DNA from: Cytophagaceae bacterium
Lineage (GTDB): Bacteria > Bacteroidota > Bacteroidia > Cytophagales > Flexibacteraceae
Reading direction: 5' to 3'
Assembly (NCBI GenBank): GCA_947458545.1
Contig: CANGYH010000001.1
Location: forward strand, 1,116,001 to 1,180,000
Length of the DNA stretch: 64,000 bases
The notes under the pieces are model-generated. The model saw only the letters and a list, made by a program, of their open reading frames with translations. It was not told the DNA's origin and made no database searches. This document shows positions 1 through 64,000 of the stretch, piece by piece; the stretch's first letter is position 1, and each line of letters starts with the position of its first letter. A program made the position numbers and the translations under genes.

Positions 1-108
1 ATTTTCATGACGAACGGAAGGAGGGTGATGCTAATGCTATGGAAAGAACCAATTACAACGCCTGCCAGGGTGCGCGAAAACCTGTACTACACGCCCAACG
101 GACAATAG
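1..108 (+). CDS. C-terminal end of an unidentified gene (5' truncated by window)
   Basis: An open frame runs from base 1 to a TAG at 106-108 and gives 35 residues ending LYYTPNGQ. The frame has no stop and ordinary composition, and it faces rodA tail to tail, as most neighbouring pairs here do. I do not recognise the family from so short a piece. It could be a chance frame. The 116 bases between its stop and the rodA stop show no clear hairpin. Confidence 0.4.
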   Translation: MFMTNGRRVMLMLWKEPITTPARVRENLYYTPNGQ

Positions 109-224
109 CGAAACTAGCCAGGCCCGGCAGTCGCTACCAGACCAAAAGGCCAACAGCTATTACTGCGTAAGGTGAACGCCAGAAAAAGCGCATTAACACC
201 GCCCACCCGTTGGATAGCCGCTCC

Positions 225-1493
225 CTAACCGCGGTACAGCTGCATGACGCGGGCCGAGTCTATCCGCAGCAAAACGAACAAGAGCACTGTAAAGCTCCAT
301 AGTGACGAGCCCCCCGCGCTGAAAAACGGCAGGGGAATACCGATGACGGGAAAAAGCCCGATCGTCATGCCGATATTGACCATAAGGTGGAAAAACAACA
401 CACCCACGACGCCATAACCATAGACCCGCCCAAAGCGGGTTTTCTGCCGCTCTGCAATGTCCACAATCCGAAGCAACAGAAATACAAAGAGGCCTATCAC
501 CACGATGGAGCCTACCCAGCCGTGCTCCTCGCCAATGGTGCAGAAGATAAAATCGGTAGATTGCTCGGGGACAAAGTCGAACTTGGTTTGGGTGCCTTCT
601 AAGAATCCCTTGCCCAGCAATCCGCCTGAGCCGATGGCGATTTTAGACTGGGTTACGTTCCACCCCGCGCCCAGAGGATCGGCTTCAGGATTGATAAGGG
701 CGCGGATACGGTCTTGCTGGTGGGGCTGCAGTACTTGGTTCACAAAAAAATCTACCCCTGACACCACCCCGATGGTTAGCATGAGCCCCGCAATGGCAAA
801 GCCTGCAATCTTTAGCGTTCGGCCTGCCATGAGCCACCAAACCAGGGCCACCACCGTGAACCCAACCAGCAGCCAGGTCTGTGGCACCAGTAGCGTAAGC
901 ACAAATAGTGCCGCCACATAAAAGCCTGCGAGCGGGATGAGACCTGTAAGCCCCTCGCGGTAGAGCACCATTACGAACGAAGCGAAGACAAGTGTAGAGC
1001 CGGTATCGTTCTGGGCCAGAATAAGCACGGCGGGCACGGCTATGATAAACCCGGCTTGGCCTATCTCTTTGAGTGTATCGAGCCGTATGGATGGGTCTGA
1101 AAGAAACCTGGCCAGTGCTAGCGAGGTGGCCGTTTTGGCAAACTCAGAGGGCTGTATGCCAAAACCGCCGAAACCCAGCCAAGATTTCGAACCCGCCACC
1201 GTCTTACCTATCAGAAGTACGATTACCAGCAGACCCAGCACAGCCAGATAAATGAGGTAGGCGGCGTTGTCGTAAAACTTATAGTCTATGGCCAGCACAA
1301 AGGTGGCCAGCACCACGGCCGTACCTATCCAAAGTAGCTGCGTGCCCGAGCGGGTGGCCAGGTCGAAGATGGAGGGATGGGTGACAGGGTCGTAAACGGC
1401 GGCAAAAATGTTGAGCCAACCCATGAGCATGAGCAGGAGCCAAAGCAGCACCGTGGTCAGGTCTAGGTTGGTAAAGAGGCTGTCCTTTTCCAA
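225..1493 (-). CDS. rodA: RodA, SEDS-family peptidoglycan glycosyltransferase
   Basis: This is the lipid II polymerase of the elongasome, which works in the cytoplasmic membrane with a class B PBP to make lateral cell wall. The 422 residues form about ten hydrophobic segments. SEDS landmarks are visible: QNDTGSTLVF near residue 160, the QSKIAIGSGGLLGKGF stretch near 285, PEQSTDFIF (the Asp is the expected catalytic residue of the large extracytoplasmic loop) and LPFFSAGGSSL near 390. The longest frame starts at a TTG; no ATG lies upstream in frame, and the next internal Met falls inside the first membrane segment, so TTG is the best start. RodA is preferred over FtsW because of its short cytoplasmic ends and GKGF motif, but the FtsW/RodA split is not certain. 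The usual mreBCD-pbp2 genes are not downstream in this window. Confidence 0.88.
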   Translation of the reverse strand: MEKDSLFTNLDLTTVLLWLLLMLMGWLNIFAAVYDPVTHPSIFDLATRSGTQLLWIGTAVVLATFVLAIDYKFYDNAAYLIYLAVLGLLVIVLLIGKTVAGSKSWLGFGGFGIQPSEFAKTATSLALARFLSDPSIRLDTLKEIGQAGFIIAVPAVLILAQNDTGSTLVFASFVMVLYREGLTGLIPLAGFYVAALFVLTLLVPQTWLLVGFTVVALVWWLMAGRTLKIAGFAIAGLMLTIGVVSGVDFFVNQVLQPHQQDRIRALINPEADPLGAGWNVTQSKIAIGSGGLLGKGFLEGTQTKFDFVPEQSTDFIFCTIGEEHGWVGSIVVIGLFVFLLLRIVDIAERQKTRFGRVYGYGVVGVLFFHLMVNIGMTIGLFPVIGIPLPFFSAGGSSLWSFTVLLFVLLRIDSARVMQLYRG

Positions 1494-1659
1494 ACGGGGG
1501 CAGTGTATTGAGCCGGCGCCTTGTGGCTGGCAGGTTTGTATGGATAAAGATACTAGGTTGTGGCGGGCTGCCCCGAAAAGACAGACAGAGAATGGGCAGG
1601 CCCAGAAACGCGAGACTTAGGATTCATCTTTGCAGACGCTTGTTGCCTTTAGCCCGCCT

Positions 1660-2760
1660 ATGCATGCTCCGCAAAACCGCCTGCACGTCGTCCACGTGGT
1701 CGAGTCGTTCGGCGGGGGGGTGATAGGGTTTGTTGAGCAACTGTGCCGATACCTTCCGCAGCTAAGGCATACGGTTGTCCATGCTGTACGTGCAGGCGAG
1801 GTGGCCCCGCACATTACCCAGGCGCGCTTTCCGGCCGAGACGGAGTTCGTACTCTGGCCCCATGCCGTACGCGAGATTGCCCCGCTGGCAGACACGCGTG
1901 CGCTTGCAGCGCTGGTACCGATCTTACGCAGGTTGCAGCCAGACGTGGTGCATCTGCACTCTTCTAAAGCAGGCTTTTTGGGCAGAATCGCAGCCAGGCT
2001 CATTGGCCACCGGGCTGTAATCTATACGCCTGGAGGAGCGGCCCTGCTCAGGCAAGACATCTCGCAGTGGAAGAGGGGTGTTTATGGCAGGCTTGAGTCT
2101 CTGGCAGCCCGCTTTGGGGGCCGGGTGGTAGCCTGCGGCAACGGAGAGGCACAGGCCCTGGCGGCCTACGGCGTAAAGGCAGATGTGATTGCCAATGGCA
2201 CAGAGCCAGGCCCTGAGCCTGCCCGGACACCTGCCATGGCAGGCAAGCTGCTTACTGTAATCACGACGGGGCGGTGCACACTGCAAAAAGACCCGGCTCG
2301 CTTCGGGCGCATTGCCAGGGCATTGGCAGGCGAGGCAAAATTTCGCTTTGTATGGGTAGGCACCGGCGAGCTTGCGGCCGACCTGCCACCCGAGGCCGTG
2401 CATGTTACCGGCTGGGTACCGGCAGACCAGGTGCGAGGGATGTTAGAGCAGGCAGATGTTTACCTCTCTACGGCCGTATGGGAAGGTTTGTCGCTTGCCG
2501 TGCTTGAGGCCATGGCAGCCGGGTTGCCTCTGTTGCTCTCAAATATCCCCGGCAATGCAGATGTGGTGCAGCCAGGCGTAAACGGTGCGCTCTTCGGCAC
2601 AGAGCAGGAGGCTATAGAGGCTTTACGCCAATGGGCAGACCAACCCGGCATGCTGGCCTCGATGGGCCAGGCCAGCAGAGCGCTCCTTTTGGCCGAGCAC
2701 GATGTACAACAGGTAGCGCAGCGCTACCTTAAGCTCTACCAGCATTTAACTGGCCATTAG
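1660..2760 (+). CDS. Family 4 glycosyltransferase
   Basis: A GT-B fold, retaining (GT4-type) glycosyltransferase of 366 residues, probably acting on envelope or capsule glycan. The N-terminal acceptor domain has the Gly-rich VVESFGGGVIGFVEQL and HLHSSKAGFLGR. The C-terminal donor domain has TGRCTLQKDP and the E-x7-E motif in AVWEGLSLAVLEAMAAG that contacts the sugar nucleotide. The frame opens at a TTG at 1630, but the ATG at 1660 places the first beta strand at the usual distance and is preferred. A CATCTTTG -7-like element lies at 1625-1632. The stop TAG overlaps the stop of the opposing DUF983 gene by four bases. The donor and acceptor cannot be told from sequence. Confidence 0.85.
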   Translation: MHAPQNRLHVVHVVESFGGGVIGFVEQLCRYLPQLRHTVVHAVRAGEVAPHITQARFPAETEFVLWPHAVREIAPLADTRALAALVPILRRLQPDVVHLHSSKAGFLGRIAARLIGHRAVIYTPGGAALLRQDISQWKRGVYGRLESLAARFGGRVVACGNGEAQALAAYGVKADVIANGTEPGPEPARTPAMAGKLLTVITTGRCTLQKDPARFGRIARALAGEAKFRFVWVGTGELAADLPPEAVHVTGWVPADQVRGMLEQADVYLSTAVWEGLSLAVLEAMAAGLPLLLSNIPGNADVVQPGVNGALFGTEQEAIEALRQWADQPGMLASMGQASRALLLAEHDVQQVAQRYLKLYQHLTGH

Positions 2761-3140
2761 GCCCCGTGGCGGCGCCCAGCCTCAGCTTCAGGGTCATAAT
2801 CGATGCCTGCAAACCAGTGCATCATCATTACGCGGCTATACCTGTAGTTAAGGGGCGCCAGCAGTAACGTTACAACAACCGTAGTAGAAATATAGACCCA
2901 GGTAGCAGGGTCTTGCCCTAGCACATAAACCGCCACAAAGCAGCCCACCATCGTAGCCACAGAAATAGCATAACCGGTGTACATGGCCCCTTGCCAAAGG
3001 CCGGGCTCACGCTCGAACCGGAGCCCGCAGTGGGGGCAATACGTATGCATCTGCCCGATAAAAGGGTAGGCGTCTAGCCCTTTAACGAACATATTGCCTC
3101 GGCGGCAGCGGGGGCACTTGGCAAGAAATAAGGCGCGCAT
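2757..3140 (-). CDS. DUF983 family membrane protein
   Basis: A small inner-membrane protein of 127 residues. Two CxxC pairs near the N terminus (CPRCRRG at about 9-15 and YCPHCGLRFE at about 34-43) suggest a zinc ribbon, followed by PGLWQGAMY and two hydrophobic helices. This arrangement is typical of DUF983, a family common in Bacteroidota and Proteobacteria whose function is unknown. The frame can be extended to a TTG at 3155, but the ATG at 3140 begins directly at the conserved MRALFLAKCPRC and is preferred. CAACTTTG, a -7-like element, lies 12 bases before that ATG. It is divergent from the periplasmic-binding-type gene. Confidence 0.8.
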   Translation of the reverse strand: MRALFLAKCPRCRRGNMFVKGLDAYPFIGQMHTYCPHCGLRFEREPGLWQGAMYTGYAISVATMVGCFVAVYVLGQDPATWVYISTTVVVTLLLAPLNYRYSRVMMMHWFAGIDYDPEAEAGRRHGA

Positions 3141-3294
3141 ATCTGGAGGACACAAAGTTGGCAGAATTTATACGATGGGCGCATAAAAAAGGCATGTAAA
3201 AGCTACGGACGCAAATTGATGCCCTAGGTACAGGCTCAGCACCAAGGTAAAGCTGGTGGTATCTTGGCAACCTAGGCATTTTAGGTTTACAGAT

Positions 3295-4461
3295 ATGATG
3301 CGGGTATTGCAGCAAGGCTTGGTGTTGGCGGTTGCATGGTTAGCTCTGCTAGCGCTGGGGCCTCATAGGGCCCAGGCAAATGTGCAGATCACTCATGGGG
3401 CAGCTCCCAAGGCGGGTGGAGATGAGATTCGTATTGCACTGGTGCTACCGCTGATGCTGCCTTCAGACCTTAAGGGCACCTTTAAGCCCTCCCAGACGAT
3501 GGCAGAGTTTTGCACGGCCGCCCGCCTGGCCGAGGCAGATGCCCAAGCCAGGGGTATTCCGATAAAGCTATACTTCTACGACTCTCGGCGCATGGCAGAC
3601 TCGGCCAGCCTGATAGCTAACTTGCCAGAGTTGGCAGAGATGGACCTTGTGATAGGACCCATTTACGGCAAAGAGACGGCCGCACTGGCCGCATGGGCCC
3701 AGGCAAGGCAGGTGCCCATGGTGAACCCGCTCACATCTGCGCTTCACTTTGATGCCAACAATAAGTTTGCCTACCAAGCAGAGCCTGGCCCTAAAGAAAT
3801 GGCCGCCACGGCCCTGGCCCTAAAGCAAGTAGGGCCAGGCAAGCAAGTAGGTTGCATTTACGGCACCACCCCCAAAGACAGTGCGCTGGCTGCCGCCTTT
3901 GCGGAGCAGGCCCGGCAGGCAGGCCATACGCTTGCTTTGTTTAAAAAGGTGGCAAAAAACTCGGCAGCCAACCTGCCCAAATTCTTGCGCGAGGCAGGGC
4001 TAGATAGCAACAGCGTACTCTTTGTGCCCAATGCCGAGCCGCTGGTGAAGGCGCAACTGCTGTCTGCGTTAGAGATTACCCGCTGCCCGGCACTAACGGT
4101 AACCTATGGTGCGTGGATTGAAGAATCAGACATTCCGCTAGAGCGGTTTGAGCGGTTACGCATTCGTTTCCTTTATCCAGATTATCCGGGCTATGGGCTG
4201 CCAGATGCCGAGCGGTTGCGCGCTCGCATCCAAGAGGTTTATGGGTTGCCTGCCACAGACGTTGGCCTTAAAGCCTACGATTTGATAGCCGTATTTGGCC
4301 AGGCACTGGCCCAGGCTGCACCGCAGGCCCGCAGCTCTGCCCTAAGAGACTATAGTCCACTGCCCAGCAAGCTAACGGCAGGCTACGACTTTACACAAAG
4401 CCAAACCAACGCGCGCGTACCTATTTACCGGCTGTATGATGGCCGGCTCGAGCGAGAGTAG
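3295..4461 (+). CDS. Periplasmic-binding-protein-like (type 1 fold) exported protein
   Basis: A 388-residue exported protein with a hydrophobic signal segment (residues about 5-25) ending near AQA. The mature part opens with IRIALVLPLMLPSDLKG, and DLVIGPIYGKETAALAAWAQ followed by VPMVNPLTS is the hallmark of the LivJ/Peripla_BP_6 fold, here of the LpoA-like or LysM-coupled Bacteroidota kind. No transporter permease or ATPase is next to it, so a role as ABC solute receptor is not supported; a sensor or peptidoglycan-synthesis helper is equally possible. Tandem ATGs at 3295 and 3298 are the natural starts; the longer frame would need a GTG and would push the signal peptide inside. A strong hairpin follows. 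Confidence 0.65.
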   Translation: MMRVLQQGLVLAVAWLALLALGPHRAQANVQITHGAAPKAGGDEIRIALVLPLMLPSDLKGTFKPSQTMAEFCTAARLAEADAQARGIPIKLYFYDSRRMADSASLIANLPELAEMDLVIGPIYGKETAALAAWAQARQVPMVNPLTSALHFDANNKFAYQAEPGPKEMAATALALKQVGPGKQVGCIYGTTPKDSALAAAFAEQARQAGHTLALFKKVAKNSAANLPKFLREAGLDSNSVLFVPNAEPLVKAQLLSALEITRCPALTVTYGAWIEESDIPLERFERLRIRFLYPDYPGYGLPDAERLRARIQEVYGLPATDVGLKAYDLIAVFGQALAQAAPQARSSALRDYSPLPSKLTAGYDFTQSQTNARVPIYRLYDGRLERE

Positions 4462-4480
4462 GCCTTTTAAGGATCTAATG

Positions 4481-4513
4481 AAAAGCGGCCCACCTTTGCC
4501 AAGGTGGGCCGCT
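4481..4513 (-). terminator. Rho-independent terminator for the giant gene
   Basis: A perfect 13-bp inverted repeat, AGCGGCCCACCTT at 4484-4496 and its complement at 4501-4513, has a four-base loop. Read on the minus strand it ends in TTTT (4484-4481). It sits 31 bases past the stop of the giant secreted-protein gene and between the two convergent genes, so it may also hinder plus-strand transcription, though that side lacks a T run. Confidence 0.85.
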
Positions 4514-4543
4514 GGTTGTGGGCAAGTTGAGGTCTGGCTGCGG

Positions 4544-7500
4544 TTACCTACCCTCGTTGCGGAGGATCTCTACCCAGCCTTTGACTAGCCCGCCTTGGGG
4601 CGGTGTTAGCTCGTAGATGTAAACGCCAGAGGGAGCTTCGCCGCCGTCCCAGTCGTTGCGATATGGGCTGGCCTGGTACACCAGACGCCCCCAGCGATTA
4701 TAGACCCGTACACCCGTGCCAGGCACAAGGTTTTTGATGATCCAAGTGTCATTGATGCCGTCGCCGTTGGGCGAGAATACGTTGGTGGGATTGAAGCTGG
4801 AATCTCGGGCAACTTCTAGCGTACGGGTAACCTCGCAACCATTGCTGTCTCTGACGTATAGGTTGAGAGTACCCGGCTCGAGCCGCTCCAGGTACAGACC
4901 ACGCACAAAGGCTTGGTAGGTGCCAGGGTCTGAGGTACGAATTTCATAGGCCCCTACCCCACCGGTGATGCTGTCTATCTGAACCTCACCTTCGGCATAA
5001 TCGGGCGAGGTGGAATTCATCTGGCGGTAGGCTACCTCTATGCGAGGCGGCTGCGTCAGGATAACGGTGCGCGTGACGCTACTGCTGCAAGGGCCATATT
5101 GGCTTAGTTGCACATTGTAAGTACCAGCCTGCAGGCCGGGCACGGTTAGCTGCGAGCCGCGGAAGAAGCGGTCGCGCAGGCTGTCCACCTTTACAAGCTG
5201 GCCGGTGTTGGCATCAAAGACGGATACCTGCAGCGGCCCTGTGCCGCGGACGTCGTTGAGCACCAGCTTGCCCGATGCATCGCCGAAACAGCGGTTGTTC
5301 TCGACCGCCAGGCTATACGTAAGCGGTGTATTGCCAGGTAACTGGAAGGCAAAGCTGCCCGTGCAGCCGCCGCCATCGGTGGCGTCTAGCAGGCGGATTT
5401 GATGGAGCACACCCTCTGGCCTGGCGCTCAACCCGCTGATGCGCAATGTGTCACCCACCAGTGGTCTGAAAGCCGTGAAGGTGCCAGGGAGCGAGTCGTA
5501 AGCGAAGCGGTAACCAGGGTAGCCACCTGTGATGCGGAGAATGGCAACACCGTCGGCAGCATCACAATTGCTGGGAGTAAAGCGCACTACCTGGGCCCGC
5601 AGGGTGTCTAGCGTGGAGAGTGTCCGGGTGTAGCTAGACGTACAGGCAGGTATCGAGTTATCTATAACGGCGATGGTGTAAACGCCAGGCGTCAGGTTGC
5701 TGAACGTCGAGTCTGCCTGTGTGCGCCGGAATCCATCGGCCCGTTGCAGTTCAAAAGTATAAGGCCTCCGGCCACCTTCCAGGCCACGTAGCAAAATCTG
5801 CCCGTTGGTGCCGCCTGGGCAATTGCCCACAACGGTGATCTGCCGGGCCAGCGGCGCGTCTGATCCGATGCGGAAGGCCACGCTGCGGGTACAGCCTAGG
5901 CTGTCGGTTACCGTAAGGCGATAGTCTCCACCTACAAGGTTGCGCAGGGTGCTATCGTTTGGTATGCGGATGGTGTCTGGCCTAGTGGCGGCTGGCCGCA
6001 AGAGGGCATACACAAGCGAGCCAGACCCACCGCCGAACCGCGCCAGGCGTGCCATGCCAGTGGGCCCGGCACAGTCAGACCGTTGCAGGGCACCCATAGC
6101 CAGGCGTAGTGAGTCGGGCTGGCGGACGTTTATGGAGAGTGCCGCCACGCACCGGTTGCCATCGCGCACATAAACCACCCGGATACCAGCACCGAAGCTG
6201 GGGCTGATGGGCTGGCCCAGGGCCAGGGGCTGATAGCCCGTGTCTGGCCCAACGAGCGAGTAGGCAAAGCCACCAGAGCCGTTCTGCACCGAGTCTATGG
6301 TGATTTGCGCGTCTTGGCTGCCGTAGCAACTAACATTGCGCGATACCCGGGCAAATGCACGCAGAGGTGGTGCTGTATCGATACGAACAGCCGTGACGAA
6401 GGTGCAACGCGTCGAATCGTCGTGCACGGTTACCGTATAGTTGCCCGCGCGCAGGCCCGTAAATACATTATTGGCCGTGAGCGTATCAGCATTGCGGATT
6501 TTATAGCGGTAACGGCCAAAGCCGCCTGTTACGGTGCGTACTTCTATACGGCCGTTGGCCGTACCTGCGCAAGGCACAAGCCGGGTTACCACCACGGTGG
6601 CCGTCAGGTTGGTGCGGCTGCCAACGGCAATGTTGCGCAACGTATCGGCGCACAGCCTGTTGAGCGAATCGCGCACGACGAAGCCATAATTACCTACCGC
6701 AAGGCCAGTAAAGTTTGCCAGAGCGCCGTAAGCGCGCACGGTATCGTTCAACAGTAGGCCGTACTCGTAGCGACCGGTGCCGCCCGAAGCTTGAAGACGG
6801 ATCTGTCCGTTCGATTGGCCTGCGCAGTTGGCTGCCAACACCGTATCTACGGCCAGCCGCACCTGGCAAGGGCGGCAGCGTGGGTCGGCAGCAGGGCGGA
6901 ACCGCACCGCAAACGCCGACGATGTATCAGGCAAGCCCGTGATGCAGACCGCCGGGTTGGAAAGCCTAACAATAGCCTGGTATTGGTAAAGGCCTGCAGG
7001 CTCGGCCACGGCCAAGGTTAGGCTTGTAGCGTTGGCTATGGGTTGCCCATTGCGTAGCCATTGGACGCTAAAGCCCGCCTGGCCTGCAAGGTTGCTGGCG
7101 GCCCGCAGCAGTAGGGCCTGGCCCTGGCAGCTAACCGTATCAGAACCCGTAACGGTGGTATTGGCAACGATTATACTTTGTACGCTTATACGAGTAACGC
7201 TGCTGGTGTCCACACCAGGCACGATGCAGGTAGCACCCGATGGGGCAGTAAGCACGACGAAGACACTGTCGCCGTCAGATGGGCTGGGCAGGGTGTAGGT
7301 AGAGTCTGTACCGGCCTGCACCTGGGCACCGTTGCGATAGAAGGCATAGGTAGCCCCTGTGATACCAGCCAGGTTCCGGGCCTGCAGCGTTACGGGAGTG
7401 GCGGGGCAGGTAAGCACCTCGGGCGGCGACAGAGACACCGAAGCCGCAACCGTACCCGCCAAGACGCGTACCGGCACCGGGGCCGATGTCGCAGGTAAGC

Positions 7501-10500
7501 CTGCAAAGCAGGAAGAGGTATCTGTGGTTTGCACTACAACATCCACAATGTCTGCGTTGGCAAGGGTACTGATGGGCAGCGTATCTGCAGTAGCACCCGA
7601 AATGGCAGCACCGTTGATGCGCCACTGATAGGTAACACCAGGCAACGGCACATTTAGCGCCGAGCGGAAGGTGATAGGCTGGCCAGGGCAGAGTATAGGC
7701 GTGGCCGGCGTTGCGGCAACTACGATATTTTGCTGCGGTGCGCGCAGGGTAAAGGCCACAGAGTCTGCACAGGCAGCCGTGTCGGTAATGCGCAGTACAT
7801 ATGCACCGGCGCGCAGGCCACCGCGGAGGCTATCACCGAAAGAGGCAGGGCCATTTACCAGCACACCAGCGCGTAATAGCGTAAACCGGTAGGGCGCCGT
7901 ACCACCCGTTGCCGACACCAGGCGTATCTGGCCATCTGGCTGGGCGCAGCTAGGCTGCTGCTCTATGGCTACGGTGGCCACAAGCCTGGCGGGTTGTGCA
8001 AGCACAAGCGTCGTGTCGAAAGTGCAGCCTGTGCCAACGTCGGTTACGAAGATGGTCTGGTTGCCTGCAGCAAGGCCAGTATAGGTAGAGTCTAAGCGCA
8101 AGGCCTGGGCGGTGCCGCCGTTGATGCGAACGGTGTAGCTACCCGTGCCGTTGCGGACGGCATTTACCCTGAAGCCTCCCGTAGCTGTACCAAAGCAGGT
8201 TACCGGCTGCAACGTTAATGCAGGCCTGATGCTGTTGCGAGGTGCTATGGTTATGCGTTGAGCTACGGTGCGGCATGGGGTGCCATCTTCTACCACTAAT
8301 GGATAAATACCCGCAGCCAGATTGGCAAACGTAGTATCGCCAAAGGGGCTGGCAAGCTGAACGAACGTTGTGCCAGAATCCAGGCTGATGCGGTATGGTG
8401 CCACACCACCCGCTACACGAACGCGGACTGAGCCACCGGCAGTGCTGCCGCAGCTTCCGTTGTCCACCTGCGTAAGCAGGCTAAGGGTAACCTGCGTGCC
8501 GATGACCTGTGCGGCCGAGGTGCTACAAAGGGTGTCGCGCGCATCGCGAACGGTTATCACGTAGCTGCCGGCAGGCAAGCCATTGAACCGACGGAAAACA
8601 CTGTCTGACGAGAGCCAGGCACCGGCATTGTTGAGCCTGAACTGGTACTGGCCAGAGCCGCCTGTAGTTACCAGAGCCAACACTTGGCCATTGGTACCAC
8701 CGGCACAGGTTACAGGGTTAGAGGCCACGGCCAGACGGATGCCGCAGGCTGCTCCGCAATTGGCTGGGCGGCCTACCAGCACATCGGCAGAGTCTAGGCA
8801 GAGGGTGTTTTGAGATACTACCCTGTAGGCGCCAAAAAGCAGGTTTGCTACCGTTGCCGTGCTGCCGACAAACGTGCGCGTGCCGCCTTCTGTGCGGTAC
8901 CAGGCGTAGGTGGCACCGGGGCCAAAGTCTGCCGTAGCGGTACCGTCGGTGCTAAAGCACGTAGAATTTGGCGTGGTAACGGCAGCCACCCTCGGGGCGG
9001 GGCCAACGGAGAGTATTGCGATGCTAGAGTCTAAGCAACCACCTACGGCCTTAAAAACGACCGTATAGGTGCCTGCTACCGCCACAAGGCTATCGGTAGT
9101 GGCGAGGATAGTCTGAGCGGCATTTTTCCAAACGATAGAGTCTAGCACAGACGGGCTACTGATGCGAAGCACACCCGTAGGCAGGCCGCAGGCAGAGGCC
9201 GGGCGCACTTGCACGATCGTACGGCGCAGGGTGTCAGAAAGGGTAAACTGGGTCGTGTCTCTGCAGAAGCCCTCTGCGGCAATGGCGGCGTATGCGCGTG
9301 GCAACAGGCCGGTAATAGCAGCACCAGTAGCAATAGAATCGAGCGTCCCGCTGCCGTTATCGGCGTACCAGGTAATCTGCGGTGTAGCACCGGGCACGGT
9401 CGCTATGGCGCTGCCGTCTGCCAAGCCGCAATTGGCGGCAGATGTTTGTATGCTAAGTGCCAACAGGGCCGGGGCAGAAATTTGGGCATCGGCAGAGTCT
9501 GCACAAAGGCCGTTTTGCACCACTACGCGGTACCGGCCGGGGGCAAGGCCACGCAGGGTATCGCCGCCCGTCTGCACCAGATTACCTGTGGCATCCTTCC
9601 ATAGCAAGGTGGCTGCAGAGGCGGTATAGCGTGCAATGAGCCTTCCGTCTGTCGCTGTGCAATTGGTGGTGCCTACTGCCTCAAGGCTAACATTATAACG
9701 AATCGGCCCTACGCGGAATACTGCCGAGGTATCAGCGCAGCCGTTGGTGTCTGAAACAAAGGCACGGTACTGGCCAAAAGCAGTAACGTTAAGCACGTTT
9801 GCCGTACTACCCAACGGAGCGCCATCTAGCAACCAGCCCGAAACGGGCGTGGATGCCGTAAGTGTACCCGTATCGCCTGGGCAGAGAGTAGAATCGCCCG
9901 ATACCGTCGGCCTTGCGGGAGGCACGGAGTTGATGATTGTAATAGTATCAGAAGATGCGTTGCAGCCACCCGTAGTATCAATCACATGGTAAGCACCCAA
10001 TACCGAGGCACGCAGCGTATCGGTTGTAGCCCCTGCCAGTGCCGAGCCATTTAGATACCACTGGTTGCCGATTGCTGCACTGCTGCGCAACAATGTGGTG
10101 CCTATACCGCACAAAGAGCGGCGGCCCGATATGGTAGGGCGCGTGGGCGTAAACGGCGCTACAACAAGCCCGGCCAGGGTACGGCTGCAACCCGTAGTGG
10201 TCTGCGTAATGGCTACCTGATAAGTACCTGCAGCCAGAGACAATTGATCTTGCTGGCCTGCCACAAGCCCGATGCCGGTACCTGTCCAATCGAAGGTGTA
10301 AGGGCCCGCAGCGGCATCGAGCGTAAGGACGATTCTACCTGAAGTACCCGTGCAGCGGTTGGCAGCCTGCACATTGGCCGCAGCGGCAAATACGGCGGTG
10401 TCTTGCAGTTGCAGGTTTGCCAGAGCTGTGGCACAACCTGTGGCAGAATCTGTTACCACAACACCGTAAATACCCGAGCGCAGCGCCGTCTGGTTCTGGA

Positions 10501-13500
10501 CATTCTGCACGACGCCGCTGCCCGTCCAGGCAAAGCCATATCGGCCAGATCCTCCGGAGATTGTAAGCGCAATACCACCATCGGCAGCGCCGCAAATTGT
10601 GGACAAGGCCAGTGTGGCCGTTACGCTGGGGGCTGGTAATGCCGTTACTGCCAAGCCAGCCGATGCGGCACGGCAACCGTCAACATTGGTTACCAAAACC
10701 GTGTAGGTACCAGTTTGTGCAACCGAGAGTGAGTCTTGCACGGCACTTGCCAGCAGGGTATCGTTGCGGCTCCAGGCATACGTGGCAAACCCGGCAGTGG
10801 CCCGCAGCATAACCTGGCTACCCAGGCAGAAGGTATCTGGCCCATCCACCAGGGGCGGCAAAGGTTGAACCCCGGCTCGCAAAAGGAACGTGTCTGAGGC
10901 GGCGGCGCAGAAACCTGGGCGCGTGATTTCTATTTGGTACAGTCCGGGCTGGCTTGCCGCCAGGACGGGGCTGGCGGAGGTCAGCAGGGTGTCGTTCCGC
11001 AGCCACCGGATAAAGAAGGCCGGATCTGTTACGGAGCTGGTGAGCAGGACGGTGTCGCCCTGGCAAACAACGTTGGGGCCAGACAAGGTAGGCGTTGGAG
11101 GTATGGGGCCAGGCAAAACCTCGGCCGTGTCTGCCAGAGATGTACATCCCAAAGCGTCTGTGAGCGTTGCGGTGTAAATGCCGGGTAGGGATATCAGAAG
11201 GCTGTCTGCCGCAGCGCCGGCAATGGTGACGCCATTACGCTGCCAGGCAGGCAAGCCCGTGCCAGAGAGGCGCAGCACCAGCGTATCGGCAGCACAGATT
11301 TGCACAGGGCCCACCACAATGGGGGCCGCAGGTGCCGCCAAGGCGCGCACAAGCGCCGGTGCAGAAGTGTCTGCACAGCCAGCCGAGGTAAACACCACTA
11401 CGGCGTAAGTACCTGCCTGGGCAATGCCGCCAAGGGTTTGGGCGGTGTCATTAGGCAATACCACGCCTGCGCGCAGCCATTGGTAGCGTGCTGCAGGCCC
11501 GGTGGTGAGGGTTGCGGTGTTGCCGGGGCAGAAAGCCGTGTCGCCCGATACGACCGGAGCGGCAGGGGCAGACTCTTCTGTAACAATTATCTGATTACCC
11601 GCACTGCCACAGCCCGCTGCCGAGGTTGCCACCAGGCGGTAAATGCCCGCACGGTTTACCACCAAACTGGGGGCCGTTCCCTGGGGGGCAGGTAGTAAGG
11701 TATCATTTCTGAACCATTGCAGGCTCTCCGTAGCCGTAGTGCTAAGTGTAACCGTAGCGCCTGGGCATAGGCCCAGCGGGCCAGAGGCTGCAATAGAGGG
11801 TACGCTCGGGGCCGGATTGACCAGGCCACGGACCGTATCGCGAGCGAAGCAGCCGTTTAAGTTGGCAGAAAAGTCTAGGCGGTAGTTACCGCCGCCCGAT
11901 ACTTGCCGGGCCATGGGCAGGCCAATGCCATTGGTTAGGCCCGTTATACCGGCAGCCTCGCCTACACTGTATCGGACATCTGCCGCACGTGGCACAACGC
12001 TGCCAGCTATACGGAGGGTATCGCCAGCGCAGACTGGGCCAGGTGCTGTTATAGCTAACCTAGGTGCAGGGCGCACAAGCAGAACCGCAGTGGCAGAGTC
12101 TGTACCGCAGCCATTGCTTGCCCCTACACGGATGGTAATTTGCTGAATAACGCTATCTGCATTGGTGGGCGCAACGGCAATGCGATTGCCCGTACCATTG
12201 ACAAGGTTGCCCAACGAAGCGTCGCCAAACATCCGCCACCCCAGCGTAGCATCTGTGGCCGGATCAGCCGTCAGGTCTAGGAAAACAGAGTCTCCTGAAC
12301 AAAGGGAGCGGAAAGCCGGACTTACTGCTAGCTGTAAGCGAGGCGCTACCGAGACGGGGATGCTCAGCGTATCGCTGGTGCATGCGCCGGCCTGTGCCCA
12401 GGCACGGTAAATAATGGTCTCGCTGTTGCGGGTCAGGTTGCGCAGGGTGTCGTTTATGGCAGTACCAATGCCTGCGTTGGCACCTGTTAAAGCTGGATTT
12501 GCCACAGGGCGCCAGGCAATGTCTGCCCCGGCCGGCGTAGCAGACAAGGCAACTCCTACGGGTGTGCCACTACAAATGGAGGCAGATGCCGGAGTTGCGC
12601 CAAGGGTTGGCTTTATGTCTGTTTGGATATAGATCGTGTCGGCAGCACCTTGGCAGCCATCGAGTGTAGGCACGATGCTATAGCCCACTACACCTTGGCC
12701 AGAAAGCTGCCCTGTGAGTGCTGGGCCGCTTCCCGGGGCCTGGCCTGCGACGCTGCCCTGCGCCACAAAGGTTGTCCAGTTATAGGTTGCCCCCACGGGG
12801 CGGGCACGAAGCGGTACCGAAAAAATCGTGTTGGCGCAGACGCGAACAGTGTCTGAAAGGCCCAGCAAAGTAGGCCTTACGCCCACAGCAACGCGTACCA
12901 AGGCGGCAGGGCCCTGGCAGCCAGCCACGGTTGGCGTGATGGCATAAGCCACAACGGCCCGTACCGTATCTGTATTGGTTAGCTGCTGCGCGAGACGGCT
13001 ACCAGCGAAAGGAGCGAATCCGGTGGCAGAGCCTTCAACAAGCGTTGGCGCAAAAGCAAATTGGGTGCCTGCTACCGGTCCTGATACCTGAACCAGGGCG
13101 CTGTCTCCGCTGCAAAGGGTGGTATCTGCTGTAACCAACACAACCCTGGGGATGGGCTGCACAACTGCATAGACAGAAAACGTGTCGCCCAGGCAAGTAC
13201 CAGCCGATGGTTGTACCAGGTAGCGCACACGCCCTATCACATCGCCACTGTTGGTAAGGGCTACGCGGATGGTATCTCCGCTGCCGCTTGTGGCACCTCC
13301 GATGCCGGGCGAAACCGCCGCTGCTGTGTAGCTGAACGTAACCCCGGGCTGGACGCTGCGCAATACAATCTCGCCGCGCTGGCCAGAGCAGACCTCTAAA
13401 ACGGCAGGGGTAGCAGCTGCAGTAGGCCTGCCCGTTACAATGGCTACGCCTGCCTGGGGAGCACTGCTGCAACCGCTAAGGGAGGCCACACCTAAATAGG

Positions 13501-15037
13501 TAACGGTGCCATTGCCTGTAATTACCTGATCAATGAGCGGGCCGCTGCCATCGGCTTGGCCGTTGGCCGTCCCGGTAGCGGTGGCCGTCCAGGCAAAGGT
13601 GGCTCCGGCATCGGGGCTGGCGAGCACGAAGATGGCCGAGCCGCCCTCGCAGATCCGGAGGGTATCGGGCAGCATCACCAAGCGGGGCGTACGTTTTACG
13701 CGGGTGGTAGCACTTGCCGTATCTACACAGCCGTTGGTGTCTGCCACTGCGTAGCGGACCCGAACAGTGCCTATACCAGCCGAGTCTGGATAAAACAAGT
13801 TTGGCAAGCGTGTACCTGCCCCAAGCAAAGTGCCGCCAGCCGGCAAAAGATTAAGCGCAACCGCCGCAGAGCCTTGGCAATAAGCCGTGTCTAGCCCTGA
13901 GATACTGGCCGTCGGCAAGCTGAAGACCTGGGTGGTCTGAGATATTGAATCTTGACAACCCAGGGCAGTGGTAAACACATACCAGATGGTATGGGTGCCG
14001 ATACCAGAGGTGGCAGGGTCAAACACGTTGCCGCTTACACCTGGCCCTTTAAAAACACCCCCTAGCGGGCTTGGCACCAGGGTTGTGGCACTGGCATTGA
14101 TACAATATTTTGGCGAAAGACCCGTAAAGCTCAGGGCAGGCGCAGACTGCACCGTAACCGTGGCCGAGCGAATGGACTGGCAGGCAGAGCCACCGCCTGA
14201 TGTAGGCTCGGTAACTCTGAGCAGTACCGGGCGCAAGGGCCCGTTAGACGATGCCGTAAACAGGATTTGGTGTGGCCCAGGGCCAGTAATGGTGGGCAAG
14301 CCATTGGCTGTAAAAGTGCCCGCACCATTTACGATTATCCAAGAAAAAACTGCATCTGCAGAAGCTGTGCCCGTAAAACTTACATCAACCATCTGGCCCA
14401 AGCAGATGGCTGGCTGGCTAAAAGCCAGGTTTGCCACAGGCACCGGATTAACAAGAACCCGTAGCGAATCGGTAGCCGAGCAGCCGGCAGGCGTAGTAAC
14501 GGTGAGCGCAATCGGGGTGGTTGTATTCTCTACCAATGCGCCAGGGCCACTGCCAGGGATGGTAACCGTACTGCCCGACAATGTGCGTGCGCTGCCTGCC
14601 CCATCAGTATAGCTCCAGACGAAGGTGCCCGCTGCAGAGGCAGATCCGGTAAGACGTATGGCCTGCCCCACGCAAGCCCGTAAATCTGCGCCGGCAGAAA
14701 CCAACAAGGCAGGTGGTGCCTGCAACGTAACCGATACAGTGGTATCTGTAAAAGTGGCCAGGCTAAGTATGAAAACCGTGTATAGGCCCGGCTGCAGCCC
14801 ACTTTGCCTGTAAAGGCCTTGCGTAAGGCCTTGCTGGGCATTACCCCCGCTCCATCCAAAAAGGTAGTTGGATGAATCTAGCGGGAGGGTAAATGCAATA
14901 GAGCCGTTGGTGTCTCCGGCGCAGGTGGGGTTAACTACCGTCGGAGAGATGGTGATGATTGGCTGGGCCAGGGCGGGAGCACCCAGGCAGGCCATCAATC
15001 CCAGAAAAACCAGAGCCTGACGTATAAATCGCTGCAT
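4544..15037 (-). CDS. Giant repeat-rich secreted protein with type IX (type B) sorting domain
   Basis: A 3,497-residue surface or secreted protein. Residues 1-25 form a signal peptide ending PALAQ. Residue ranges below are estimated by eye. About 30-105 is one SprB-like repeat (C-GDTNGSI then YLFGWSGG and GLQPGLYTV). About 110-1060 is a series of PKD-like units of roughly 80-110 residues, each with a Cys-Ser/Ala-Gly or CEGG start and a late Gly-Cys. About 1070-1470 is Ig-like, with repeated W-x-R/L-x-G and GTY/GIY. About 1470-1620, 2094-2430 and 2719-3400 are SprB-like repeats, with CxGxxxGxI and LxAGxYxVxVxD. The last 85 residues are the CHU_C/gliding-motility type C-terminal domain: NVFSPNGDGINDTW, VYNRWGRLVY, WDGG, SGVYIYEL. 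T9SS recognises this domain, so the protein should cross the outer membrane and stay at, or leave, the surface. It is very rich in Thr, Ser, Ala, Gly and regularly spaced Cys, and poor in Lys. The role could be adhesion, gliding or matrix; no catalytic domain is visible. Confidence 0.9.
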   Translation of the reverse strand: MQRFIRQALVFLGLMACLGAPALAQPIITISPTVVNPTCAGDTNGSIAFTLPLDSSNYLFGWSGGNAQQGLTQGLYRQSGLQPGLYTVFILSLATFTDTTVSVTLQAPPALLVSAGADLRACVGQAIRLTGSASAAGTFVWSYTDGAGSARTLSGSTVTIPGSGPGALVENTTTPIALTVTTPAGCSATDSLRVLVNPVPVANLAFSQPAICLGQMVDVSFTGTASADAVFSWIIVNGAGTFTANGLPTITGPGPHQILFTASSNGPLRPVLLRVTEPTSGGGSACQSIRSATVTVQSAPALSFTGLSPKYCINASATTLVPSPLGGVFKGPGVSGNVFDPATSGIGTHTIWYVFTTALGCQDSISQTTQVFSLPTASISGLDTAYCQGSAAVALNLLPAGGTLLGAGTRLPNLFYPDSAGIGTVRVRYAVADTNGCVDTASATTRVKRTPRLVMLPDTLRICEGGSAIFVLASPDAGATFAWTATATGTANGQADGSGPLIDQVITGNGTVTYLGVASLSGCSSAPQAGVAIVTGRPTAAATPAVLEVCSGQRGEIVLRSVQPGVTFSYTAAAVSPGIGGATSGSGDTIRVALTNSGDVIGRVRYLVQPSAGTCLGDTFSVYAVVQPIPRVVLVTADTTLCSGDSALVQVSGPVAGTQFAFAPTLVEGSATGFAPFAGSRLAQQLTNTDTVRAVVAYAITPTVAGCQGPAALVRVAVGVRPTLLGLSDTVRVCANTIFSVPLRARPVGATYNWTTFVAQGSVAGQAPGSGPALTGQLSGQGVVGYSIVPTLDGCQGAADTIYIQTDIKPTLGATPASASICSGTPVGVALSATPAGADIAWRPVANPALTGANAGIGTAINDTLRNLTRNSETIIYRAWAQAGACTSDTLSIPVSVAPRLQLAVSPAFRSLCSGDSVFLDLTADPATDATLGWRMFGDASLGNLVNGTGNRIAVAPTNADSVIQQITIRVGASNGCGTDSATAVLLVRPAPRLAITAPGPVCAGDTLRIAGSVVPRAADVRYSVGEAAGITGLTNGIGLPMARQVSGGGNYRLDFSANLNGCFARDTVRGLVNPAPSVPSIAASGPLGLCPGATVTLSTTATESLQWFRNDTLLPAPQGTAPSLVVNRAGIYRLVATSAAGCGSAGNQIIVTEESAPAAPVVSGDTAFCPGNTATLTTGPAARYQWLRAGVVLPNDTAQTLGGIAQAGTYAVVVFTSAGCADTSAPALVRALAAPAAPIVVGPVQICAADTLVLRLSGTGLPAWQRNGVTIAGAAADSLLISLPGIYTATLTDALGCTSLADTAEVLPGPIPPTPTLSGPNVVCQGDTVLLTSSVTDPAFFIRWLRNDTLLTSASPVLAASQPGLYQIEITRPGFCAAASDTFLLRAGVQPLPPLVDGPDTFCLGSQVMLRATAGFATYAWSRNDTLLASAVQDSLSVAQTGTYTVLVTNVDGCRAASAGLAVTALPAPSVTATLALSTICGAADGGIALTISGGSGRYGFAWTGSGVVQNVQNQTALRSGIYGVVVTDSATGCATALANLQLQDTAVFAAAANVQAANRCTGTSGRIVLTLDAAAGPYTFDWTGTGIGLVAGQQDQLSLAAGTYQVAITQTTTGCSRTLAGLVVAPFTPTRPTISGRRSLCGIGTTLLRSSAAIGNQWYLNGSALAGATTDTLRASVLGAYHVIDTTGGCNASSDTITIINSVPPARPTVSGDSTLCPGDTGTLTASTPVSGWLLDGAPLGSTANVLNVTAFGQYRAFVSDTNGCADTSAVFRVGPIRYNVSLEAVGTTNCTATDGRLIARYTASAATLLWKDATGNLVQTGGDTLRGLAPGRYRVVVQNGLCADSADAQISAPALLALSIQTSAANCGLADGSAIATVPGATPQITWYADNGSGTLDSIATGAAITGLLPRAYAAIAAEGFCRDTTQFTLSDTLRRTIVQVRPASACGLPTGVLRISSPSVLDSIVWKNAAQTILATTDSLVAVAGTYTVVFKAVGGCLDSSIAILSVGPAPRVAAVTTPNSTCFSTDGTATADFGPGATYAWYRTEGGTRTFVGSTATVANLLFGAYRVVSQNTLCLDSADVLVGRPANCGAACGIRLAVASNPVTCAGGTNGQVLALVTTGGSGQYQFRLNNAGAWLSSDSVFRRFNGLPAGSYVITVRDARDTLCSTSAAQVIGTQVTLSLLTQVDNGSCGSTAGGSVRVRVAGGVAPYRISLDSGTTFVQLASPFGDTTFANLAAGIYPLVVEDGTPCRTVAQRITIAPRNSIRPALTLQPVTCFGTATGGFRVNAVRNGTGSYTVRINGGTAQALRLDSTYTGLAAGNQTIFVTDVGTGCTFDTTLVLAQPARLVATVAIEQQPSCAQPDGQIRLVSATGGTAPYRFTLLRAGVLVNGPASFGDSLRGGLRAGAYVLRITDTAACADSVAFTLRAPQQNIVVAATPATPILCPGQPITFRSALNVPLPGVTYQWRINGAAISGATADTLPISTLANADIVDVVVQTTDTSSCFAGLPATSAPVPVRVLAGTVAASVSLSPPEVLTCPATPVTLQARNLAGITGATYAFYRNGAQVQAGTDSTYTLPSPSDGDSVFVVLTAPSGATCIVPGVDTSSVTRISVQSIIVANTTVTGSDTVSCQGQALLLRAASNLAGQAGFSVQWLRNGQPIANATSLTLAVAEPAGLYQYQAIVRLSNPAVCITGLPDTSSAFAVRFRPAADPRCRPCQVRLAVDTVLAANCAGQSNGQIRLQASGGTGRYEYGLLLNDTVRAYGALANFTGLAVGNYGFVVRDSLNRLCADTLRNIAVGSRTNLTATVVVTRLVPCAGTANGRIEVRTVTGGFGRYRYKIRNADTLTANNVFTGLRAGNYTVTVHDDSTRCTFVTAVRIDTAPPLRAFARVSRNVSCYGSQDAQITIDSVQNGSGGFAYSLVGPDTGYQPLALGQPISPSFGAGIRVVYVRDGNRCVAALSINVRQPDSLRLAMGALQRSDCAGPTGMARLARFGGGSGSLVYALLRPAATRPDTIRIPNDSTLRNLVGGDYRLTVTDSLGCTRSVAFRIGSDAPLARQITVVGNCPGGTNGQILLRGLEGGRRPYTFELQRADGFRRTQADSTFSNLTPGVYTIAVIDNSIPACTSSYTRTLSTLDTLRAQVVRFTPSNCDAADGVAILRITGGYPGYRFAYDSLPGTFTAFRPLVGDTLRISGLSARPEGVLHQIRLLDATDGGGCTGSFAFQLPGNTPLTYSLAVENNRCFGDASGKLVLNDVRGTGPLQVSVFDANTGQLVKVDSLRDRFFRGSQLTVPGLQAGTYNVQLSQYGPCSSSVTRTVILTQPPRIEVAYRQMNSTSPDYAEGEVQIDSITGGVGAYEIRTSDPGTYQAFVRGLYLERLEPGTLNLYVRDSNGCEVTRTLEVARDSSFNPTNVFSPNGDGINDTWIIKNLVPGTGVRVYNRWGRLVYQASPYRNDWDGGEAPSGVYIYELTPPQGGLVKGWVEILRNEGR

Positions 15038-15161
15038 ACTTTTGGCTGGCGGCCTTTGTTGGGGAGCGGGGCCGCCATTAACCGAGAGCTCTAGGCAAAC
15101 AGCGCAGCGGTTTGGGGCCTGCGTGCGATGTTATGACAAAAAGTGCCTATGGCTCCGGCAA

Positions 15162-15192
15162 CAAAAGTATCGGCCCGCCAAAGCGGGCCGAT
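15162..15192 (-). terminator. Hairpin after the tryptophan dioxygenase gene
   Basis: Stem ATCGGCCCGC (15169-15178) pairs with GCGGGCCGAT (15183-15192) around a four-base loop. On the minus strand the stem is followed by ACTTTTG, giving a short T run. It lies between the dioxygenase stop and the giant gene start and should end kynA transcription. The same bases read TACTTTTG on the minus strand, a -7-type element that could serve the giant gene, but I see no -33 TTG at the right distance. Confidence 0.7.
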
Positions 15193-15254
15193 GCGAAGGA
15201 ACCTGCAAATCTTACGTGCCTGCCATTCGCCGTAACATTGGCAACAGGCTGGTT

Positions 15255-16190
15255 TTAGGCCCAGTCTCCTAGCTCCGGAAAAAACCGGTTTAGCTGAAAA
15301 TGCGGCGGCAGATACCGCTGCCAGTTGGTGCCGCCCGTAGCGGGCAAATCGGCTGGTTGCTGCTTTAGGTAACGGACGGCAGACTTCAGGTGCACCAGGC
15401 GCCACTCCAGGTTTACCAGCCTGTCTAGGCGCAGCAGGGCCTCCTTTAGCTCGGGGCCAGGGTTGCCGTGGGTGGCCTTCAGGTATTGGCGGCGGAGGTT
15501 GGTAGCGGCAAACTGCTCGATTGCCTGCTGGAAATCGCGCTCGTACTTAGCCTCGAAGCGGCGCAGCGTCAGGGTTTTGGCTCCAGATGTTTGCTCTGTG
15601 GCGCCCTGGCGCCAATACATCTTCTCCCACACCTGGGCAGGAGTGTATTGCTCGGCCTGCGGGCCGCGCAAGTCTGGGCGCACAAGAAGCCATCCATCTG
15701 TAGAGGCAATCTCTATGAGCCTGAACTGCGCAGACTGAAAGCCCGATGCAGGCAGCAGGGCCATCCGAAAGCGCAAGAACTGGTCTTGATCCATACCCTC
15801 AGACATGACGTCGAAGCTGGATACCAGGTTTTCGAAATATCGATTGCAGCGTCTTACGCGCTTAAGCAGAGTTTGCTCGTCTGGCTCTGCCAGTTCGGCA
15901 ATCTGGGCCAGCTCAGAGCGTATCATCTTGAAATTTAACTCTGATATCTGGTGATAGATGATAAATATCTGCTCGTCAGGAAACTGCGTCCGGGTAGTTT
16001 GCAGAGAGAGCAGCGTATCAGTATGGATATAGTCCCAGTAGTTGAGGTAGTCTTGGTAGAGCAGACCCTCTAGGTAGGCATCGAGCTCTTGGCCGGTAGC
16101 CGCATACTTTTCTTGAAGTTTTACCAGCAAGCGGCCCCAGGCTTCGTTCTCGCTCAGTAGGGCTGCGGCGGTATCTAATTTATCTGCCAT
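15255..16190 (-). CDS. kynA: Tryptophan 2,3-dioxygenase
   Basis: A haem enzyme that opens the indole ring of L-tryptophan with O2 to give N-formylkynurenine, the first step of the kynurenine pathway. It is a 311-residue cytosolic protein, close to the family's usual 280-370. Diagnostic blocks are DYLNYWDYIHTDTLLSLQ (about 47-64), IYHQISELNFKMI (about 79-91; family usually HQxxELWF, so the Trp is Asn here), FRMALLPASGFQSAQFR (about 142-158), and a C-terminal LEWRLVHLKSAVRYL carrying the expected proximal haem His. The ATG at 16190 is chosen over a longer frame with an Arg-rich extension. No kynurenine formamidase, kynureninase or other pathway gene lies nearby, so the route beyond this step (NAD synthesis or catabolism) cannot be judged here. 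Confidence 0.9.
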   Translation of the reverse strand: MADKLDTAAALLSENEAWGRLLVKLQEKYAATGQELDAYLEGLLYQDYLNYWDYIHTDTLLSLQTTRTQFPDEQIFIIYHQISELNFKMIRSELAQIAELAEPDEQTLLKRVRRCNRYFENLVSSFDVMSEGMDQDQFLRFRMALLPASGFQSAQFRLIEIASTDGWLLVRPDLRGPQAEQYTPAQVWEKMYWRQGATEQTSGAKTLTLRRFEAKYERDFQQAIEQFAATNLRRQYLKATHGNPGPELKEALLRLDRLVNLEWRLVHLKSAVRYLKQQPADLPATGGTNWQRYLPPHFQLNRFFPELGDWA

Positions 16191-16427
16191 AATCTGTGTG
16201 TGTAGGCGGAGCAAGATGGTCTGCATTTGCCTTTTGTGCCGCCGCCGCAAAGTTGAGCATTTCTACCTTACTCTGGCACTGATAATTCTCATCTGTAACC
16301 ATGGAACTGGCTGCGCTTGCGTCTCTGCTTCTCCCAATACCAAGGGTGCAAACCTTCGTACACTAAAGCGCAACTTTGTCTGGCAAACCTATTGCCACCT
16401 CTAAGCCCCTAAACCAGATTATTCCTC

Positions 16428-17600
16428 GTGCGCATACTCTTGGTTCATAATGCCTACCAGCAGTTTGGTGGCGAAGACACCACCTTTCTGAACGAGAAGG
16501 CATTGCTAGAAGCGGCAGGCCACCAGGTAGCCACACTCACCTTCGACAACAGCGCAGCCGATACGGCAGCGGGCAAGCTTGGCCTGCTTTGGCGTAGCAT
16601 CCACAATCCGGCCTCTGCCGACAGGGTGCGGCACGCCATTGCAGCACATCGGCCCGAGGTGATGCACGTACACAACTTCTTCTACACGGCCTCGCCGGCG
16701 GTTTTTGGGGCAGCCAAGGCAATGGGCGTACCTACGGTGGCTACTGTCCAAAATTACCGGCTTATCTGCGCAGGGGCTTACCTGATGCGCGAGGGCAAGG
16801 TCTGCGAGCTGTGTGTGCAAAAGACTTTTCCGGTATACGGGGTAATACACCAGTGCCACCGCGGCTCTGCCTTGGCATCGGCACAGCTTACGCTGAACAC
16901 GGGGCTGCATAAGTTGCGGGGCACTTTTCAAAGAGAGGTGGACCGCTTCGTCGTCGTTACCGATTTTAATCGCCAAAAGCTGCTTGCCAGCAGCTTGCGC
17001 CTGGCCCCTGGCCAGGTTGTGGTAAAGCCCAATAGCGTAGAAGACCTAGGAATGGCGCCACCTGAGGGGCGAACCGGGCCCTATCTCTTTGTAGGTCGGC
17101 TATCGGCCGAAAAAGGCATCCGTACCCTGCTCGCTGCTGCGGCGCAGGCAGGCTTTCCGCTAGAGATCCTTGGCGGAGGCCCCTTGCAGGGCGAGGTAGA
17201 AGCAGCCGCTGCCGCGCATGGCAACATAACCTATCTGGGTTTTCAGCCTCGGGCAGTGATTTTAGAGAAGATGCGCACGGCTCAGGCGCTGCTTTTCCCC
17301 TCGGTCTGGTACGAAGGATTACCGCTGGTAATCTGCGAGGCGCTCTCTACCGGGTTGCCCGTAATCATAAGCAACCTAGGCAACCTAAACGAGATCATCA
17401 CAGATGGGCAGGATGGCCTCTGGTTTACCCCTGGCAGCGCAGATGCGCTTGCCCATGCCGTAGCCCGATTTACCAACCTAGACCGTGGCCCGCTATATGA
17501 AGCCGCGCGGCAGACTTACCTGAGGCGCTATACCGCTGCCCAAAACCTGGCAAGCCTAGAGGCGCTGTACCAAAGCCTTCAGTTGCAGGTAAAGGCCTAG
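16428..17600 (+). CDS. Family 4 glycosyltransferase (GGED type)
   Basis: A GT-B fold transferase of 390 residues with the N-terminal signature HNAYQQFGGEDTTF found in a subgroup of envelope-polysaccharide GT4 enzymes. HVHNFFYTASPAVF sits near residue 80, the donor domain has GRLSAEKGIRTLL, and E-x7-E occurs in WYEGLPLVICEALSTG. The start must be the GTG at 16428: an in-frame TAA lies just upstream and the first residues after the GTG are already the first beta strand. The stop TAG shares four bases (CTAG) with the stop of the opposing M28 peptidase gene. It stands alone rather than in a polysaccharide cluster, so its glycan is unknown. Confidence 0.85.
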   Translation: MRILLVHNAYQQFGGEDTTFLNEKALLEAAGHQVATLTFDNSAADTAAGKLGLLWRSIHNPASADRVRHAIAAHRPEVMHVHNFFYTASPAVFGAAKAMGVPTVATVQNYRLICAGAYLMREGKVCELCVQKTFPVYGVIHQCHRGSALASAQLTLNTGLHKLRGTFQREVDRFVVVTDFNRQKLLASSLRLAPGQVVVKPNSVEDLGMAPPEGRTGPYLFVGRLSAEKGIRTLLAAAAQAGFPLEILGGGPLQGEVEAAAAAHGNITYLGFQPRAVILEKMRTAQALLFPSVWYEGLPLVICEALSTGLPVIISNLGNLNEIITDGQDGLWFTPGSADALAHAVARFTNLDRGPLYEAARQTYLRRYTAAQNLASLEALYQSLQLQVKA

Positions 17601-19120
17601 TCCCACCGCCAGTCTTTGCCCAGCACCAGTTTTTCTTTGAGCCCGGCCTTTATGAGCATCTGTTTGGTAGCCTCGTCAGAAAGGCGCGTGGCGGGTAGTA
17701 TGGGCTCGGTAGCCAAAGCATAGGCTAATAAGGCCGCCAAACGTGCGGTGCGCTCCAGATACTCAGGCTCTAAAATCTTGATGTGGTCGCAGTCTGCATG
17801 GTAGCAGTTGTACACAGCGGCCGGCATATTAGCTATGGGGTCTGCTACAGGTATCCCCTCTAGCAGAAAAGGTTGATGGTCGCTGTGCAACCCAGGGCGG
17901 CTCTCGATCAGGTTGGTATAGCCGGTGTCGCGCACCTGGGCCAACCTGCCTATGGTCGAAAAGTACTCTGCCGCCTGGCCATGGCCGAAGGTGTTCCACC
18001 CTTTGGCATTGCCAGCCATGTCGAAGTTGAGCATGTACTTGACGCGCCCCAGCTCCTTACGTTTTTTGGCTTGGGCCACGTAATGGCTACTGCCCACCAG
18101 CCCCTGCTCCTCGCCCATAAACCACACGAATTGAATGGTACGGTCGGGCTCTAGCCCGGTGGCTTTGAGCAGGCGCGCTGCCTCCAAAATTGCAGCAGAG
18201 CCAAGGCCATTGTCTGTGGCACCCGAGGCCAGATCCCAGCTATCCCAATGGGCACCGACGACGATAACCTCGTTGGGTTTTGTCTTTCCGCGCAGCGAAG
18301 CAATTACGTTACGCGCCTCTCGCTCTTCAAAGCTATTCTCCATGCGCACCTGGGCCAGTAGGCGCTCTTCGCCCAGCCACTTACGCAAGGCGCGCCCAGC
18401 ATCGTTGCCGATGCACAGGGCCGGGATGGCAATCAGGTTGCCATCTACCGAGGCTGTGCCTGTAAGTAAGGTGCGCCCGGGCGCCGCATTGATGAAGACG
18501 ATACCTGCTGCACCAAACTCTTGCGCCAAAGCTGCCTTCTCTGAGCGATGCAGGTTCTTACGGCCCGGTTTGGCACCCTCTAGCCCTATGTTGAGCAGCA
18601 CCATACGCCCGGGTACAGAGTCTTTGATACGCTCAAAATCTTCGCGCAGGCCGTTGCCGGCATCTACCAATCTGGCGCGCACGTCTGCCTCTCGGGGCGA
18701 GTGGGCAAGGGCAACGGCCTCGTAACGTACAAAATGGTCTGATTGCTGGGGGACGATATCAAGCTCCAGGTATTGCCGCTGCCAAACCTGTATAGGAAAC
18801 TTTTGATAACGGATCGGCTTAAGGCCCAACGCCTTGGCTTTCAGCAGGATGTACTCCTCTGCCTTGGCACCGTTTGCCGTGCCCGACATCCGGTGGCCGA
18901 TGGCCTGTGTAGCATCCTTAAGCACCTCGTAGGCCAGCGGCCGAGCCGCACTCTCTTGCCAGATTTTGTCGGCGGCCAAGCCAAGGCGCGCTGCGTCTGG
19001 CCGGGGTGCAAGCACTTGGCCAAGGGCAGGCAAGGCCAGAGGCCAGCCCAAAAGCATCCATAAAAACAGTGGTACCGCATTACCCTTTTGGGGCTGCACC
19101 CAAGCCGAAGCCTCGTCCAT
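17597..19120 (-). CDS. M28-family zinc peptidase with PA domain (carboxypeptidase Q-like)
   Basis: A 507-residue exported metallopeptidase. A hydrophobic stretch at about 17-35 (FLWMLLGWPLALPALG) is the signal peptide. A protease-associated domain spans about 160-275, with GAAGIVFINAAPG. The catalytic domain holds the M28 zinc ligands in order: GAHWDSWD (His, about 293), GATDNGLGSA (bridging Asp), GEEQGLVGS (Glu-Glu), FDMAG (Asp) and HSDHQPFLL (last His). The layout matches carboxypeptidase Q/plasma glutamate carboxypeptidase-like enzymes that release residues from peptides. The ATG at 19120 gives a slightly long, polar N-region before the signal; a later non-ATG start is possible. It probably acts in periplasm or outside for peptide use. 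Confidence 0.85.
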   Translation of the reverse strand: MDEASAWVQPQKGNAVPLFLWMLLGWPLALPALGQVLAPRPDAARLGLAADKIWQESAARPLAYEVLKDATQAIGHRMSGTANGAKAEEYILLKAKALGLKPIRYQKFPIQVWQRQYLELDIVPQQSDHFVRYEAVALAHSPREADVRARLVDAGNGLREDFERIKDSVPGRMVLLNIGLEGAKPGRKNLHRSEKAALAQEFGAAGIVFINAAPGRTLLTGTASVDGNLIAIPALCIGNDAGRALRKWLGEERLLAQVRMENSFEEREARNVIASLRGKTKPNEVIVVGAHWDSWDLASGATDNGLGSAAILEAARLLKATGLEPDRTIQFVWFMGEEQGLVGSSHYVAQAKKRKELGRVKYMLNFDMAGNAKGWNTFGHGQAAEYFSTIGRLAQVRDTGYTNLIESRPGLHSDHQPFLLEGIPVADPIANMPAAVYNCYHADCDHIKILEPEYLERTARLAALLAYALATEPILPATRLSDEATKQMLIKAGLKEKLVLGKDWRWD

Positions 19121-19192
19121 ATATGCGGCTTGAAGATAGCAAAGACGTGGGCGATTTCTGGGCTGGCTTATCCCTTTGGGAGGCGCGGTAAG

Positions 19193-19200
19193 TACCTTTG
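19193..19200 (+). promoter_or_regulatory. -7 element before biotin carboxylase gene
   Basis: TACCTTTG matches the Bacteroidota -7 consensus TAnnTTTG and lies 30 bases before the ATG at 19231. No TTG was found at the ideal 17-23 base distance; the nearest TTTG (19175-19178) is 14 bases away. Confidence 0.45.
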
Positions 19201-19230
19201 CCCTCCACCGAAAAGCAAAGCCTACTGCCC

Positions 19231-20724
19231 ATGCATCAGCCCATCCGCAAAGTTCTCATTGCCAACCGCGGCGAAATTGCCCTACGCATCATGCGCACCT
19301 GCAAAGACATGGGTATTGCTACGGTAGCCGTTTACTCTGAGGCAGACCGTCTTCTGCCCTTTGTAGCCTATGCAGACGAGGCCATCTGTATAGGGCCAGC
19401 CGCCAGTGCCGAGAGCTACCTGCGGGTTGATAAACTTATTGCCGCAGCCCAGCAAACCGGTGCCGATGCCATCCACCCGGGCTATGGATTTTTGTCAGAA
19501 AAAGAGGCGCTGCCAGAGGCATGCGCAGCGGCAGGCATTCGGTTTATCGGCCCTTCGGCCCATGCTATCAGTATAATGGGCAACAAGGTCTCTGCCAAAG
19601 ATGCCGTCCGGGCCTTTGGAGTTGAGCTGGTGCCCGGCTCTGAAGGTAAAGTAACTGACCCTGCCGAAGCCCTTGCAATATCAGAGAAGATTGGCTTTCC
19701 GGTGCTGGTAAAAGCGGCAGCTGGCGGAGGCGGCAAGGGGATGCGCGTGGTACATCAAGCCGATGGCTTTGCCGACGAAATGGCCATGGCACAAAACGAG
19801 GCCGGCGGTGCCTTTGGAGATGCCTCGGTCTTTATAGAGAAGTACGTACTGAATCCGAAGCACATTGAGGTGCAGATCCTGGCCGACAAGTTTGGCAATA
19901 CGGTGTACCTCTACGAGCGCGAATGCTCTGTGCAGAGGCGCCATCAAAAAGTGGTAGAAGAGGCTCCATCGCCGGTGGTAGACGAAACACTGCGCCGCCG
20001 CTTGGGCGAGGCAGCCGTGCGCGTTGCCCAAAGCTGCCGATACGAAGGTGCCGGCACGGTAGAGTTCATTATGGACCCTGATAAGAACTTCTACTTCTTA
20101 GAGATGAATACCCGCCTGCAGGTAGAGCATCCTGTAACGGAAATGGTAACGGGGTTAGACCTGGTGGAACTGCAGATTCGCATAGCCCAAGGCGAAAAGC
20201 TACCATTTGCGCAAGAAGACCTAAGCATCCGAGGCTGGGCCATTGAGGCGCGGGTTTACGCAGAAGACCCGCGCGAGAATTTCTTGCCCTCGCCCGCAAG
20301 GCTAGACAGGTACCGCGCCCCGCAGGGCCCAGGCATCCGCGTAGATGATGGCTTTGCCGAAGGGTTAGAAATCCCCGTTTTCTACGATCCGATGATCTCT
20401 AAGCTGATTGCCTACGGCCAAACCCGCCAGCAGGCCATCGCCCGCCTGCGCCGCGCCATTGCCGAGTATGAGATTGCCGGGCCAGGCCACAACCTGCCCT
20501 TTCTGGAGTTTATCCTGGGCCACGAGGAGTTTGTGTCTGGCAGGTTTGATACTGGCTTTATAGACAAGTTCTACAAGCCTGAGCTGTTGCCTGCCAACCC
20601 GGCACCAGAGAACCTAGCTGCCGCGGCTGCCCTGGCAGCGTATTTGCAGGCAGAGGCAACACCCACGCCTGCACAGGCCGAGGCCAACCCACCTATGAGC
20701 GCATGGCGAATGCGCCGTAGCTAA
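19231..20724 (+). CDS. accC: Biotin carboxylase subunit of an acyl-CoA carboxylase
   Basis: ATP-grasp enzyme that carboxylates the biotin carried by a partner carrier protein, feeding acetyl-CoA or propionyl-CoA carboxylase. The 497 residues start RKVLIANRGEIALRIMRTCK (biotin carboxylase N-domain), carry the ATP-binding AAAGGGGKGMR near 165, the ECSVQRRHQKVVEEAPSP block and the EMNTRLQVEHPVTE catalytic block near 290. It is longer than the roughly 450-residue fatty-acid AccC and has a low-complexity Ala/Pro tail, as in Bacteroidota subunits of the propionyl/acetyl-CoA carboxylase type, and it is not next to accB or a carboxyltransferase gene. Substrate is therefore open. The ATG at 19231 is preferred to 19198. 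Only one base separates its stop from the opposing PAP2-like stop (TAAGCTA). Confidence 0.85.
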   Translation: MHQPIRKVLIANRGEIALRIMRTCKDMGIATVAVYSEADRLLPFVAYADEAICIGPAASAESYLRVDKLIAAAQQTGADAIHPGYGFLSEKEALPEACAAAGIRFIGPSAHAISIMGNKVSAKDAVRAFGVELVPGSEGKVTDPAEALAISEKIGFPVLVKAAAGGGGKGMRVVHQADGFADEMAMAQNEAGGAFGDASVFIEKYVLNPKHIEVQILADKFGNTVYLYERECSVQRRHQKVVEEAPSPVVDETLRRRLGEAAVRVAQSCRYEGAGTVEFIMDPDKNFYFLEMNTRLQVEHPVTEMVTGLDLVELQIRIAQGEKLPFAQEDLSIRGWAIEARVYAEDPRENFLPSPARLDRYRAPQGPGIRVDDGFAEGLEIPVFYDPMISKLIAYGQTRQQAIARLRRAIAEYEIAGPGHNLPFLEFILGHEEFVSGRFDTGFIDKFYKPELLPANPAPENLAAAAALAAYLQAEATPTPAQAEANPPMSAWRMRRS

Positions 20725-20725
20725 G

Positions 20726-21394
20726 CTACAAGCTCCATAGGCCAACCGCTACGCCTGCAAGCAAGCCCAAGCCGCTGCCCCAGATTACCTGGCCGGTTTG
20801 GTGTGCCCCAAGGGAGAGCCGCGCCCAACTGGCCAGGCCTGTTGCCAGTATAGCCCCAACCAGTGGCGGCAGCCAAACCAGGGCTGCACTGGCCCATGCC
20901 ATAGTGGCAAAGTAACCCACAAATGCAGCAGACGCACAGGCATGGCCGCTGATGCGATACACGAAATTGATGCCTGCATTAACCGCAGCAAGGGCCGCCA
21001 ATCCTACCAGAAGTCGCCACAGGTACAGTGGTAAGGCTACCTGCAGGGCCCAGGCAGCACCTGCATAGATGGCGGCTGTAGCCAACAACGCAAACAGACG
21101 GTCTGCCTTGGGGCGTAGTTGCAAATCCGTAACAAGACCAAGAAAATAACCCAGCCACACCAGGGTAGCAGGTAGCACAAAGGCCACCACAGATAGCACG
21201 CCTAGCAGCGCCAGCCTAAAATCGGGCCTTAGCCCCATCGGCAGCCATTGCCCCAGCAGCAGGCCAGCAAAGGCATAGCAAGGCAGCAGCGTAGGATGTA
21301 AAACCACAGACAAGGCAAGTGCCCATTGCCTGCCGGCAAAAGAGGCAGCGGGGCCATCTGGGTCTCTAGTAACAGTCGATTGGGGCTGGTCCAA
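20726..21394 (-). CDS. PAP2-like multi-spanning membrane protein
   Basis: A 222-residue protein that is almost wholly hydrophobic, with about six helices. RISGHACASA and ARLSLGAHQTGQ resemble motifs 2 (SGH) and 3 (R-x5-H-x3-D) of PAP2 lipid phosphatases: the Ser-Gly-His, the Arg and the second His are present, but the acidic residue of motif 3 is Gln, and the classical KxxxxxxRP motif is only loosely recalled by LRPKADR. It may dephosphorylate a lipid or have lost activity. The frame begins with TTG five bases after the sigma-54 stop, so the two are very likely one transcript. No ATG is available before the first helix. Confidence 0.6.
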   Translation of the reverse strand: MDQPQSTVTRDPDGPAASFAGRQWALALSVVLHPTLLPCYAFAGLLLGQWLPMGLRPDFRLALLGVLSVVAFVLPATLVWLGYFLGLVTDLQLRPKADRLFALLATAAIYAGAAWALQVALPLYLWRLLVGLAALAAVNAGINFVYRISGHACASAAFVGYFATMAWASAALVWLPPLVGAILATGLASWARLSLGAHQTGQVIWGSGLGLLAGVAVGLWSL

Positions 21395-21399
21395 GGGGC

Positions 21400-22863
21400 T
21401 TAAAGTTCTTTGCGGAGGCGGGCTACGGGAATATTGAGCTGCTCGCGGTATTTGGCCACGGTGCGGCGTGCTATCGGAAAGCCCCTGTCTGCCAGCAGTT
21501 CTTCTAGCTTCTCATCGCTCAAGGGGTGGTCTTTATCCTCCTCATCTATCAACCGCTTCAGCACTTGCTTTACCTCACGGGTAGAAACGTCTTCGCCGGC
21601 GTCGTTCTGAATGCCTTCGGAGAAGAAGAACTTGAGCGAAAAGACCCCAAACTCGGTTTGCACATATTTGCTGCTGGCTACACGGCTGATGGTGGATATG
21701 TCCATCTTCACCATGTCAGCTATGTCTTTTAAAATCATAGGGCGCAGGCGGGCCTCGTCACCTTCCAAAAAGAAGTCGTATTGATACTCAAGTATGGCCT
21801 GCATTACGCGCAGCAGCGTCTGCTGCCGCTGCTTGAGGGCATCTATAAACCAGCGGGCCGAGTCTAGCTTTTGCTTGACGAAAGTGACCGTCTCTTTGGC
21901 GGCGCGGCTTTTCTTGTCGCTTTTGGCATAGGCATCCAGCATATCGGCATACTGGCGGCTTACGCGGAGCTCAGGGGCATTTCGGCTGTTGAGGGTAAGC
22001 TCTAGTTTGCCTCCGACCTGAGTTACGATAAAATCGGGCAGAACATGTGGAGCGGCGCCCCCTGCCAGGCCGCTTTCTCCGGGCTTGGGGTTCAGATGGG
22101 TAATGAGGCGGATGGCATCCTTTAAGTCCTCATAATCTTCAATATCCAGGCGGCGTTGCAGGCGGTCGTAGTGCTTTCGGGTAAACTCTTCAAAGTAATC
22201 TTCTACGATACGGATGGCAAGGTCGTTTGCGGCAGGCGGGCCAGGGCGGCGCTCCAATTGTAGCAACAGGCACTCTTGCAGATTGCGGGCGGCAATGCCT
22301 GCCGGGTCAAACTGCTGGATCATCAACAGCACCTGCTCTACCTGGGCCGGGGTTATGTAGAGATTCTGCGAGAAAGCCAGGTCGTTGGCAATGGAGCTTA
22401 ACTCTCGCCGGAGATAACCATCCTCCTCTAGCGAACCTATAATCTGAACGCCTATCTGATACCGGGCCTCGTCTAAACGCAGGTAACCCAGTTGTTGCAT
22501 CAACTGGTCGTTCAATGTAGTGCCGTCGGCCTGAATGCTCTCGCGCTCTTCTTCAAAGCCGGGCCCGTCACCCTGCATCTTGTATCCGGCAATGTCCTCG
22601 TCTCTCAGATACTCTTCTACGTCAATGCCTTCTCGCTCATCTGCGGGGCCGTCATCGTTGCCATCCTCGTTAGAGAAGAGGTCTTCGGCCTCGTCGTTGT
22701 TGTCTGCTTGGTCTAGCCCTTCTTCCAAGGCCGGATTTTCTTCTAACTCTTGCTCTATCCGCGTATCAAGCTCAGCCGTTGGCACTTGCAGCAGCTTGAT
22801 AAACTGAATCTGCTGCGGAGACAATCGCTGAGAGAGGCTTTGTCTTAGGCCGATTTTTTGCAT
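21400..22863 (-). CDS. rpoN: RNA polymerase sigma-54 factor
   Basis: Alternative sigma factor that binds -24/-12 promoters and needs AAA+ activators. The 487 residues show all regions: the Gln/Leu-rich region I (IGLRQSLSQRLSPQQIQFIKL, then ELDTRIEQELEENPALEEG), an acidic region II (about 45-115), the core-binding region, and the C-terminal RpoN box, here ARRTVAKYREQLNIP, where the family has ARRTVAKYREx(L/M). The start ATG directly precedes the conserved QKIGLRQSL. A TACTTTTG -7-type element lies about 40 bases upstream on its strand. It is first in a likely pair with the PAP2-like gene. No enhancer-binding regulator is in the window. Confidence 0.95.
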   Translation of the reverse strand: MQKIGLRQSLSQRLSPQQIQFIKLLQVPTAELDTRIEQELEENPALEEGLDQADNNDEAEDLFSNEDGNDDGPADEREGIDVEEYLRDEDIAGYKMQGDGPGFEEERESIQADGTTLNDQLMQQLGYLRLDEARYQIGVQIIGSLEEDGYLRRELSSIANDLAFSQNLYITPAQVEQVLLMIQQFDPAGIAARNLQECLLLQLERRPGPPAANDLAIRIVEDYFEEFTRKHYDRLQRRLDIEDYEDLKDAIRLITHLNPKPGESGLAGGAAPHVLPDFIVTQVGGKLELTLNSRNAPELRVSRQYADMLDAYAKSDKKSRAAKETVTFVKQKLDSARWFIDALKQRQQTLLRVMQAILEYQYDFFLEGDEARLRPMILKDIADMVKMDISTISRVASSKYVQTEFGVFSLKFFFSEGIQNDAGEDVSTREVKQVLKRLIDEEDKDHPLSDEKLEELLADRGFPIARRTVAKYREQLNIPVARLRKEL

Positions 22864-23171
22864 CTTGACGGAGGTTTACGTGGGGCAGCTACCAGCCCTA
22901 AGGCAAAAGTAACGCACTTGGCAGCACCGCTCGTACAAAAGGTATGCCATTCCCTTAAAAACCACATTTATGTAAATCCCTAGCCTGATAATACATGGCA
23001 TGCTTGCAGGCTTCTGCCATCAAGAGAGGCGGGGTGCCAAGTAGCCTTAGAGTGCTATGGTAAAGGTAAAACGCAGTAAGAGGCAGCGTCCGCCTGGGTT
23101 CCATCGTAAGCAGGAGTCAATATCGGGCAGCACACTCCTACCCTACCCCTATATTTGTCCGAATAGGAACG
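22864..23171. other. 308-base divergent intergenic region between rpoN and recJ
   Basis: It holds the two facing promoters: TACTTTTG on the minus strand (22911-22904, for rpoN) and TATATTTG on the plus strand (23150-23157, for recJ, 14 bases before its ATG). No ideal -33 TTG was found for either. I see no tRNA, no long hairpin and no convincing short gene in the remaining 240 bases. Confidence 0.5.
23150..23157 (+). promoter_or_regulatory. -7 element before recJ
   Basis: TATATTTG is an exact TAnnTTTG match 14 bases before the recJ ATG, implying a leader of only a few bases. The -33 TTG is not visible at the usual spacing. Confidence 0.5.
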
Positions 23172-24890
23172 ATGCAGACTTTCTCTAGACAAGCCGGTGC
23201 GGGCGTGGTGTACGCAGATCTCCCTGCCGTAGTGCGGCAGTTGCTGGCCACGCGGGGCGTTACAGACCAAGCCACCGCCCAGCGGTACTTCCAGCCAAGC
23301 GTGGCAGACCTTGCTGCACCTGGGTTGATGCTCGGCCTAGATAAAGCGGTGGCTCGCCTGCAACAAGCCCTGGCCCAGCAAGAGCTGATTTACATACTGG
23401 GTGATTACGATGCAGACGGCATCTGCGGCACCGTGCTATTGGCCGAAGGCCTTGCCGATTGCCAAGGCCATGTAGCGACCTATACCCCTGACAGGTTTAC
23501 GGAAGGTTACGGCATCTCTATGCAAGCCATTGAGGCAGCCAAAGCCGCCGGAGCCAGAGTCTTTATAAGTGTTGATTGCGGCACCAAGAACCACGCAGAG
23601 ATTGCCGCCGCTAACCAGGCCGGGATAGACGTTATCGTCTGCGACCACCACTTGCCTGAGGCTACGCTACCCGAGGCCTACGCCATTCTCAACCCGAAGC
23701 AGGCGGGCGATGCCTTTCCCAACAAAGACCTATGTGGGTGCGGGGTGGCATTTACCCTTTGGCACGGGCTAGCCCTGGGCCTAGGGTTACCTTCTGAAAA
23801 GATTGAAGCTGCCTTAGACCTTGTAGCCATTGCCACCTGTGCCGATGCTGTGCCCCTACTTGGCCAAAACCGCACGCTGGTAGCCCTGGGCCTAGAGCAA
23901 ATCCGCGAGGGTAGGCTGCGCCCTGGTATGGCTGCCCTGCTGGAGTCTGCCAATCTGCATCCAGAGCAAACATCCTTTCCGCTAGACGCGCACCGGGTGG
24001 TGTATAGCCTGGCGCCGCGCCTAAACGCTGCCGGACGTATGGCCCACGGGAGCCTGTCTGTAAACCTGCTACGCGCCAAAGACGCCAAAGAAGCAGAGAA
24101 GCTGGCCGAAGAACTTGAGGCCCTCAACAACAAGCGCCGAGACCTAGACCAACTCTTGACCGCCGAGGCGCTGGAGATGATTCGCACCACGGAGGGCGGA
24201 GAGACGGCCCCGGCCACCGTACTTGTAAACCCAAACTGGAGCCTGGGCGTGCTCGGCATAACAGCAAGCCGCTTGCTGGAGCATTACCCCCGCCCCACCA
24301 TCGTACTTACCGAGCACGAAGGCCACTATACGGGCTCTGCCCGCTCTGGGCCAGGGTTTGATGTTTATACTGCGCTAGAGGCTTGTGCAGATCTGCTCGT
24401 CCGCTTTGGGGGGCACAGCTTTGCTGCCGGGCTCACCCTCAAAAAAGAGGATTTGGGTCTGTTTATGGTTAGGTTCAGCCAGTTGGCCTACGAAGCCCGC
24501 AACGGCTCCAAGCCCGAGCCTCCTGCCCGCACGCTGTCTGAGGCTACGCTCGAGTTTAAGCAAATCACCCCAGAGCTTTGCCGTTGGACGGAGGCCATGT
24601 CTCCTTACGGGCCTGGCAATCCGCGGCCATTGTTCAAAGCCAATGGCCTGATGCTGCTAGAAGATAGCCGTGTGCTGTATCACAAGGTTACCAAGCAGCC
24701 CAACCACCTGATGCTGATGCTGGCCGACAAGGATGGCTACGTGATGGAGGCTGCCGGCTGGGGTATGGCCAAGCTGTGGGACCGTGTTTCTGCCAAGCCA
24801 GAGCTGGCTATGACCTTTCACCTGGAGTTATACCGAAACAGAGATGGAGGCGTGCTGCCCCGCCTTGTCATCCGGCATCTGGAGGTTTAA
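23172..24890 (+). CDS. recJ: Single-stranded-DNA exonuclease RecJ
   Basis: 5'-3' ssDNA exonuclease of the DHH phosphoesterase superfamily, used in recombination, mismatch and base-excision repair. The 572 residues show motif I ILGDYDADGICGT (about 76-88), motif II FISVDCGTKNH (about 133-143), the DHH motif VCDHHLPE (about 156-163), ATCADAVPLLGQNR (about 223-236), the PRLNAAGRM motif near 280 and the DHHA1 block SARSGPGFDVYTALE, then GGHSFAAGLTL. The C-terminal OB-like domain follows. The length is in the family range. The ATG start is well supported. The next glycosyltransferase starts 30 bases downstream on the same strand, so read-through is likely although the functions are unrelated. Confidence 0.95.
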   Translation: MQTFSRQAGAGVVYADLPAVVRQLLATRGVTDQATAQRYFQPSVADLAAPGLMLGLDKAVARLQQALAQQELIYILGDYDADGICGTVLLAEGLADCQGHVATYTPDRFTEGYGISMQAIEAAKAAGARVFISVDCGTKNHAEIAAANQAGIDVIVCDHHLPEATLPEAYAILNPKQAGDAFPNKDLCGCGVAFTLWHGLALGLGLPSEKIEAALDLVAIATCADAVPLLGQNRTLVALGLEQIREGRLRPGMAALLESANLHPEQTSFPLDAHRVVYSLAPRLNAAGRMAHGSLSVNLLRAKDAKEAEKLAEELEALNNKRRDLDQLLTAEALEMIRTTEGGETAPATVLVNPNWSLGVLGITASRLLEHYPRPTIVLTEHEGHYTGSARSGPGFDVYTALEACADLLVRFGGHSFAAGLTLKKEDLGLFMVRFSQLAYEARNGSKPEPPARTLSEATLEFKQITPELCRWTEAMSPYGPGNPRPLFKANGLMLLEDSRVLYHKVTKQPNHLMLMLADKDGYVMEAAGWGMAKLWDRVSAKPELAMTFHLELYRNRDGGVLPRLVIRHLEV

Positions 24891-24920
24891 ACCTGTTGAC
24901 CCGCTTACGCCGCCACTGGC

Positions 24921-26225
24921 ATGAAGACGGTACTGATTCTGACTTATTACTGGCCGCCCTCGGCAGGCAGCGGTGTGCAGCGATGGCTAAAGTTTGCCAA
25001 GTACCTGCCAAGCTATGGTTGGCGGCCCGTTATTGTTACCCCGCGTAACGGTACTGCACCCTATTACGACAAGGGGCTACTGCAAGACGTGCCCTCTGAG
25101 GCTGAGGTCCTCCACACAGGTACGCTGGAACCATTTGCCATCTACAACGCCCTCCAGGGCAAAAAGAAGGACACCCCCATCCCGGTTGGGATGATGGGCC
25201 TGACTGAAAAGAAGGGGGTCTTCCACAAGCTGAGCAGCTACCTGCGGGCCAACCTTTTTGTCCCCGATGCCCGCAAAGGCTGGGTGCCTTATGCCCAAAA
25301 GGCAGCCCTTGCACGCATAGCCCAAGGCGGGATAGACGTGCTGGTGACCACCGGGCCGCCCCACAGCACCCACCTGGCAGGCCTGGCCATCCACCAGAAG
25401 ACGGGTATCCCCTGGCTGGCAGACTTGCGCGACCCCTGGACGAACATCTACTATAATCAGACTCTGCCCCGCACCGCCGCCACCCAAGCCAAAGACCTGG
25501 CCTGGGAGACCGAGGTTGTGCAAACCGCCTCGGCCGTCACGGTCGTATCGCCGGGGATGGCAGATGAGTTCGGGCCGCGCGCCAGGCAACTGCAGATCAT
25601 CTACAACGGCTACGACGCCGACGACCTGCCCGCCCAACGCCCGGCACCCCACACAGGCTTCTGCCTGAGCCACGTGGGCAACTTCTTTCCCGCCTTAGAG
25701 AGCCCCGGGCTGGTAGCCGCCTTGGCAGAGCTGGTAGCCCAAGAGCCCGGCTTTGCCCAAGACCTGCAACTTCGCTTTACCGGCTTGCTGGATGCAGGCG
25801 TAGAGGCACGCCTCCGCGAAGCAGGCCTGGGGCCCTACCTGCATCTGACCCCACCCGTCAGCCACCACGAGGCCGTTGTCGAAATGCTACAGGCCAGCGT
25901 CCTGCTCTTCTCCATCGCCAACGAGGGCAACGTGCGCGCGCTCGTCTCCGGCAAAATCTTCGAGTACCTGGCTACCGGCCTGCCCATCCTCCCCATCGGA
26001 GACAATAGCAGCGGTGCGGGCACCGTCTTGGCTCAAGCAGACCAAGGCCCCATGCTACCCCACGATGATACCCCCGGTATTAAGCAGGCCTTGCTAACTG
26101 CCTACCACGCTTGGATAGCCCATGGCAAGCGCCCTGTCGTAAGGAGCAGCGCAAGCGCCGAGGCCTTCAGCCGCGAGGGCCTAACGGGCCAACTTGCCCA
26201 TCTGTTAGCAGGGCTGGCGAGCTAG
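24921..26225 (+). CDS. Family 4 glycosyltransferase
   Basis: A 434-residue GT-B enzyme opening with VLILTYYWPPSAGSGVQRWL, the N-terminal signature of a Bacteroidota GT4 subgroup. WLADLRDPWTNIYY sits near 165, and TVVSPGMADEF, IIYNGYDADD and a donor-domain ALVSGKIFEYLATGLPIL follow; in this subgroup the Lys and Glu of GKIFEY stand where other GT4s have E-x7-E. It likely adds a sugar to an envelope glycan. The ATG is the only reasonable start. It follows recJ closely and is followed by a small exported protein gene after 113 bases without an obvious hairpin. Confidence 0.83.
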   Translation: MKTVLILTYYWPPSAGSGVQRWLKFAKYLPSYGWRPVIVTPRNGTAPYYDKGLLQDVPSEAEVLHTGTLEPFAIYNALQGKKKDTPIPVGMMGLTEKKGVFHKLSSYLRANLFVPDARKGWVPYAQKAALARIAQGGIDVLVTTGPPHSTHLAGLAIHQKTGIPWLADLRDPWTNIYYNQTLPRTAATQAKDLAWETEVVQTASAVTVVSPGMADEFGPRARQLQIIYNGYDADDLPAQRPAPHTGFCLSHVGNFFPALESPGLVAALAELVAQEPGFAQDLQLRFTGLLDAGVEARLREAGLGPYLHLTPPVSHHEAVVEMLQASVLLFSIANEGNVRALVSGKIFEYLATGLPILPIGDNSSGAGTVLAQADQGPMLPHDDTPGIKQALLTAYHAWIAHGKRPVVRSSASAEAFSREGLTGQLAHLLAGLAS

Positions 26226-26338
26226 GCATAAGGGCCTTTCAAAATGCGGGTTTCACCCAAAAATGTGGCAACAGCGTGCTTTGGCTTGCGTATGAAAAGC
26301 TGATAACCAGCTTGTAAACCTAAGTTCCATCCAAAGCC

Positions 26339-26734
26339 ATGAAAACCAGACACGCCATCCTCTTAGCGGTTTGCGCGCTGATCGCAGGCCTGCTTCCCCC
26401 CGCACTGGCAGACGAAGGCCCCCGCTTCAAAAAGTCCAGAATTGTGCGAAAGGCCCACCGGCCTCACCATGCAAAGGCCATCACAGGCCCGATTTTACAA
26501 ACCAGCCGCCCTGGCACCTCTGAAGGCTACCGCGTCTATGGGGATGCCACCCGATACAACGACGGCGACACCCAAAAGGAACTGCGCAAGGCCCAGCAAC
26601 GCCAAGAAAAAGCAGCCCGCCGTGCCGCCCGCTTGGCCCAGCGCAACGAGGCCCAGCGCATCCGCCAAGACCGACGTGCCCTAGGCAACCAGGTCGTGGC
26701 CCATAACTACAGCAAGCGCCGCCGCTACCGGTAG
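26339..26734 (+). CDS. Small exported basic protein, unknown function
   Basis: 131 residues. A clear signal peptide (MKTRHAILLAVCALIAGLLP, cleavage after ALA at about 24) is followed by a very basic mature part rich in Arg, Lys, Gln and Ala. About 78-112 is strongly helical and charged (QKELRKAQQRQEKAARRAAR), possibly a coiled coil; the tail ends SKRRRYR. I do not recognise a family. The basic periplasmic protein could bind an anionic polymer or membrane, but that is a guess. It is followed by a strong terminator, which supports it as a real gene end. Confidence 0.65.
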   Translation: MKTRHAILLAVCALIAGLLPPALADEGPRFKKSRIVRKAHRPHHAKAITGPILQTSRPGTSEGYRVYGDATRYNDGDTQKELRKAQQRQEKAARRAARLAQRNEAQRIRQDRRALGNQVVAHNYSKRRRYR

Positions 26735-26820
26735 GGCCAGGCAGGAGCGGCCCTGGGTGCCCCCCATTTCAACGGGCTGTTAACTAACGTAACTAGGTAG
26801 TAAGAACCCGTCTCAATCAG

Positions 26821-26854
26821 ACGGCCAGGCACAAGAAGTGTCTGGCCGTTTTTT
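26821..26854 (+). terminator. Rho-independent terminator
   Basis: ACGGCCAGGCAC (26821-26832) pairs with GTGTCTGGCCGT (26838-26849), with one G-T wobble, around a five-base loop, followed by six T (26849-26854). It ends plus-strand transcription 87 bases past the small basic protein gene and lies before the convergent lipoprotein gene. Confidence 0.88.
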
Positions 26855-26881
26855 GCATATGGCAATTGAATCTCCCTACCG

Positions 26882-27802
26882 TCAAAATTGACTAATCCCG
26901 ATAGTGAAAGTATCCTCGCCCATACGTTCGCACACCAAAGTACCCTCTTTGCAACCTTGGCCTTTATAAAACAAAGTCATATTGCTGAGAACCACAGACA
27001 GGGCACATCCATCCTTATCTGTATTAGGGCCTGAACAGGCATCAAATGTTACGGCACCAAACCGCCCTGCTGAGACCTGGGGAAGCGCCACCACTTGGGC
27101 ACGGCCCATGAAGCGCACCACCGCAAACACAAAACCCTCTGGAGCCTTCATTGACCCGTCTGGTTCAGGGCTAATTTTCGGCATCTGTATCCCAGCCGGG
27201 TACTGAGCCTCAATAAACTTTGACCACGCAGCCTGCGCACCCGGCACAGCAAACATCTCTGGCAGCGCAGCGTAAATGCCGCCCACCTCGTCAACGTCCT
27301 TCCTAGACATGGGCGTAACCTCAAACCTAGACCGCACAAAGCCACCCCTGGCCCAGGTTGACCTACCTGCAGCTAAGGTTATGGGGCTTTCCCAGCATTC
27401 TGGCCCGGCGCAGTAAGCAACGTTACCATTGATATCAGGCCAAGACGTAGGGCGCTCTCCTATACCGTTCAAGCATTTGCAAGCAACTCGAATCTTGTTG
27501 GGTGTTCCTTCGGCTACTCGTACCTCCCCATTTTCGAGAGCACCTACATAAATATAGTCGCTGGGGGCTGTTATCTCAATCTCCTGCTCAGAGACAGTAT
27601 CAACCTTAGAACCCTTTGGGATGAAAACATGCTGTGGTGCAGCAATGGAGGGCAAATCCCTTAGCAGGCCATGCATACCACTATCATCATTCAGGGAAAT
27701 GGCTGAATGCCGCTCCACAGGCAATACTTGCTGCTTGGCGCGGTGGCAGCCAAACATGCTTATCAGTGTCAGCACAAGGATATATAACAAGCCTTCCTTC
27801 AT
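26882..27802 (-). CDS. Hypothetical lipoprotein
   Basis: 306 residues from the ATG at 27802; the frame extends to a TTG at 27832, but that would bury the signal. Residues 1-19 are a lipoprotein signal with lipobox ISMFGC, so the protein should be anchored through Cys19. The mature part has several Cys pairs (VACKCLNGIGE, YCAGPECWE, CSGPNTDKDGC, GCKEGTLVCE) that suggest disulphide-bonded or metal-bound loops, and a GEVRVAEGTPNKI strand-rich middle. I do not recognise the family. It lies just past the terminator of the rpsL-rpsG-fusA-rpsJ operon; no -7 element was seen in the gap, so it may depend on leakage through that terminator or a promoter I cannot see. Confidence 0.65.
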   Translation of the reverse strand: MKEGLLYILVLTLISMFGCHRAKQQVLPVERHSAISLNDDSGMHGLLRDLPSIAAPQHVFIPKGSKVDTVSEQEIEITAPSDYIYVGALENGEVRVAEGTPNKIRVACKCLNGIGERPTSWPDINGNVAYCAGPECWESPITLAAGRSTWARGGFVRSRFEVTPMSRKDVDEVGGIYAALPEMFAVPGAQAAWSKFIEAQYPAGIQMPKISPEPDGSMKAPEGFVFAVVRFMGRAQVVALPQVSAGRFGAVTFDACSGPNTDKDGCALSVVLSNMTLFYKGQGCKEGTLVCERMGEDTFTIGISQF

Positions 27803-27830
27803 AAATTCTAAGGTAGGGTGCGTAGAGGAC

Positions 27831-27878
27831 AAAAAAAAACACCCGCCGAAAATGCAAGCATCTTCAGCGGGCGTGTTT
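27831..27878 (-). terminator. Terminator closing the rpsL-rpsG-fusA-rpsJ operon
   Basis: On the minus strand AACACGCCCGCTGAAGATGC pairs with GCATTTTCGGCGGGTGTT (a two-base bulge and G-U pairs) and runs into nine T (27839-27831). It sits 24 bases after the rpsJ stop and marks rpsJ as the last gene of this ribosomal operon. Confidence 0.85.
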
Positions 27879-27901
27879 AAGATTGGGCCAACTTCCCCTT
27901 A

Positions 27902-28207
27902 TCAGACCTTGATCTCAACAGCGACGCCGCTGGGGAGCTCAAGCTTCATGAGGGCATCTACGGTGCGGGCGGTAGAGCTGTAGATGTCTACCAAACGCTT
28001 GTAGGTGCAGAGCTGGAACTGCTCCCGGCTCTTCTTGTTCACGTGCGGCGAGCGCAGCACGGTGTACTTCTCAACCTCGGTCGGCAAAGGAATCGGACCG
28101 CTGACGACAGCGCCGGTTGCCTTTACGGCCTTTACGATTTTCTCACTGCTCTTGTCAACCAGGTTGTGGTCGAAAGACTTGAGTTTGATGCGGATTTTCT
28201 GATTCAT
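27902..28207 (-). CDS. rpsJ: 30S ribosomal protein S10
   Basis: 101 residues, the normal size. It starts [20 protein letters not shown] and has [20 protein letters not shown] with the conserved [11 protein letters not shown] block. S10 is a head-domain protein of the 30S subunit and, as NusE, partners NusB in antitermination. It is the last gene of rpsL-rpsG-fusA-rpsJ, 24 bases after fusA, and a strong terminator follows. In most bacteria rplC would come next; here rplC lies 34 kb away. Confidence 0.97.
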
Positions 28208-28231
28208 CGTATGAGTTGGAGCGCTAGTCGT

Positions 28232-30349
28232 TTAAGCGTTCACGGTGCCACGGGCCTTGGCAACCACTTGGTCGGCCAAGTTTTGGGGCAAAATTTCGTA
28301 GTGAGAGAAAGTTAGGTTGGCAGTTGCGCGGCCAGAAGACATGGTGCGAAGGTCGGTTACATAACCGAAAAGTTCTGACAGCGGCACGTCGGCTTTGATA
28401 ACCTGCGAGCCAGCCTTAGAGTCCATGCCCTTCATCACACCCCGGCGGCGGTTCAGGTCGCCGGTGATGGGGCCGGTGTACTCCTCGGGCGTCAGTACCT
28501 CTACAGACATGATGGGCTCCATAAGCTTGGGTCCGCATTGGCGGCCGGCTTCTTTGTAGCCCAGGCGCCCAGCCATCTCGAAAGACAGGCCGTCAGAGTC
28601 CACATCGTGGTAAGAACCGTGGAACAAGCGCACTTTCAGCGAATCTACAGGGTAGCCGCCGAGTACACCGTTCTTCATGGCCTCTTCAAAGCCCTTCTGT
28701 ACCGGGGAGATGAACTCGCGGGGGATTACACCACCTACGATGTCGTTTACAAACTGCAGGCCAGGCTGCACCACACCGTTCTCGTCTGCGTCGCGCGGAC
28801 CCATCTCGAACACGATGTCGGCAAATTTACCGCGGCCACCGGTCTGCTTTTTGTACACCTCGCGGTGCTCGGCGTTTTTGGTGAACACCTCTTTGTAAGC
28901 CACCTGGGGCGCACCTTGGTTCACCTCAACGTTAAACTCGCGGCGCATACGGTCGATGATAATCTCCAGGTGGAGCTCACCCATACCGCGGATGATGGTC
29001 TGGCCAGTCTCCTCGTTAGACTCTACGCGGAGGGTAGGATCTTCTTCAATGAGCTTGCCGATGGCCTTAGAGAAGTTGTCCTGGTCGGCAGACTTCTTCG
29101 GCTCGATGGCGTAACCGATAACAGGATCGGGGAACACCATAGACTCGAGTACGATAGGGTTCTTCTCATCAGAGAGCGTGTCGCCCGTCTTGATGTCTTT
29201 GAAGCCCACCACAGCCGCGATGTCGCCAGCCTCCAGACGCTCGATCTGGTTTTGCTTGTTGGCGTGCATCTGGAAGATGCGCGAGATACGCTCCTTGTTG
29301 CCAGAGCGGTTGTTGAGGATGTAAGAGCCAGACTCCAACGTGCCAGAGTATGCACGTACGAAGCACAGACGGCCTACATAAGGATCCGTAGCAATCTTGA
29401 ATGCCAGCGCCGTGAAGGGCTCCTTGGCATCAGGCGTGCGGACGATCTCGTCGCCGGTGTTGGGGTTGGTACCCACGATGCTGTTTTTATCCAGTGGCGA
29501 CGGCATGAGGGCCATCACATAGTCCAGCATCGTTTGTACACCTTTGTTCTTGAAAGACGAGCCGCAAAGCATTGGCACGATCTTCATGGCGATGGTAGCC
29601 TGGCGCAGGGCCGCAAGAATCTCGTCTTCGCTGATCGAGTTAGGATCTTCGAAGTACTTCTCCATCAGGCTCTCGTCGAACTCGGCCACGGCCTCGAGCA
29701 GCTTCTCGCGGTACTCTTTAGCCTCGTCCATCATGTCCTCGGGGATGGGTACTACCTCATAGGTCATGCCCTTGTCGTGCTCGTTCCAGCGGATACCGCG
29801 GAAGTTCACCAGGTCAACTACGCCTTTGAACTCGTCTTCTGCACCGATGGGCAGCTGCAGAGGCACAGCATAAGAGCCGAGCATCTCTTTTACCTGCTTG
29901 CAAACGTTGAGGAAGTCTGCACCAGAGCGGTCCATCTTATTGACGAAGCCGATACGGGGTACAGAGTAGTTGTTGGCTAGGCGCCAGTTAGTTTCTGACT
30001 GAGGCTCTACGCCGTCTACGGCAGAGAACAAGAAAACCAGCCCATCGAGTACGCGCAGCGAGCGGTTTACCTCTACGGTAAAGTCCACGTGGCCGGGCGT
30101 ATCGATGATGTTGATGTGGTATTTCTGGTCGCGGTAGCTCCAGTTTACGGTGGTAGCGGCAGAGGTGATGGTGATACCACGCTCCTGCTCTTGCTCCATC
30201 CAGTCCATGGTGGCAGCGCCTTCGTGTACCTCGCCGATTTTGTGGTTTACACCGGCGTAGTAAAGGATACGCTCTGTGGTCGTGGTTTTACCTGCGTCGA
30301 TGTGCGCGGCAATACCAATGTTGCGGGTGAATCTGAGATCTCTTGCCAT
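28232..30349 (-). CDS. fusA: Elongation factor G
   Basis: GTPase that drives ribosomal translocation and, with RRF, recycling. The 705 residues show G1 [16 protein letters not shown] near 17-32, the switch [15 protein letters not shown] at about 140, then domains II-V including [18 protein letters not shown] and the C-terminal [20 protein letters not shown]. Length and all GTPase motifs are standard. It is read with rpsG (22 bases upstream) and rpsJ. A 480-codon open frame on the opposite strand is a codon-bias shadow. Confidence 0.97.
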
Positions 30350-30371
30350 GGGATTTGCCTAAGCCGAGGGC

Positions 30372-30839
30372 TTAGAAGCGGAAGTGAGCAAAGGCTTTGT
30401 TGGCCTCGGCCATGCGGTGGGTATCGTCTTTCTTTTTTACGGCGGCACCTTCGCCTTTGGCGGCGGCTACGATTTCACCGGCGAGGCGCTCGGTCATCGT
30501 TTTCTCGCCACGGCGGCGGGCATACATGATGAGCCACTTGATACCAAGCGCTTGCTTGCGCTCGGCACGTACCTCTGAAGGCACCTGGAAGGTAGCACCA
30601 CCTACGCGGCGGCTACGCACCTCTACCGAAGGAGAGATGTTGGCCAGGGCGCGCTTCCACACCTCGAGGCCTGCCTCGTTGGCGCGTTTTTCGGCCAGCT
30701 CAATAGCACCGTAGAAGATGTTGAAGGCAACTGACTTTTTGCCGTCGTACATCAAAGAGTTTACAAATTTGGTTACGAGCGTGTCGCGAAACTTGGGGTC
30801 TGGCAGCACGTAACGCTTTTTTGGCTTGGTCTTACGCAT
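30372..30839 (-). CDS. rpsG: 30S ribosomal protein S7
   Basis: 155 residues starting [29 protein letters not shown] and [21 protein letters not shown] are the conserved S7 blocks that bind 16S rRNA and organise the 30S head. The size is typical. It lies 52 bases after rpsL and 22 before fusA. S7 is the known translational repressor of the str operon in Escherichia coli; the 52-base rpsL-rpsG gap is short and I did not find a convincing copy of that target. Confidence 0.97.
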
Positions 30840-30891
30840 TTGTACGCTGAGTTCGTTTTACAGTGTCTTGTTTACTGCTATCAAAGGGAGC

Positions 30892-31299
30892 TTATTTCTT
30901 GCCTTTGGCAGGAGCGGCAGCCTGGCCGGGCTTCGGACGCTTGGCGCCGTACTTAGAGCGGGATTGCAGACGGCCTTTTACGCCAGCCGTATCTAGGGCG
31001 CCACGGATGATGTGGTAACGTACACCAGGCAAATCTTTCACACGGCCGCCGCGGATCAGCACGATGCTGTGCTCTTGCAGGTTGTGACCCTCGCCTGGGA
31101 TGTAGGCGTTCACCTCCTTAGAGTTGGTTAGGCGCACACGGGCCACTTTACGCATGGCCGAGTTGGGCTTTTTGGGCGTGGTGGTGTACACGCGGGTGCA
31201 TACACCCCGACGCTGGGGGCAAGAGTCCAGCGCAGGAGACTTTGACTTGTCGGTCAGTTTCTCCCGGCCATTGCGGACGAGCTGCTGAATGGTTGGCAT
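30892..31299 (-). CDS. rpsL: 30S ribosomal protein S12
   Basis: 135 residues. [40 protein letters not shown] and [20 protein letters not shown] are the decoding-centre segments, and [16 protein letters not shown] follows. The Lys corresponding to streptomycin position 43 is in [10 protein letters not shown], wild type as far as can be seen. The tail AAAPAKGKK is slightly long. First gene of the rpsL-rpsG-fusA-rpsJ transcript; no exact TAnnTTTG element was found upstream on its strand. Confidence 0.97.
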
Positions 31300-31621
31300 T
31301 CTATAAGAGATTCCTTAAAAAAGACGCGTTGCGATGCAATCCCTGACGTGCGGAACTGCGCTGACTATCAAGCCTATCAGACACAAAGGGCACTTTTGGG
31401 CCTGCAAATGTCGGAAGAAAAACAGAAATAAGCAAACCGTCTCCGCATTTTACTTGATTATTAGTTGGTTAAGCTATGCTCGTTAGCAAACCTCACGAGA
31501 CCTCCAGCTAAAGACCAACCTATGTATCAACGTCTCTGTGTAAGCAACCAAACGTGCCCACAAAATTTCTGGCTGTGTAGTTTAGAATAATTCTAAATAG
31601 TTGCCAACTTTGCACCCGCAA
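31300..31621. other. 322-base divergent region between rpsL and the TonB receptor
   Basis: It must contain the rpsL promoter (minus strand), which I could not locate by consensus, and the receptor promoter with its palindromic operator at 31581-31597. The middle, about 31340-31570, is AT-richer than its surroundings and holds no frame or hairpin that I can support. Confidence 0.45.
31581..31612 (+). promoter_or_regulatory. Palindromic operator and promoter of the TonB receptor gene
   Basis: TTTAGAATAATTCTAAA (31581-31597) is a perfect 8-1-8 inverted repeat. CAACTTTG (31605-31612), a variant of the -7 TAnnTTTG, lies 9 bases before the ATG at 31622, and the palindrome covers the -33 zone. TTTAG-n-CTAAA palindromes resemble operators of DtxR/IdeR/MntR-type metal repressors. 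The location over the -33 zone of an iron-type receptor gene fits repression by metal; the regulator itself is not in the window. Confidence 0.6.
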
Positions 31622-34096
31622 ATGGGCAAGTTGATTTCTGCGCTGCTAGCAATCTGCGTAATGGGCCAGCGAACTTGGGCACAAACGCTCACGGGCCGTG
31701 TGGCCGACGCACAAGGCAACCCCTTACCAAATGCGCAGGTTATCTGCCTGCAGCAACCCGACGCAGGCACACAGACTGACGCTGCCGGCCGCTACAGGTT
31801 AGCACTGCCACCCCATCCGCAAGAGGTTGTGGCCGTAGCCTTGGGGTACAAAGCCCAGCGCATCAGGTTGAAGGATAATGATGGTCAGTTGAAGGTGGAC
31901 TTCAGCCTCGAGGCGCTTGAGAATTCGCTAGAAGCGGTTACTATAGAGACTGAGCGGCTGCGCAGCTTTGGCATAGGTCGCCTGGCCCAGGTGCAAGACT
32001 TTGGCCTTTACGAAGCCAAAAAGAGCGAGGTCATATCCCTCAAAGACATTACCGCCAACCAGGCTACCAACAACAGCCGCCAGATCTATGCCCGCGTACC
32101 CGGCCTCAACATCTGGGAGAGCGACCAAGCGGGCTTACAGTTGGGCATCGGTGGCCGGGGCCTCTCGCCCAACCGCACCAACAACTTCAACACCCGCCAA
32201 AACGGTTACGACATATCTGCCGATGCCCTAGGCTACCCCGAGAGCTACTACACCCCACCCCCCGAGGCCACCGAGCAAATCGAAATCGTCCGAGGTGCGG
32301 GTGCCTTGCAGTACGGTACCCAGTTCGGCGGTATGCTCAACTTCAAACTACTAGGGCCCGACACCAGCCGCAAGCTTGGGCTAGAAGTAAGGCAAACTTT
32401 GGGCAGTTGGGGCTTCAGCAACAGCCACATCGGGGCGCGGGGGCAGGTGGATAAGGTAGGCTATGCCGCCTTCTACCAGCATAAACGGACCGACGGCTGG
32501 CGGCCCAACAGCGCCTTCAGCTACCACATGGCCCGGGGGCTGGTAACCTATAAGGCAAGTACACGCTTGCAGTTAGGGGTAGAACACACCTTGATGCATT
32601 ACCTGGCCCAACAACCCGGCGGACTGACAGACCGCCAGTATCAGGCAGACCCTCGGCAAAGCCTGCGTACCCGCAACTGGTTCGCCGTTGACTGGCACCT
32701 GATGGCCGCCCATGCCGAGTATCGACTCTCGGATAATACAAAGGCCAACCTGCGGTTGTTTGGCCTGGTAGCCCGGCGGCAGGCCCTAGGCAACCTAGAC
32801 CCGGTTATCCGCATAGACTTCCCCAACACGCCCCGTAACCTGATAGACGGCCAGTTCCGCAATGTGGGTGCAGAGGCTCGGGTGGTGCACCAAGGCAAGG
32901 TGCTGGGCCGGGCTACTACCCTTTTGACGGGAGTGCGGCTGTATCAAGGGTTTGCTACGACGCAGCAGGGCCGGGCCGACAGCGGTACCAGCCCCACCTT
33001 CCGCTTTGCAGGCCCGCCCAGCCAGAGCGACTACCGCTTCCCCAGCTTCAACGCCGCCTGGTTTGCAGAGGCCGTCTGGGCCATCAACGAGCGCTGGTCT
33101 CTGGTGCCCGGCCTGCGGGCCGAGCGGATCGTAACCGAGAGCCAGGGCCGCTACACCGTAGAGCAGCGCAACGGTGCCGGCACCCTGCTGGCTCGCCAAG
33201 ACCGTACCGAGACCCTAGGCCGCCGCCGCAACCTTCTGCTGGCCGGGCTTGGCATTGGCTACAAACCGCTCCATGGCCGCTGGGAAGGCTATGCCAACTT
33301 CTGCCAAAACTACCGCGCCATCAACTTCAACGACATTCGCATAGACAACCCCAGCCTTCGGATAGACTCCAACATCCGAGACGAGCGGGGTTTCTCGGCA
33401 GACATTGGCATACGAAGCCGCAGCAAAGGACACTGGTTGCAGTACGACGTGTCGGCCTTCTGGCTGCAATACAATGCCCGCATAGGCACCATCGTCCGCA
33501 ACAACGAGCCGCCCCTGTTTGTGGAGTACCGCTACCGCTCCAACATCGGCGATGCCACCATCCGCGGGCTAGAAGGTTATGCAGAGGCAAATCTGCTTCG
33601 CGCCTGGCGGGCTTTACAAGGCCGCGAGGCTGCACCCCGGAAGGTGGGGTTGGCTGCCTTTGCCACGGCCAGCTATGTAGATGCCCGCTACACCCGCAGC
33701 CTACAACCCCGCCCCAACGATACCCTCGGGGTATATCAAGATCCTATCAAAGGCAAGGTGGTAGAGCTTGTGCCGGTCGTAATCGTTCGGGGCGGGCTCA
33801 CCGTGGGCAACCAACGCTGGCGCCTGGCCGTGCAGACGAGCTACGTGAGCGAGCAGTTTACAGATGCCAGCAACCAGCGCTTTAGCCCAACGGGTATTGT
33901 AGGTGTGTTGCCTGCCTACTCCGTGCTAGATGTTTCGGCACAGTACCGCATTAGCCGCCATTGGCGCATCGAGGCAAGTTGCAACAACCTGACCAACGCC
34001 CGATATGTAACCCGCCGTGCCGACAGCTACCCCGGCCCGGGCATCATTCCGGCCGATGCGCGGGCTTACTACGGTACCGTAGTCTTTATGTGGTAA
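31622..34096 (+). CDS. TonB-dependent outer-membrane receptor (FecA-like)
   Basis: Outer-membrane active transporter of 824 residues, probably for an iron chelate. A signal peptide (about 1-20, ending TWAQ) is followed by a carboxypeptidase-regulatory-like domain (TLTGRVADAQGNPLPNAQV, about 21-95), common in Bacteroidota receptors. A plug domain at about 110-240 includes RVPGLNIWESDQAG, GIGGRGLSPNR and EQIEIVRGAGALQYG, and a beta barrel ends in the aromatic GTVVFMW. The start is set at the ATG 31622; the longer frame would begin at TTG inside the promoter. The palindrome upstream suggests metal-dependent control, which supports iron as cargo, but haem, citrate or siderophore cannot be told apart. 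No SusD partner is present, so it is not a SusCD glycan system. One base separates its stop from the next opposing stop. Confidence 0.85.
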   Translation: MGKLISALLAICVMGQRTWAQTLTGRVADAQGNPLPNAQVICLQQPDAGTQTDAAGRYRLALPPHPQEVVAVALGYKAQRIRLKDNDGQLKVDFSLEALENSLEAVTIETERLRSFGIGRLAQVQDFGLYEAKKSEVISLKDITANQATNNSRQIYARVPGLNIWESDQAGLQLGIGGRGLSPNRTNNFNTRQNGYDISADALGYPESYYTPPPEATEQIEIVRGAGALQYGTQFGGMLNFKLLGPDTSRKLGLEVRQTLGSWGFSNSHIGARGQVDKVGYAAFYQHKRTDGWRPNSAFSYHMARGLVTYKASTRLQLGVEHTLMHYLAQQPGGLTDRQYQADPRQSLRTRNWFAVDWHLMAAHAEYRLSDNTKANLRLFGLVARRQALGNLDPVIRIDFPNTPRNLIDGQFRNVGAEARVVHQGKVLGRATTLLTGVRLYQGFATTQQGRADSGTSPTFRFAGPPSQSDYRFPSFNAAWFAEAVWAINERWSLVPGLRAERIVTESQGRYTVEQRNGAGTLLARQDRTETLGRRRNLLLAGLGIGYKPLHGRWEGYANFCQNYRAINFNDIRIDNPSLRIDSNIRDERGFSADIGIRSRSKGHWLQYDVSAFWLQYNARIGTIVRNNEPPLFVEYRYRSNIGDATIRGLEGYAEANLLRAWRALQGREAAPRKVGLAAFATASYVDARYTRSLQPRPNDTLGVYQDPIKGKVVELVPVVIVRGGLTVGNQRWRLAVQTSYVSEQFTDASNQRFSPTGIVGVLPAYSVLDVSAQYRISRHWRIEASCNNLTNARYVTRRADSYPGPGIIPADARAYYGTVVFMW

Positions 34097-34097
34097 G

Positions 34098-34745
34098 CTA
34101 TTGCGACTGCAACCAGGCCTGCGCTCGCTTCACCTGGTCAGGCGATATACCGTGCCCGTGGCCAGCCAGCAACCTGGCATGCACGTTTGCACCGGCAGCT
34201 CGCATCTCAGCTTCCGTTTCTAAAAACCGGGCGGCAGGGATGTGGCTGTCGTTGGCATCGCACTCCATCCAAACCGGCACATCGGCCCAGAGGCCTGGTG
34301 CGGGCCGAGGCCAGGTTTGTCCGGCAGGCCCAATCAGCCCGCCCGAGAAGGCGGAGACACCTCCAAAACGCAAATTTGCCGTGTAGGCATACTCCAGGGC
34401 CAGGCAGGCCCCTTGGCTAAAGCCTACCCAAATCAACTGCTCGGGACGTGCACCCATGCCCACCAGGCGCTGAGATAAATCTTTCAGTTGAGCCAGAGCC
34501 GCGCTCAGGTGCGGTTCGTTGGAGGCGCGGGGTGCCGTAAAGGCATACGGATACCAAGTACCCAATGATGAGTGCGGGGCCAGGGCGGCATCCTTCGAGC
34601 CCATCAAGGCCTGGCCCAACGGCAGAATGCTGGCCGCATCGGCACCGCGCCCGTGGATGCAGATGAAGATGCGCTGCGCCTGCACAGGGTCAGCACCCAG
34701 GTGCAAGGCGTCCAAGTCAGAGTGAAAAGTGGCAGTGGTAGCCAT
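34098..34745 (-). CDS. Phospholipase/carboxylesterase family alpha/beta hydrolase
   Basis: A 215-residue serine hydrolase. FICIHGRGADAASIL holds the HGRG oxyanion loop, WVGFSQGACLALEYA the nucleophile elbow (GFSQG, Ser about 121), WMECDANDSHIPAARF the Asp, and LLAGHGHGIS the His, all as in the LPL/carboxylesterase (YpfH-like) family that cleaves short acyl or thioester bonds. The frame can extend to a GTG at 34802 and add a membrane-like N-terminal stretch; the ATG at 34745 gives the family's usual size and is preferred, but a membrane-anchored form is possible. Substrate unknown. Confidence 0.75.
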   Translation of the reverse strand: MATTATFHSDLDALHLGADPVQAQRIFICIHGRGADAASILPLGQALMGSKDAALAPHSSLGTWYPYAFTAPRASNEPHLSAALAQLKDLSQRLVGMGARPEQLIWVGFSQGACLALEYAYTANLRFGGVSAFSGGLIGPAGQTWPRPAPGLWADVPVWMECDANDSHIPAARFLETEAEMRAAGANVHARLLAGHGHGISPDQVKRAQAWLQSQ

Positions 34746-34870
34746 AGCCAGCAGGTAGATAAGTAAGACCAACCCAATACAAATACTGCGCCTGCGGTCC
34801 ACATACGCCCAATTGTCAGGCCCAATCTGAACACAGGGCTAACAGCCAGGCGCTACCTTTACACCCCGAT

Positions 34871-37708
34871 ATGCCGCGCGATACCAGCATCGGCTCCGTG
34901 CTCATCATCGGGAGCGGACCCATTGTCATAGGCCAGGCCTGTGAGTTCGACTATTCTGGCTCTCAAGCCGCCCGCTCTCTCAAAGAAGAAGGGGTAGAAG
35001 TCATCCTGATCAACAGCAATCCCGCTACGATCATGACCGACCCCGTCACGGCAGACCATGTCTATCTGCTGCCGCTGGAGAAGAAGTCCATCGTCCAAAT
35101 CCTGGAGCGCCACCGAGTAGATGCCGTGCTGCCCACCATGGGCGGGCAAACGGCCCTGAACCTGGCCATGGACTGCGAGGCCGCCGGCATCTGGAAGAAA
35201 TTTGGTGTCCGCGTAATCGGAGTAGATTTTGCCGCCATCGAGACGACGGAAGACAGGGAGAAATTCCGCCTCAAGATGCTAGAGCTTGGCGTCGGCGTCT
35301 GCGAGGGCGGCACAGCCCGCAGCTTTCTGGAGGGCAAAGAGATTGCGCAGCGCATCGGCTTCCCACTCGTCATCAGGCCCAGCTACACCTTGGGTGGCAC
35401 GGGCGGCGGCTTTGTAAATACCCCAGAGGAGTTTGACGAGGCCCTCAACCGCGGCCTGCACGCTTCTCCTATCCATGAGGTACTTGTAGAGCAGTCCATC
35501 CTCGGCTGGAAGGAGTACGAGCTGGAGCTGCTGCGCGACGCGGCCGGCAACATCGTCATCATTTGCTCCATCGAGAACTTCGACCCGATGGGCGTCCACA
35601 CCGGAGACTCCATCACCGTCGCCCCAGCAATGACGCTGCCAGACACCGTATATCAGCGGATGCGAGACTTGGCCATCCGCATGATGAACGGCATCGGGCA
35701 GTTTGCAGGCGGCTGCAACGTGCAGTTTGCCCTCAACCCGGCAGACGATACCCAGATCGTCGGCATCGAGATCAACCCCCGCGTTAGTCGTAGCTCGGCC
35801 CTGGCCAGCAAGGCAACGGGATACCCCATTGCCAAGATTGCCGCCAAGCTGGCCATCGGCTACCGGCTGGATGAGCTACAAAACGCCATCACGGGCAACA
35901 CGTCTGCCTTCTTTGAGCCTGCGCTAGACTACGTCATCGTCAAAATCCCGCGCTGGAACTTCGACAAGTTCAAAGGGGCAGACCGCAAGCTGGGCCTGCA
36001 AATGAAATCCGTCGGCGAGGTGATGGGCATTGGCAAGTCTTTCCAGGAGGCGCTGCAGAAGGCCTGCCAGAGCCTGGAGATAAAACGCAACGGCCTCGGG
36101 GCAGACGGGCGTGAGGTAATCGACCAAAAGCAAATCCTCCACTCGCTTGCCAACCCGAGCTGGAACCGCCTCTGGCACATTTACGACGGCATAAAGCTGG
36201 GTATCCCCCTAAAACGCATCCAGGAGCTGACCAAGATTGACATCTGGTTTTTGCGCCAGATAGAAGAGATGGTACAATTGGAGCGAGAGGTAGAGCGCCA
36301 CAACCTGGACACCTTGCCCGCTGCGCTGCTGCTAGAGGCCAAGCGACGCGGTTATGCAGACCGACAGATAGCCCACCTGCTCCGTTGCCTAGAGAGCAAG
36401 GTATTTGCCAAACGCACCAGCCTGGGCATAGAGCGGGTTTACAAACAGGTGGATACCTGCGCGGCAGAGTTTGAGGCTACTACGCCGTACTTCTACAGCA
36501 CATTTGTAGCGGGCGCTACCCAAGGCCCAACCCACGAGCATCCGTTTGAGCCTACACGGCCCAGGGTAGTGGTGCTGGGCTCTGGCCCCAACCGGATTGG
36601 CCAGGGTATTGAGTTTGATTACAGCTGCGTGCACGGTGTGCTAGCTGCCGAGGCCTGCGGCTTCGACACAGTCATGATTAACTGCAACCCAGAGACCGTC
36701 TCGACGGACTTTGACATTGCAGACCGGCTCTACTTTGAGCCCGTTTTCTGGGAATATATCTACGACATTATTCGGCTGGAGCAGCCTATAGGGGTCATCG
36801 TACAATTGGGCGGGCAGACAGCCCTGAAGCTGGCCGAAAAGCTGCACCGCTACGGCATCCCCATCATCGGCACCAGCTACGAGAGCCTGGACCTGGCCGA
36901 AGACCGGGGCCGCTTCTCTACGCTGCTACGAGACCTGGGTATCCCCTACCCTCGGTTTACAACCGTAACCTCGGCAGACCAGGCCCTGGCCACGGCGGCC
37001 GAGCTTGGCTTTCCGCTGCTGGTGCGGCCCAGCTATGTGCTGGGCGGCCAGAGCATGAAGATCGTCATCAACGAGCACGAGCTGGCCGAGCACGTAGTCA
37101 ACATCCTTGCCGACCTGCCTGACAACCAGATTTTGGTGGACCAGTTCCTGGAAAACGCCATCGAAGCCGAAGCCGACGCCCTCTGCGACGGTGAAGACTG
37201 CTACATCATCGGCATCATGGAGCACATAGAGCCAGCAGGCATCCACTCCGGAGACTCGTATGCCGTGCTACCAAGCTTTAACCTGACGGAGGATGAGCTG
37301 CGCCAGATCCAGGATCACACCCAGCGGATTGCCCTGGCCATGGAGGTAAAGGGGCTGATCAACATACAGTTCGCCATCAAAGACGGCGTGGTGTACGTTA
37401 TCGAAGCCAACCCGCGTGCAAGCCGCACGGTGCCCTTCATCTGCAAAGCCTACCGCGAGCCCTATGTAAACTGGGCCACCAAAATCATGCTGGGCCAGCT
37501 TAAGGTGCGAGACCTAAAGCCTGCCCCCCATCAGCAGGGCTATGCCATTAAGATTCCGGTCTTCAGCTTCAACAAGTTCCCTGGCGTCGCCAAAGAGCTG
37601 GGGCCCGAGATGAAGTCCACCGGCGAGGCCATCCGCTTCATAGACGATCTGACCGATGATTTCTTCCTGGAGATTTACCGGGAGCGAAATCTTTATTTGA
37701 GCCGTTAG
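34871..37708 (+). CDS. carB: Carbamoyl-phosphate synthase large chain, lacking the allosteric domain
   Basis: Makes carbamoyl phosphate from ammonia, bicarbonate and two ATP for pyrimidine and arginine synthesis. The 945 residues hold the two homologous synthetase halves: the first from VLIIGSGPIVIGQACEFDYS with RPSYTLGGTGGG near 175, the second from VVVLGSGPNRIGQGIEFDYS near 568 with RPSYVLGGQSM near 720. The chain stops soon after EMKSTGEAIRF, where Escherichia coli CarB (1,073 residues) continues into the MGS domain that binds UMP and ornithine; shortened CarBs are usual in several Bacteroidota. The gene has near-match -7 element TACCTTTA 9 bases upstream and is not beside carA, which must be elsewhere. 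Confidence 0.95.
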   Translation: MPRDTSIGSVLIIGSGPIVIGQACEFDYSGSQAARSLKEEGVEVILINSNPATIMTDPVTADHVYLLPLEKKSIVQILERHRVDAVLPTMGGQTALNLAMDCEAAGIWKKFGVRVIGVDFAAIETTEDREKFRLKMLELGVGVCEGGTARSFLEGKEIAQRIGFPLVIRPSYTLGGTGGGFVNTPEEFDEALNRGLHASPIHEVLVEQSILGWKEYELELLRDAAGNIVIICSIENFDPMGVHTGDSITVAPAMTLPDTVYQRMRDLAIRMMNGIGQFAGGCNVQFALNPADDTQIVGIEINPRVSRSSALASKATGYPIAKIAAKLAIGYRLDELQNAITGNTSAFFEPALDYVIVKIPRWNFDKFKGADRKLGLQMKSVGEVMGIGKSFQEALQKACQSLEIKRNGLGADGREVIDQKQILHSLANPSWNRLWHIYDGIKLGIPLKRIQELTKIDIWFLRQIEEMVQLEREVERHNLDTLPAALLLEAKRRGYADRQIAHLLRCLESKVFAKRTSLGIERVYKQVDTCAAEFEATTPYFYSTFVAGATQGPTHEHPFEPTRPRVVVLGSGPNRIGQGIEFDYSCVHGVLAAEACGFDTVMINCNPETVSTDFDIADRLYFEPVFWEYIYDIIRLEQPIGVIVQLGGQTALKLAEKLHRYGIPIIGTSYESLDLAEDRGRFSTLLRDLGIPYPRFTTVTSADQALATAAELGFPLLVRPSYVLGGQSMKIVINEHELAEHVVNILADLPDNQILVDQFLENAIEAEADALCDGEDCYIIGIMEHIEPAGIHSGDSYAVLPSFNLTEDELRQIQDHTQRIALAMEVKGLINIQFAIKDGVVYVIEANPRASRTVPFICKAYREPYVNWATKIMLGQLKVRDLKPAPHQQGYAIKIPVFSFNKFPGVAKELGPEMKSTGEAIRFIDDLTDDFFLEIYRERNLYLSR

Positions 37709-37777
37709 GGCACGTAGGCCGTATGGGCGGCTACCTCGGGCGTTGTGTTCGTAGGCAGCCGCCATCTTTGCCAGCAT

Positions 37778-39250
37778 ATGGCAGTTGCTCATCTATTAGA
37801 TGCTTTTCGGGCAGGGCTTAAGCAACACCCCTTGGTATATCGTTTGGGTGGCTTTATTGTGCTGGTTCACTTCATACTGGCAACTTATGGCATAGAAGTC
37901 ATCAACATAGATGGCCACCAGCAATTGATTTTTCTACCCGAGACGGGAGGCGATTTCTGGAAGGCTGTATTCTACCAACACGGCAATCCGCCGGGATTAT
38001 CGCTACTGTTCCACCTCTGCCGTTGGCTTGGCGGCGGCGACCCATACAGAACCCTGACGGTGGTTATGCCCTTGCTGCATGCAGGGTCTTTGGCGGCATT
38101 TTACTTTGGCTGCCAGCGCTTTAATCTGAGCGTGCCCGGCTGGGTGTATGGCCTGCTTTTCTTGAACCCACTGCTGTTTCTGTATTTCAAGTACCCATTT
38201 TATTGCACTTTCTTGTTTTTTACGGCTTGCTGCCTGATTTATCTACTTAGCAGACTTAAACACCTAGGCCTAGGCGGGCTTGCCTTGGTGGTAGGGTTGG
38301 TAAGCCTTAACAGCCTGATGCGTACCAGTTGGCACATAGCCTTTGCGGCCGTGCTTGCGGTTGTGATTTTGGGGCTAAGCCAGGTGCGATACAGATGGTG
38401 GCTTTTGCTAATTCTCGTTTTACCCTTGAGCGTATATGTAAAGAATTATGCCCTCTACGGGGTTTTCTCTAGCAGCAGTTGGATGGGGGCCAACATTGCC
38501 AATACCCACTTGCCCTGGCCGCCTAAGCCAGAGCCACAGCGCACCTTAGGCACCACGCCGCCCAACGGCCTGGTGGCAGAATATGCAGGTTTATACAACG
38601 AGAACGATCCGCGTATCCATGCCTATAAGGATGTGTTCTACCTCAACCAAGGCAAATGGAACGACATCAGGTACCTGGTCATATCTGAAGGTTACGGCCA
38701 AGAGGTAAAGGAGAGGTTCACTTGGCGGTGGTCGGCCAATGCCGTGCTTATGGGCTATTTCCTCTCTATGCGCAGCCCGGCCTCCTACTTTCTGCTCAGC
38801 AAAGAGCGGGGAGGCATTACGCTTGCCGGAAAGCCCATCTGGAACTATGACTGGCTCTGCCCAACGTACAGGCATTATTCTGGCCGGTTCTTCTTTGGCT
38901 TTATAGACATGCCAGAGCTTTACCACCAGTATAAGCCTTGGGAGTGGGTAACGTTCTTGACGACGTATGCCGTGGCCTGGCTGGCTATTCTGATCCTTTT
39001 CGGGTTTAGCTTTTTGAAGCTACCAGCCACCTATCGGATAATGTATCTGATAATGGGGATATCACTCAGCATTTTTATAGTCATAGACAATGCCGAATCT
39101 GAGCGTATGCGCATGGAGGTGGAGCCCTTTTTCTACTTTTTTGCTTTGGTCGTAGTGTCGCGCTGGCGTACCGGGCATTGGCCATGGCAAACACAAAACG
39201 CAGAGGCAGGCCCTGCCACCCATGATCAACAGGCCCAGATTTATCAGTAA
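37778..39250 (+). CDS. Multi-spanning membrane protein, GT-C glycosyltransferase-like
   Basis: 490 residues with about ten hydrophobic segments and a long polar loop (about 230-370). Near the first helix lies EVINIDGHQQLIFLPETGGD with acidic residues in the first outer loop, where GT-C fold transferases keep catalytic Asp/Glu; HGNPPGLSLLFHLCRWLGG also recalls ArnT/PMT-type enzymes using polyprenyl-phosphate sugars. I cannot assign a family with certainty. The ATG at 37778 follows a CATCTTTG -7-like element by only 7 bases. Its last 29 bases overlap the start of the next membrane gene, so the two are translated from one mRNA. Confidence 0.6.
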   Translation: MAVAHLLDAFRAGLKQHPLVYRLGGFIVLVHFILATYGIEVINIDGHQQLIFLPETGGDFWKAVFYQHGNPPGLSLLFHLCRWLGGGDPYRTLTVVMPLLHAGSLAAFYFGCQRFNLSVPGWVYGLLFLNPLLFLYFKYPFYCTFLFFTACCLIYLLSRLKHLGLGGLALVVGLVSLNSLMRTSWHIAFAAVLAVVILGLSQVRYRWWLLLILVLPLSVYVKNYALYGVFSSSSWMGANIANTHLPWPPKPEPQRTLGTTPPNGLVAEYAGLYNENDPRIHAYKDVFYLNQGKWNDIRYLVISEGYGQEVKERFTWRWSANAVLMGYFLSMRSPASYFLLSKERGGITLAGKPIWNYDWLCPTYRHYSGRFFFGFIDMPELYHQYKPWEWVTFLTTYAVAWLAILILFGFSFLKLPATYRIMYLIMGISLSIFIVIDNAESERMRMEVEPFFYFFALVVVSRWRTGHWPWQTQNAEAGPATHDQQAQIYQ

Positions 39251-40739
39251 GCTTTCGTATTTGTTTGCATTTTATAGCACCTGCTTCGTTGTGATTTTCA
39301 ATCCTGGCTCATCTGATTTTGCTTCTGGCGCTCTACAGCGGGGTGGGTCCTGGCGGGCTTTACCGCTGGCGCGCCTTTCTGCCCTTGGTGCACAATTGGC
39401 CACGGTACTGGCCTTGATGGCCTGCGCCTTCCAGAACCAATACGTCTTGCTGCATTACGGCGACACAGGCAAGTACTTGCAATACGGGTTTGAGTGGACG
39501 CACCAAGGCAAAATGTTTGCGGCCGGCTATGGGCTGTTTGCCATGGCGGCCTCGCTACGGTACAGCCTTTGGTTTGTGGTTTTCTTTCAGGCCGTGTTGG
39601 GAGCAGTAATACTGCGAACGACCTTCAACCGGCTGCTTCCTGGGTTACATCCGTGGCTCAATACGTCTTTCATCGGGTTTCTGTGCTGGGCAACCTCCCT
39701 TAGCAGGCTTAGCTCTACGATAATGCCTGACTTTTTTGTACCGCTGGCCTGCCTGTGCCTTTTTTTACTAATAACGGCACGCACCAAGCCTCAGATCTGG
39801 TGGGCGGGCTTGGGCGTTGCCGTGTTAGGAACGATGCACACCTCTATGTGGGTGATTTATGTATTGGTGGCACTGATGCTGGGCTTGGTTGTACCACGGG
39901 CGTTACGCTCGGCAGCCTGGTGGCGTGTAGTGGGCTTTTCGTTGGCGGTTTTTCCGCTTACCCTCACCTGGAACTGGTTTTTAGCCAAAGAGCTGTACCT
40001 AAGCAAGCTAGGCCCGGTGATGACCGTAGCCCGTATGGCCAAAACAGGCGTGCTAGACCATTACCTAGCCAGGCATTGCCCAGAGGGTGCACACCCGGCT
40101 TTTTGCGAGCGCCAAGGCCAATACTCGCAAGATCATGACTTTATCTTCAATGCCGAGCGTAGCCCGCTATTTAAAATCAGCCCCGGCGTAAGCTGGGACG
40201 ATACCTGGACAGACCCCGCCGTACAGGCCGAGCTACGTCGCATCATTAGAGGGGTAGCGGCAGACCCTGTTTTGTATCCGCATGTGGTGCTTGCGGCCCT
40301 TACGGGCTGGTGGCAAACCACCGTCTATATGAATTACGTGGCCGATACCGATCCTTTCGACCTGTTTTACAAGCAAACCGCACAATACGTACCGGCAGAC
40401 AGGCTAGACTATGCCAATAGCCTTCAAGCGCATCGGTTATGGTCGCACGAGTACGACGCCGGTATTGTTGGCAGGTATAGTACTTCAGTTGTACTGGCAT
40501 TGTTGGTGCTTGCGCTGCTCTTGACGCAAGCCAAGGGCTGGCAGGTCAATTACCAAATTGCCTTTGTGGTATTGGTAGCCTTCCTTTTGGCGCATGGGTT
40601 TGTCTGCGGAGTGTTCAGCGGGCCTCACCCCCGTTATGCCGACAGGGTAAACTGGCTGCTGGTGCTTTTGGCTTTGGTAGGTTTTTGGTCAACACTACGG
40701 CCCCTCTGGGCACGTTGGCAAAAGCTGCTGGAGGGCTAA
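39222..40739 (+). CDS. Multi-spanning membrane protein, GT-C-like partner
   Basis: 505 residues, about eleven hydrophobic segments. HYGDTGKYLQYGFEWTHQG with an Asp in the first outer loop, and a large polar region (about 265-375) before the last four helices, give it the same general plan as its upstream neighbour. A glycolipid- or polysaccharide-modifying GT-C enzyme is a fair guess but no family signature is exact. It starts at an ATG inside the end of the preceding gene (29-base overlap), which implies coupled translation. The stop TAA shares CTAA with the opposing prmC stop. Confidence 0.6.
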   Translation: MINRPRFISKLSYLFAFYSTCFVVIFNPGSSDFASGALQRGGSWRALPLARLSALGAQLATVLALMACAFQNQYVLLHYGDTGKYLQYGFEWTHQGKMFAAGYGLFAMAASLRYSLWFVVFFQAVLGAVILRTTFNRLLPGLHPWLNTSFIGFLCWATSLSRLSSTIMPDFFVPLACLCLFLLITARTKPQIWWAGLGVAVLGTMHTSMWVIYVLVALMLGLVVPRALRSAAWWRVVGFSLAVFPLTLTWNWFLAKELYLSKLGPVMTVARMAKTGVLDHYLARHCPEGAHPAFCERQGQYSQDHDFIFNAERSPLFKISPGVSWDDTWTDPAVQAELRRIIRGVAADPVLYPHVVLAALTGWWQTTVYMNYVADTDPFDLFYKQTAQYVPADRLDYANSLQAHRLWSHEYDAGIVGRYSTSVVLALLVLALLLTQAKGWQVNYQIAFVVLVAFLLAHGFVCGVFSGPHPRYADRVNWLLVLLALVGFWSTLRPLWARWQKLLEG

Positions 40740-41587
40740 GCTCTCCGCTGCACCCGCAGTACGCGTTTGCGCCCATACATATCCGCTACGAGCTCCCCAT
40801 TCATCCAATCAAACTCGGCAAACAAGGCAAGGGTGGCCTCGGCAAATGGTGGGTGTAGCTCGGCCAGCAGCCATCTACCTGGCACCAAAACCTGCCTGGC
40901 CAAGGCTTCAAGTGCTTTGTAAAAGAGCAGAGGATCGTCGTCTGGCGCAAAAAGCGCCAGGCCTGGCTCATGGTCTCGGACATGGACGGCTAGTGAAGCC
41001 GCTTCAGCCTGCGGTACGTAAGGCGGGTTGGAGATGACTACATCAAACCGTTGGTGCAGCAGGGCTTTAGAAGGTACTAGCAGATCATCTTGGGTTATGG
41101 TAACGCTAGCCTCCAAAGACGCATTGTTTTGGCGGGCATAAGCCAGGGCCTCTGGGCTGATGTCGAACGCGTGTACCTCAACATCGGGCCGGGCCAGTGC
41201 CGAAGAAATAGCAACGCAACCTGAGCCAGTGCAGGCGTCCAGAATCTTTGCATCCTGCTTGGCCAACATTGCGGCCAGCTCTACCAGCAGCTCTGTCTCT
41301 GGCCGGGGCACCAACACGCCACTACCGACAATAAAGGTATGCCCGCAAAAAAATGCGCGCCCAGTAATGTATTGCCATGGCTCGCCGGCCAATAATCGGC
41401 CTGCAAGTGCCTCTAGCCGAGCGGCGCAATCGGCAGGCAATGCCTCGCGGTTATTGAGCAGGAGTTGTGTACGGCTCCATGCAGTGGCCTCTTGCATGGC
41501 AAGGCGGGCCAGGTGCTGGGCCTCCTCCATTGTGTACTGCCCTGCCAGAGCATCGGCCAAGGCTGCCAGTTGCGCATAGACGAGCAT
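40736..41587 (-). CDS. prmC: Release factor glutamine methyltransferase PrmC
   Basis: SAM-dependent methyltransferase that modifies the Gln of the GGQ motif of release factors 1 and 2. 283 residues: a helical N-domain (about 1-75), then PRPETELLVELAA (about 96-108), the SAM-binding ILDACTGSGCVAISSAL (about 117-133), and the catalytic VISNPPYVPQAEA (about 188-200) whose NPPY motif binds the Gln. The ATG at 41587 is 6 bases after a perfect -7 element on its strand, so the message is nearly leaderless. It is not next to prfA, its common neighbour in other bacteria. Confidence 0.92.
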   Translation of the reverse strand: MLVYAQLAALADALAGQYTMEEAQHLARLAMQEATAWSRTQLLLNNREALPADCAARLEALAGRLLAGEPWQYITGRAFFCGHTFIVGSGVLVPRPETELLVELAAMLAKQDAKILDACTGSGCVAISSALARPDVEVHAFDISPEALAYARQNNASLEASVTITQDDLLVPSKALLHQRFDVVISNPPYVPQAEAASLAVHVRDHEPGLALFAPDDDPLLFYKALEALARQVLVPGRWLLAELHPPFAEATLALFAEFDWMNGELVADMYGRKRVLRVQRRA

Positions 41588-41593
41588 GGGCAG

Positions 41594-41601
41594 CAAAGGT
41601 A
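41594..41601 (-). promoter_or_regulatory. -7 element directly before prmC
   Basis: Minus-strand TACCTTTG, an exact TAnnTTTG, ends 6 bases before the ATG. Transcription starting about 7 bases after it would begin at or next to the start codon. No -33 TTG was found at standard spacing. Confidence 0.5.
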
Positions 41602-41669
41602 TGGCCTACCCTTGCGCAGGCCGGCAGGCGGTGTACCTTAGCACTTAAGACTTTACCCATAAAGCGCGC

Positions 41670-42923
41670 TTGTCTGTTGCTACCAGGCTATTGTTGGGCC
41701 AATTATGGCACCGCCCTACCCAGGCAGGCGAGCGGCTCCGCGGCCTGCGGCGGCTGCTTTTTTTGCGAGACGTAGCCTTTTTGGCCTGCACCTGCGTCGG
41801 AGGCCCACATGCCCACTTGGCCATGTTCCAGCGGCTGTTGGTAGATAAGCGCAAATGGCTAGGCACTGAAGACCTGCTAGAGCTAAACGCGCTTTGCCAG
41901 TTGCTGCCCGGCCCCACCAGCACTCAAACGCTCACGGCCGTCGCCTTTAGGCTGGGCGGGCCTACCCTCGCCTACCTTGCCCTTGCTATCTGGCTGCTAC
42001 CCTCCGTAGCGGGGATGACGTTGCTTGCCGTTGCCATGACCTATGTAGAAGCCCGGCAGATTTCGCTTGGCTTCACCCGATTTGTACAGCCTGTGGCGGT
42101 GGGCCTGGTAGCGCATTCTGCCGTCACGTTTGCCCAGCGGTCTGTTTACAACAACCTGCATGCAGCCTTATTAATTGGTGCCTTGGGGGTAACGTACTTG
42201 TTTCCATCGCCTTATGTGGCGCCTGTGCTGTTGCTTGTGGGCGGCTTGCTGACGGCCGTCCGCTACCGCTCGGCGCAAGAGGCACAAGCCCACCATCCTA
42301 TGCAGATCGAGTGGGCCAACTTCTTGCTCTGGATAGGGGTGTTTGTAGCGGCCGCCCTAGCAGGCCGGCTGACACAGAGCCTACCCATCCGCCTTTTCGA
42401 GAACTTTTATCGCAACGGTTCGCTCATTTTCGGTGGTGGGCAGGTATTGCTTCCGCTGATATACAACGAGTTTGTCGTCTTCAAAAAGTACCTGAACTCA
42501 CAAGAGTTTTTGCTGGGTTATGCGGTGGCGCAAGGCTTGCCGGGGCCGGTGTTTGCCTATTGCGCCTATGTAGGCGGCATGGCTGGCCGCAGGCTGGGCT
42601 GGGGCGTTGCGGGCACTTGCCTAGGGGCGGGCATGGCCACGCTCGGTATCTTTTTGCCTGGCACCTTCCTAATCTTTTTTATCATCCGATTTTGGGCCCA
42701 GCTCAAGCAATTTAGGGTGGTACGCGCTAGCCTAGAGGGCATCAATGCCGTTAGCGCGGGCTTGGTGTTTGCGGCAGGGCTGCTACTTTTTAAGCCTATC
42801 GAGGCTACGCAGATAAATGTCGGCGTCATCGGCCTGACCTTCGCCCTGATGCAGTTTACCAAGGCTGCCCCGTGGATGCTCATCCTTTCTGCCTTAGCCT
42901 TGGGCTTAGCTTGGCCTGGCTAA
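41670..42923 (+). CDS. chrA: ChrA-family chromate/anion transporter
   Basis: 417-residue, two-domain (long-chain) CHR transporter. Each half has the pattern of this family: LFLRDVAFLACTCVGGPHAHLAMF and LCQLLPGPTSTQ in the first, FGGGQVLLPLIYNEFV and AVAQGLPGPVFAYCAY in the second, with about ten helices. Family members export chromate by sulfate antiport, but many only share the fold and the natural substrate may be sulfate or another anion. The frame begins at a TTG at 41670; the next ATG would remove the conserved first helix, so TTG is accepted. Stop TAA overlaps the opposing phosphatase stop in CTAA. Confidence 0.82.
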   Translation: MSVATRLLLGQLWHRPTQAGERLRGLRRLLFLRDVAFLACTCVGGPHAHLAMFQRLLVDKRKWLGTEDLLELNALCQLLPGPTSTQTLTAVAFRLGGPTLAYLALAIWLLPSVAGMTLLAVAMTYVEARQISLGFTRFVQPVAVGLVAHSAVTFAQRSVYNNLHAALLIGALGVTYLFPSPYVAPVLLLVGGLLTAVRYRSAQEAQAHHPMQIEWANFLLWIGVFVAAALAGRLTQSLPIRLFENFYRNGSLIFGGGQVLLPLIYNEFVVFKKYLNSQEFLLGYAVAQGLPGPVFAYCAYVGGMAGRRLGWGVAGTCLGAGMATLGIFLPGTFLIFFIIRFWAQLKQFRVVRASLEGINAVSAGLVFAAGLLLFKPIEATQINVGVIGLTFALMQFTKAAPWMLILSALALGLAWPG

Positions 42924-43864
42924 GCCGCCCCGCCAAACAGCACACCCTCTTTGAGGGCCCAACTGCTTTGATGTAGCCGAGTAATTCCGGTCATTTTCAC
43001 AGTAGCCTCTAGAAGCAGCAGCGCGACTACGATCATGTGGGCCCGCAGTTCTGATACACCCGGTATAGCCCGCCGCTCTGCCAAAGAGAGACGCTCTAAA
43101 TGGCGGGTTGCGCCAAGCATATCTGCCAAACTGAGCGGCGCCCAAGGCTTAGTTGCGTCAGATTTTGGGCCTTCATTGGGGTATTGTAAGGCGCGCAGGG
43201 TATCAAAAGTGCCACTGGCACCTACCAAAAGCGAAGGTTTGAATTGGGCACAAGCATCAGCCAGAGGTGTTAAGACCTGGGTAACATATGCCTGCAAGGC
43301 GCTTGCCTGGGCAGGGGCAATGGGGTCGTCTTGCATGTACTGGTCTAGCAGCCGCTGGCCGCCAACCTCAAAGCTTTGCAACCAGGCAACGGCCCCATCG
43401 GACTGGCCGATGATGAACTCAACCGATCCTCCGCCGATATCCATTACCAGGCAAGGGCCTGCATGCGCAGCCAAGGCTCCGCTGGCACAAACACCCCTGA
43501 AAATATACTGAGCCTCTTGTGGACCGTCTATGACCTGGATTTGAAGACCTACCTCTTCTGCCACACACTGCACAAACGCATGGGCGTTGTGCGCCGACCG
43601 TACGGCCGATGTGGCAAACACCTCTATCTGCCCTGGCTGCACACCTGCTGCCGCAGCTTGCTGCACAAAGGATTGCAGGCAGGCAATGGCTCTATCCTGT
43701 GCGTCTGCTGCAAGGGCGCCTGCCGAGATACCTCCCTGGCCTAGGCGGACGGGCTGTTTATACTCGGCCAAGGCCTTGGCATGAGGCCCTACACCCTCCG
43801 CTACCAGCAGGTGGAAGGTGTTGGTGCCCATATCGATAATGGCCCGGCGTGCAGACATGGGCAT
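42920..43864 (-). CDS. Ppx/GppA-type phosphatase
   Basis: 314-residue member of the actin-like exopolyphosphatase/guanosine-pentaphosphate phosphatase family. AIIDMGTNTFHLLVAE (about 7-22) and VMDIGGGSVEFIIG (about 140) are the two phosphate-binding loops, TSAVRSAHNA lies between, and LLVGASGTFDTL follows. It is the short type without the C-terminal HD domain of Escherichia coli Ppx/GppA, as is common in Bacteroidota. It may break down polyphosphate or pppGpp; sequence does not decide. The ATG at 43864 lies 7 bases after the mnmG stop, so mnmG and this gene form an operon. Confidence 0.85.
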   Translation of the reverse strand: MPMSARRAIIDMGTNTFHLLVAEGVGPHAKALAEYKQPVRLGQGGISAGALAADAQDRAIACLQSFVQQAAAAGVQPGQIEVFATSAVRSAHNAHAFVQCVAEEVGLQIQVIDGPQEAQYIFRGVCASGALAAHAGPCLVMDIGGGSVEFIIGQSDGAVAWLQSFEVGGQRLLDQYMQDDPIAPAQASALQAYVTQVLTPLADACAQFKPSLLVGASGTFDTLRALQYPNEGPKSDATKPWAPLSLADMLGATRHLERLSLAERRAIPGVSELRAHMIVVALLLLEATVKMTGITRLHQSSWALKEGVLFGGAA

Positions 43865-43871
43865 ATGGGAG

Positions 43872-45740
43872 CTATCGGCCAACGGCCACCATCAGCGCTG
43901 TGACGTCGGCCGGTGTGATGCCCGAGATGCGGCTGGCCTGGCCAAGGGTGGCAGGGCGGACGCGGCCCAGCTTCTCGCGTGCTTCGTTAGACAAAGACCC
44001 TACCCCTTCAAAGTTGAAGTCTGGCCGGATGTGCAATTGCTCGAGCGCCTCCATACGTTGGGCAATGGTCTGCTCTTTCTCAATATAGACCCGATACTTG
44101 GCCATAATCTCAGCTTGCTCTCGGGCGTCTGGCCCGTAGATGGCCAGTACCTCTGCCTTAAAAGCAGGCTGCAAATCGAGTACCTGGCTAAGCGACAGGT
44201 CTGGGCGCGTCAGCAGTCGGGCCAGCGTGGTGCGCTCGCGGATCTCGGCAGACCCTGCAGTTGCCAAGCCAGGATTGGCTTCTTCTGGGTCAATCTTCTG
44301 GGCCGCCAGTAGCTTTTCTAAGGCAGCAGCACCGTCGCGCTTAATCCGCATCTTGTCGTAAGCTGCTTGGTTGGCCAGGCCAATGCCGTAGCCCTTCTCT
44401 GTTAGGCGCAGGTCAGCATTGTCTTGGCGCAGCAGCAGGCGGTATTCTGCCCGGCTGGTAAACATCCGGTAAGGCTCGTCTGTGCCTTTGGTTATGAGAT
44501 CGTCAATCAAAACCCCTATGTAGGCCTCGGCCCGGCCGAGCGTAAACTCGCCCTGCTCTTTTACGGCCAAAGCGGCGTTGATGCCCGCCATGAGCCCCTG
44601 GGCCCCTGCTTCTTCGTAACCCGTAGTGCCGTTGATTTGCCCAGCAAAGTACAGCCCCTGCACAAGCTTGGTCTCTAGCGTGTGGCGCAGTTGCGTTGGC
44701 TGGAAGAAATCGTACTCGATGGCATAGCCAGGCCTGAACATCTTGGCGTTCTCGAAGCCTGGAATCAGCCGCATGGCCTTCTGTTGCACATCCTCAGGCA
44801 GCGAGGTCGAGAAGCCATTGACGTACACCTCTACAGTATCCCAGCCTTCGGGCTCCACAAAAATCTGGTGGCGGTCTCTATCGGCAAACCGGTTGATTTT
44901 ATCCTCGACGGAGGGGCAATACCGTGGCCCTAGCCCTTGAATTCGCCCGTTAAACATAGGCGACCGGTCAAAGCCCTCTTTGAGCGCCTCGTGCACGGCA
45001 TGATTGGTATAGGTTACGTGGCAAGAGCGCTGCCTGCTAAGGGGCGCCGTCTCGTCTGCGTAGCTAAACTTCTCCGGTCGCTCATCGCCGGGCTGTTCCT
45101 CCATGCGGGCATAGTCTAGCGAGCGGCCATCTACGCGCGGAGGCGTACCGGTTTTCATACGGCCTGCCTCAAAACCCAACTGCACAAGCTGCTCCGTCAG
45201 GCCGGTGGCGGCACGCTCTGCGGCGCGCCCACCGCCAAAGGTTTTTTCGCCAATGTGGATGACACCATTAAGGAAGGTGCCGTTGGTGAGCACTACCGTC
45301 TTGGCCGGAATCTCTAGCCCGAGGCTGGTATAAACACCTGTGACCCGGCCCTGCTTAACGACCAGGCCGGTAACCATCTCTTGCCAAAAGTCCAGGTTAG
45401 GAATACGCTCCAGGCGAAGGCGCCACTCTTCAGAAAAGCGCCAGCGGTCGCTCTGCACGCGGGGGCTCCACATAGCCGGCCCCTTGGAGCGGTTCAGCAT
45501 ACGGAACTGGATGGCCGTTTTGTCTGTAACGATGCCCGAGAGGCCGCCAAGGGCATCAATTTCCCGAACGATCTGCCCTTTAGCTACCCCGCCCATGGCC
45601 GGGTTGCACGACATCTGGGCAATGGTGCCCATGTTCATGGTGGCCAACAGCACACGGCAGCCCAGCGTGGCAGCCGCAGCAGCGGCTTCACATCCCGCAT
45701 GGCCTGCCCCAACTACAATAACATCGTACTCTGCAAACAT
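43872..45740 (-). CDS. mnmG: tRNA uridine-34 carboxymethylaminomethyl-modifying enzyme MnmG
   Basis: FAD protein that with MnmE installs the cmnm5 group on U34 of tRNAs reading split codon boxes. The 622 residues show the dinucleotide fold [18 protein letters not shown] (about 6-23), [48 protein letters not shown] and the C-terminal helical domain ([16 protein letters not shown]). Length is typical. A consensus promoter lies 53 bases upstream. The Ppx/GppA-type gene follows in the same operon. Confidence 0.96.
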
Positions 45741-45792
45741 CGGCGTGGCATCTTGCCTACTCAGCCTCTAGCAGGCTCGTAGGTTTAACATA

Positions 45793-45822
45793 CAAAGATA
45801 CGTTGCCGTTTTGCCTGGCCAA
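45793..45822 (-). promoter_or_regulatory. Consensus promoter of mnmG
   Basis: Minus strand TTG (45822-45820), 19 bases, then TATCTTTG (45800-45793). This is an exact match in sequence and spacing to the Bacteroidota housekeeping promoter TTG-N19-TAnnTTTG, 53 bases before the mnmG ATG. Confidence 0.75.
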
Positions 45823-45850
45823 TAGCCTGGTTTACTGATACCTGGCACAA

Positions 45851-45878
45851 AAAAAGCCGCCCCAAGTGGGGCGGCTTT
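45851..45878 (-). terminator. Terminator of rpsA
   Basis: AAAGCCGCCCC (45853-45863) pairs perfectly with GGGGCGGCTTT (45868-45878) around a four-base loop. On the minus strand the stem flows into a run of seven T. It lies 27 bases past the rpsA stop, between rpsA and the mnmG promoter. Confidence 0.9.
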
Positions 45879-45904
45879 GATGGGTAATACCTAGGGCGTC
45901 ATGC

Positions 45905-47695
45905 CTAGTTGCCAGAAAGCTTCTCGCGCAGGGCAGAGAGAGCTTCGTTGTCTGATAGAGAGGTGCGGGCAGCCTCGTTGCTGATGTTGACAGGGCCTGT
46001 ATGCTCAGGGGTACCGTCTTTCTTAGCAGCAGCTTTCTTGGTTGCCTTTTTCTCTACGGCTTCCTCTTTGTAGGTAGCCGTGTGGCTCACCGCAATGCGG
46101 CGATCCTCTTTGTTGAACTCCATCACGCGGAAGTCTAGCGCGTCGCCCACGTTGGGGCTGCTGCCATCTTCTTTCACAACCTGCTTGGTAGTGGCAAAAC
46201 CTTCGATGCCGTAAGGCAGCTCAACGGTAAAGCCTTTTTCTACCTTGCTGGTGATGGTGCCTTTGTGGATAGAGCCTCCGGTAAATACGGTTTCAAACGT
46301 ATCCCAGGGGTTTTCTTCCACTTGCTTGTGGCCTAGGCTGATGCGGCGGTTCTCAAGGTCGAGCTCGAGCACTACAACTTCCAGCTTGTCGTCCACTTTC
46401 ACCATCTCAGATGGGTGTTTCAGCTTGCGTGTCCAGCTCAGGTCGCTGATGTGCACCAGGCCATCGATGCCCTCTTCCAGCTCTACGAACAAGCCGTAGG
46501 TGGTCAGGTTGCGTACCGTGCCGGTGTGGCGGCTACCCAGGGCATACTTGCCACCGATATCGCCACGGGTCCAAGGATCTTCCGTAAGCTGCTTGATGCC
46601 CAGCGAGAGCTTGCGCTCCTGGCGGTCGATGGCGAGAACTACCGTCTCTACCTCGTCGCCGGCTTTCATAAAGTCTTGTGGGTTGCGCAGGTGCTGGCTC
46701 CAGCTCATTTCTGAGACGTGTACCAGACCTTCTACGCCAGGGGCAACCTCTACGAAGGCACCATAGTCTGGCACGTTTACCACGCGGCCCTTCAGGCGGC
46801 TGCCCACCTGGATATCTTCGGCCAGTTGCTCCCAAGGATGGGCCTGCAGCTGCTTCATGCCGAGGCTGATGCGCTTCTTGTCTTCGTCGAAGTCGAGCAC
46901 CACCACCTGTACCTTCTGGTCCAGCTCCAGTACCTCTTTCGGGTCTGAGATGCGGCCCCAGCTGATGTCGGTGATGTGGAGCAGGCCATCTACGCCACCC
47001 AGGTCGATGAACACGCCGAAGGTGGTCATGTTCTTGATAACGCCCTCGAGTACCTGGCCTTTTTCCAGGTTGTTGAGGATCTGCGCCTTTTGCTCCTCGA
47101 GATCTTTCTCGATCAGGACTTTGTGCGATACGACAACGTTCTCGTTGACGGCGTTGATCTTAACGACCTTCACCTCCATCTTTTTGCCTACATACACGTC
47201 AAAGTCGCGGATGGGCTTCACGTCGATCTGAGAACCTGGCAAGAAGGCCTCTATGCCGTAGATATCTACGATGAGGCCGCCTTTGGTGCGGCGCTTAACC
47301 TCACCTTCGATGATGATGTCAGACTCCAGACCTTCCTGAATTTGCTTCCAGGCCTGGGCTACGCGGGCTTTCTTGCGAGAGACCACCAACTGTCCGCCGG
47401 CGTCTTCTTGCTCCTCTACGTACACCTCTACTTGGGTGCCCACGGTTAGGATGTCTTCGATGTCGCGGAACTCGGAGCGGGGCACGAGGCCGTCGCTTTT
47501 ATAGCCGATGTTCAGGATCACGTCTTTGTCGGTCATGCCCACTACTGTGCCCATAACGACCTCTTTCTCAGGCACAGCAGTGATGGTGCCTTCGTAGGCA
47601 GCCATCAGCTTCTCCCGGTCTTCTTTGGAATACCCTACGCCGAAACCACGGCTATCGGCCTTATCCCAGTCAAAATCCTGTTGCGGATTGCGCAT
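45905..47695 (-). CDS. rpsA: 30S ribosomal protein S1
   Basis: mRNA-binding ribosomal protein of 596 residues made of six S1/OB domains. The repeats are easy to see: TVVGMTDKDVILNIGYKSDG, EGEVKRRTKGGLIVDIYG, GVIKNMTTFGVFIDLGGVDG, GRVVNVPDYGAFVEVAPGVEG, GTVRNLTTYGLFVELEEGIDG and GTITSKVEKGFTVELPYGIEG, with LLHITDISW and LVHVSEMSW after the middle ones. The C-terminus is a Lys/Ala-rich then acidic tail. The frame could extend upstream to a non-ATG codon, but the ATG at 47695 begins the normal protein and the extension would cover leader hairpins. The leader is about 120 bases and structured; rpsA autogenous control is known in other bacteria. Confidence 0.96.
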   Translation of the reverse strand: MRNPQQDFDWDKADSRGFGVGYSKEDREKLMAAYEGTITAVPEKEVVMGTVVGMTDKDVILNIGYKSDGLVPRSEFRDIEDILTVGTQVEVYVEEQEDAGGQLVVSRKKARVAQAWKQIQEGLESDIIIEGEVKRRTKGGLIVDIYGIEAFLPGSQIDVKPIRDFDVYVGKKMEVKVVKINAVNENVVVSHKVLIEKDLEEQKAQILNNLEKGQVLEGVIKNMTTFGVFIDLGGVDGLLHITDISWGRISDPKEVLELDQKVQVVVLDFDEDKKRISLGMKQLQAHPWEQLAEDIQVGSRLKGRVVNVPDYGAFVEVAPGVEGLVHVSEMSWSQHLRNPQDFMKAGDEVETVVLAIDRQERKLSLGIKQLTEDPWTRGDIGGKYALGSRHTGTVRNLTTYGLFVELEEGIDGLVHISDLSWTRKLKHPSEMVKVDDKLEVVVLELDLENRRISLGHKQVEENPWDTFETVFTGGSIHKGTITSKVEKGFTVELPYGIEGFATTKQVVKEDGSSPNVGDALDFRVMEFNKEDRRIAVSHTATYKEEAVEKKATKKAAAKKDGTPEHTGPVNISNEAARTSLSDNEALSALREKLSGN

Positions 47696-47726
47696 AATGT
47701 TTGTTCGGCTTCTTAAGAGTGCGCCC

Positions 47727-47819
47727 TTTGTCAGCCAAAGCCCCTCTGACAAATCGCGAATGGTTAGAAAATGATAGAACTGGCTGATTGCCAACTCCCC
47801 TGCTTATTACAAACAGGGG
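47727..47819 (-). promoter_or_regulatory. Structured 5' leader of rpsA (two hairpins)
   Basis: In transcript order, CAGGGG (47819-47814) pairs with CCCCTG (47802-47797) over an 11-base loop at the very 5' end. Then TTTGTCAG (47753-47746) pairs perfectly with CTGACAAA (47734-47727) over an 11-base loop, ending 31 bases before the ATG. The pairings are seen in the sequence; a role in S1 feedback control is inferred from S1 regulation elsewhere. Confidence 0.5.
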
Positions 47820-47821
47820 TG

Positions 47822-47829
47822 CAAAGATA
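47822..47829 (-). promoter_or_regulatory. -7 element of rpsA
   Basis: Minus-strand TATCTTTG, exact TAnnTTTG. A TTG lies 23 bases upstream (47855-47853), at the long end of accepted spacing. The implied leader to the ATG at 47695 is about 120 bases. Confidence 0.6.
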
Positions 47830-47984
47830 CAGCCCATCAACGTAGAAACATACAATGATATCCTACATTTTAGCCTCATGACAAAATATGCAGTTACCAA
47901 ATGCGCCCACAGGCGCAATACATCTAACTTAGATAAAGGATACAATTTATAAATTTAACAACGATTTTGAATACCATCATAGGT

Positions 47985-47992
47985 TATCTTTG
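47985..47992 (+). promoter_or_regulatory. -7 element before a glycosyltransferase gene
   Basis: TATCTTTG on the plus strand with a TTTTG ending 15 bases upstream (47969), which is closer than usual. It would give a leader of about 70 bases to the ATG at 48067. Confidence 0.45.
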
Positions 47993-48066
47993 CCTCTAAG
48001 GGCATACACTGAGCAGTGTGGTTATCTGCCAGCCATGCTGCCCTCTTTTTTAAGCTACGCCTTCTG

Positions 48067-49326
48067 ATGAAAATACTGGTATTTGCCTTTGCTTGCGACC
48101 CTACCAAGGGCTCTGAGCCTAATTTTGGCTTCAACCTTGCGGCAGGCCTTGTGGATGCCGGGCACCAGGTATGGGTTATTACCCAGTCTAAAGGCAAGGC
48201 AGGCATAGAGGCAGAGCAGGCCCGTAACCCGAGAGCGAACCTGCATTTCTTGTACCTTGACCTAAGCCCTAGGTGGCATAAATGGTACAACAATCAGCTA
48301 GGCATGTATGCCTTCTACCTGAAATGGCAATACAAGGCAGGTAACCTGGGCAAAAACTTAGACAAAAAAGAGGGATTCGATCTCTGCCATCATATCACTT
48401 GGGGTAGCTTTCAGTTGGGCACGGGCGCTGTGCTTGTAGGCAAGCCCTTCGTTTATGGCCCTTGCGGAGGCGGGCAGTTCGCTCTGCCTATGTTTAAGGA
48501 GTACTTTCTGCAAGGCTGGCGCTCTGAAGTGCTGCGTAAGTACGTAAGCAACTTTTTGGTAACGGCCAACCCGCTACTTAAAAAAACGCTGGCCCATAAA
48601 CAGTGCTGTGTGGTTGCCAGCAACCAAGACACATTCGATATGGCCAAGCGCCTCAGGGCCAAAAGGGTAGTGCTTTTCTCTGACCCCGCCCTGCCGCAAG
48701 AAGCCTGGAAGCCTGAGGTTCGTATCCGCCACAGAACAGATGCCCCGCTGCAGTTGATCTGGACGGGCAGGCTTGCCCCGCGCAAAGGGCTCAAGTTTAC
48801 CCTTTGGGCCTTGAGCCTGGTGGATAAAAGGGTTCCCTTCCATCTCACGATTTTGGGCGACGGGCAACAGGGTAAAGACGTGCCTACTTGGATAAAAACA
48901 TTCGGGCTTGAAGATCGGGTAACTTGGCGGGGTGCCGTACCCTGGGCACAAGTACTGGAGGCCTATGCGGCAGCAGACCTCTTCGTCTTCACAACACTTA
49001 GAGACTCCGTCGCGGCCCAATATCTAGAGGCAATGGCAGAAGGGCTGCCCGTCGTTACGCTCAACATGAACGGAGCCGTCACTTTTGTGCCCGATGCGGC
49101 CGGTTACAAGATACCCGTATCGAATCCTCCGCAAATGGCGGCGGAGGTTGCCAGGGCCATAGAAGATTTTTACGACCACCCCGAAAAATGGCAGGCTATG
49201 TCTCATGCTGCACGCGAGCAAGCTTTTGCCTATCTATGGCCTCAAAAGATTGCCTATTACGAAGAGCTATACCAGAATCTATTGGCCGCAGCACCAAAAA
49301 AGGCGCGCGAGCTAGTGTCTGCGTAA
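48067..49326 (+). CDS. Family 4 glycosyltransferase
   Basis: 419-residue GT-B enzyme. The N-domain starts MKILVFAFACDPTKGSEPNFG, where the Gly-Ser-Glu-Pro-x-x-Gly block is common to a GT4 subgroup acting on exopolysaccharide repeats, and CHHITWGSFQLGTG follows near 125. The donor domain has IWTGRLAPRKGLKFTLWAL, WRGAVPWAQVLEAYAAADLF and TLRDSVAAQYLEAMAEGLPVV, in which Asp replaces the first Glu of E-x7-E. The ATG at 48067 is chosen over a GTG at 48016 that would add a non-conserved hydrophobic stretch. The gene is single; its stop lies five bases from that of the opposing lipoprotein gene. Confidence 0.83.
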   Translation: MKILVFAFACDPTKGSEPNFGFNLAAGLVDAGHQVWVITQSKGKAGIEAEQARNPRANLHFLYLDLSPRWHKWYNNQLGMYAFYLKWQYKAGNLGKNLDKKEGFDLCHHITWGSFQLGTGAVLVGKPFVYGPCGGGQFALPMFKEYFLQGWRSEVLRKYVSNFLVTANPLLKKTLAHKQCCVVASNQDTFDMAKRLRAKRVVLFSDPALPQEAWKPEVRIRHRTDAPLQLIWTGRLAPRKGLKFTLWALSLVDKRVPFHLTILGDGQQGKDVPTWIKTFGLEDRVTWRGAVPWAQVLEAYAAADLFVFTTLRDSVAAQYLEAMAEGLPVVTLNMNGAVTFVPDAAGYKIPVSNPPQMAAEVARAIEDFYDHPEKWQAMSHAAREQAFAYLWPQKIAYYEELYQNLLAAAPKKARELVSA

Positions 49327-49331
49327 CAGCC

Positions 49332-49937
49332 TCAGGCACTAGGGTGCATGTCTTTTAGGCGGACGATGTAAAGCTCGGCGGGTATCCAGTAAAGCTGCGT
49401 GCCGAACCCGTTGGTACTCTGGGCAGAGCTATACAGGGCCATAAGGCCCAACGCTGGATAGCTGGCTTTCAAGATACCGCAGTGGCCCTTGTTCCAATAC
49501 CAGAACTGAACCAGATCTCCGGGCTGGGCTTCAGACAACGAGGGTACTATGGTGCCTTTACCGGCCACCGTCAGGGCGGCCTGTACGCCGCGCAGGGTGG
49601 CACTTTGCTGTTGGCGCGCCTCGGCCAAGGTTTGCTTGCCAAGGTTGACGTGCAGCAACTGCCGCTCTTTGGCGGTCAGGTCTACAAAGGGGCGCAGCAC
49701 CTTTTCTAAGAACGCCGTACAGACGGCAACGTCATAAGCGGGTGCAATAGCCGGGCCTTGGCTAATGGCATAGCGCAAAAGCCTACGGTTCTGCACGGGG
49801 GCAGCCGACGTATCCAGGGGTTGATGCAATGGGTCGCCCTCCAAAGGCTTATTGTGTACCAGCGCCGCAGAAGTAGTAAACTGGCAGCCAGCGGGTAGCA
49901 GCATTGCTACCAACACCAATGATAAGAGCCTGCGCAT
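49332..49937 (-). CDS. Lipoprotein with possible NlpC/P60- or CHAP-like fold
   Basis: 201 residues from the ATG at 49937 (the open frame extends further but only through non-conserved sequence overlapping the ruvA start region). Lipobox LLPAGC puts the lipidated Cys at about 17. In the mature part VAVCTAFLEKVLR offers a Cys at a helix start, and AQPGDLVQFWYWNKGHCGIL has the GDLVxFW...GHxGI pattern seen around the catalytic His of NlpC/P60 and CHAP cysteine peptidases. A cell-wall amidase or endopeptidase is therefore plausible, not proven; overall similarity to either family is weak by eye. It is divergent from ruvA. Confidence 0.6.
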   Translation of the reverse strand: MRRLLSLVLVAMLLPAGCQFTTSAALVHNKPLEGDPLHQPLDTSAAPVQNRRLLRYAISQGPAIAPAYDVAVCTAFLEKVLRPFVDLTAKERQLLHVNLGKQTLAEARQQQSATLRGVQAALTVAGKGTIVPSLSEAQPGDLVQFWYWNKGHCGILKASYPALGLMALYSSAQSTNGFGTQLYWIPAELYIVRLKDMHPSA

Positions 49938-50046
49938 ATGAAAGGCTAACATGGCCATGCGGGCATACGTTCCAGCGCATGTGGGCAGGCAAGACCTGTT
50001 GCAGAGATTCTCTCTACAACGCGCACCTTTGCTGGCCCTATACCCT

Positions 50047-50655
50047 ATGTACGCATACCTGCAAGGCCGCCTGGCCCAGTTAGACCCTTCGTTTGCCGTG
50101 TTAGACGTTGGCGGTGTAGGGTATCTGCTTCGCATCCCCCTCACCACCTACGAAGCCCTTAAGGGACTTGCCCCAGAGGGCGTCAAGCTCTTTACCCATT
50201 TGCAGGTGGCAGAAGATGCCCATACCCTTTTTGGCTTTGCGCAAGAAGAAGACAAGGTGGTGTTTCAAACCTTGATATCCGTATCGGGCGTAGGGCCGGG
50301 TATCGGGCTGATGGCACTCTCTCAGATGAAAGCGCGAGAGGTTGCTACGGCCATCAGCACCGGCAATGCTGCCGCCCTGACACGCATAAAAGGACTTGGC
50401 GCCAAAACAGCCCAACGCCTCACGCTAGAGCTGAAGACCAAAATGCTGAAGGTATTTGCCGGCGAAGGCCCAGGCACAGCCGCAGACGTACTAGCAGGAG
50501 GTGCCGCAGCCAGCTCCGTGCGCGAGGAAGCTCTGGCCGCACTTGTAACACTAGGGATTGCCCGTACCGTAGCTGAAAAAGCCGTTGACCAGCAACTAGA
50601 GGCAGACCCGAACACCTCCATCGAGAACCTGATCAGGGGTGCGCTGCGGCGCTAA
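50047..50655 (+). CDS. ruvA: Holliday junction branch migration protein RuvA
   Basis: 202 residues, normal size. RuvA tetramers hold the four-way junction for the RuvB motor. MYAYLQGRLAQLDPSFAVLD begins the OB domain, GGVGYLLRIP and VAEDAHTLFGF follow, then two helix-hairpin-helix motifs SVSGVGPGIGLMALS (about 76) and IKGLGAKTAQRLTLELK (about 112), a flexible Gly/Ala linker and the C-terminal RuvB-contacting domain (REEALAALVTLG). The ATG at 50047 is the family start; the frame upstream is an extension. CACCTTTG lies 15 bases before it. Its TAA shares CTAA with the purA stop. Confidence 0.95.
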   Translation: MYAYLQGRLAQLDPSFAVLDVGGVGYLLRIPLTTYEALKGLAPEGVKLFTHLQVAEDAHTLFGFAQEEDKVVFQTLISVSGVGPGIGLMALSQMKAREVATAISTGNAAALTRIKGLGAKTAQRLTLELKTKMLKVFAGEGPGTAADVLAGGAAASSVREEALAALVTLGIARTVAEKAVDQQLEADPNTSIENLIRGALRR

Positions 50656-51920
50656 AACCGCAAGACGGTATCTACCCTGTCTGGCCCGTTAGAGATTAGG
50701 GTAATGGGCAAGCCCGTCTCGGCCTCCAAGTAAGACACATACTGACGGAGCCCATTAGGGAGCTGCTCAAAATGGCCTGGCGTTGCCGAAGTGGGCCAAC
50801 CAGGGCGCTGCGTGTAGATCGGCGTCACTTCTGCGGCCTCTGGGCCAGCCGGGTAGTAGGTGGTGGTGCGCCCGTCGAGTCGGTAAGCCGTGCAGACTTC
50901 GATGGGCTCCATGCCGGCAAGCACATCTGCCTTCATCATCATCAACTGCGTTACCCCGCTTAGCATGCAGGCATACTTAAGGGCGGGCAGGTCTAGCCAC
51001 CCGGTGCGGCGAGGGCGGCCTGTGGTAGAGCCAAACTCGTGGCCCTGCCGGCGAATTTGCTCGCCGGTAGCATCGTGCAATTCTGTGGGGAAGGGCCCCG
51101 CCCCTACCCGCGTACAGTATGCCTTGAAAATACCGAAAACCTCTGCCACATGGCGGGGTGCAACACCCAGGCCGGTGCAGGCACCAGCTGCCATGGTAGA
51201 CGAGCTGGTAACGTAAGGGTAGCTACCAAAGTCAATGTCGAGCAAGGATCCCTGGGCGCCCTCGGCTAGTACCTTTTGGCCCTGGGCCAGGGCGTCGTTG
51301 AGCAGATACTCGGTATCTTCAATTCTAAAGGCGCGGAGGCGCTCAACGGCAGCAAACCAGTTGGCCTCGAGCTCTGGCAAGGCCTCGAGGTCGTGGCTGA
51401 GGTGGTCTAAAACAACCAAATGGGCTTTCTTGAGCTGCGCGTATCGGTCGGCAAAGTCGGCGCGGAGCACGTCGCCCACACGCAGGCCGGCGCGGGCGTA
51501 CTTGTCTTGGTAGGCAGGGCCGATGCCGCGCAAGGTAGAACCAATCTTGGCGTCGCCCTTTTGGGCCTCACTGGCGGCATCCAGCAGGCGGTGCGTCGGT
51601 ACGATGAGCTGGGCCTTTCGGCTCAACACAAGATTGTGGACGGGCTGCAAGCCACGCGCCAGCAGCCCATCTATCTCTTTGCAAAAAACAACTGGGTCTA
51701 ACACAACGCCATTGCCTATGACGTTGAGTATCTGCGCATGAAAAATACCGCTGGGTACCTGGTGCAGCACATGCTTTACACCGTCGTGCACCAGGGTATG
51801 GCCCGCGTTTGGCCCACCCTGAAACCTGGCCACTACATTGTAAGTAGGAGCAAGCACATCTACCACCTTTCCCTTGCCCTCATCGCCCCATTGGAGGCCG
51901 AGCAGTATATCCATTGGCAT
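50652..51920 (-). CDS. purA: Adenylosuccinate synthetase
   Basis: Joins IMP and aspartate with GTP, the first committed step to AMP. The 422 residues start with the P-loop-like GLQWGDEGKGKVVD, followed by NVVARFQGGPNAGHTLV, GSTLRGIGPAYQDKYARAGL, DFGSYPYVTSSST, GAGPFPTEL, GRPRRTGWLDLPAL and a TxKADVL-type block (MMMKADVLAGM). All substrate-binding blocks are present and the length is normal. The start is ATG 51920 (or 51914). GACCTTTG lies 5 bases upstream on its strand, so the leader is minimal. Confidence 0.96.
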   Translation of the reverse strand: MPMDILLGLQWGDEGKGKVVDVLAPTYNVVARFQGGPNAGHTLVHDGVKHVLHQVPSGIFHAQILNVIGNGVVLDPVVFCKEIDGLLARGLQPVHNLVLSRKAQLIVPTHRLLDAASEAQKGDAKIGSTLRGIGPAYQDKYARAGLRVGDVLRADFADRYAQLKKAHLVVLDHLSHDLEALPELEANWFAAVERLRAFRIEDTEYLLNDALAQGQKVLAEGAQGSLLDIDFGSYPYVTSSSTMAAGACTGLGVAPRHVAEVFGIFKAYCTRVGAGPFPTELHDATGEQIRRQGHEFGSTTGRPRRTGWLDLPALKYACMLSGVTQLMMMKADVLAGMEPIEVCTAYRLDGRTTTYYPAGPEAAEVTPIYTQRPGWPTSATPGHFEQLPNGLRQYVSYLEAETGLPITLISNGPDRVDTVLRF

Positions 51921-52176
51921 GGGCGCAAAGGTCGGGGATTGGCGTATAAGTTAAGAAGTTAAGATGCTGTGAAATTGAACGGGTAGTCCAACGGATCCTG
52001 TGCCGATTGCCTGCAGATTTTGTTATGCATTAACAGAAGAGCGCATCTGCCATGCCGCAGAGATTGGGAACAAGCCTTCAGGGTCGGCCCCTAGCTCATG
52101 GCCAAAAACATCTTTGCCAGGCCCTTTGCAACCGAGAGACAGTGCCAGTTGCTCAGACAGACCAGCAGGTTCTGGA

Positions 52177-52407
52177 CTACCGCGGCTTTCGCAGTTTAAA
52201 AAATAAAAGTGTAGCCGATGCCACCACCAGGCCGATGAGGAAGTAGCGGTAGGTGCGCTCCCAGTCCCAAGTTTGGGCCGTGCCGGTTTGTTGCAGTTGG
52301 GTGGCTATGTCTATGCCTGTTGCAATGGCTGTGTATATAGCCGCAAAGAACAAGGCTCTGAGCACAAAGGGATAGCGGCGCGGCGCTTGGGGTGATTTTT
52401 TGGCCAT
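52177..52407 (-). CDS. Small membrane protein, unknown function
   Basis: 76 residues from the ATG at 52407. A basic N-end (AKKSPQAPRRYPF) is followed by two hydrophobic helices (about 14-32 and 53-70) and a short polar stretch between them, ending KLRKPR; the N- and C-termini should be cytoplasmic. I do not recognise a family. The composition and positive-inside pattern support a real gene. It is divergent from the amidohydrolase gene with 70 bases between starts. The 256 bases between its stop and the purA start hold nothing I can support. Confidence 0.6.
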   Translation of the reverse strand: MAKKSPQAPRRYPFVLRALFFAAIYTAIATGIDIATQLQQTGTAQTWDWERTYRYFLIGLVVASATLLFFKLRKPR

Positions 52408-52477
52408 GGTTGGCCGCAAATTACAACCGCTTGCAACGGGTGTATAACACCACGGCATAGGTTATTTTGCAGCCTCC

Positions 52478-55400
52478 ATGCGTAATACGTTCATCGCACT
52501 TGCATTGCTAGCATCTGTGGCCCAGGCCCGGGCCCAGCAGCCCGCCGGGATGGCACAAACCAATGGCCTATCTGACTGGCGCCCTACACCAATGGCGCTG
52601 GTCCATGCGCGGCTTTGGCTATCGCCAGATAAAGTCATCGAAGACGGGATGCTGCAGTGGCAGAACGGGCGCATTACCTACGCGGGCCCTATGCGGCCCA
52701 CCGGCGCCGATGTGCAAACCTGGGATGCAAGGGGCAAGACGGTTTATCCGGCGTTTGTGGAGATGATATCGGATATAGGCATCCCCCAGCCTCCACCCAA
52801 CGCAAACTCCAACTGGTGGCGCTCGCCCCAGTATCAGCGCGAGAACCTGACTGACCGCTATTGGAACGAGCATATCCGCCCCGAGGTGCGAGCCGACGAG
52901 GTGTATAAGTACGACGATGGGGCCGCCAGCGCCCTTCGCAAAGCGGGCTTTGGTTATGCCCTTACCCACGTGCGCGATGGCATTGCGCGCGGAACTGGTG
53001 CCATTGTGGCGCTAACGCCCGAGCGAGCCAATGCTTACAGCCCCATTGTGCGGGCAGACGCGGCCGCCTGCTACAGCTTTGGGCGGGCCCGCAATAGCGC
53101 GCAGGTTTACCCAACATCGCTGATGGGCAGCATAGCACTGCTGAGGCAGGCCTTGTTGGATGCACAGGCCTATGGGTCTAAGGGTACAGGCAACGCCTCA
53201 CTGCAGGCACTGAACCAGACGGCCGGGTTGCCGCAGCTCTTTGAGGCCGGGCAACGCCTTAATGTACTACGCGCAGATAAGCTGGGAGACGAGGCAGGCC
53301 GGAGCTTCATCATGAAAGGCAATGGCGACGAGTATGCCCGCCTGGAAGCGCTAAAGCGTACGGGAGCTCCGCTCGTAGTACCGGTGAACTACCCCAAGGC
53401 TTATGACGTAGCCGACCCACTAGAAGCCGAGAACATAGACCTGACAGACTTGATGCACCAAGAGCGGGCTCCCTTTAACCTTGGCATGGTACATAAAGCA
53501 GGCATAACGCTGGCCGTAACCACAGACCAACTAAAGGACAAGGGTGATTTTTTGACCAACCTGCGCAAGGCCGTCAAATGTGGGCTACCCGAGAAAGAAG
53601 CCTTACGCGCGCTTACTGCAACCCCTGCCAGGCTTCTAAAAGCTGAAGCAGAGCTGGGCAGCCTGGAGGCTGGCCGGTGGGCCAGCTTTGTGATTGCTGA
53701 CAAGTCGCTCTTTACGGCCGAGGGCAAAGTACTAGAGACTTGGGTGGCCGGGCAGCGATATATGCAGACAGATGCCTTCGGGCCTGACTTGGCCGGGCTC
53801 TACCGGCTTACGCTGGGGGCAGACAGTAGCTATACCCTTACCGTGACCAAAGCCGGGGAGGCCAGCCTGCGCGGCAACGGGGCAGACACAACCAAGCGCA
53901 AGCTAGACTGGCGCACAGCCGATGGCTACCTGACCTTTGCCGGGAAGCTACTGCCTGACACCAGCGGCACTACTCGGGCCAGCGGTTTGCTGGTGGCAGG
54001 CAGTGGGCTGGCAGGCGTCGCCGCCTTGCCCTCTGGGCAGAGCCTGCCTTGGCGGCTCAGACGTGTGGGCGATGTAGCCGACAAGGCGGATACGGCTAAG
54101 TTTAGACCCGAGGTGCCAAAGTTTGGGCCGGTGCCTTACCCTTTTGCGGCCTATGGCTGGACAGAGGCACCCAAGGTAGAGACCATTCTCTACCGCAAGG
54201 CGACAGTCTGGACCAACGAAGGGCCTCGGCAAGAGGGTGCGGATGTGCTGGTGAGCGGGGGCAAGATCGTCTCGGTAGGTAAGGGCCTGGCAGCGCCTGC
54301 CGGTGGGCGTGTGGTAGATGCCACCGGCAAACACATCACCCCGGGGTTAATCGACGAGCACAGCCACATTGCCATCAACGGCGGGGTGAACGAGGGCTCG
54401 CACTCCGTATCTGCAGAGGTGCGCATTGGAGATGTAATCAACTCGGAAGACCCCAACATCTACCGGCATCTGGCAGGGGGCGTGGTGGCGGTGCAGCAGC
54501 TCCATGGCAGTGCCAATACCATCGGCGGGCAGTCTGCATTGGTAAAAATGCGCTGGGGCGCAGAGCCCGAGCAGATGAAGGTTGCAGGAGCCGACGGCTT
54601 TATCAAATGTGCTTTGGGCGAGAACGTTAAGCAAAGCAATTGGGGTGATGCCAACACCACGCGCTACCCGCAAACACGCATGGGCGTAGAGCAAGTCTTT
54701 AAGGAAGCCTTTGCCCGGGCCCAGGCATACCGTGCAGAGCGCCAATCGTACGACAAGCTGCCTGCCAAAGAGAAAGCGGCCCGCCCTGCGCCTAAGCGAG
54801 ACCTACAGCTGGAGGCGGTGCTGGAGATTCTGGACAGGAAGCGCTTCATTACCTGCCACAGCTATGTAGCCAGCGAGATCCTGATGCTGATGCGCGTGGC
54901 AGACTCGCTCGGCTTTAGGGTGAACACATTTACCCACATACTAGAAGGCTACAAAGTGGCCGAGCAGATGAAGAAGCATGGCGTAGCGGCAAGCACCTTC
55001 TCAGACTGGTGGTATTACAAGATGGAAGTACGCGACGCCATCCCCTACAACGCGGCCATGATGCACAACATGGGCATTACCGTAGCCATCAACTCAGACG
55101 ATGCGGAGATGGGGCGCCGATTGAATCAGGAAGCTGCCAAGATTGTACGCTACGGCGGCGTGTCTGAAGAGGATGCGCTAAAGATGATTACCCTGAACCC
55201 AGCCCGGATGCTGCATCTGGACAAACAGATGGGTTCGCTAAAGGCTGGTAAGGATGCGGATTTGGTGGTGTGGGACAAGCATCCCTTTGCGCCGGGGGCC
55301 AAGCCGGTGAAGACGGTGGTAGATGGCAAGGTGCTGTTTGACCTGCAGGCCGACCTGGCCGCCCGCACACGCGTTGCCGCCGAAAAAAACCGCCTGCTGA

Positions 55401-55513
55401 AGCTGCAAGCCGAAAGCAAGGACAAGGGTATGCCCGCCCTACCCGGCCGCAACCCCAAGATGTACCACTGCGACGATATGGACGGCACAGACGAGAGCTG
55501 GGCCTTACAATAG
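52478..55513 (+). CDS. Exported tandem amidohydrolase, first domain degenerate
   Basis: 1,011 residues with a signal peptide (about 1-20, ending ARAQ) and two amidohydrolase-type halves. In the first (about 35-430) the strand that should carry the HxH metal motif reads GKTVYPAFVEMISDIG, with no His pair, so this half has probably lost metal and activity, although the late GLPEKEALRALTATPARLL block remains. In the second (about 545-1000) the site is intact: GKHITPGLIDEHSHIAIN (HSH), FITCHSYVASEIL, NTFTHILEGYK, AINSDDAEMGRRL, and NPARMLHLDKQMGSLKAGKD. Imidazolonepropionase/prolidase-like exported amidohydrolases of Bacteroidota share this plan. Substrate unknown, perhaps a peptide or cyclic amide. 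The SRAP gene follows after 9 bases. Confidence 0.85.
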   Translation: MRNTFIALALLASVAQARAQQPAGMAQTNGLSDWRPTPMALVHARLWLSPDKVIEDGMLQWQNGRITYAGPMRPTGADVQTWDARGKTVYPAFVEMISDIGIPQPPPNANSNWWRSPQYQRENLTDRYWNEHIRPEVRADEVYKYDDGAASALRKAGFGYALTHVRDGIARGTGAIVALTPERANAYSPIVRADAAACYSFGRARNSAQVYPTSLMGSIALLRQALLDAQAYGSKGTGNASLQALNQTAGLPQLFEAGQRLNVLRADKLGDEAGRSFIMKGNGDEYARLEALKRTGAPLVVPVNYPKAYDVADPLEAENIDLTDLMHQERAPFNLGMVHKAGITLAVTTDQLKDKGDFLTNLRKAVKCGLPEKEALRALTATPARLLKAEAELGSLEAGRWASFVIADKSLFTAEGKVLETWVAGQRYMQTDAFGPDLAGLYRLTLGADSSYTLTVTKAGEASLRGNGADTTKRKLDWRTADGYLTFAGKLLPDTSGTTRASGLLVAGSGLAGVAALPSGQSLPWRLRRVGDVADKADTAKFRPEVPKFGPVPYPFAAYGWTEAPKVETILYRKATVWTNEGPRQEGADVLVSGGKIVSVGKGLAAPAGGRVVDATGKHITPGLIDEHSHIAINGGVNEGSHSVSAEVRIGDVINSEDPNIYRHLAGGVVAVQQLHGSANTIGGQSALVKMRWGAEPEQMKVAGADGFIKCALGENVKQSNWGDANTTRYPQTRMGVEQVFKEAFARAQAYRAERQSYDKLPAKEKAARPAPKRDLQLEAVLEILDRKRFITCHSYVASEILMLMRVADSLGFRVNTFTHILEGYKVAEQMKKHGVAASTFSDWWYYKMEVRDAIPYNAAMMHNMGITVAINSDDAEMGRRLNQEAAKIVRYGGVSEEDALKMITLNPARMLHLDKQMGSLKAGKDADLVVWDKHPFAPGAKPVKTVVDGKVLFDLQADLAARTRVAAEKNRLLKLQAESKDKGMPALPGRNPKMYHCDDMDGTDESWALQ

Positions 55514-55522
55514 GCGGCGGCT

Positions 55523-56209
55523 ATGTGTGCACTCTACGAGCTGAAGCTGGCGGCAGAAAAACTGGCCAAGGGGCTAGGCATAACTCAACTGCCGCCTGAG
55601 CCGTTGCCGGAGCTGTTTACGGCGCGGCCCTCGCACCAGATGCCTATTGTGCGGGCTGATGCGCCGGAGGCGCTGTCGCTAGCGCGTTGGGGGTTGCTCA
55701 CGCCCTGGGCCATAGAGGAGAAGGAGGGCAACAAGCTCTTCAACGCCCGGGCTGAGACACTGGCCGAAAAGCCCAGCTTTGCCAAGCCGCTGGCTACCGG
55801 GCAGCGGTGCCTAATTCCGCTGACGACGTTTACGGAGTGGCTGACGCAGCCGGATGGCACCAAGCAACCGTACCAGGTATCGGCAGAAGGCGAGACATTC
55901 TTTACGGTGGCTGGGCTGTTTGCGGTCTGGAAGCACCCACAGACGGGGGCTCCTGTGCTGAGCTATACCATGATCACCACGGCGGCCAACCCCCAAATGG
56001 ATTGGCTACATGGCCGCATGCCGCTGGTGTTGGCTCCGGAGGTGCGGAGCCTTTGGTTGGCCCAGACAGCAGACCCGAAAGAAATAGGAATGCTCTTGCA
56101 GGGGGAAGTGGCCCAGCCGCTGGTGTTTGAGCCGCTAGCCCTGCCAGAGAAGCCCACGAAGCCTATCAAGCCTCCCAAGGGCGGCGGGCAGTTGGACCTA
56201 TTTGGGTAG
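55523..56209 (+). CDS. SRAP-family protein (YedK/HMCES-like)
   Basis: Protects abasic sites in single-stranded DNA by forming a stable crosslink through Cys2. 228 residues. The start MCALYELK leaves Cys at position 2 after Met removal, as the mechanism requires. RCLIPLTTFTEW gives the Glu that assists chemistry (family usually RCLIPADGFYEW), FTVAGLFAVW follows, and WLHGRMPLVL supplies the family His. Here the second residue is followed by Ala-Leu where many members have Gly-Arg. It lies 9 bases after the amidohydrolase, so is probably cotranscribed, though the functions look unrelated. A bidirectional terminator follows. Confidence 0.9.
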   Translation: MCALYELKLAAEKLAKGLGITQLPPEPLPELFTARPSHQMPIVRADAPEALSLARWGLLTPWAIEEKEGNKLFNARAETLAEKPSFAKPLATGQRCLIPLTTFTEWLTQPDGTKQPYQVSAEGETFFTVAGLFAVWKHPQTGAPVLSYTMITTAANPQMDWLHGRMPLVLAPEVRSLWLAQTADPKEIGMLLQGEVAQPLVFEPLALPEKPTKPIKPPKGGGQLDLFG

Positions 56210-56220
56210 GTACCAAAGCA

Positions 56221-56249
56221 AAAGAGACACCTTGTGGGTGTCTCTTTTC
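56221..56249. terminator. Bidirectional terminator between SRAP gene and rpsN
   Basis: AAAAGAGACACC (56221-56232) pairs perfectly with GGTGTCTCTTTT (56238-56249) around five bases. Each strand reads the stem into T4, so it serves the SRAP gene (plus) and the 14-gene ribosomal operon (minus), whose last stop is 18 bases away. Confidence 0.9.
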
Positions 56250-56267
56250 ATTATCAGTGAACCAGTG

Positions 56268-56537
56268 TTACCAGCTCGACTTGGTAACGCCGGGGATTTT
56301 GCCGGCGCTGGCCATCTCGCGGAAGGTTACGCGGTTGATGCCGAACTTACGCATGAAGCCACGGGGGCGGCCCGTTAGCTGGCAGCGGTTGTGCAGGCGC
56401 ACAGGGCTGGCATTGCGGGGCAGCTTGTCGAGGCCGACGTAGTCACCGGCTTCTTTCAAGGCTTTGCGCTTGGCGGCGTATTTGGCCACCAGGGCTTCCC
56501 GCTTGCGCTCACGGGCTTTGACGGATTCTCTTGCCAT
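56268..56537 (-). CDS. rpsN: 30S ribosomal protein S14
   Basis: 89 residues, the long zinc-free (Cys-minus) type: [20 protein letters not shown], then [20 protein letters not shown] with one Cys instead of the CxxC pairs, and [21 protein letters not shown] at the end. Normal partner of S3 and S10 in the 30S head. It is the last gene of this operon; in the usual gene order rpsH, rplF and rplR would follow, but a terminator and an unrelated gene are found instead. Confidence 0.97.
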
Positions 56538-56565
56538 TGTAGGTGAGTGTTAAAGGGGGAAACGG

Positions 56566-57129
56566 TTAGTCTTCTTTTTGACCTTGATTGGCGAAAGGCA
56601 TCCCAAACGCTTTGAGGAGCTCGAAGCTCTCTTCGTCGTTTTGGGCCGAGGTTACGAACGTAATGTCCATACCTGCGATTTTGTTCACCTTGTCGATAGA
56701 GATCTCTGGGAAGATGATCTGCTCTTTCACGCCCAGGGTGTAGTTGCCACGGCCGTCGAAGCTCTTGTCGGGCACGCCTTTGAAATCGCGTACGCGGGGC
56801 AGCGCGATGTTGGTGAGGCGGTCGAGGAACTCGTACATGTGGTCTCCCCGAAGGGTGACGCGGGCGCCGATGGGCATGCCCTCACGCAGTTTGAAGTTCG
56901 AGATGGCTTGGCGAGCCTTGGTAGGCACGGCGCGCTGCCCCGAGATGAGGGTCAGCTCTTCAACACCGACATCAACGAGCTTTTTGTCGGCAACAGCGGC
57001 ACCGATGCCGCGGTTGATGGAGATCTTAAGCAGGCGAGGTACCTGCATGACCGACTTGTACTGAAACTTCTCTTTCAGGGCCGGAACGATCTCCTTCGTG
57101 TATTTCTCTTTCAGTCTAGGCGTTGCCAT
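56566..57129 (-). CDS. rplE: 50S ribosomal protein L5
   Basis: 187 residues from the ATG at 57129, beginning [20 protein letters not shown]; a longer frame of 220 codons is available but its extra 33 residues lie inside rplX in another frame and are not L5-like. [13 protein letters not shown] and [16 protein letters not shown] are conserved 5S rRNA-binding parts. Its start overlaps the end of rplX by 14 bases, suggesting translational coupling. Confidence 0.96.
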
Positions 57130-57475
57130 CTTTGATGAACTGTCCGGTCTTCTTGGAGTAACGTTGGAGTTTGCCTTCTGCGTTGAGCTTGCGGCCAACC
57201 TTGGTGGCTTGGCCTGTAGCTGGGTCAACCAACATCAGGTTTGAGATATGTATGGGGGCCTCCATCTCTATGATGCCGCCAGATTGCGGATCTTGAGCGG
57301 TAGGCTTACGGTGGCGCTTAACCAGGTTGAGGCCTTCAACGATGGCGCGATATTTCTCGCGGTCAACCTTGAGGACTACACCGGTCTTCCCTTTGGCATC
57401 GCCAGAAACGACCTTGACGGTGTCTCCGCGCTTGATGTGGAATTTGTGCTGGGGAGCTTCTACTTGCTTTGACAT
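57116..57475 (-). CDS. rplX: 50S ribosomal protein L24
   Basis: 119 residues, one of two assembly-initiating proteins of the 50S subunit. [20 protein letters not shown] is the KOW motif and [13 protein letters not shown] the rRNA-contact loop; [19 protein letters not shown] follows. Normal for Bacteroidota, slightly longer than the 104 of Escherichia coli. The end overlaps rplE by 14 bases. Confidence 0.96.
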
Positions 57476-57490
57476 ACGGCTAGATGAGGC

Positions 57491-57859
57491 TTAGAGCACT
57501 TCGGGTGCCAGGGAAACGATTTTCATAAACTGCTTCTCACGCAGCTCACGGGCTACGGGCCCGAAGATGCGGGTACCACGCGGCTCGTCGTTGTTGTTAA
57601 GCAACACGGCTGCGTTGTCGTCGAAGCGGATGTAGGTACCGTCTTTGCGGCGTACTTCTTTGGAGGTACGTACTACGACGGCTTTGCTTACAGTCCCCTT
57701 TTTGAGGTTAGAGGACGAGAGGGCAGACTTGACGGTCACCACTATCTTGTCGCCAAGGCTGGCGTACTTGCGCTTGGTGCCACCAAGCACGCGGATGACG
57801 AGCACTTCTTTGGCTCCGGAGTTGTCTGCCACGGTGAGGCGGCTTTCCTGCTGTACCAT
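57491..57859 (-). CDS. rplN: 50S ribosomal protein L14
   Basis: 122 residues, exactly the family size. [60 protein letters not shown] and [20 protein letters not shown] are conserved throughout. L14 sits at the subunit interface. Fifteen bases separate it from rplX and six from rpsQ. Confidence 0.98.
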
Positions 57860-57865
57860 CGGTGG

Positions 57866-58159
57866 TTACTTGGCTTTTTCTACGATTTCAACCAGGCGCC
57901 AGCGTTTGAGCTTAGAGAGCGGGCGCGTTTCCATGATCCGTACCGTGTCTCCGATGCCGCACTCGTTTTTCTCGTCGTGGGCATGGAACTTGGTGCTCTT
58001 TTTCATGAATTTGCCATAGATGGGGTGCTTCAGACGGCGCTCCACTACGACGGTGATGGTTTTATCCATCTTGTTGCTTACCACCAGTCCGATACGCTCT
58101 TTGCGCCGGCTGCGCTCGGCGGCATCGCCGGCGGTGGCTAGGGTATTTTCGGTTGCCAT
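57866..58159 (-). CDS. rpsQ: 30S ribosomal protein S17
   Basis: 97 residues. The core runs from [20 protein letters not shown] through [19 protein letters not shown] to [20 protein letters not shown]. An extra 20-residue N-terminal lead ([20 protein letters not shown]) makes it a little longer than the 84-residue reference. Binds the lower body of 16S rRNA. Confidence 0.96.
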
Positions 58160-58168
58160 ATCGGTTGG

Positions 58169-58366
58169 TTAGGCTTGCTGTTTTTGTTTGTTGGTGATAG
58201 CCGTCAGCATGCGGGCAATGTCACGCTTGGTGTTGTTCATCTGGTTAGGATTCTCCAACGGCGTAACCGCGTGGGCAAATTGCAGCTTGGCCAGACGCTC
58301 GCGCTCTTCTTTGACGCGGGCCTGCAGCTGCTCGAGGGATAGCTTACTAAAGTCTTCCTTTTTCAT
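58169..58366 (-). CDS. rpmC: 50S ribosomal protein L29
   Basis: 65 residues from the ATG at 58366; the frame could begin at a GTG three codons earlier. KKEDFSKLSLEQLQARVKEE and NPNQMNNTKRDIARMLTAI show the two-helix L29 fold that lines the exit-tunnel rim and contacts trigger factor and SRP. Confidence 0.95.
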   Translation of the reverse strand: MKKEDFSKLSLEQLQARVKEERERLAKLQFAHAVTPLENPNQMNNTKRDIARMLTAITNKQKQQA

Positions 58367-58387
58367 GCGTTGCACTTCGTTTAAGGG

Positions 58388-58810
58388 TTATTGGCCGTCG
58401 TAATCGCGGGCGACGACAAACGAGGTGCGCACGGGAAGTTTCTGCGCGGCAAGGCGCAGGGCTTCAGTAGCAATTTCCAAAGGCACACCGGTGGCTTCAA
58501 ATATGATTGTACCTGGCTTGATGCAGGCTACCCAGTATTCTGGGGCACCTTTACCTTTACCCATCCTCACTTCGGCGGGCTTTTTGGTAATAGGCTTATC
58601 GGGGAAGATGCGCACCCACACCTGGCCCTCACGCTTCATGGCGCGGGTTACGGCAATACGGGCGGCTTCGATTTGGCGGGCGGTTATCCAACCGGCCTCC
58701 AGGCTTTTTATGGCAAAACTTCCGAAGCTGATCTCGGCACCACGGGTGGCCAAGCCACGCACACGGCCCTTTTGCATCTTGCGGAATTTGGTTCTCTTAG
58801 GCTGTAACAT
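58388..58810 (-). CDS. rplP: 50S ribosomal protein L16
   Basis: 140 residues: [78 protein letters not shown]. All conserved positions near the A-site tRNA elbow are in place. Forty bases separate it from rpsC. Confidence 0.98.
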
Positions 58811-58849
58811 CGGTTAATGTCTCCTTTCGTCCGGTTAAGGGTTAATTGA

Positions 58850-59698
58850 TTAGCGACGTGGGCCGCCTCCCCGGTTAGAGCCACCCCCTGCGTTACCTCC
58901 ACGGAAACCTCCGCGGTCGTTACCGCCGCCACGAGGGCCACGGTCGTTGCCGCCACGGCCACCACCACGGCGGTCGTCGCGTCCACCGCCACGGCGGTCG
59001 TCACGGTCGAAGCTGCGGTTGCCTGCGGTAGCGTTCTCGGCTGCAAGGCCGGCGTTGGCCGTCAGCTCACGCTTGCCATACACCTCACCTTTGAAAACCC
59101 ACACCTTGATGCCGATTTTACCGTACACGGTCTGAGCCTCAGACAATGCATAGTCGATGTCGGCACGCAGGGTATGCAGCGGAATGCGTCCTTCTTTGTA
59201 CTGCTCCGTACGGGCAATCTCGGCACCGCCAAGGCGGCCGCCCAGGCGTACTTTGATACCCAGGGCCCCTTGGCGCATGGCTAGCTGGATGGCTTGCTTC
59301 ATGGCGCGGCGGTAGCTGATACGGGCCTGCAACTGTTGAGCGATGGACTCGCCTACGAGCTTGGCATCCGTCTCAGGGCGCTTGATCTCGAAGATGTTGA
59401 TCTGCACGTCCTTTTTGGTCATGCGCTTGATCTCATCTTTCAGCTTATCTACTTCGGCGCCGCCTTTACCGATCACTACGCCTGGGCGGGCAGTATTGAT
59501 GGTGAGGGTGATGCGCTTTTCGGTACGCTCGATGATGACTTTGCTGATGCCGCCTTTGGGCACACGCTTTAGTACGTAGTTGCGGATTTTATCGTCCTCA
59601 ACCAGTTTATCGGCAAAGTCTTTGCCGCCATACCAGCTGCTCTCCCATCCTTTGATGATGCCGAGGCGCAGGCCAATTGGGTTAACCTTCTGTCCCAT
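58850..59698 (-). CDS. rpsC: 30S ribosomal protein S3 with a Gly/Arg-rich C-terminal tail
   Basis: S3 lines the mRNA entry tunnel. The core (about 1-212) is standard: [20 protein letters not shown], the KH domain [34 protein letters not shown] and [16 protein letters not shown]. The remaining 70 residues are unlike the usual short end: after [18 protein letters not shown] comes an Asp/Arg/Gly stretch with repeated [14 protein letters not shown] and RGGG units, resembling eukaryotic RGG boxes. The codons of the tail (GGT/CGT/GAC) match the neighbourhood, so it does not look foreign. Tails of this style occur in some other Bacteroidota S3 proteins; function is unknown, possibly RNA contact near the entry site. 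Confidence 0.96.
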
Positions 59699-59701
59699 GG
59701 A

Positions 59702-60091
59702 TTATGCTGCTGCCGCCTCCTGCGGCTGTTCGATGGCGATGTCTTGCCCGGCGAACGAATCTACAATGATGGTAACGTGGTTGGAGCGCTTGCGAATGCG
59801 GTGTGCGCGGCCCTGAGGGGCAGGGCGCAGGCGCTTGAGGATGCGGCCGCCGTCAACAAAGATCGTCTTGATAAACAAGTCGGCATCTTCTACGCGGGCA
59901 CCTTCGTTTTTCACCGTCCAGTTGGCAACCGCCGACAGAATCAATTTCTCGATTTTGCGGGCGCCTACTTTGGGCTCAAACTTTAGGATGTTCAGGGCAT
60001 GGTTCACTTTCTTGCCGCGAACCAAATCGGCCACCAGCCGCATCTTGCGCGGCGAGGTGGGGATGTTGTTCAATTTAGCGATGGCTTCCAT
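59702..60091 (-). CDS. rplV: 50S ribosomal protein L22
   Basis: 129 residues. [20 protein letters not shown], the globular domain, then the long hairpin that reaches into the exit tunnel ([26 protein letters not shown] in two parts), ending with a low-complexity Gln/Glu/Ala tail. Only three bases separate it from rpsC. Confidence 0.96.
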
Positions 60092-60118
60092 TGATTGAGG
60101 TTGGGTCAGAGAAAGTGA

Positions 60119-60397
60119 TTATTTCTTGCCTTTATCTTTTTTGCCGCCGTGGCCGCGGAAGTTGCGGGTAGGTGCAAATTCTCCGAGTTTATGGCCTACC
60201 ATGTTCTCGGTGACATACACCGGGATGAACTTGTTGCCATTGTGCACGGCAAAGGTGTGGCCGATAAATTCTGGCGATATCATCGACCGGCGAGACCAGG
60301 TCTTGATGACCTGCTTTTTGCCGGATTCGTTCAGGGCTGTGACTTTGTTGTCAAGCCGGAAATCGATGTACGGTCCTTTTTTAAGCGAGCGTCCCAT
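60119..60397 (-). CDS. rpsS: 30S ribosomal protein S19
   Basis: 92 residues: [40 protein letters not shown] and [20 protein letters not shown]. Conserved head-domain protein that contacts S13 and the A-site tRNA. The start A overlaps the last base of the rplB stop. Confidence 0.98.
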
Positions 60398-61221
60398 TAT
60401 TTCTTCTTACGCGAGATGATAAGGCGGTCAGAGTATTTGTTTACAGGGCGGGTTTTGCCGCCTTTGGCGTATAGGCCATTGCGTGAGCGTGGGTGGCCAC
60501 CAGAGGCCTTACCTTCACCACCACCCATGGGGTGATCGACGGGGTTCATGGCTACACCGCGGACGCGGGGGCGCATACCCAACCAGCGGTTGCGACCTGC
60601 TTTGCCCACAGATTCGTTCATGTGGTCTTCGTTAGAGACCGAACCTACGGTTGCCTTGCAGGTACCGAGCACCTTGCGCATTTCTCCGCTTGGCAACTTG
60701 ATGTTGACGTACTTGCCATCGCGGCCCATGATCTGAGCGTAGCCTCCGGCAGAGCGGGCCAGGCGTGCACCACGGCCCGGGTTGAGCTCGATGGCGTGGA
60801 TGATGGTACCGATAGGCATCTTCATCATGGGCAGGGCGTTGCCAACCTCGGGGGCGATACCTTCGCCGCTTTGGATGGTTTGGCCCACCTGGATGCCCTT
60901 AGGAGCTAGGATGTAGCGCTTCTCGCCGTCAGCATACTGCACCAGGGCGATGCGAGCCGTGCGGTTTGGATCGTATTCTACCGTTAGGACGGTGGCAGCT
61001 ACGTTGTCTTTGTCGCGCTTAAAGTCGATGATGCGGTAGCGGCGCTTGTGGCCACCACCGATGTAGCGCATCGTCATGTGGCCAGCCCGGTTGCGGCCGC
61101 CGGTCCGCTTCAGCGGTTCGGTCAGGCTCTTCTCAGGCTTGCTTGCCGTGATCTCGGCAAAGTCGGGTGCAACACGAAAACGCTGCCCCGGCGTGATTGG
61201 ATTGAGTTTCTTAAGTCCCAT
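60397..61221 (-). CDS. rplB: 50S ribosomal protein L2
   Basis: 274 residues, family size. Needed for subunit joining and the peptidyl transferase centre. [57 protein letters not shown] and, at the C-end, [20 protein letters not shown] with the His expected to lie near the active site (the HPxGGGEG block). Confidence 0.98.
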
Positions 61222-61236
61222 GGGTGCGTTATCGTG

Positions 61237-61524
61237 TTAGAGATTGGCGTAGAAGTCGATAACCTCGCCCTTCTGCAGGTAAACGATGGCCTTCTTGTAA
61301 GAAGACGTTTTGCCGGTTACGAACCGACCTTTCATAAAGCGAGACTTGGTTTTGCCACGGACGACCATGGTGTTGACCTTGTCCACTTTTACACCGAACA
61401 TCTTCTCGACTTCGGCGCGGATTTGCAGTTTGTCTGCTTGCTTATCAACCTCGAACCCGTACACGCCGTCCTTTTGGCGGGCGGTGAATTTCTCGTTGAT
61501 GATTGGACGCTTAATGATTGCCAT
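61237..61524 (-). CDS. rplW: 50S ribosomal protein L23
   Basis: 95 residues. MAIIKRPIINEKFTARQKDG, EVEKMFGVKVDKVNTMVVRG and the loop that lines the tunnel exit. It is the docking site of trigger factor and SRP. Spacing of 25 bases to rplD and 15 to rplB. Confidence 0.96.
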   Translation of the reverse strand: MAIIKRPIINEKFTARQKDGVYGFEVDKQADKLQIRAEVEKMFGVKVDKVNTMVVRGKTKSRFMKGRFVTGKTSSYKKAIVYLQKGEVIDFYANL

Positions 61525-61549
61525 TGGAGTCTTGTGTCAACGATTAGGG

Positions 61550-62179
61550 TTAGAGAGATAGAAGTTGGGTCAGGGGCTCGACGGCTGACTCTGTCATGAT
61601 GATCTGGTCTGCATGCAACACGTTGTAGGTGTTTAGCATGTCCACCGTCATCACCTCTGTGCGCTGCAGGTTGCGGCTAGAGAGGTACAGGTTCTTGTCG
61701 GCCTGGGGTAGGATGAAGAGGGTCTTCTTGCCGGCGAGCTGCAGCCCCTCTAGCAGTTGGATGTACTGCTTGGTGCTGGGCTTGTCGAACATGAAGGGCT
61801 CTAGCACGGTGATGGCTCCGGCTTGAGCCTTAGCCGCAAATGCAGAGCGACGGGCCAGACGCTTTACCTTCTTGTTGAGTTTGAAGTCGTAGTCTCTTGG
61901 ACGAGGACCGAACACACGGCCACCACCTACAAACACTGGCGACTTGATGCTACCGGCACGAGCACCGCCTGTGCCTTTTTGCTTCTTAAGTTTTTTGGTA
62001 GAGTAGGCTACCTCTGCACGCTCTTTGCTTTTGTGCGTGCCCTGGCGCTGTGCGGCCAGATACTGCTTCACGTCCAGGTAGATGGCGTGCTCGTTGACTT
62101 CGATACCGAAGATGTCGTCGGTAAGGTCAACGCGGCGGCCTGTCTCCTGGCCTGAGCGGTTAATGACTGAGAACTCCAT
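61550..62179 (-). CDS. rplD: 50S ribosomal protein L4
   Basis: 209 residues. The tunnel loop is visible as KKLKKQKGTGGARAGSIKSP with FVGGGRVFGPRPRDYDFKLN after it; KKTLFILPQADKNLYLSSRN marks the globular domain. L4 is the autogenous regulator of the S10 operon in Escherichia coli; here the operon is headed by rplC, two bases away. Confidence 0.97.
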   Translation of the reverse strand: MEFSVINRSGQETGRRVDLTDDIFGIEVNEHAIYLDVKQYLAAQRQGTHKSKERAEVAYSTKKLKKQKGTGGARAGSIKSPVFVGGGRVFGPRPRDYDFKLNKKVKRLARRSAFAAKAQAGAITVLEPFMFDKPSTKQYIQLLEGLQLAGKKTLFILPQADKNLYLSSRNLQRTEVMTVDMLNTYNVLHADQIIMTESAVEPLTQLLSL

Positions 62180-62181
62180 TC

Positions 62182-62799
62182 TTACTTCTCAAGGGTTATG
62201 TACGAGTTGATGGCGCCGGGAACGGATCCGCTCACCACGATTAGGTTTTGCTCTGGCATTACACGGAGCACGCGCAGGTTTTGCACCTTCACACGGCGGT
62301 TGCCGGTGCGGCCGGCCATGCGCAGGCCTTTGAATACGCGTGCGGGGAACGAGCATGCACCCACCGAACCTGGGTGACGCTGGCGGTTGTGCTGGCCGTG
62401 TGTCTGGCCGCCTACACCGCTAAACCCATGGCGCTTTACAACACCCTGGAAGCCCTTACCCTTAGAAGTGCCGACGGCGTCGACGAAGTCTCCTACCGTG
62501 AACAAGGATACGTCTACCGTGGTGCCATAGGCTGGAGCTTCTTCGAAGTGGCGAAACTCAACGAGTTTGCGCATGGCTCCGGCGCCGGCTTTCTTGGTGT
62601 GGCCCTTTTCTGCCATAGAGGTATTTTTCTCTTTGGCGGGGTCAAATGCTAATTGGATGGCCTCGTAGCCGTCCGAATCGACGGTCTTAACCTGCGTAAC
62701 GACGCAAGGGCCGGCTTGGATTACGGTACATGCCATCGACTTGCCCTCGTCAGAGAACAGGCTGGTCATGCCCACTTTTTTTCCTATGATACCAGACAT
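62182..62799 (-). CDS. rplC: 50S ribosomal protein L3 (first gene of the operon)
   Basis: 205 residues. [38 protein letters not shown]-type core (as [19 protein letters not shown]), [19 protein letters not shown], and [18 protein letters not shown]. The Gln methylated by PrmB in some bacteria lies in GGQTHG. It follows a consensus promoter by about 70 bases and heads rplC-rplD-rplW-rplB-rpsS-rplV-rpsC-rplP-rpmC-rpsQ-rplN-rplX-rplE-rpsN. Confidence 0.97.
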
Positions 62800-62866
62800 G
62801 GTAGCGTAAAATGTTTAACCCTTTCCGCGCAGGGCACACGGGTGCACCCTCCCTCAAAAAGGACTG

Positions 62867-62898
62867 CAAAGATAGGATTAAGCCCGTGAAATACCAAA
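62867..62898 (-). promoter_or_regulatory. Consensus promoter of the rplC operon
   Basis: Minus strand TTTG (62898-62895), 20 bases, TATCTTTG (62874-62867). Both boxes and the spacing match the Bacteroidota housekeeping promoter. The leader to rplC would be about 60 bases and includes the self-complementary GGGTGCACCC (62841-62850). Confidence 0.75.
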
Positions 62899-62959
62899 GC
62901 CGAGGCTAAAGTTTTTGGAATGAGATAATTAAGCTCGCCGCAGGCACCGCACCAAAACA

Positions 62960-62995
62960 GCAACAGCCTCTGCTTGGGTAAGCAGAGGCTGTTGC
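62960..62995 (-). terminator. Terminator of the lipoprotein gene at the window end
   Basis: GCAACAGCCTCTGCTT (62960-62975) pairs perfectly with the complementary 62980-62995, a 16-bp stem with a four-base loop. On the minus strand it is followed by TGTTTTG. It lies 27 bases past the lipoprotein stop and insulates the rplC promoter from it. Confidence 0.85.
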
Positions 62996-63021
62996 ATTTG
63001 AGCAGCCAATGGCAGGCAGCA

Positions 63022-64000
63022 TTAAGGCCGCTCTGGCAGCTCCAGTTGTACCACAGGTGTAGGCTGCGGGTTGAGCCCTGGGATTATTACCGCACCGGCG
63101 CTCTCTATGGCACCAATCCAAATTTGGCGGCCGCTGATGCCGTAAGACACAGCATACACCACGCGGTTGGGGTTAGGTTGATCGGGCGTGCGGAGTATGC
63201 CAGCATCCACAAAGGCCTGCAAGCCACGGTTTGATAAGCCGGGGAAGGTTACGACACGGCTTGCGCCAGAGGTGTAGCCAACGGCACGCAGTTTGTAATT
63301 GGTGGGGCTAACGTCTGGGCTGTCGGAGAAGAAAACCACCGAGCCGCGCGGGCGGCTTGAGGTTGAGGGTTGGCCCGAGAATTTGACGGTAGAAACATTC
63401 ACTTGCTTGTTTTGCAAGCGGACCGACCGGATCTTGCGCAAGACCTGGGGTGTGCCAAACGTCCAGGTGCCTGGGCCGCGCAGCTCGACTTTACGGTTGG
63501 CCGTGTCGAAGCGGACCAAGGTATCGCTAGCCGAAAGCACCAAGGGAGTATTGGCTGGCCATGGAGAAATAGCCGTATCTACCTCTAGCCGGCGATAGAT
63601 GGTTTGGATGTTGTTGGCCAGATTGAGGATGGAATCTCTTGTAGTGCTGATGCGGTAGGTGCTGGCTACAGGCCTTACCGTAGCCTCGCCGCCCACGTGC
63701 TCTACGGCAGGCTGCACAATGGTGGCAAAGCCTTGTGCGGCATAGGTTATGGTATAGGTACCAGGCTTTAGGTTGGGAAAGACAAAGGTGCCCGTGGCCG
63801 GGTCTAGCGTTGCGGGCGTCTCGCCTTCAGCACCGGTTGCTTTGACGCTCAAGTCTGGTGCAGCGCTGAGGGCTATCGTACTGTCTTGAAACTCATCCAG
63901 CAGGCGGATAGAGCCGCGCAGGTCTGCAGCGCCGCGCGAAGGCACTGGTGTGTCTGCCTGTTTTTTGGAGCAGGCCGTAAGGGCTACCAGGCAGAGGAAG
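63022..64000 (-). CDS. Lipoprotein with carboxypeptidase-regulatory-like domain (5' truncated by window)
   Basis: The frame runs through the window end; its Met is outside. The last visible upstream codons read FLCLVALTACSKKQADTP, a lipoprotein signal with lipobox LTAC, so an internal GTG is not the start. About 20 residues after the Cys comes a beta-sandwich (GSIRLLDEFQDS then ATLDPATGTFVFPNLKPGTY and TITYAAQGFATIV) typical of carboxypeptidase-regulatory-like/CarboxypepD_reg domains. The rest (about 100-325) is strand-rich, Asn/Ser/Thr/Pro-containing and not recognised. It is probably an outer-membrane surface lipoprotein of unknown function. A strong terminator follows. Confidence 0.75.
   Translation of the reverse strand, partial: FLCLVALTACSKKQADTPVPSRGAADLRGSIRLLDEFQDSTIALSAAPDLSVKATGAEGETPATLDPATGTFVFPNLKPGTYTITYAAQGFATIVQPAVEHVGGEATVRPVASTYRISTTRDSILNLANNIQTIYRRLEVDTAISPWPANTPLVLSASDTLVRFDTANRKVELRGPGTWTFGTPQVLRKIRSVRLQNKQVNVSTVKFSGQPSTSSRPRGSVVFFSDSPDVSPTNYKLRAVGYTSGASRVVTFPGLSNRGLQAFVDAGILRTPDQPNPNRVVYAVSYGISGRQIWIGAIESAGAVIIPGLNPQPTPVVQLELPERP

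Follow-up and report, generated by a model that had tools for sequence, protein, structure and literature searches.

A giant type B cargo gene of the type IX secretion system in a Cytophagaceae bacterium, with a tryptophan tail frequent in its family among cargos lacking an adjacent carrier gene

The window analysed here, 64,000 nucleotides of a Cytophagaceae genome (GenBank GCA_947458545.1, contig CANGYH010000001.1, positions 1,116,001 to 1,180,000), carries a real, intact giant fibre gene of a known kind, a type B cargo gene of the type IX secretion system (T9SS). What is new about it is the plan of the modules, the fixed ends, the relation to GhpA and the class of the tail. The gene, its domains, the machinery genes of the genome, the cysteine rhythm and the tail statistics argue for a single-chain surface fibre that would be exported by T9SS on a shared, unpaired carrier and would serve in holding surfaces or cells, a reading that we regard as probable. 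The fibre is a well-mapped addition to the small set of giant T9SS fibres (SprB, GhpA). Its gene family shows how giant fibre genes vary, with a fixed tip and base and a free shaft, and its tail bears on how type B cargos without a neighbouring carrier gene find a carrier.

The cargo gene and its surroundings

The gene is a single stop-free frame of 3,497 codons, with its start ATG at 15037 and its stop codon at 4544-4546. The uninterrupted 10.5-kb frame claimed in an earlier note on this DNA is therefore correct, and the strand (minus) can be added. When the ORF's own codons were shuffled position-wise (n = 200), the shuffled versions held 51 stops on average and never fewer than 32, which argues that the frame is not a product of chance. 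The first 25 residues, followed by Q, look by eye like a signal peptide (MQRFIRQALVFLGLMACLGAPALA). The features of the gene and its flanks are given below from the N-terminal to the C-terminal end of the protein.

15169-15192, minus strand: terminator-like hairpin 3' of the upstream gene (hairpin scan)
14963-15037, minus strand: signal-peptide-like start, residues 1-25 (by eye)
14744-14923, minus strand: first module, SprB-like with a lone Cys, residues about 39-98 (SprB 18 bits, below cut-off)
13727-14674, minus strand: PKD/Ig-like modules, residues 122-437 (profiles, Cys spacing)
11849-13651, minus strand: PKD_5 block of seven Cys-bounded modules, residues 463-1063 (Pfam, profiles)
10673-11767, minus strand: Ig_7 block of five modules, residues 1091-1455, within the best GhpA match (Pfam, model)
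8798-10594, minus strand: eight Ig/SprB-like modules, residues 1482-2080 (profiles; Pfam weak or silent)
8744-8758, minus strand: C-x3-C linker preceding the first SprB block, residues 2094-2098 (Cys positions)
7769-8707, minus strand: SprB block 1, four modules, residues 2111-2423 (Pfam, profiles)
6944-7690, minus strand: Ig-like trio with Ig_2 match, residues 2450-2698 (Pfam, Cys spacing)
6866-6877, minus strand: C-x2-C linker preceding the second SprB block, residues 2721-2724 (Cys positions)
5087-6826, minus strand: SprB block 2, seven modules, residues 2738-3317, in the same order as modules 37-43 of relative G001 (Pfam, module comparison)
4835-5020, minus strand: last module, SprB-like with the closing Cys only, residues about 3340-3401 (SprB below cut-off)
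4562-4786, minus strand: type B sorting domain, CHU_C / TIGR04131, residues 3418-3492 (Pfam, NCBIfam)
4559-4579, minus strand: GWVEILR tail with the W-tail mark, residues 3487-3493 (tail reading)
4544-15037, minus strand: whole giant T9SS type B cargo gene, 3,497 aa (ORF, Pfam, NCBIfam)
4484-4513, minus strand: terminator-like hairpin 3' of the cargo gene, 13 pairs (hairpin scan)

The hairpin scan gave 13 hairpins in total, which is the shuffle level (13.1), and the two flanking the cargo gene have the most pairs. Since they follow the cargo gene and the upstream gene, respectively, the cargo gene is probably transcribed alone. Its neighbours are an ORF with a Peripla_BP_6 match and an ORF with a Trp_dioxygenase match. 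The latter, labelled kynA earlier, is an ORF of 331 aa, and its match is partial.

The cargo protein is nearly free of lysine, with 12 Lys against 203 Arg in 3,497 residues; Lys makes up 2.3-5.7% of eleven other proteins of the window. Four further giant open frames elsewhere in the genome were compared, three with 0.7% Lys and one with 1.4%. Opposite the cargo gene, plus-strand frames of 150-214 aa are open at 6305-6757, 9162-9629 and 13968-14612, which the G+C content of the cargo gene at codon position 2 (58%) may explain.

Module layout and cysteine framework

Pfam search with the whole protein matched SprB (143 bits, 10 stretches), PKD_5 (99 bits, four stretches), Ig_7 (89 bits, four stretches) and, at residues 3418-3490, CHU_C (PF13585, 67.2 bits, cut-off 27); Ig_2 was over its Pfam cut-off too. 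The NCBIfam type B sorting domain TIGR04131 scored 42.8 bits (cut-off 35). When the protein was searched in 350-residue slices, SprB (cut-off 28 bits) reached its cut-off at 2101-2450 (81 bits), 2451-2800 (28.1) and 2801-3150 (61) and stayed below it at 1-350 (18), 1401-1750 (25) and 3151-3497 (16). PKD_5 was matched in slices 351-700 and 701-1050, Ig_7 over its cut-off in 351-700, 1051-1400 and 1401-1750, Ig_2 in 2451-2800 and CHU_C in the terminal slice; slice 1751-2100 matched no Pfam family at 0.01. A profile started from a single Ig_7 module and iterated on the protein found 41 places over residues 38-3398 (36 with E < 1e-3), with cysteines at the same two positions. The PKD_5-seeded profile remained confined to the 462-1069 block plus weak matches, and the SprB-seeded one covered both SprB blocks and several other modules. 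These profiles are self-trained and drift by design, and their E-values show that the kinds intergrade, not how far. Judged from the sequence, the chain is a row of about 40 modules of one cysteine-bounded plan, arranged in contiguous blocks. The earlier note had described SprB-like, PKD-like and Ig-like repeats, and the Pfam profiles bear out all three. It had them alternate along the chain, with SprB at the N end, in the middle and near the C end: the families and the SprB stretches are present, but the repeats stand in contiguous blocks on one shared cysteine framework, and the stretches at the N end, 1401-1750 and 3151-3497 are below the cut-off.

The protein has 83 cysteines. One lies in the signal-like start, 38 pairs bound modules at a distance of 48-74 residues, and the remainder are in the C-x3-C and C-x2-C linkers directly before the SprB blocks and at the single positions 39 and 3401. 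Linkers between modules are mostly 25-28 residues long. Successive cysteine gaps alternate in 71 of 81 pairs, where 5,000 random placements gave 4.4 on average and 19 at most, and the relatives read have the same rhythm. Most likely each cysteine-bounded module would hold one disulfide. Relatives G001, G002 and G004 (described below) also have Cys linkers ahead of SprB-like blocks and the last-module Cys, G004 with a further Cys eight residues past it. The lone cysteines at residue 39 in the first module (about 14923) and residue 3401 in the last (about 4835) are found in the orthologues read as well, and a link to another chain or to a partner is possible.

Repeats within the protein are diverged, as claimed earlier: identity peaks at 44% among the 703 module pairs. 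With no module pair above 60% identity, a recent repeat expansion in the cargo gene was rejected. The earlier note's absence of recent expansion thus holds for this gene but not for the family, in which relatives do expand: pairs more than 60% identical number 161 in G010 (some at 100%), six in G008, one in G001 (88%) and none in G004.

Orthologues and the history of the shaft

The last 1,468 residues of the cargo protein were searched against 11 genomes of the family. G001, G002 and G004 gave co-linear matches over about 1,450 residues at 32-35% identity, and G010 and G008 matched less. The last seven cysteine-clamped modules of the cargo align in order with modules 37-43 of G001 and 25-31 of G002, and less cleanly with G004. 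At the other end, residues 122-186, which form the first clamped module, match their counterparts in G001 and G004, and in these two the N-terminal start and first module are alike by eye. The order of the middle modules is mostly not kept, and the frames open from stop to stop are 3,528 codons here, 3,919 in G001 and 4,441 in G004; the G002 copy is cut by a contig end. Because the end modules match in order while the intermediate modules and frame lengths differ, the tip module and base are conserved and the length of the shaft varies between species.

Synteny was considered as further support and rejected. By eye, the ORF ends next to the relatives in G001, G004, G008 and G010 belong to other genes, and the suggestion that related genomes keep the gene between kynA and the periplasmic-binding gene fails in the relatives read.

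The 5,159-codon relative in G010 (L096/L097, G010:C3:50001-78000) has a near-uniform 52/28 Cys spacing together with its 161 similar pairs, and its shaft appears to have been expanding recently. In the 4,441-codon orthologue of G004 (L095, G004:C12), a stretch of about ten modules is seemingly duplicated; the spacings repeat and the paired modules are 40-57% alike.

Secretion machinery and comparison with SprB

Profile search found SprA in the genome, and GldK (467 bits), GldL (249), GldM (424), GldN (134) and the short form of GldJ (582) over curated cut-offs; for GldJ, TIGR03524 is under its cut-off and the short form TIGR03530 well over. PorP/SprF-family matches number nine, eight of them over the cut-off, and type B domains 22, several of the cargos being giants. 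With both sorting-domain profiles over their cut-offs, the sequence marks the protein as a T9SS type B cargo, in agreement with the earlier note. That note had named a missing type B match or missing T9SS core genes as grounds against its reading; the match is there, and so are SprA, GldJ and GldK-N.

SprB of Flavobacterium johnsoniae is a gliding adhesin and a type B cargo; its carrier is SprF, and sprB and sprF are linked. Our cargo resembles it in SprB repeats, giant size, type B domain and a genome with T9SS and GldJ/K/L/M/N, a likeness of features and not letter by letter. It differs in that PKD_5 and Ig_7 modules form much of the shaft and in that no PorP/SprF-family gene lies near the cargo gene; by coordinates, none lies beside the orthologues in G001, G002 and G004 or the G010 relative either. 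An SprB-type gliding adhesin propelled along a GldJ/GldK/GldN track would account for the fact that seven of the eight SprB-family matches of the genome fall inside the cargo gene and for the presence of GldJ (short form) and GldK-N, and three F. johnsoniae type B cargos without a carrier of their own do go to the gliding machinery (PMC12618676). We nevertheless regard this role as rather unlikely, since the gene has no SprF-like neighbour, unlike sprB-sprF, and Pfam finds no SprB repeat over most of the chain.

Elsewhere in the genome, a 4,044-codon giant frame (L104:772-12903, G000:C6:172772-184903) matches SprB once and weakly, and no type B domain is listed for it.

Structure model and kinship with GhpA

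Two segments were modelled with AlphaFold. For residues 905-1312, aligned with 28 of 40 listed homologous rows from the named loci, the model is all beta with a mean pLDDT of 82.6 and a pTM of 0.53, the first 80 residues being less sure. For residues 2985-3497, aligned with all 17 homologous rows, the pLDDT of 66.2 is too weak for use; the best PDB rows of this model are mostly fibronectin-type chains (Z at most 10.2) and uninformative on the family. The long fibre proposed in the earlier note is supported, as a chain of beta modules, for the modelled part 905-1312; the C-terminal model is weak. Foldseek with the 905-1312 model placed eight GhpA fragments on top (E 1.3e-20 to 3.2e-16), and in VIA-align the GhpA rows had Z scores of 12.3-16.6 and rmsd values of 6.9-10.1 over 306-381 aligned residues. 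The row that follows comes from a complex with human CEACAM6; its Z of 12.0, reached over 229 residues, ties with the lowest GhpA row, and the fold rankings are compatible with families other than GhpA. A PHROGs search gave weak matches, mainly Hoc-like.

GhpA (grappling hook protein A; PDB 9flp and seven more entries) is a protein of Aureispira sp. CCB-QB1, reportedly described by Lien et al. in 2024. Among PDB sequences it is the sole match of the whole cargo protein at E 0.01 (431 bits, E 7.7e-128). The significant stretches are residues about 912-1527, against many places in GhpA, and 3406-3493, against its last 94 residues; the sorting domain by itself scores 43 bits (E 3.9e-10). Searched singly, residues 1-459 and 2080-3412 had no match among PDB sequences. 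As controls we used three other cargos of the same genome: a carrier-adjacent one of 2,322 codons matched GhpA at 252 bits and one of 3,788 codons weakly at 36 bits, and one of 3,794 codons had no GhpA match at E 0.001. As other cargos of the genome match GhpA too, the relation is a kinship of modules, strongest among the four proteins tested, and no proof of orthology.

Both proteins are giant single chains with cysteine-bounded Ig-like modules (our 912-1527) and homologous type B sorting domains. They differ in length (GhpA has 5,898 aa), in the tip and SprB blocks of the cargo, which match nothing in the PDB when searched singly, and in the tail, since GhpA ends in GFVEV, a Phe form, after the longer sorting-domain loop of carrier-adjacent domains. 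Placing GhpA in the tail class described below was rejected, because its GFVEV end follows that longer loop. The Phe form is in any case not a safe mark, as a carrier-adjacent cargo outside the family (L061) ends in GFVVIV.

GhpA spans a filament and forms heptamers (PMC13319060); hooks attach to prey flagella, and the killing is done by a T6SS (PMC11205867). A grappling-hook fibre of this kind, catching prey or other cells, would fit the shared Ig-like modules, the homologous sorting domain and the exclusive PDB match. It seems to us quite improbable for the cargo gene, considering that the matches are confined to two parts of the chain, that the N-terminal 459 residues and 2080-3412 match no PDB sequence when searched alone, that another cargo of the genome also matches GhpA, and that the GhpA sorting domain is of the carrier-adjacent type, with Phe for Trp. 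The genome also has no match to TssC, a T6SS sheath family. TssC (PF17541), which we assume to mark the Bacteroidota type of T6SS, was matched in one of the 11 family genomes (G006:C28:15763-17052).

A tryptophan tail in cargos without an adjacent carrier

The cargo protein ends in G-W-V-E-I, a tail unlike that of any carrier-adjacent cargo that we read. We scored a tail as a W-tail when W followed by a hydrophobic residue (h) occurs within the last 13 residues. This rule was fixed after all tails had been seen; its first form, drawn from this genome alone, was G-W-h-E-h. Of the 22 type B domains of this genome, seven are followed directly by a PorP/SprF-family gene (in one case a carrier that scores below its cut-off), one is at a contig end and 14 have no carrier. 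None of the seven carrier-adjacent domains has a W-tail, compared with 13 of the 14 non-adjacent ones (our cargo included), twelve of them G-W-h-E-h; L022 of this genome, which ends in GFVEV, was scored as lacking the W-tail. By eye, the segment leading from the W-D-G region to the G-x-Y strand is also shorter in most orphan domains of this genome.

The same contrast was seen in the ten other family genomes. Among the matches listed there, the W-tail is present in 0 of 48 cargos directly before a carrier and in 45 of 74 without one (Fisher 6e-14), or in 0 of 43 and 42 of 68 after identical tails were collapsed (1e-12), values that are not independent tests because the genomes are related. All six genera show this direction; five W-tail cargos lie too near contig ends for carrier adjacency to be judged. 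Type B matches in the 11 genomes number 198, of which 155 were examined (150 listed and five more from this genome). The 2 x 2 counts omit 12 of these: one cut by a contig end, nine near a contig end with no carrier, and two that have a carrier inside 5 kb, though not immediately downstream.

Across the order, 56 of 59 genomes, including five of the family, had a match to a profile of 11 W-tail domains; this figure counts profile matches, and the tail itself was checked in 29 loci. The W-tail was found at 24 of the 25 checked loci outside the family; 22 of these have no carrier in at least 1.4 kb downstream, one has only 260 bases of downstream sequence, and one (L286) has a carrier. Since the loci were picked for likeness to the W-tail profile, this check bears on whether a W-tail implies no carrier, not on the reverse. 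In named loci of other Bacteroidota (47 loci with 56 ORFs, many from Chitinophaga), W-tails were found in 0 of 26 carrier-adjacent and 1 of 29 non-adjacent cargos, and one further cargo at a contig edge has none; some of the 29 probably share an operon with another cargo and come second in it, and three (E 1e-4 to 6e-4) are probably not type B; all were kept in the count. The W-tail as a universal mark of orphan cargos was therefore rejected.

No name for the W-tail class was found in the literature within reach of our search, which took in few subscription papers and preprints, and the words tryptophan and Trp do not occur in the main text of PMC12618676. The tail statistics suggest, by analogy, a sub-class that would be served by a shared, unpaired carrier. 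We put forward, with more reserve than confidence, that an unnamed type B sub-class (a Trp in the last strand, mostly as G-W-h-E-h, a shorter preceding loop and no carrier of its own) is recognised by an unpaired carrier of the PorP/SprF family that its members share. Its mark would be a general sorting address, existing alongside those that pair one cargo with one carrier, and our fibre would bear it. The shared carrier is argued from analogy, and against it stand the 30 of 88 non-adjacent type B cargos of the family (among the matches listed) that have no W-tail, the 28 of 29 non-adjacent cargos of other Bacteroidota that lack it, and L286, whose W-tail cargo has a downstream carrier.

Candidate carriers and the proposed fibre

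The precedent comes from F. johnsoniae, in which three orphan type B cargos (Fjoh_1123, Fjoh_1720 and Fjoh_4934) share one orphan carrier, Fjoh_1677, and are directed to the gliding machinery (PMC12618676). Our cargo resembles the three in being a type B cargo without an adjacent carrier in a genome with unpaired carriers, a likeness of gene arrangement in which tails were not compared.

Carrier matches in the 11 genomes number 91, and all were used for adjacency. We scored 85 as carriers (83 over the cut-off and two nearly full-length below it) and excluded six weak partial ones. Listed type B cargos precede 55 of the 85; the other 30 do not follow one, and some of these may follow type B matches outside the list, as 43 of the 198 matches were not examined. 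In a tree of 52 sequences (the 30 unpaired carriers and 22 paired ones), two clades stand out. The first has members in 10 genomes (support 100/99), nine of them within 2 kb of GldL, that is, the PorP of the core operon. The second spans nine genomes (support 96/90) and includes C1:162661 of this genome, and its nine members all have a Pro-Cys-Pro tail; some paired carriers also have a tail of this type. Both PorP clades occur without a paired cargo in most of the 11 family genomes (9 and 10), and they are the strongest carrier candidates. Within this genome the unpaired carriers in question are C1:162661 and C5:44723, and the data favour neither. In F. johnsoniae, a Cys pair in the SprF tail is joined by disulfide bonding to GldK, a protein of the track (PMC12635249); it is our guess, by analogy, that the single tail Cys of the clade with C1:162661 might bond to GldK likewise.

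A static adhesin or cell-coat component for attachment, floc or biofilm, neither moved nor predatory, may well describe the product, although we lean slightly against it. Type B cargos can be anchored statically (PMC12618676, PMC9143113), and this genome has 22 type B cargos with several giants among them; yet the static cargos of F. johnsoniae are postulated, in the same two papers, to go with a PorP-like and a PorE-like protein of the same operon, and our cargo gene has no PorP-like neighbour.

Our preferred reading, the surface fibre on a shared carrier, covers both a static and a moving fibre. The protein would leave the cytoplasm by Sec export via its N-terminal signal and pass through the T9SS translocon SprA by means of its C-terminal type B domain. 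The C-terminal end would hold it to the cell surface, and the N-terminal module would form the distal tip. Between them would stand about 40 beta modules in a row, 38 with a Cys at each end and one disulfide each, and with such a bond in each module the chain would resist pulling and proteases. The base (two SprB blocks, Ig trio and sorting domain) and the tip would be the conserved parts and the shaft a spacer of varying length. Ig-like modules are 3.5-4.5 nm long, and an extended fibre of about 40 of them would measure 140-180 nm. It would be loaded on an unpaired PorP/SprF-family carrier common to the W-tail cargos of the genome, with C1:162661 and C5:44723 as candidates; given a cargo with a W-tail and no carrier gene of its own, a shared unpaired carrier is the most likely choice. 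The fibre would then hold on to surfaces or other cells, static or moved along a gliding track, and its function, be it adhesion, gliding or capture, is one that we infer.

At L101:12598-17669 (G000:C1:162598-167669), the unpaired carrier gene stands tail to tail with a 1,345-codon ORF, the C end of which is weakly type A-like (21.4 bits, cut-off 23).
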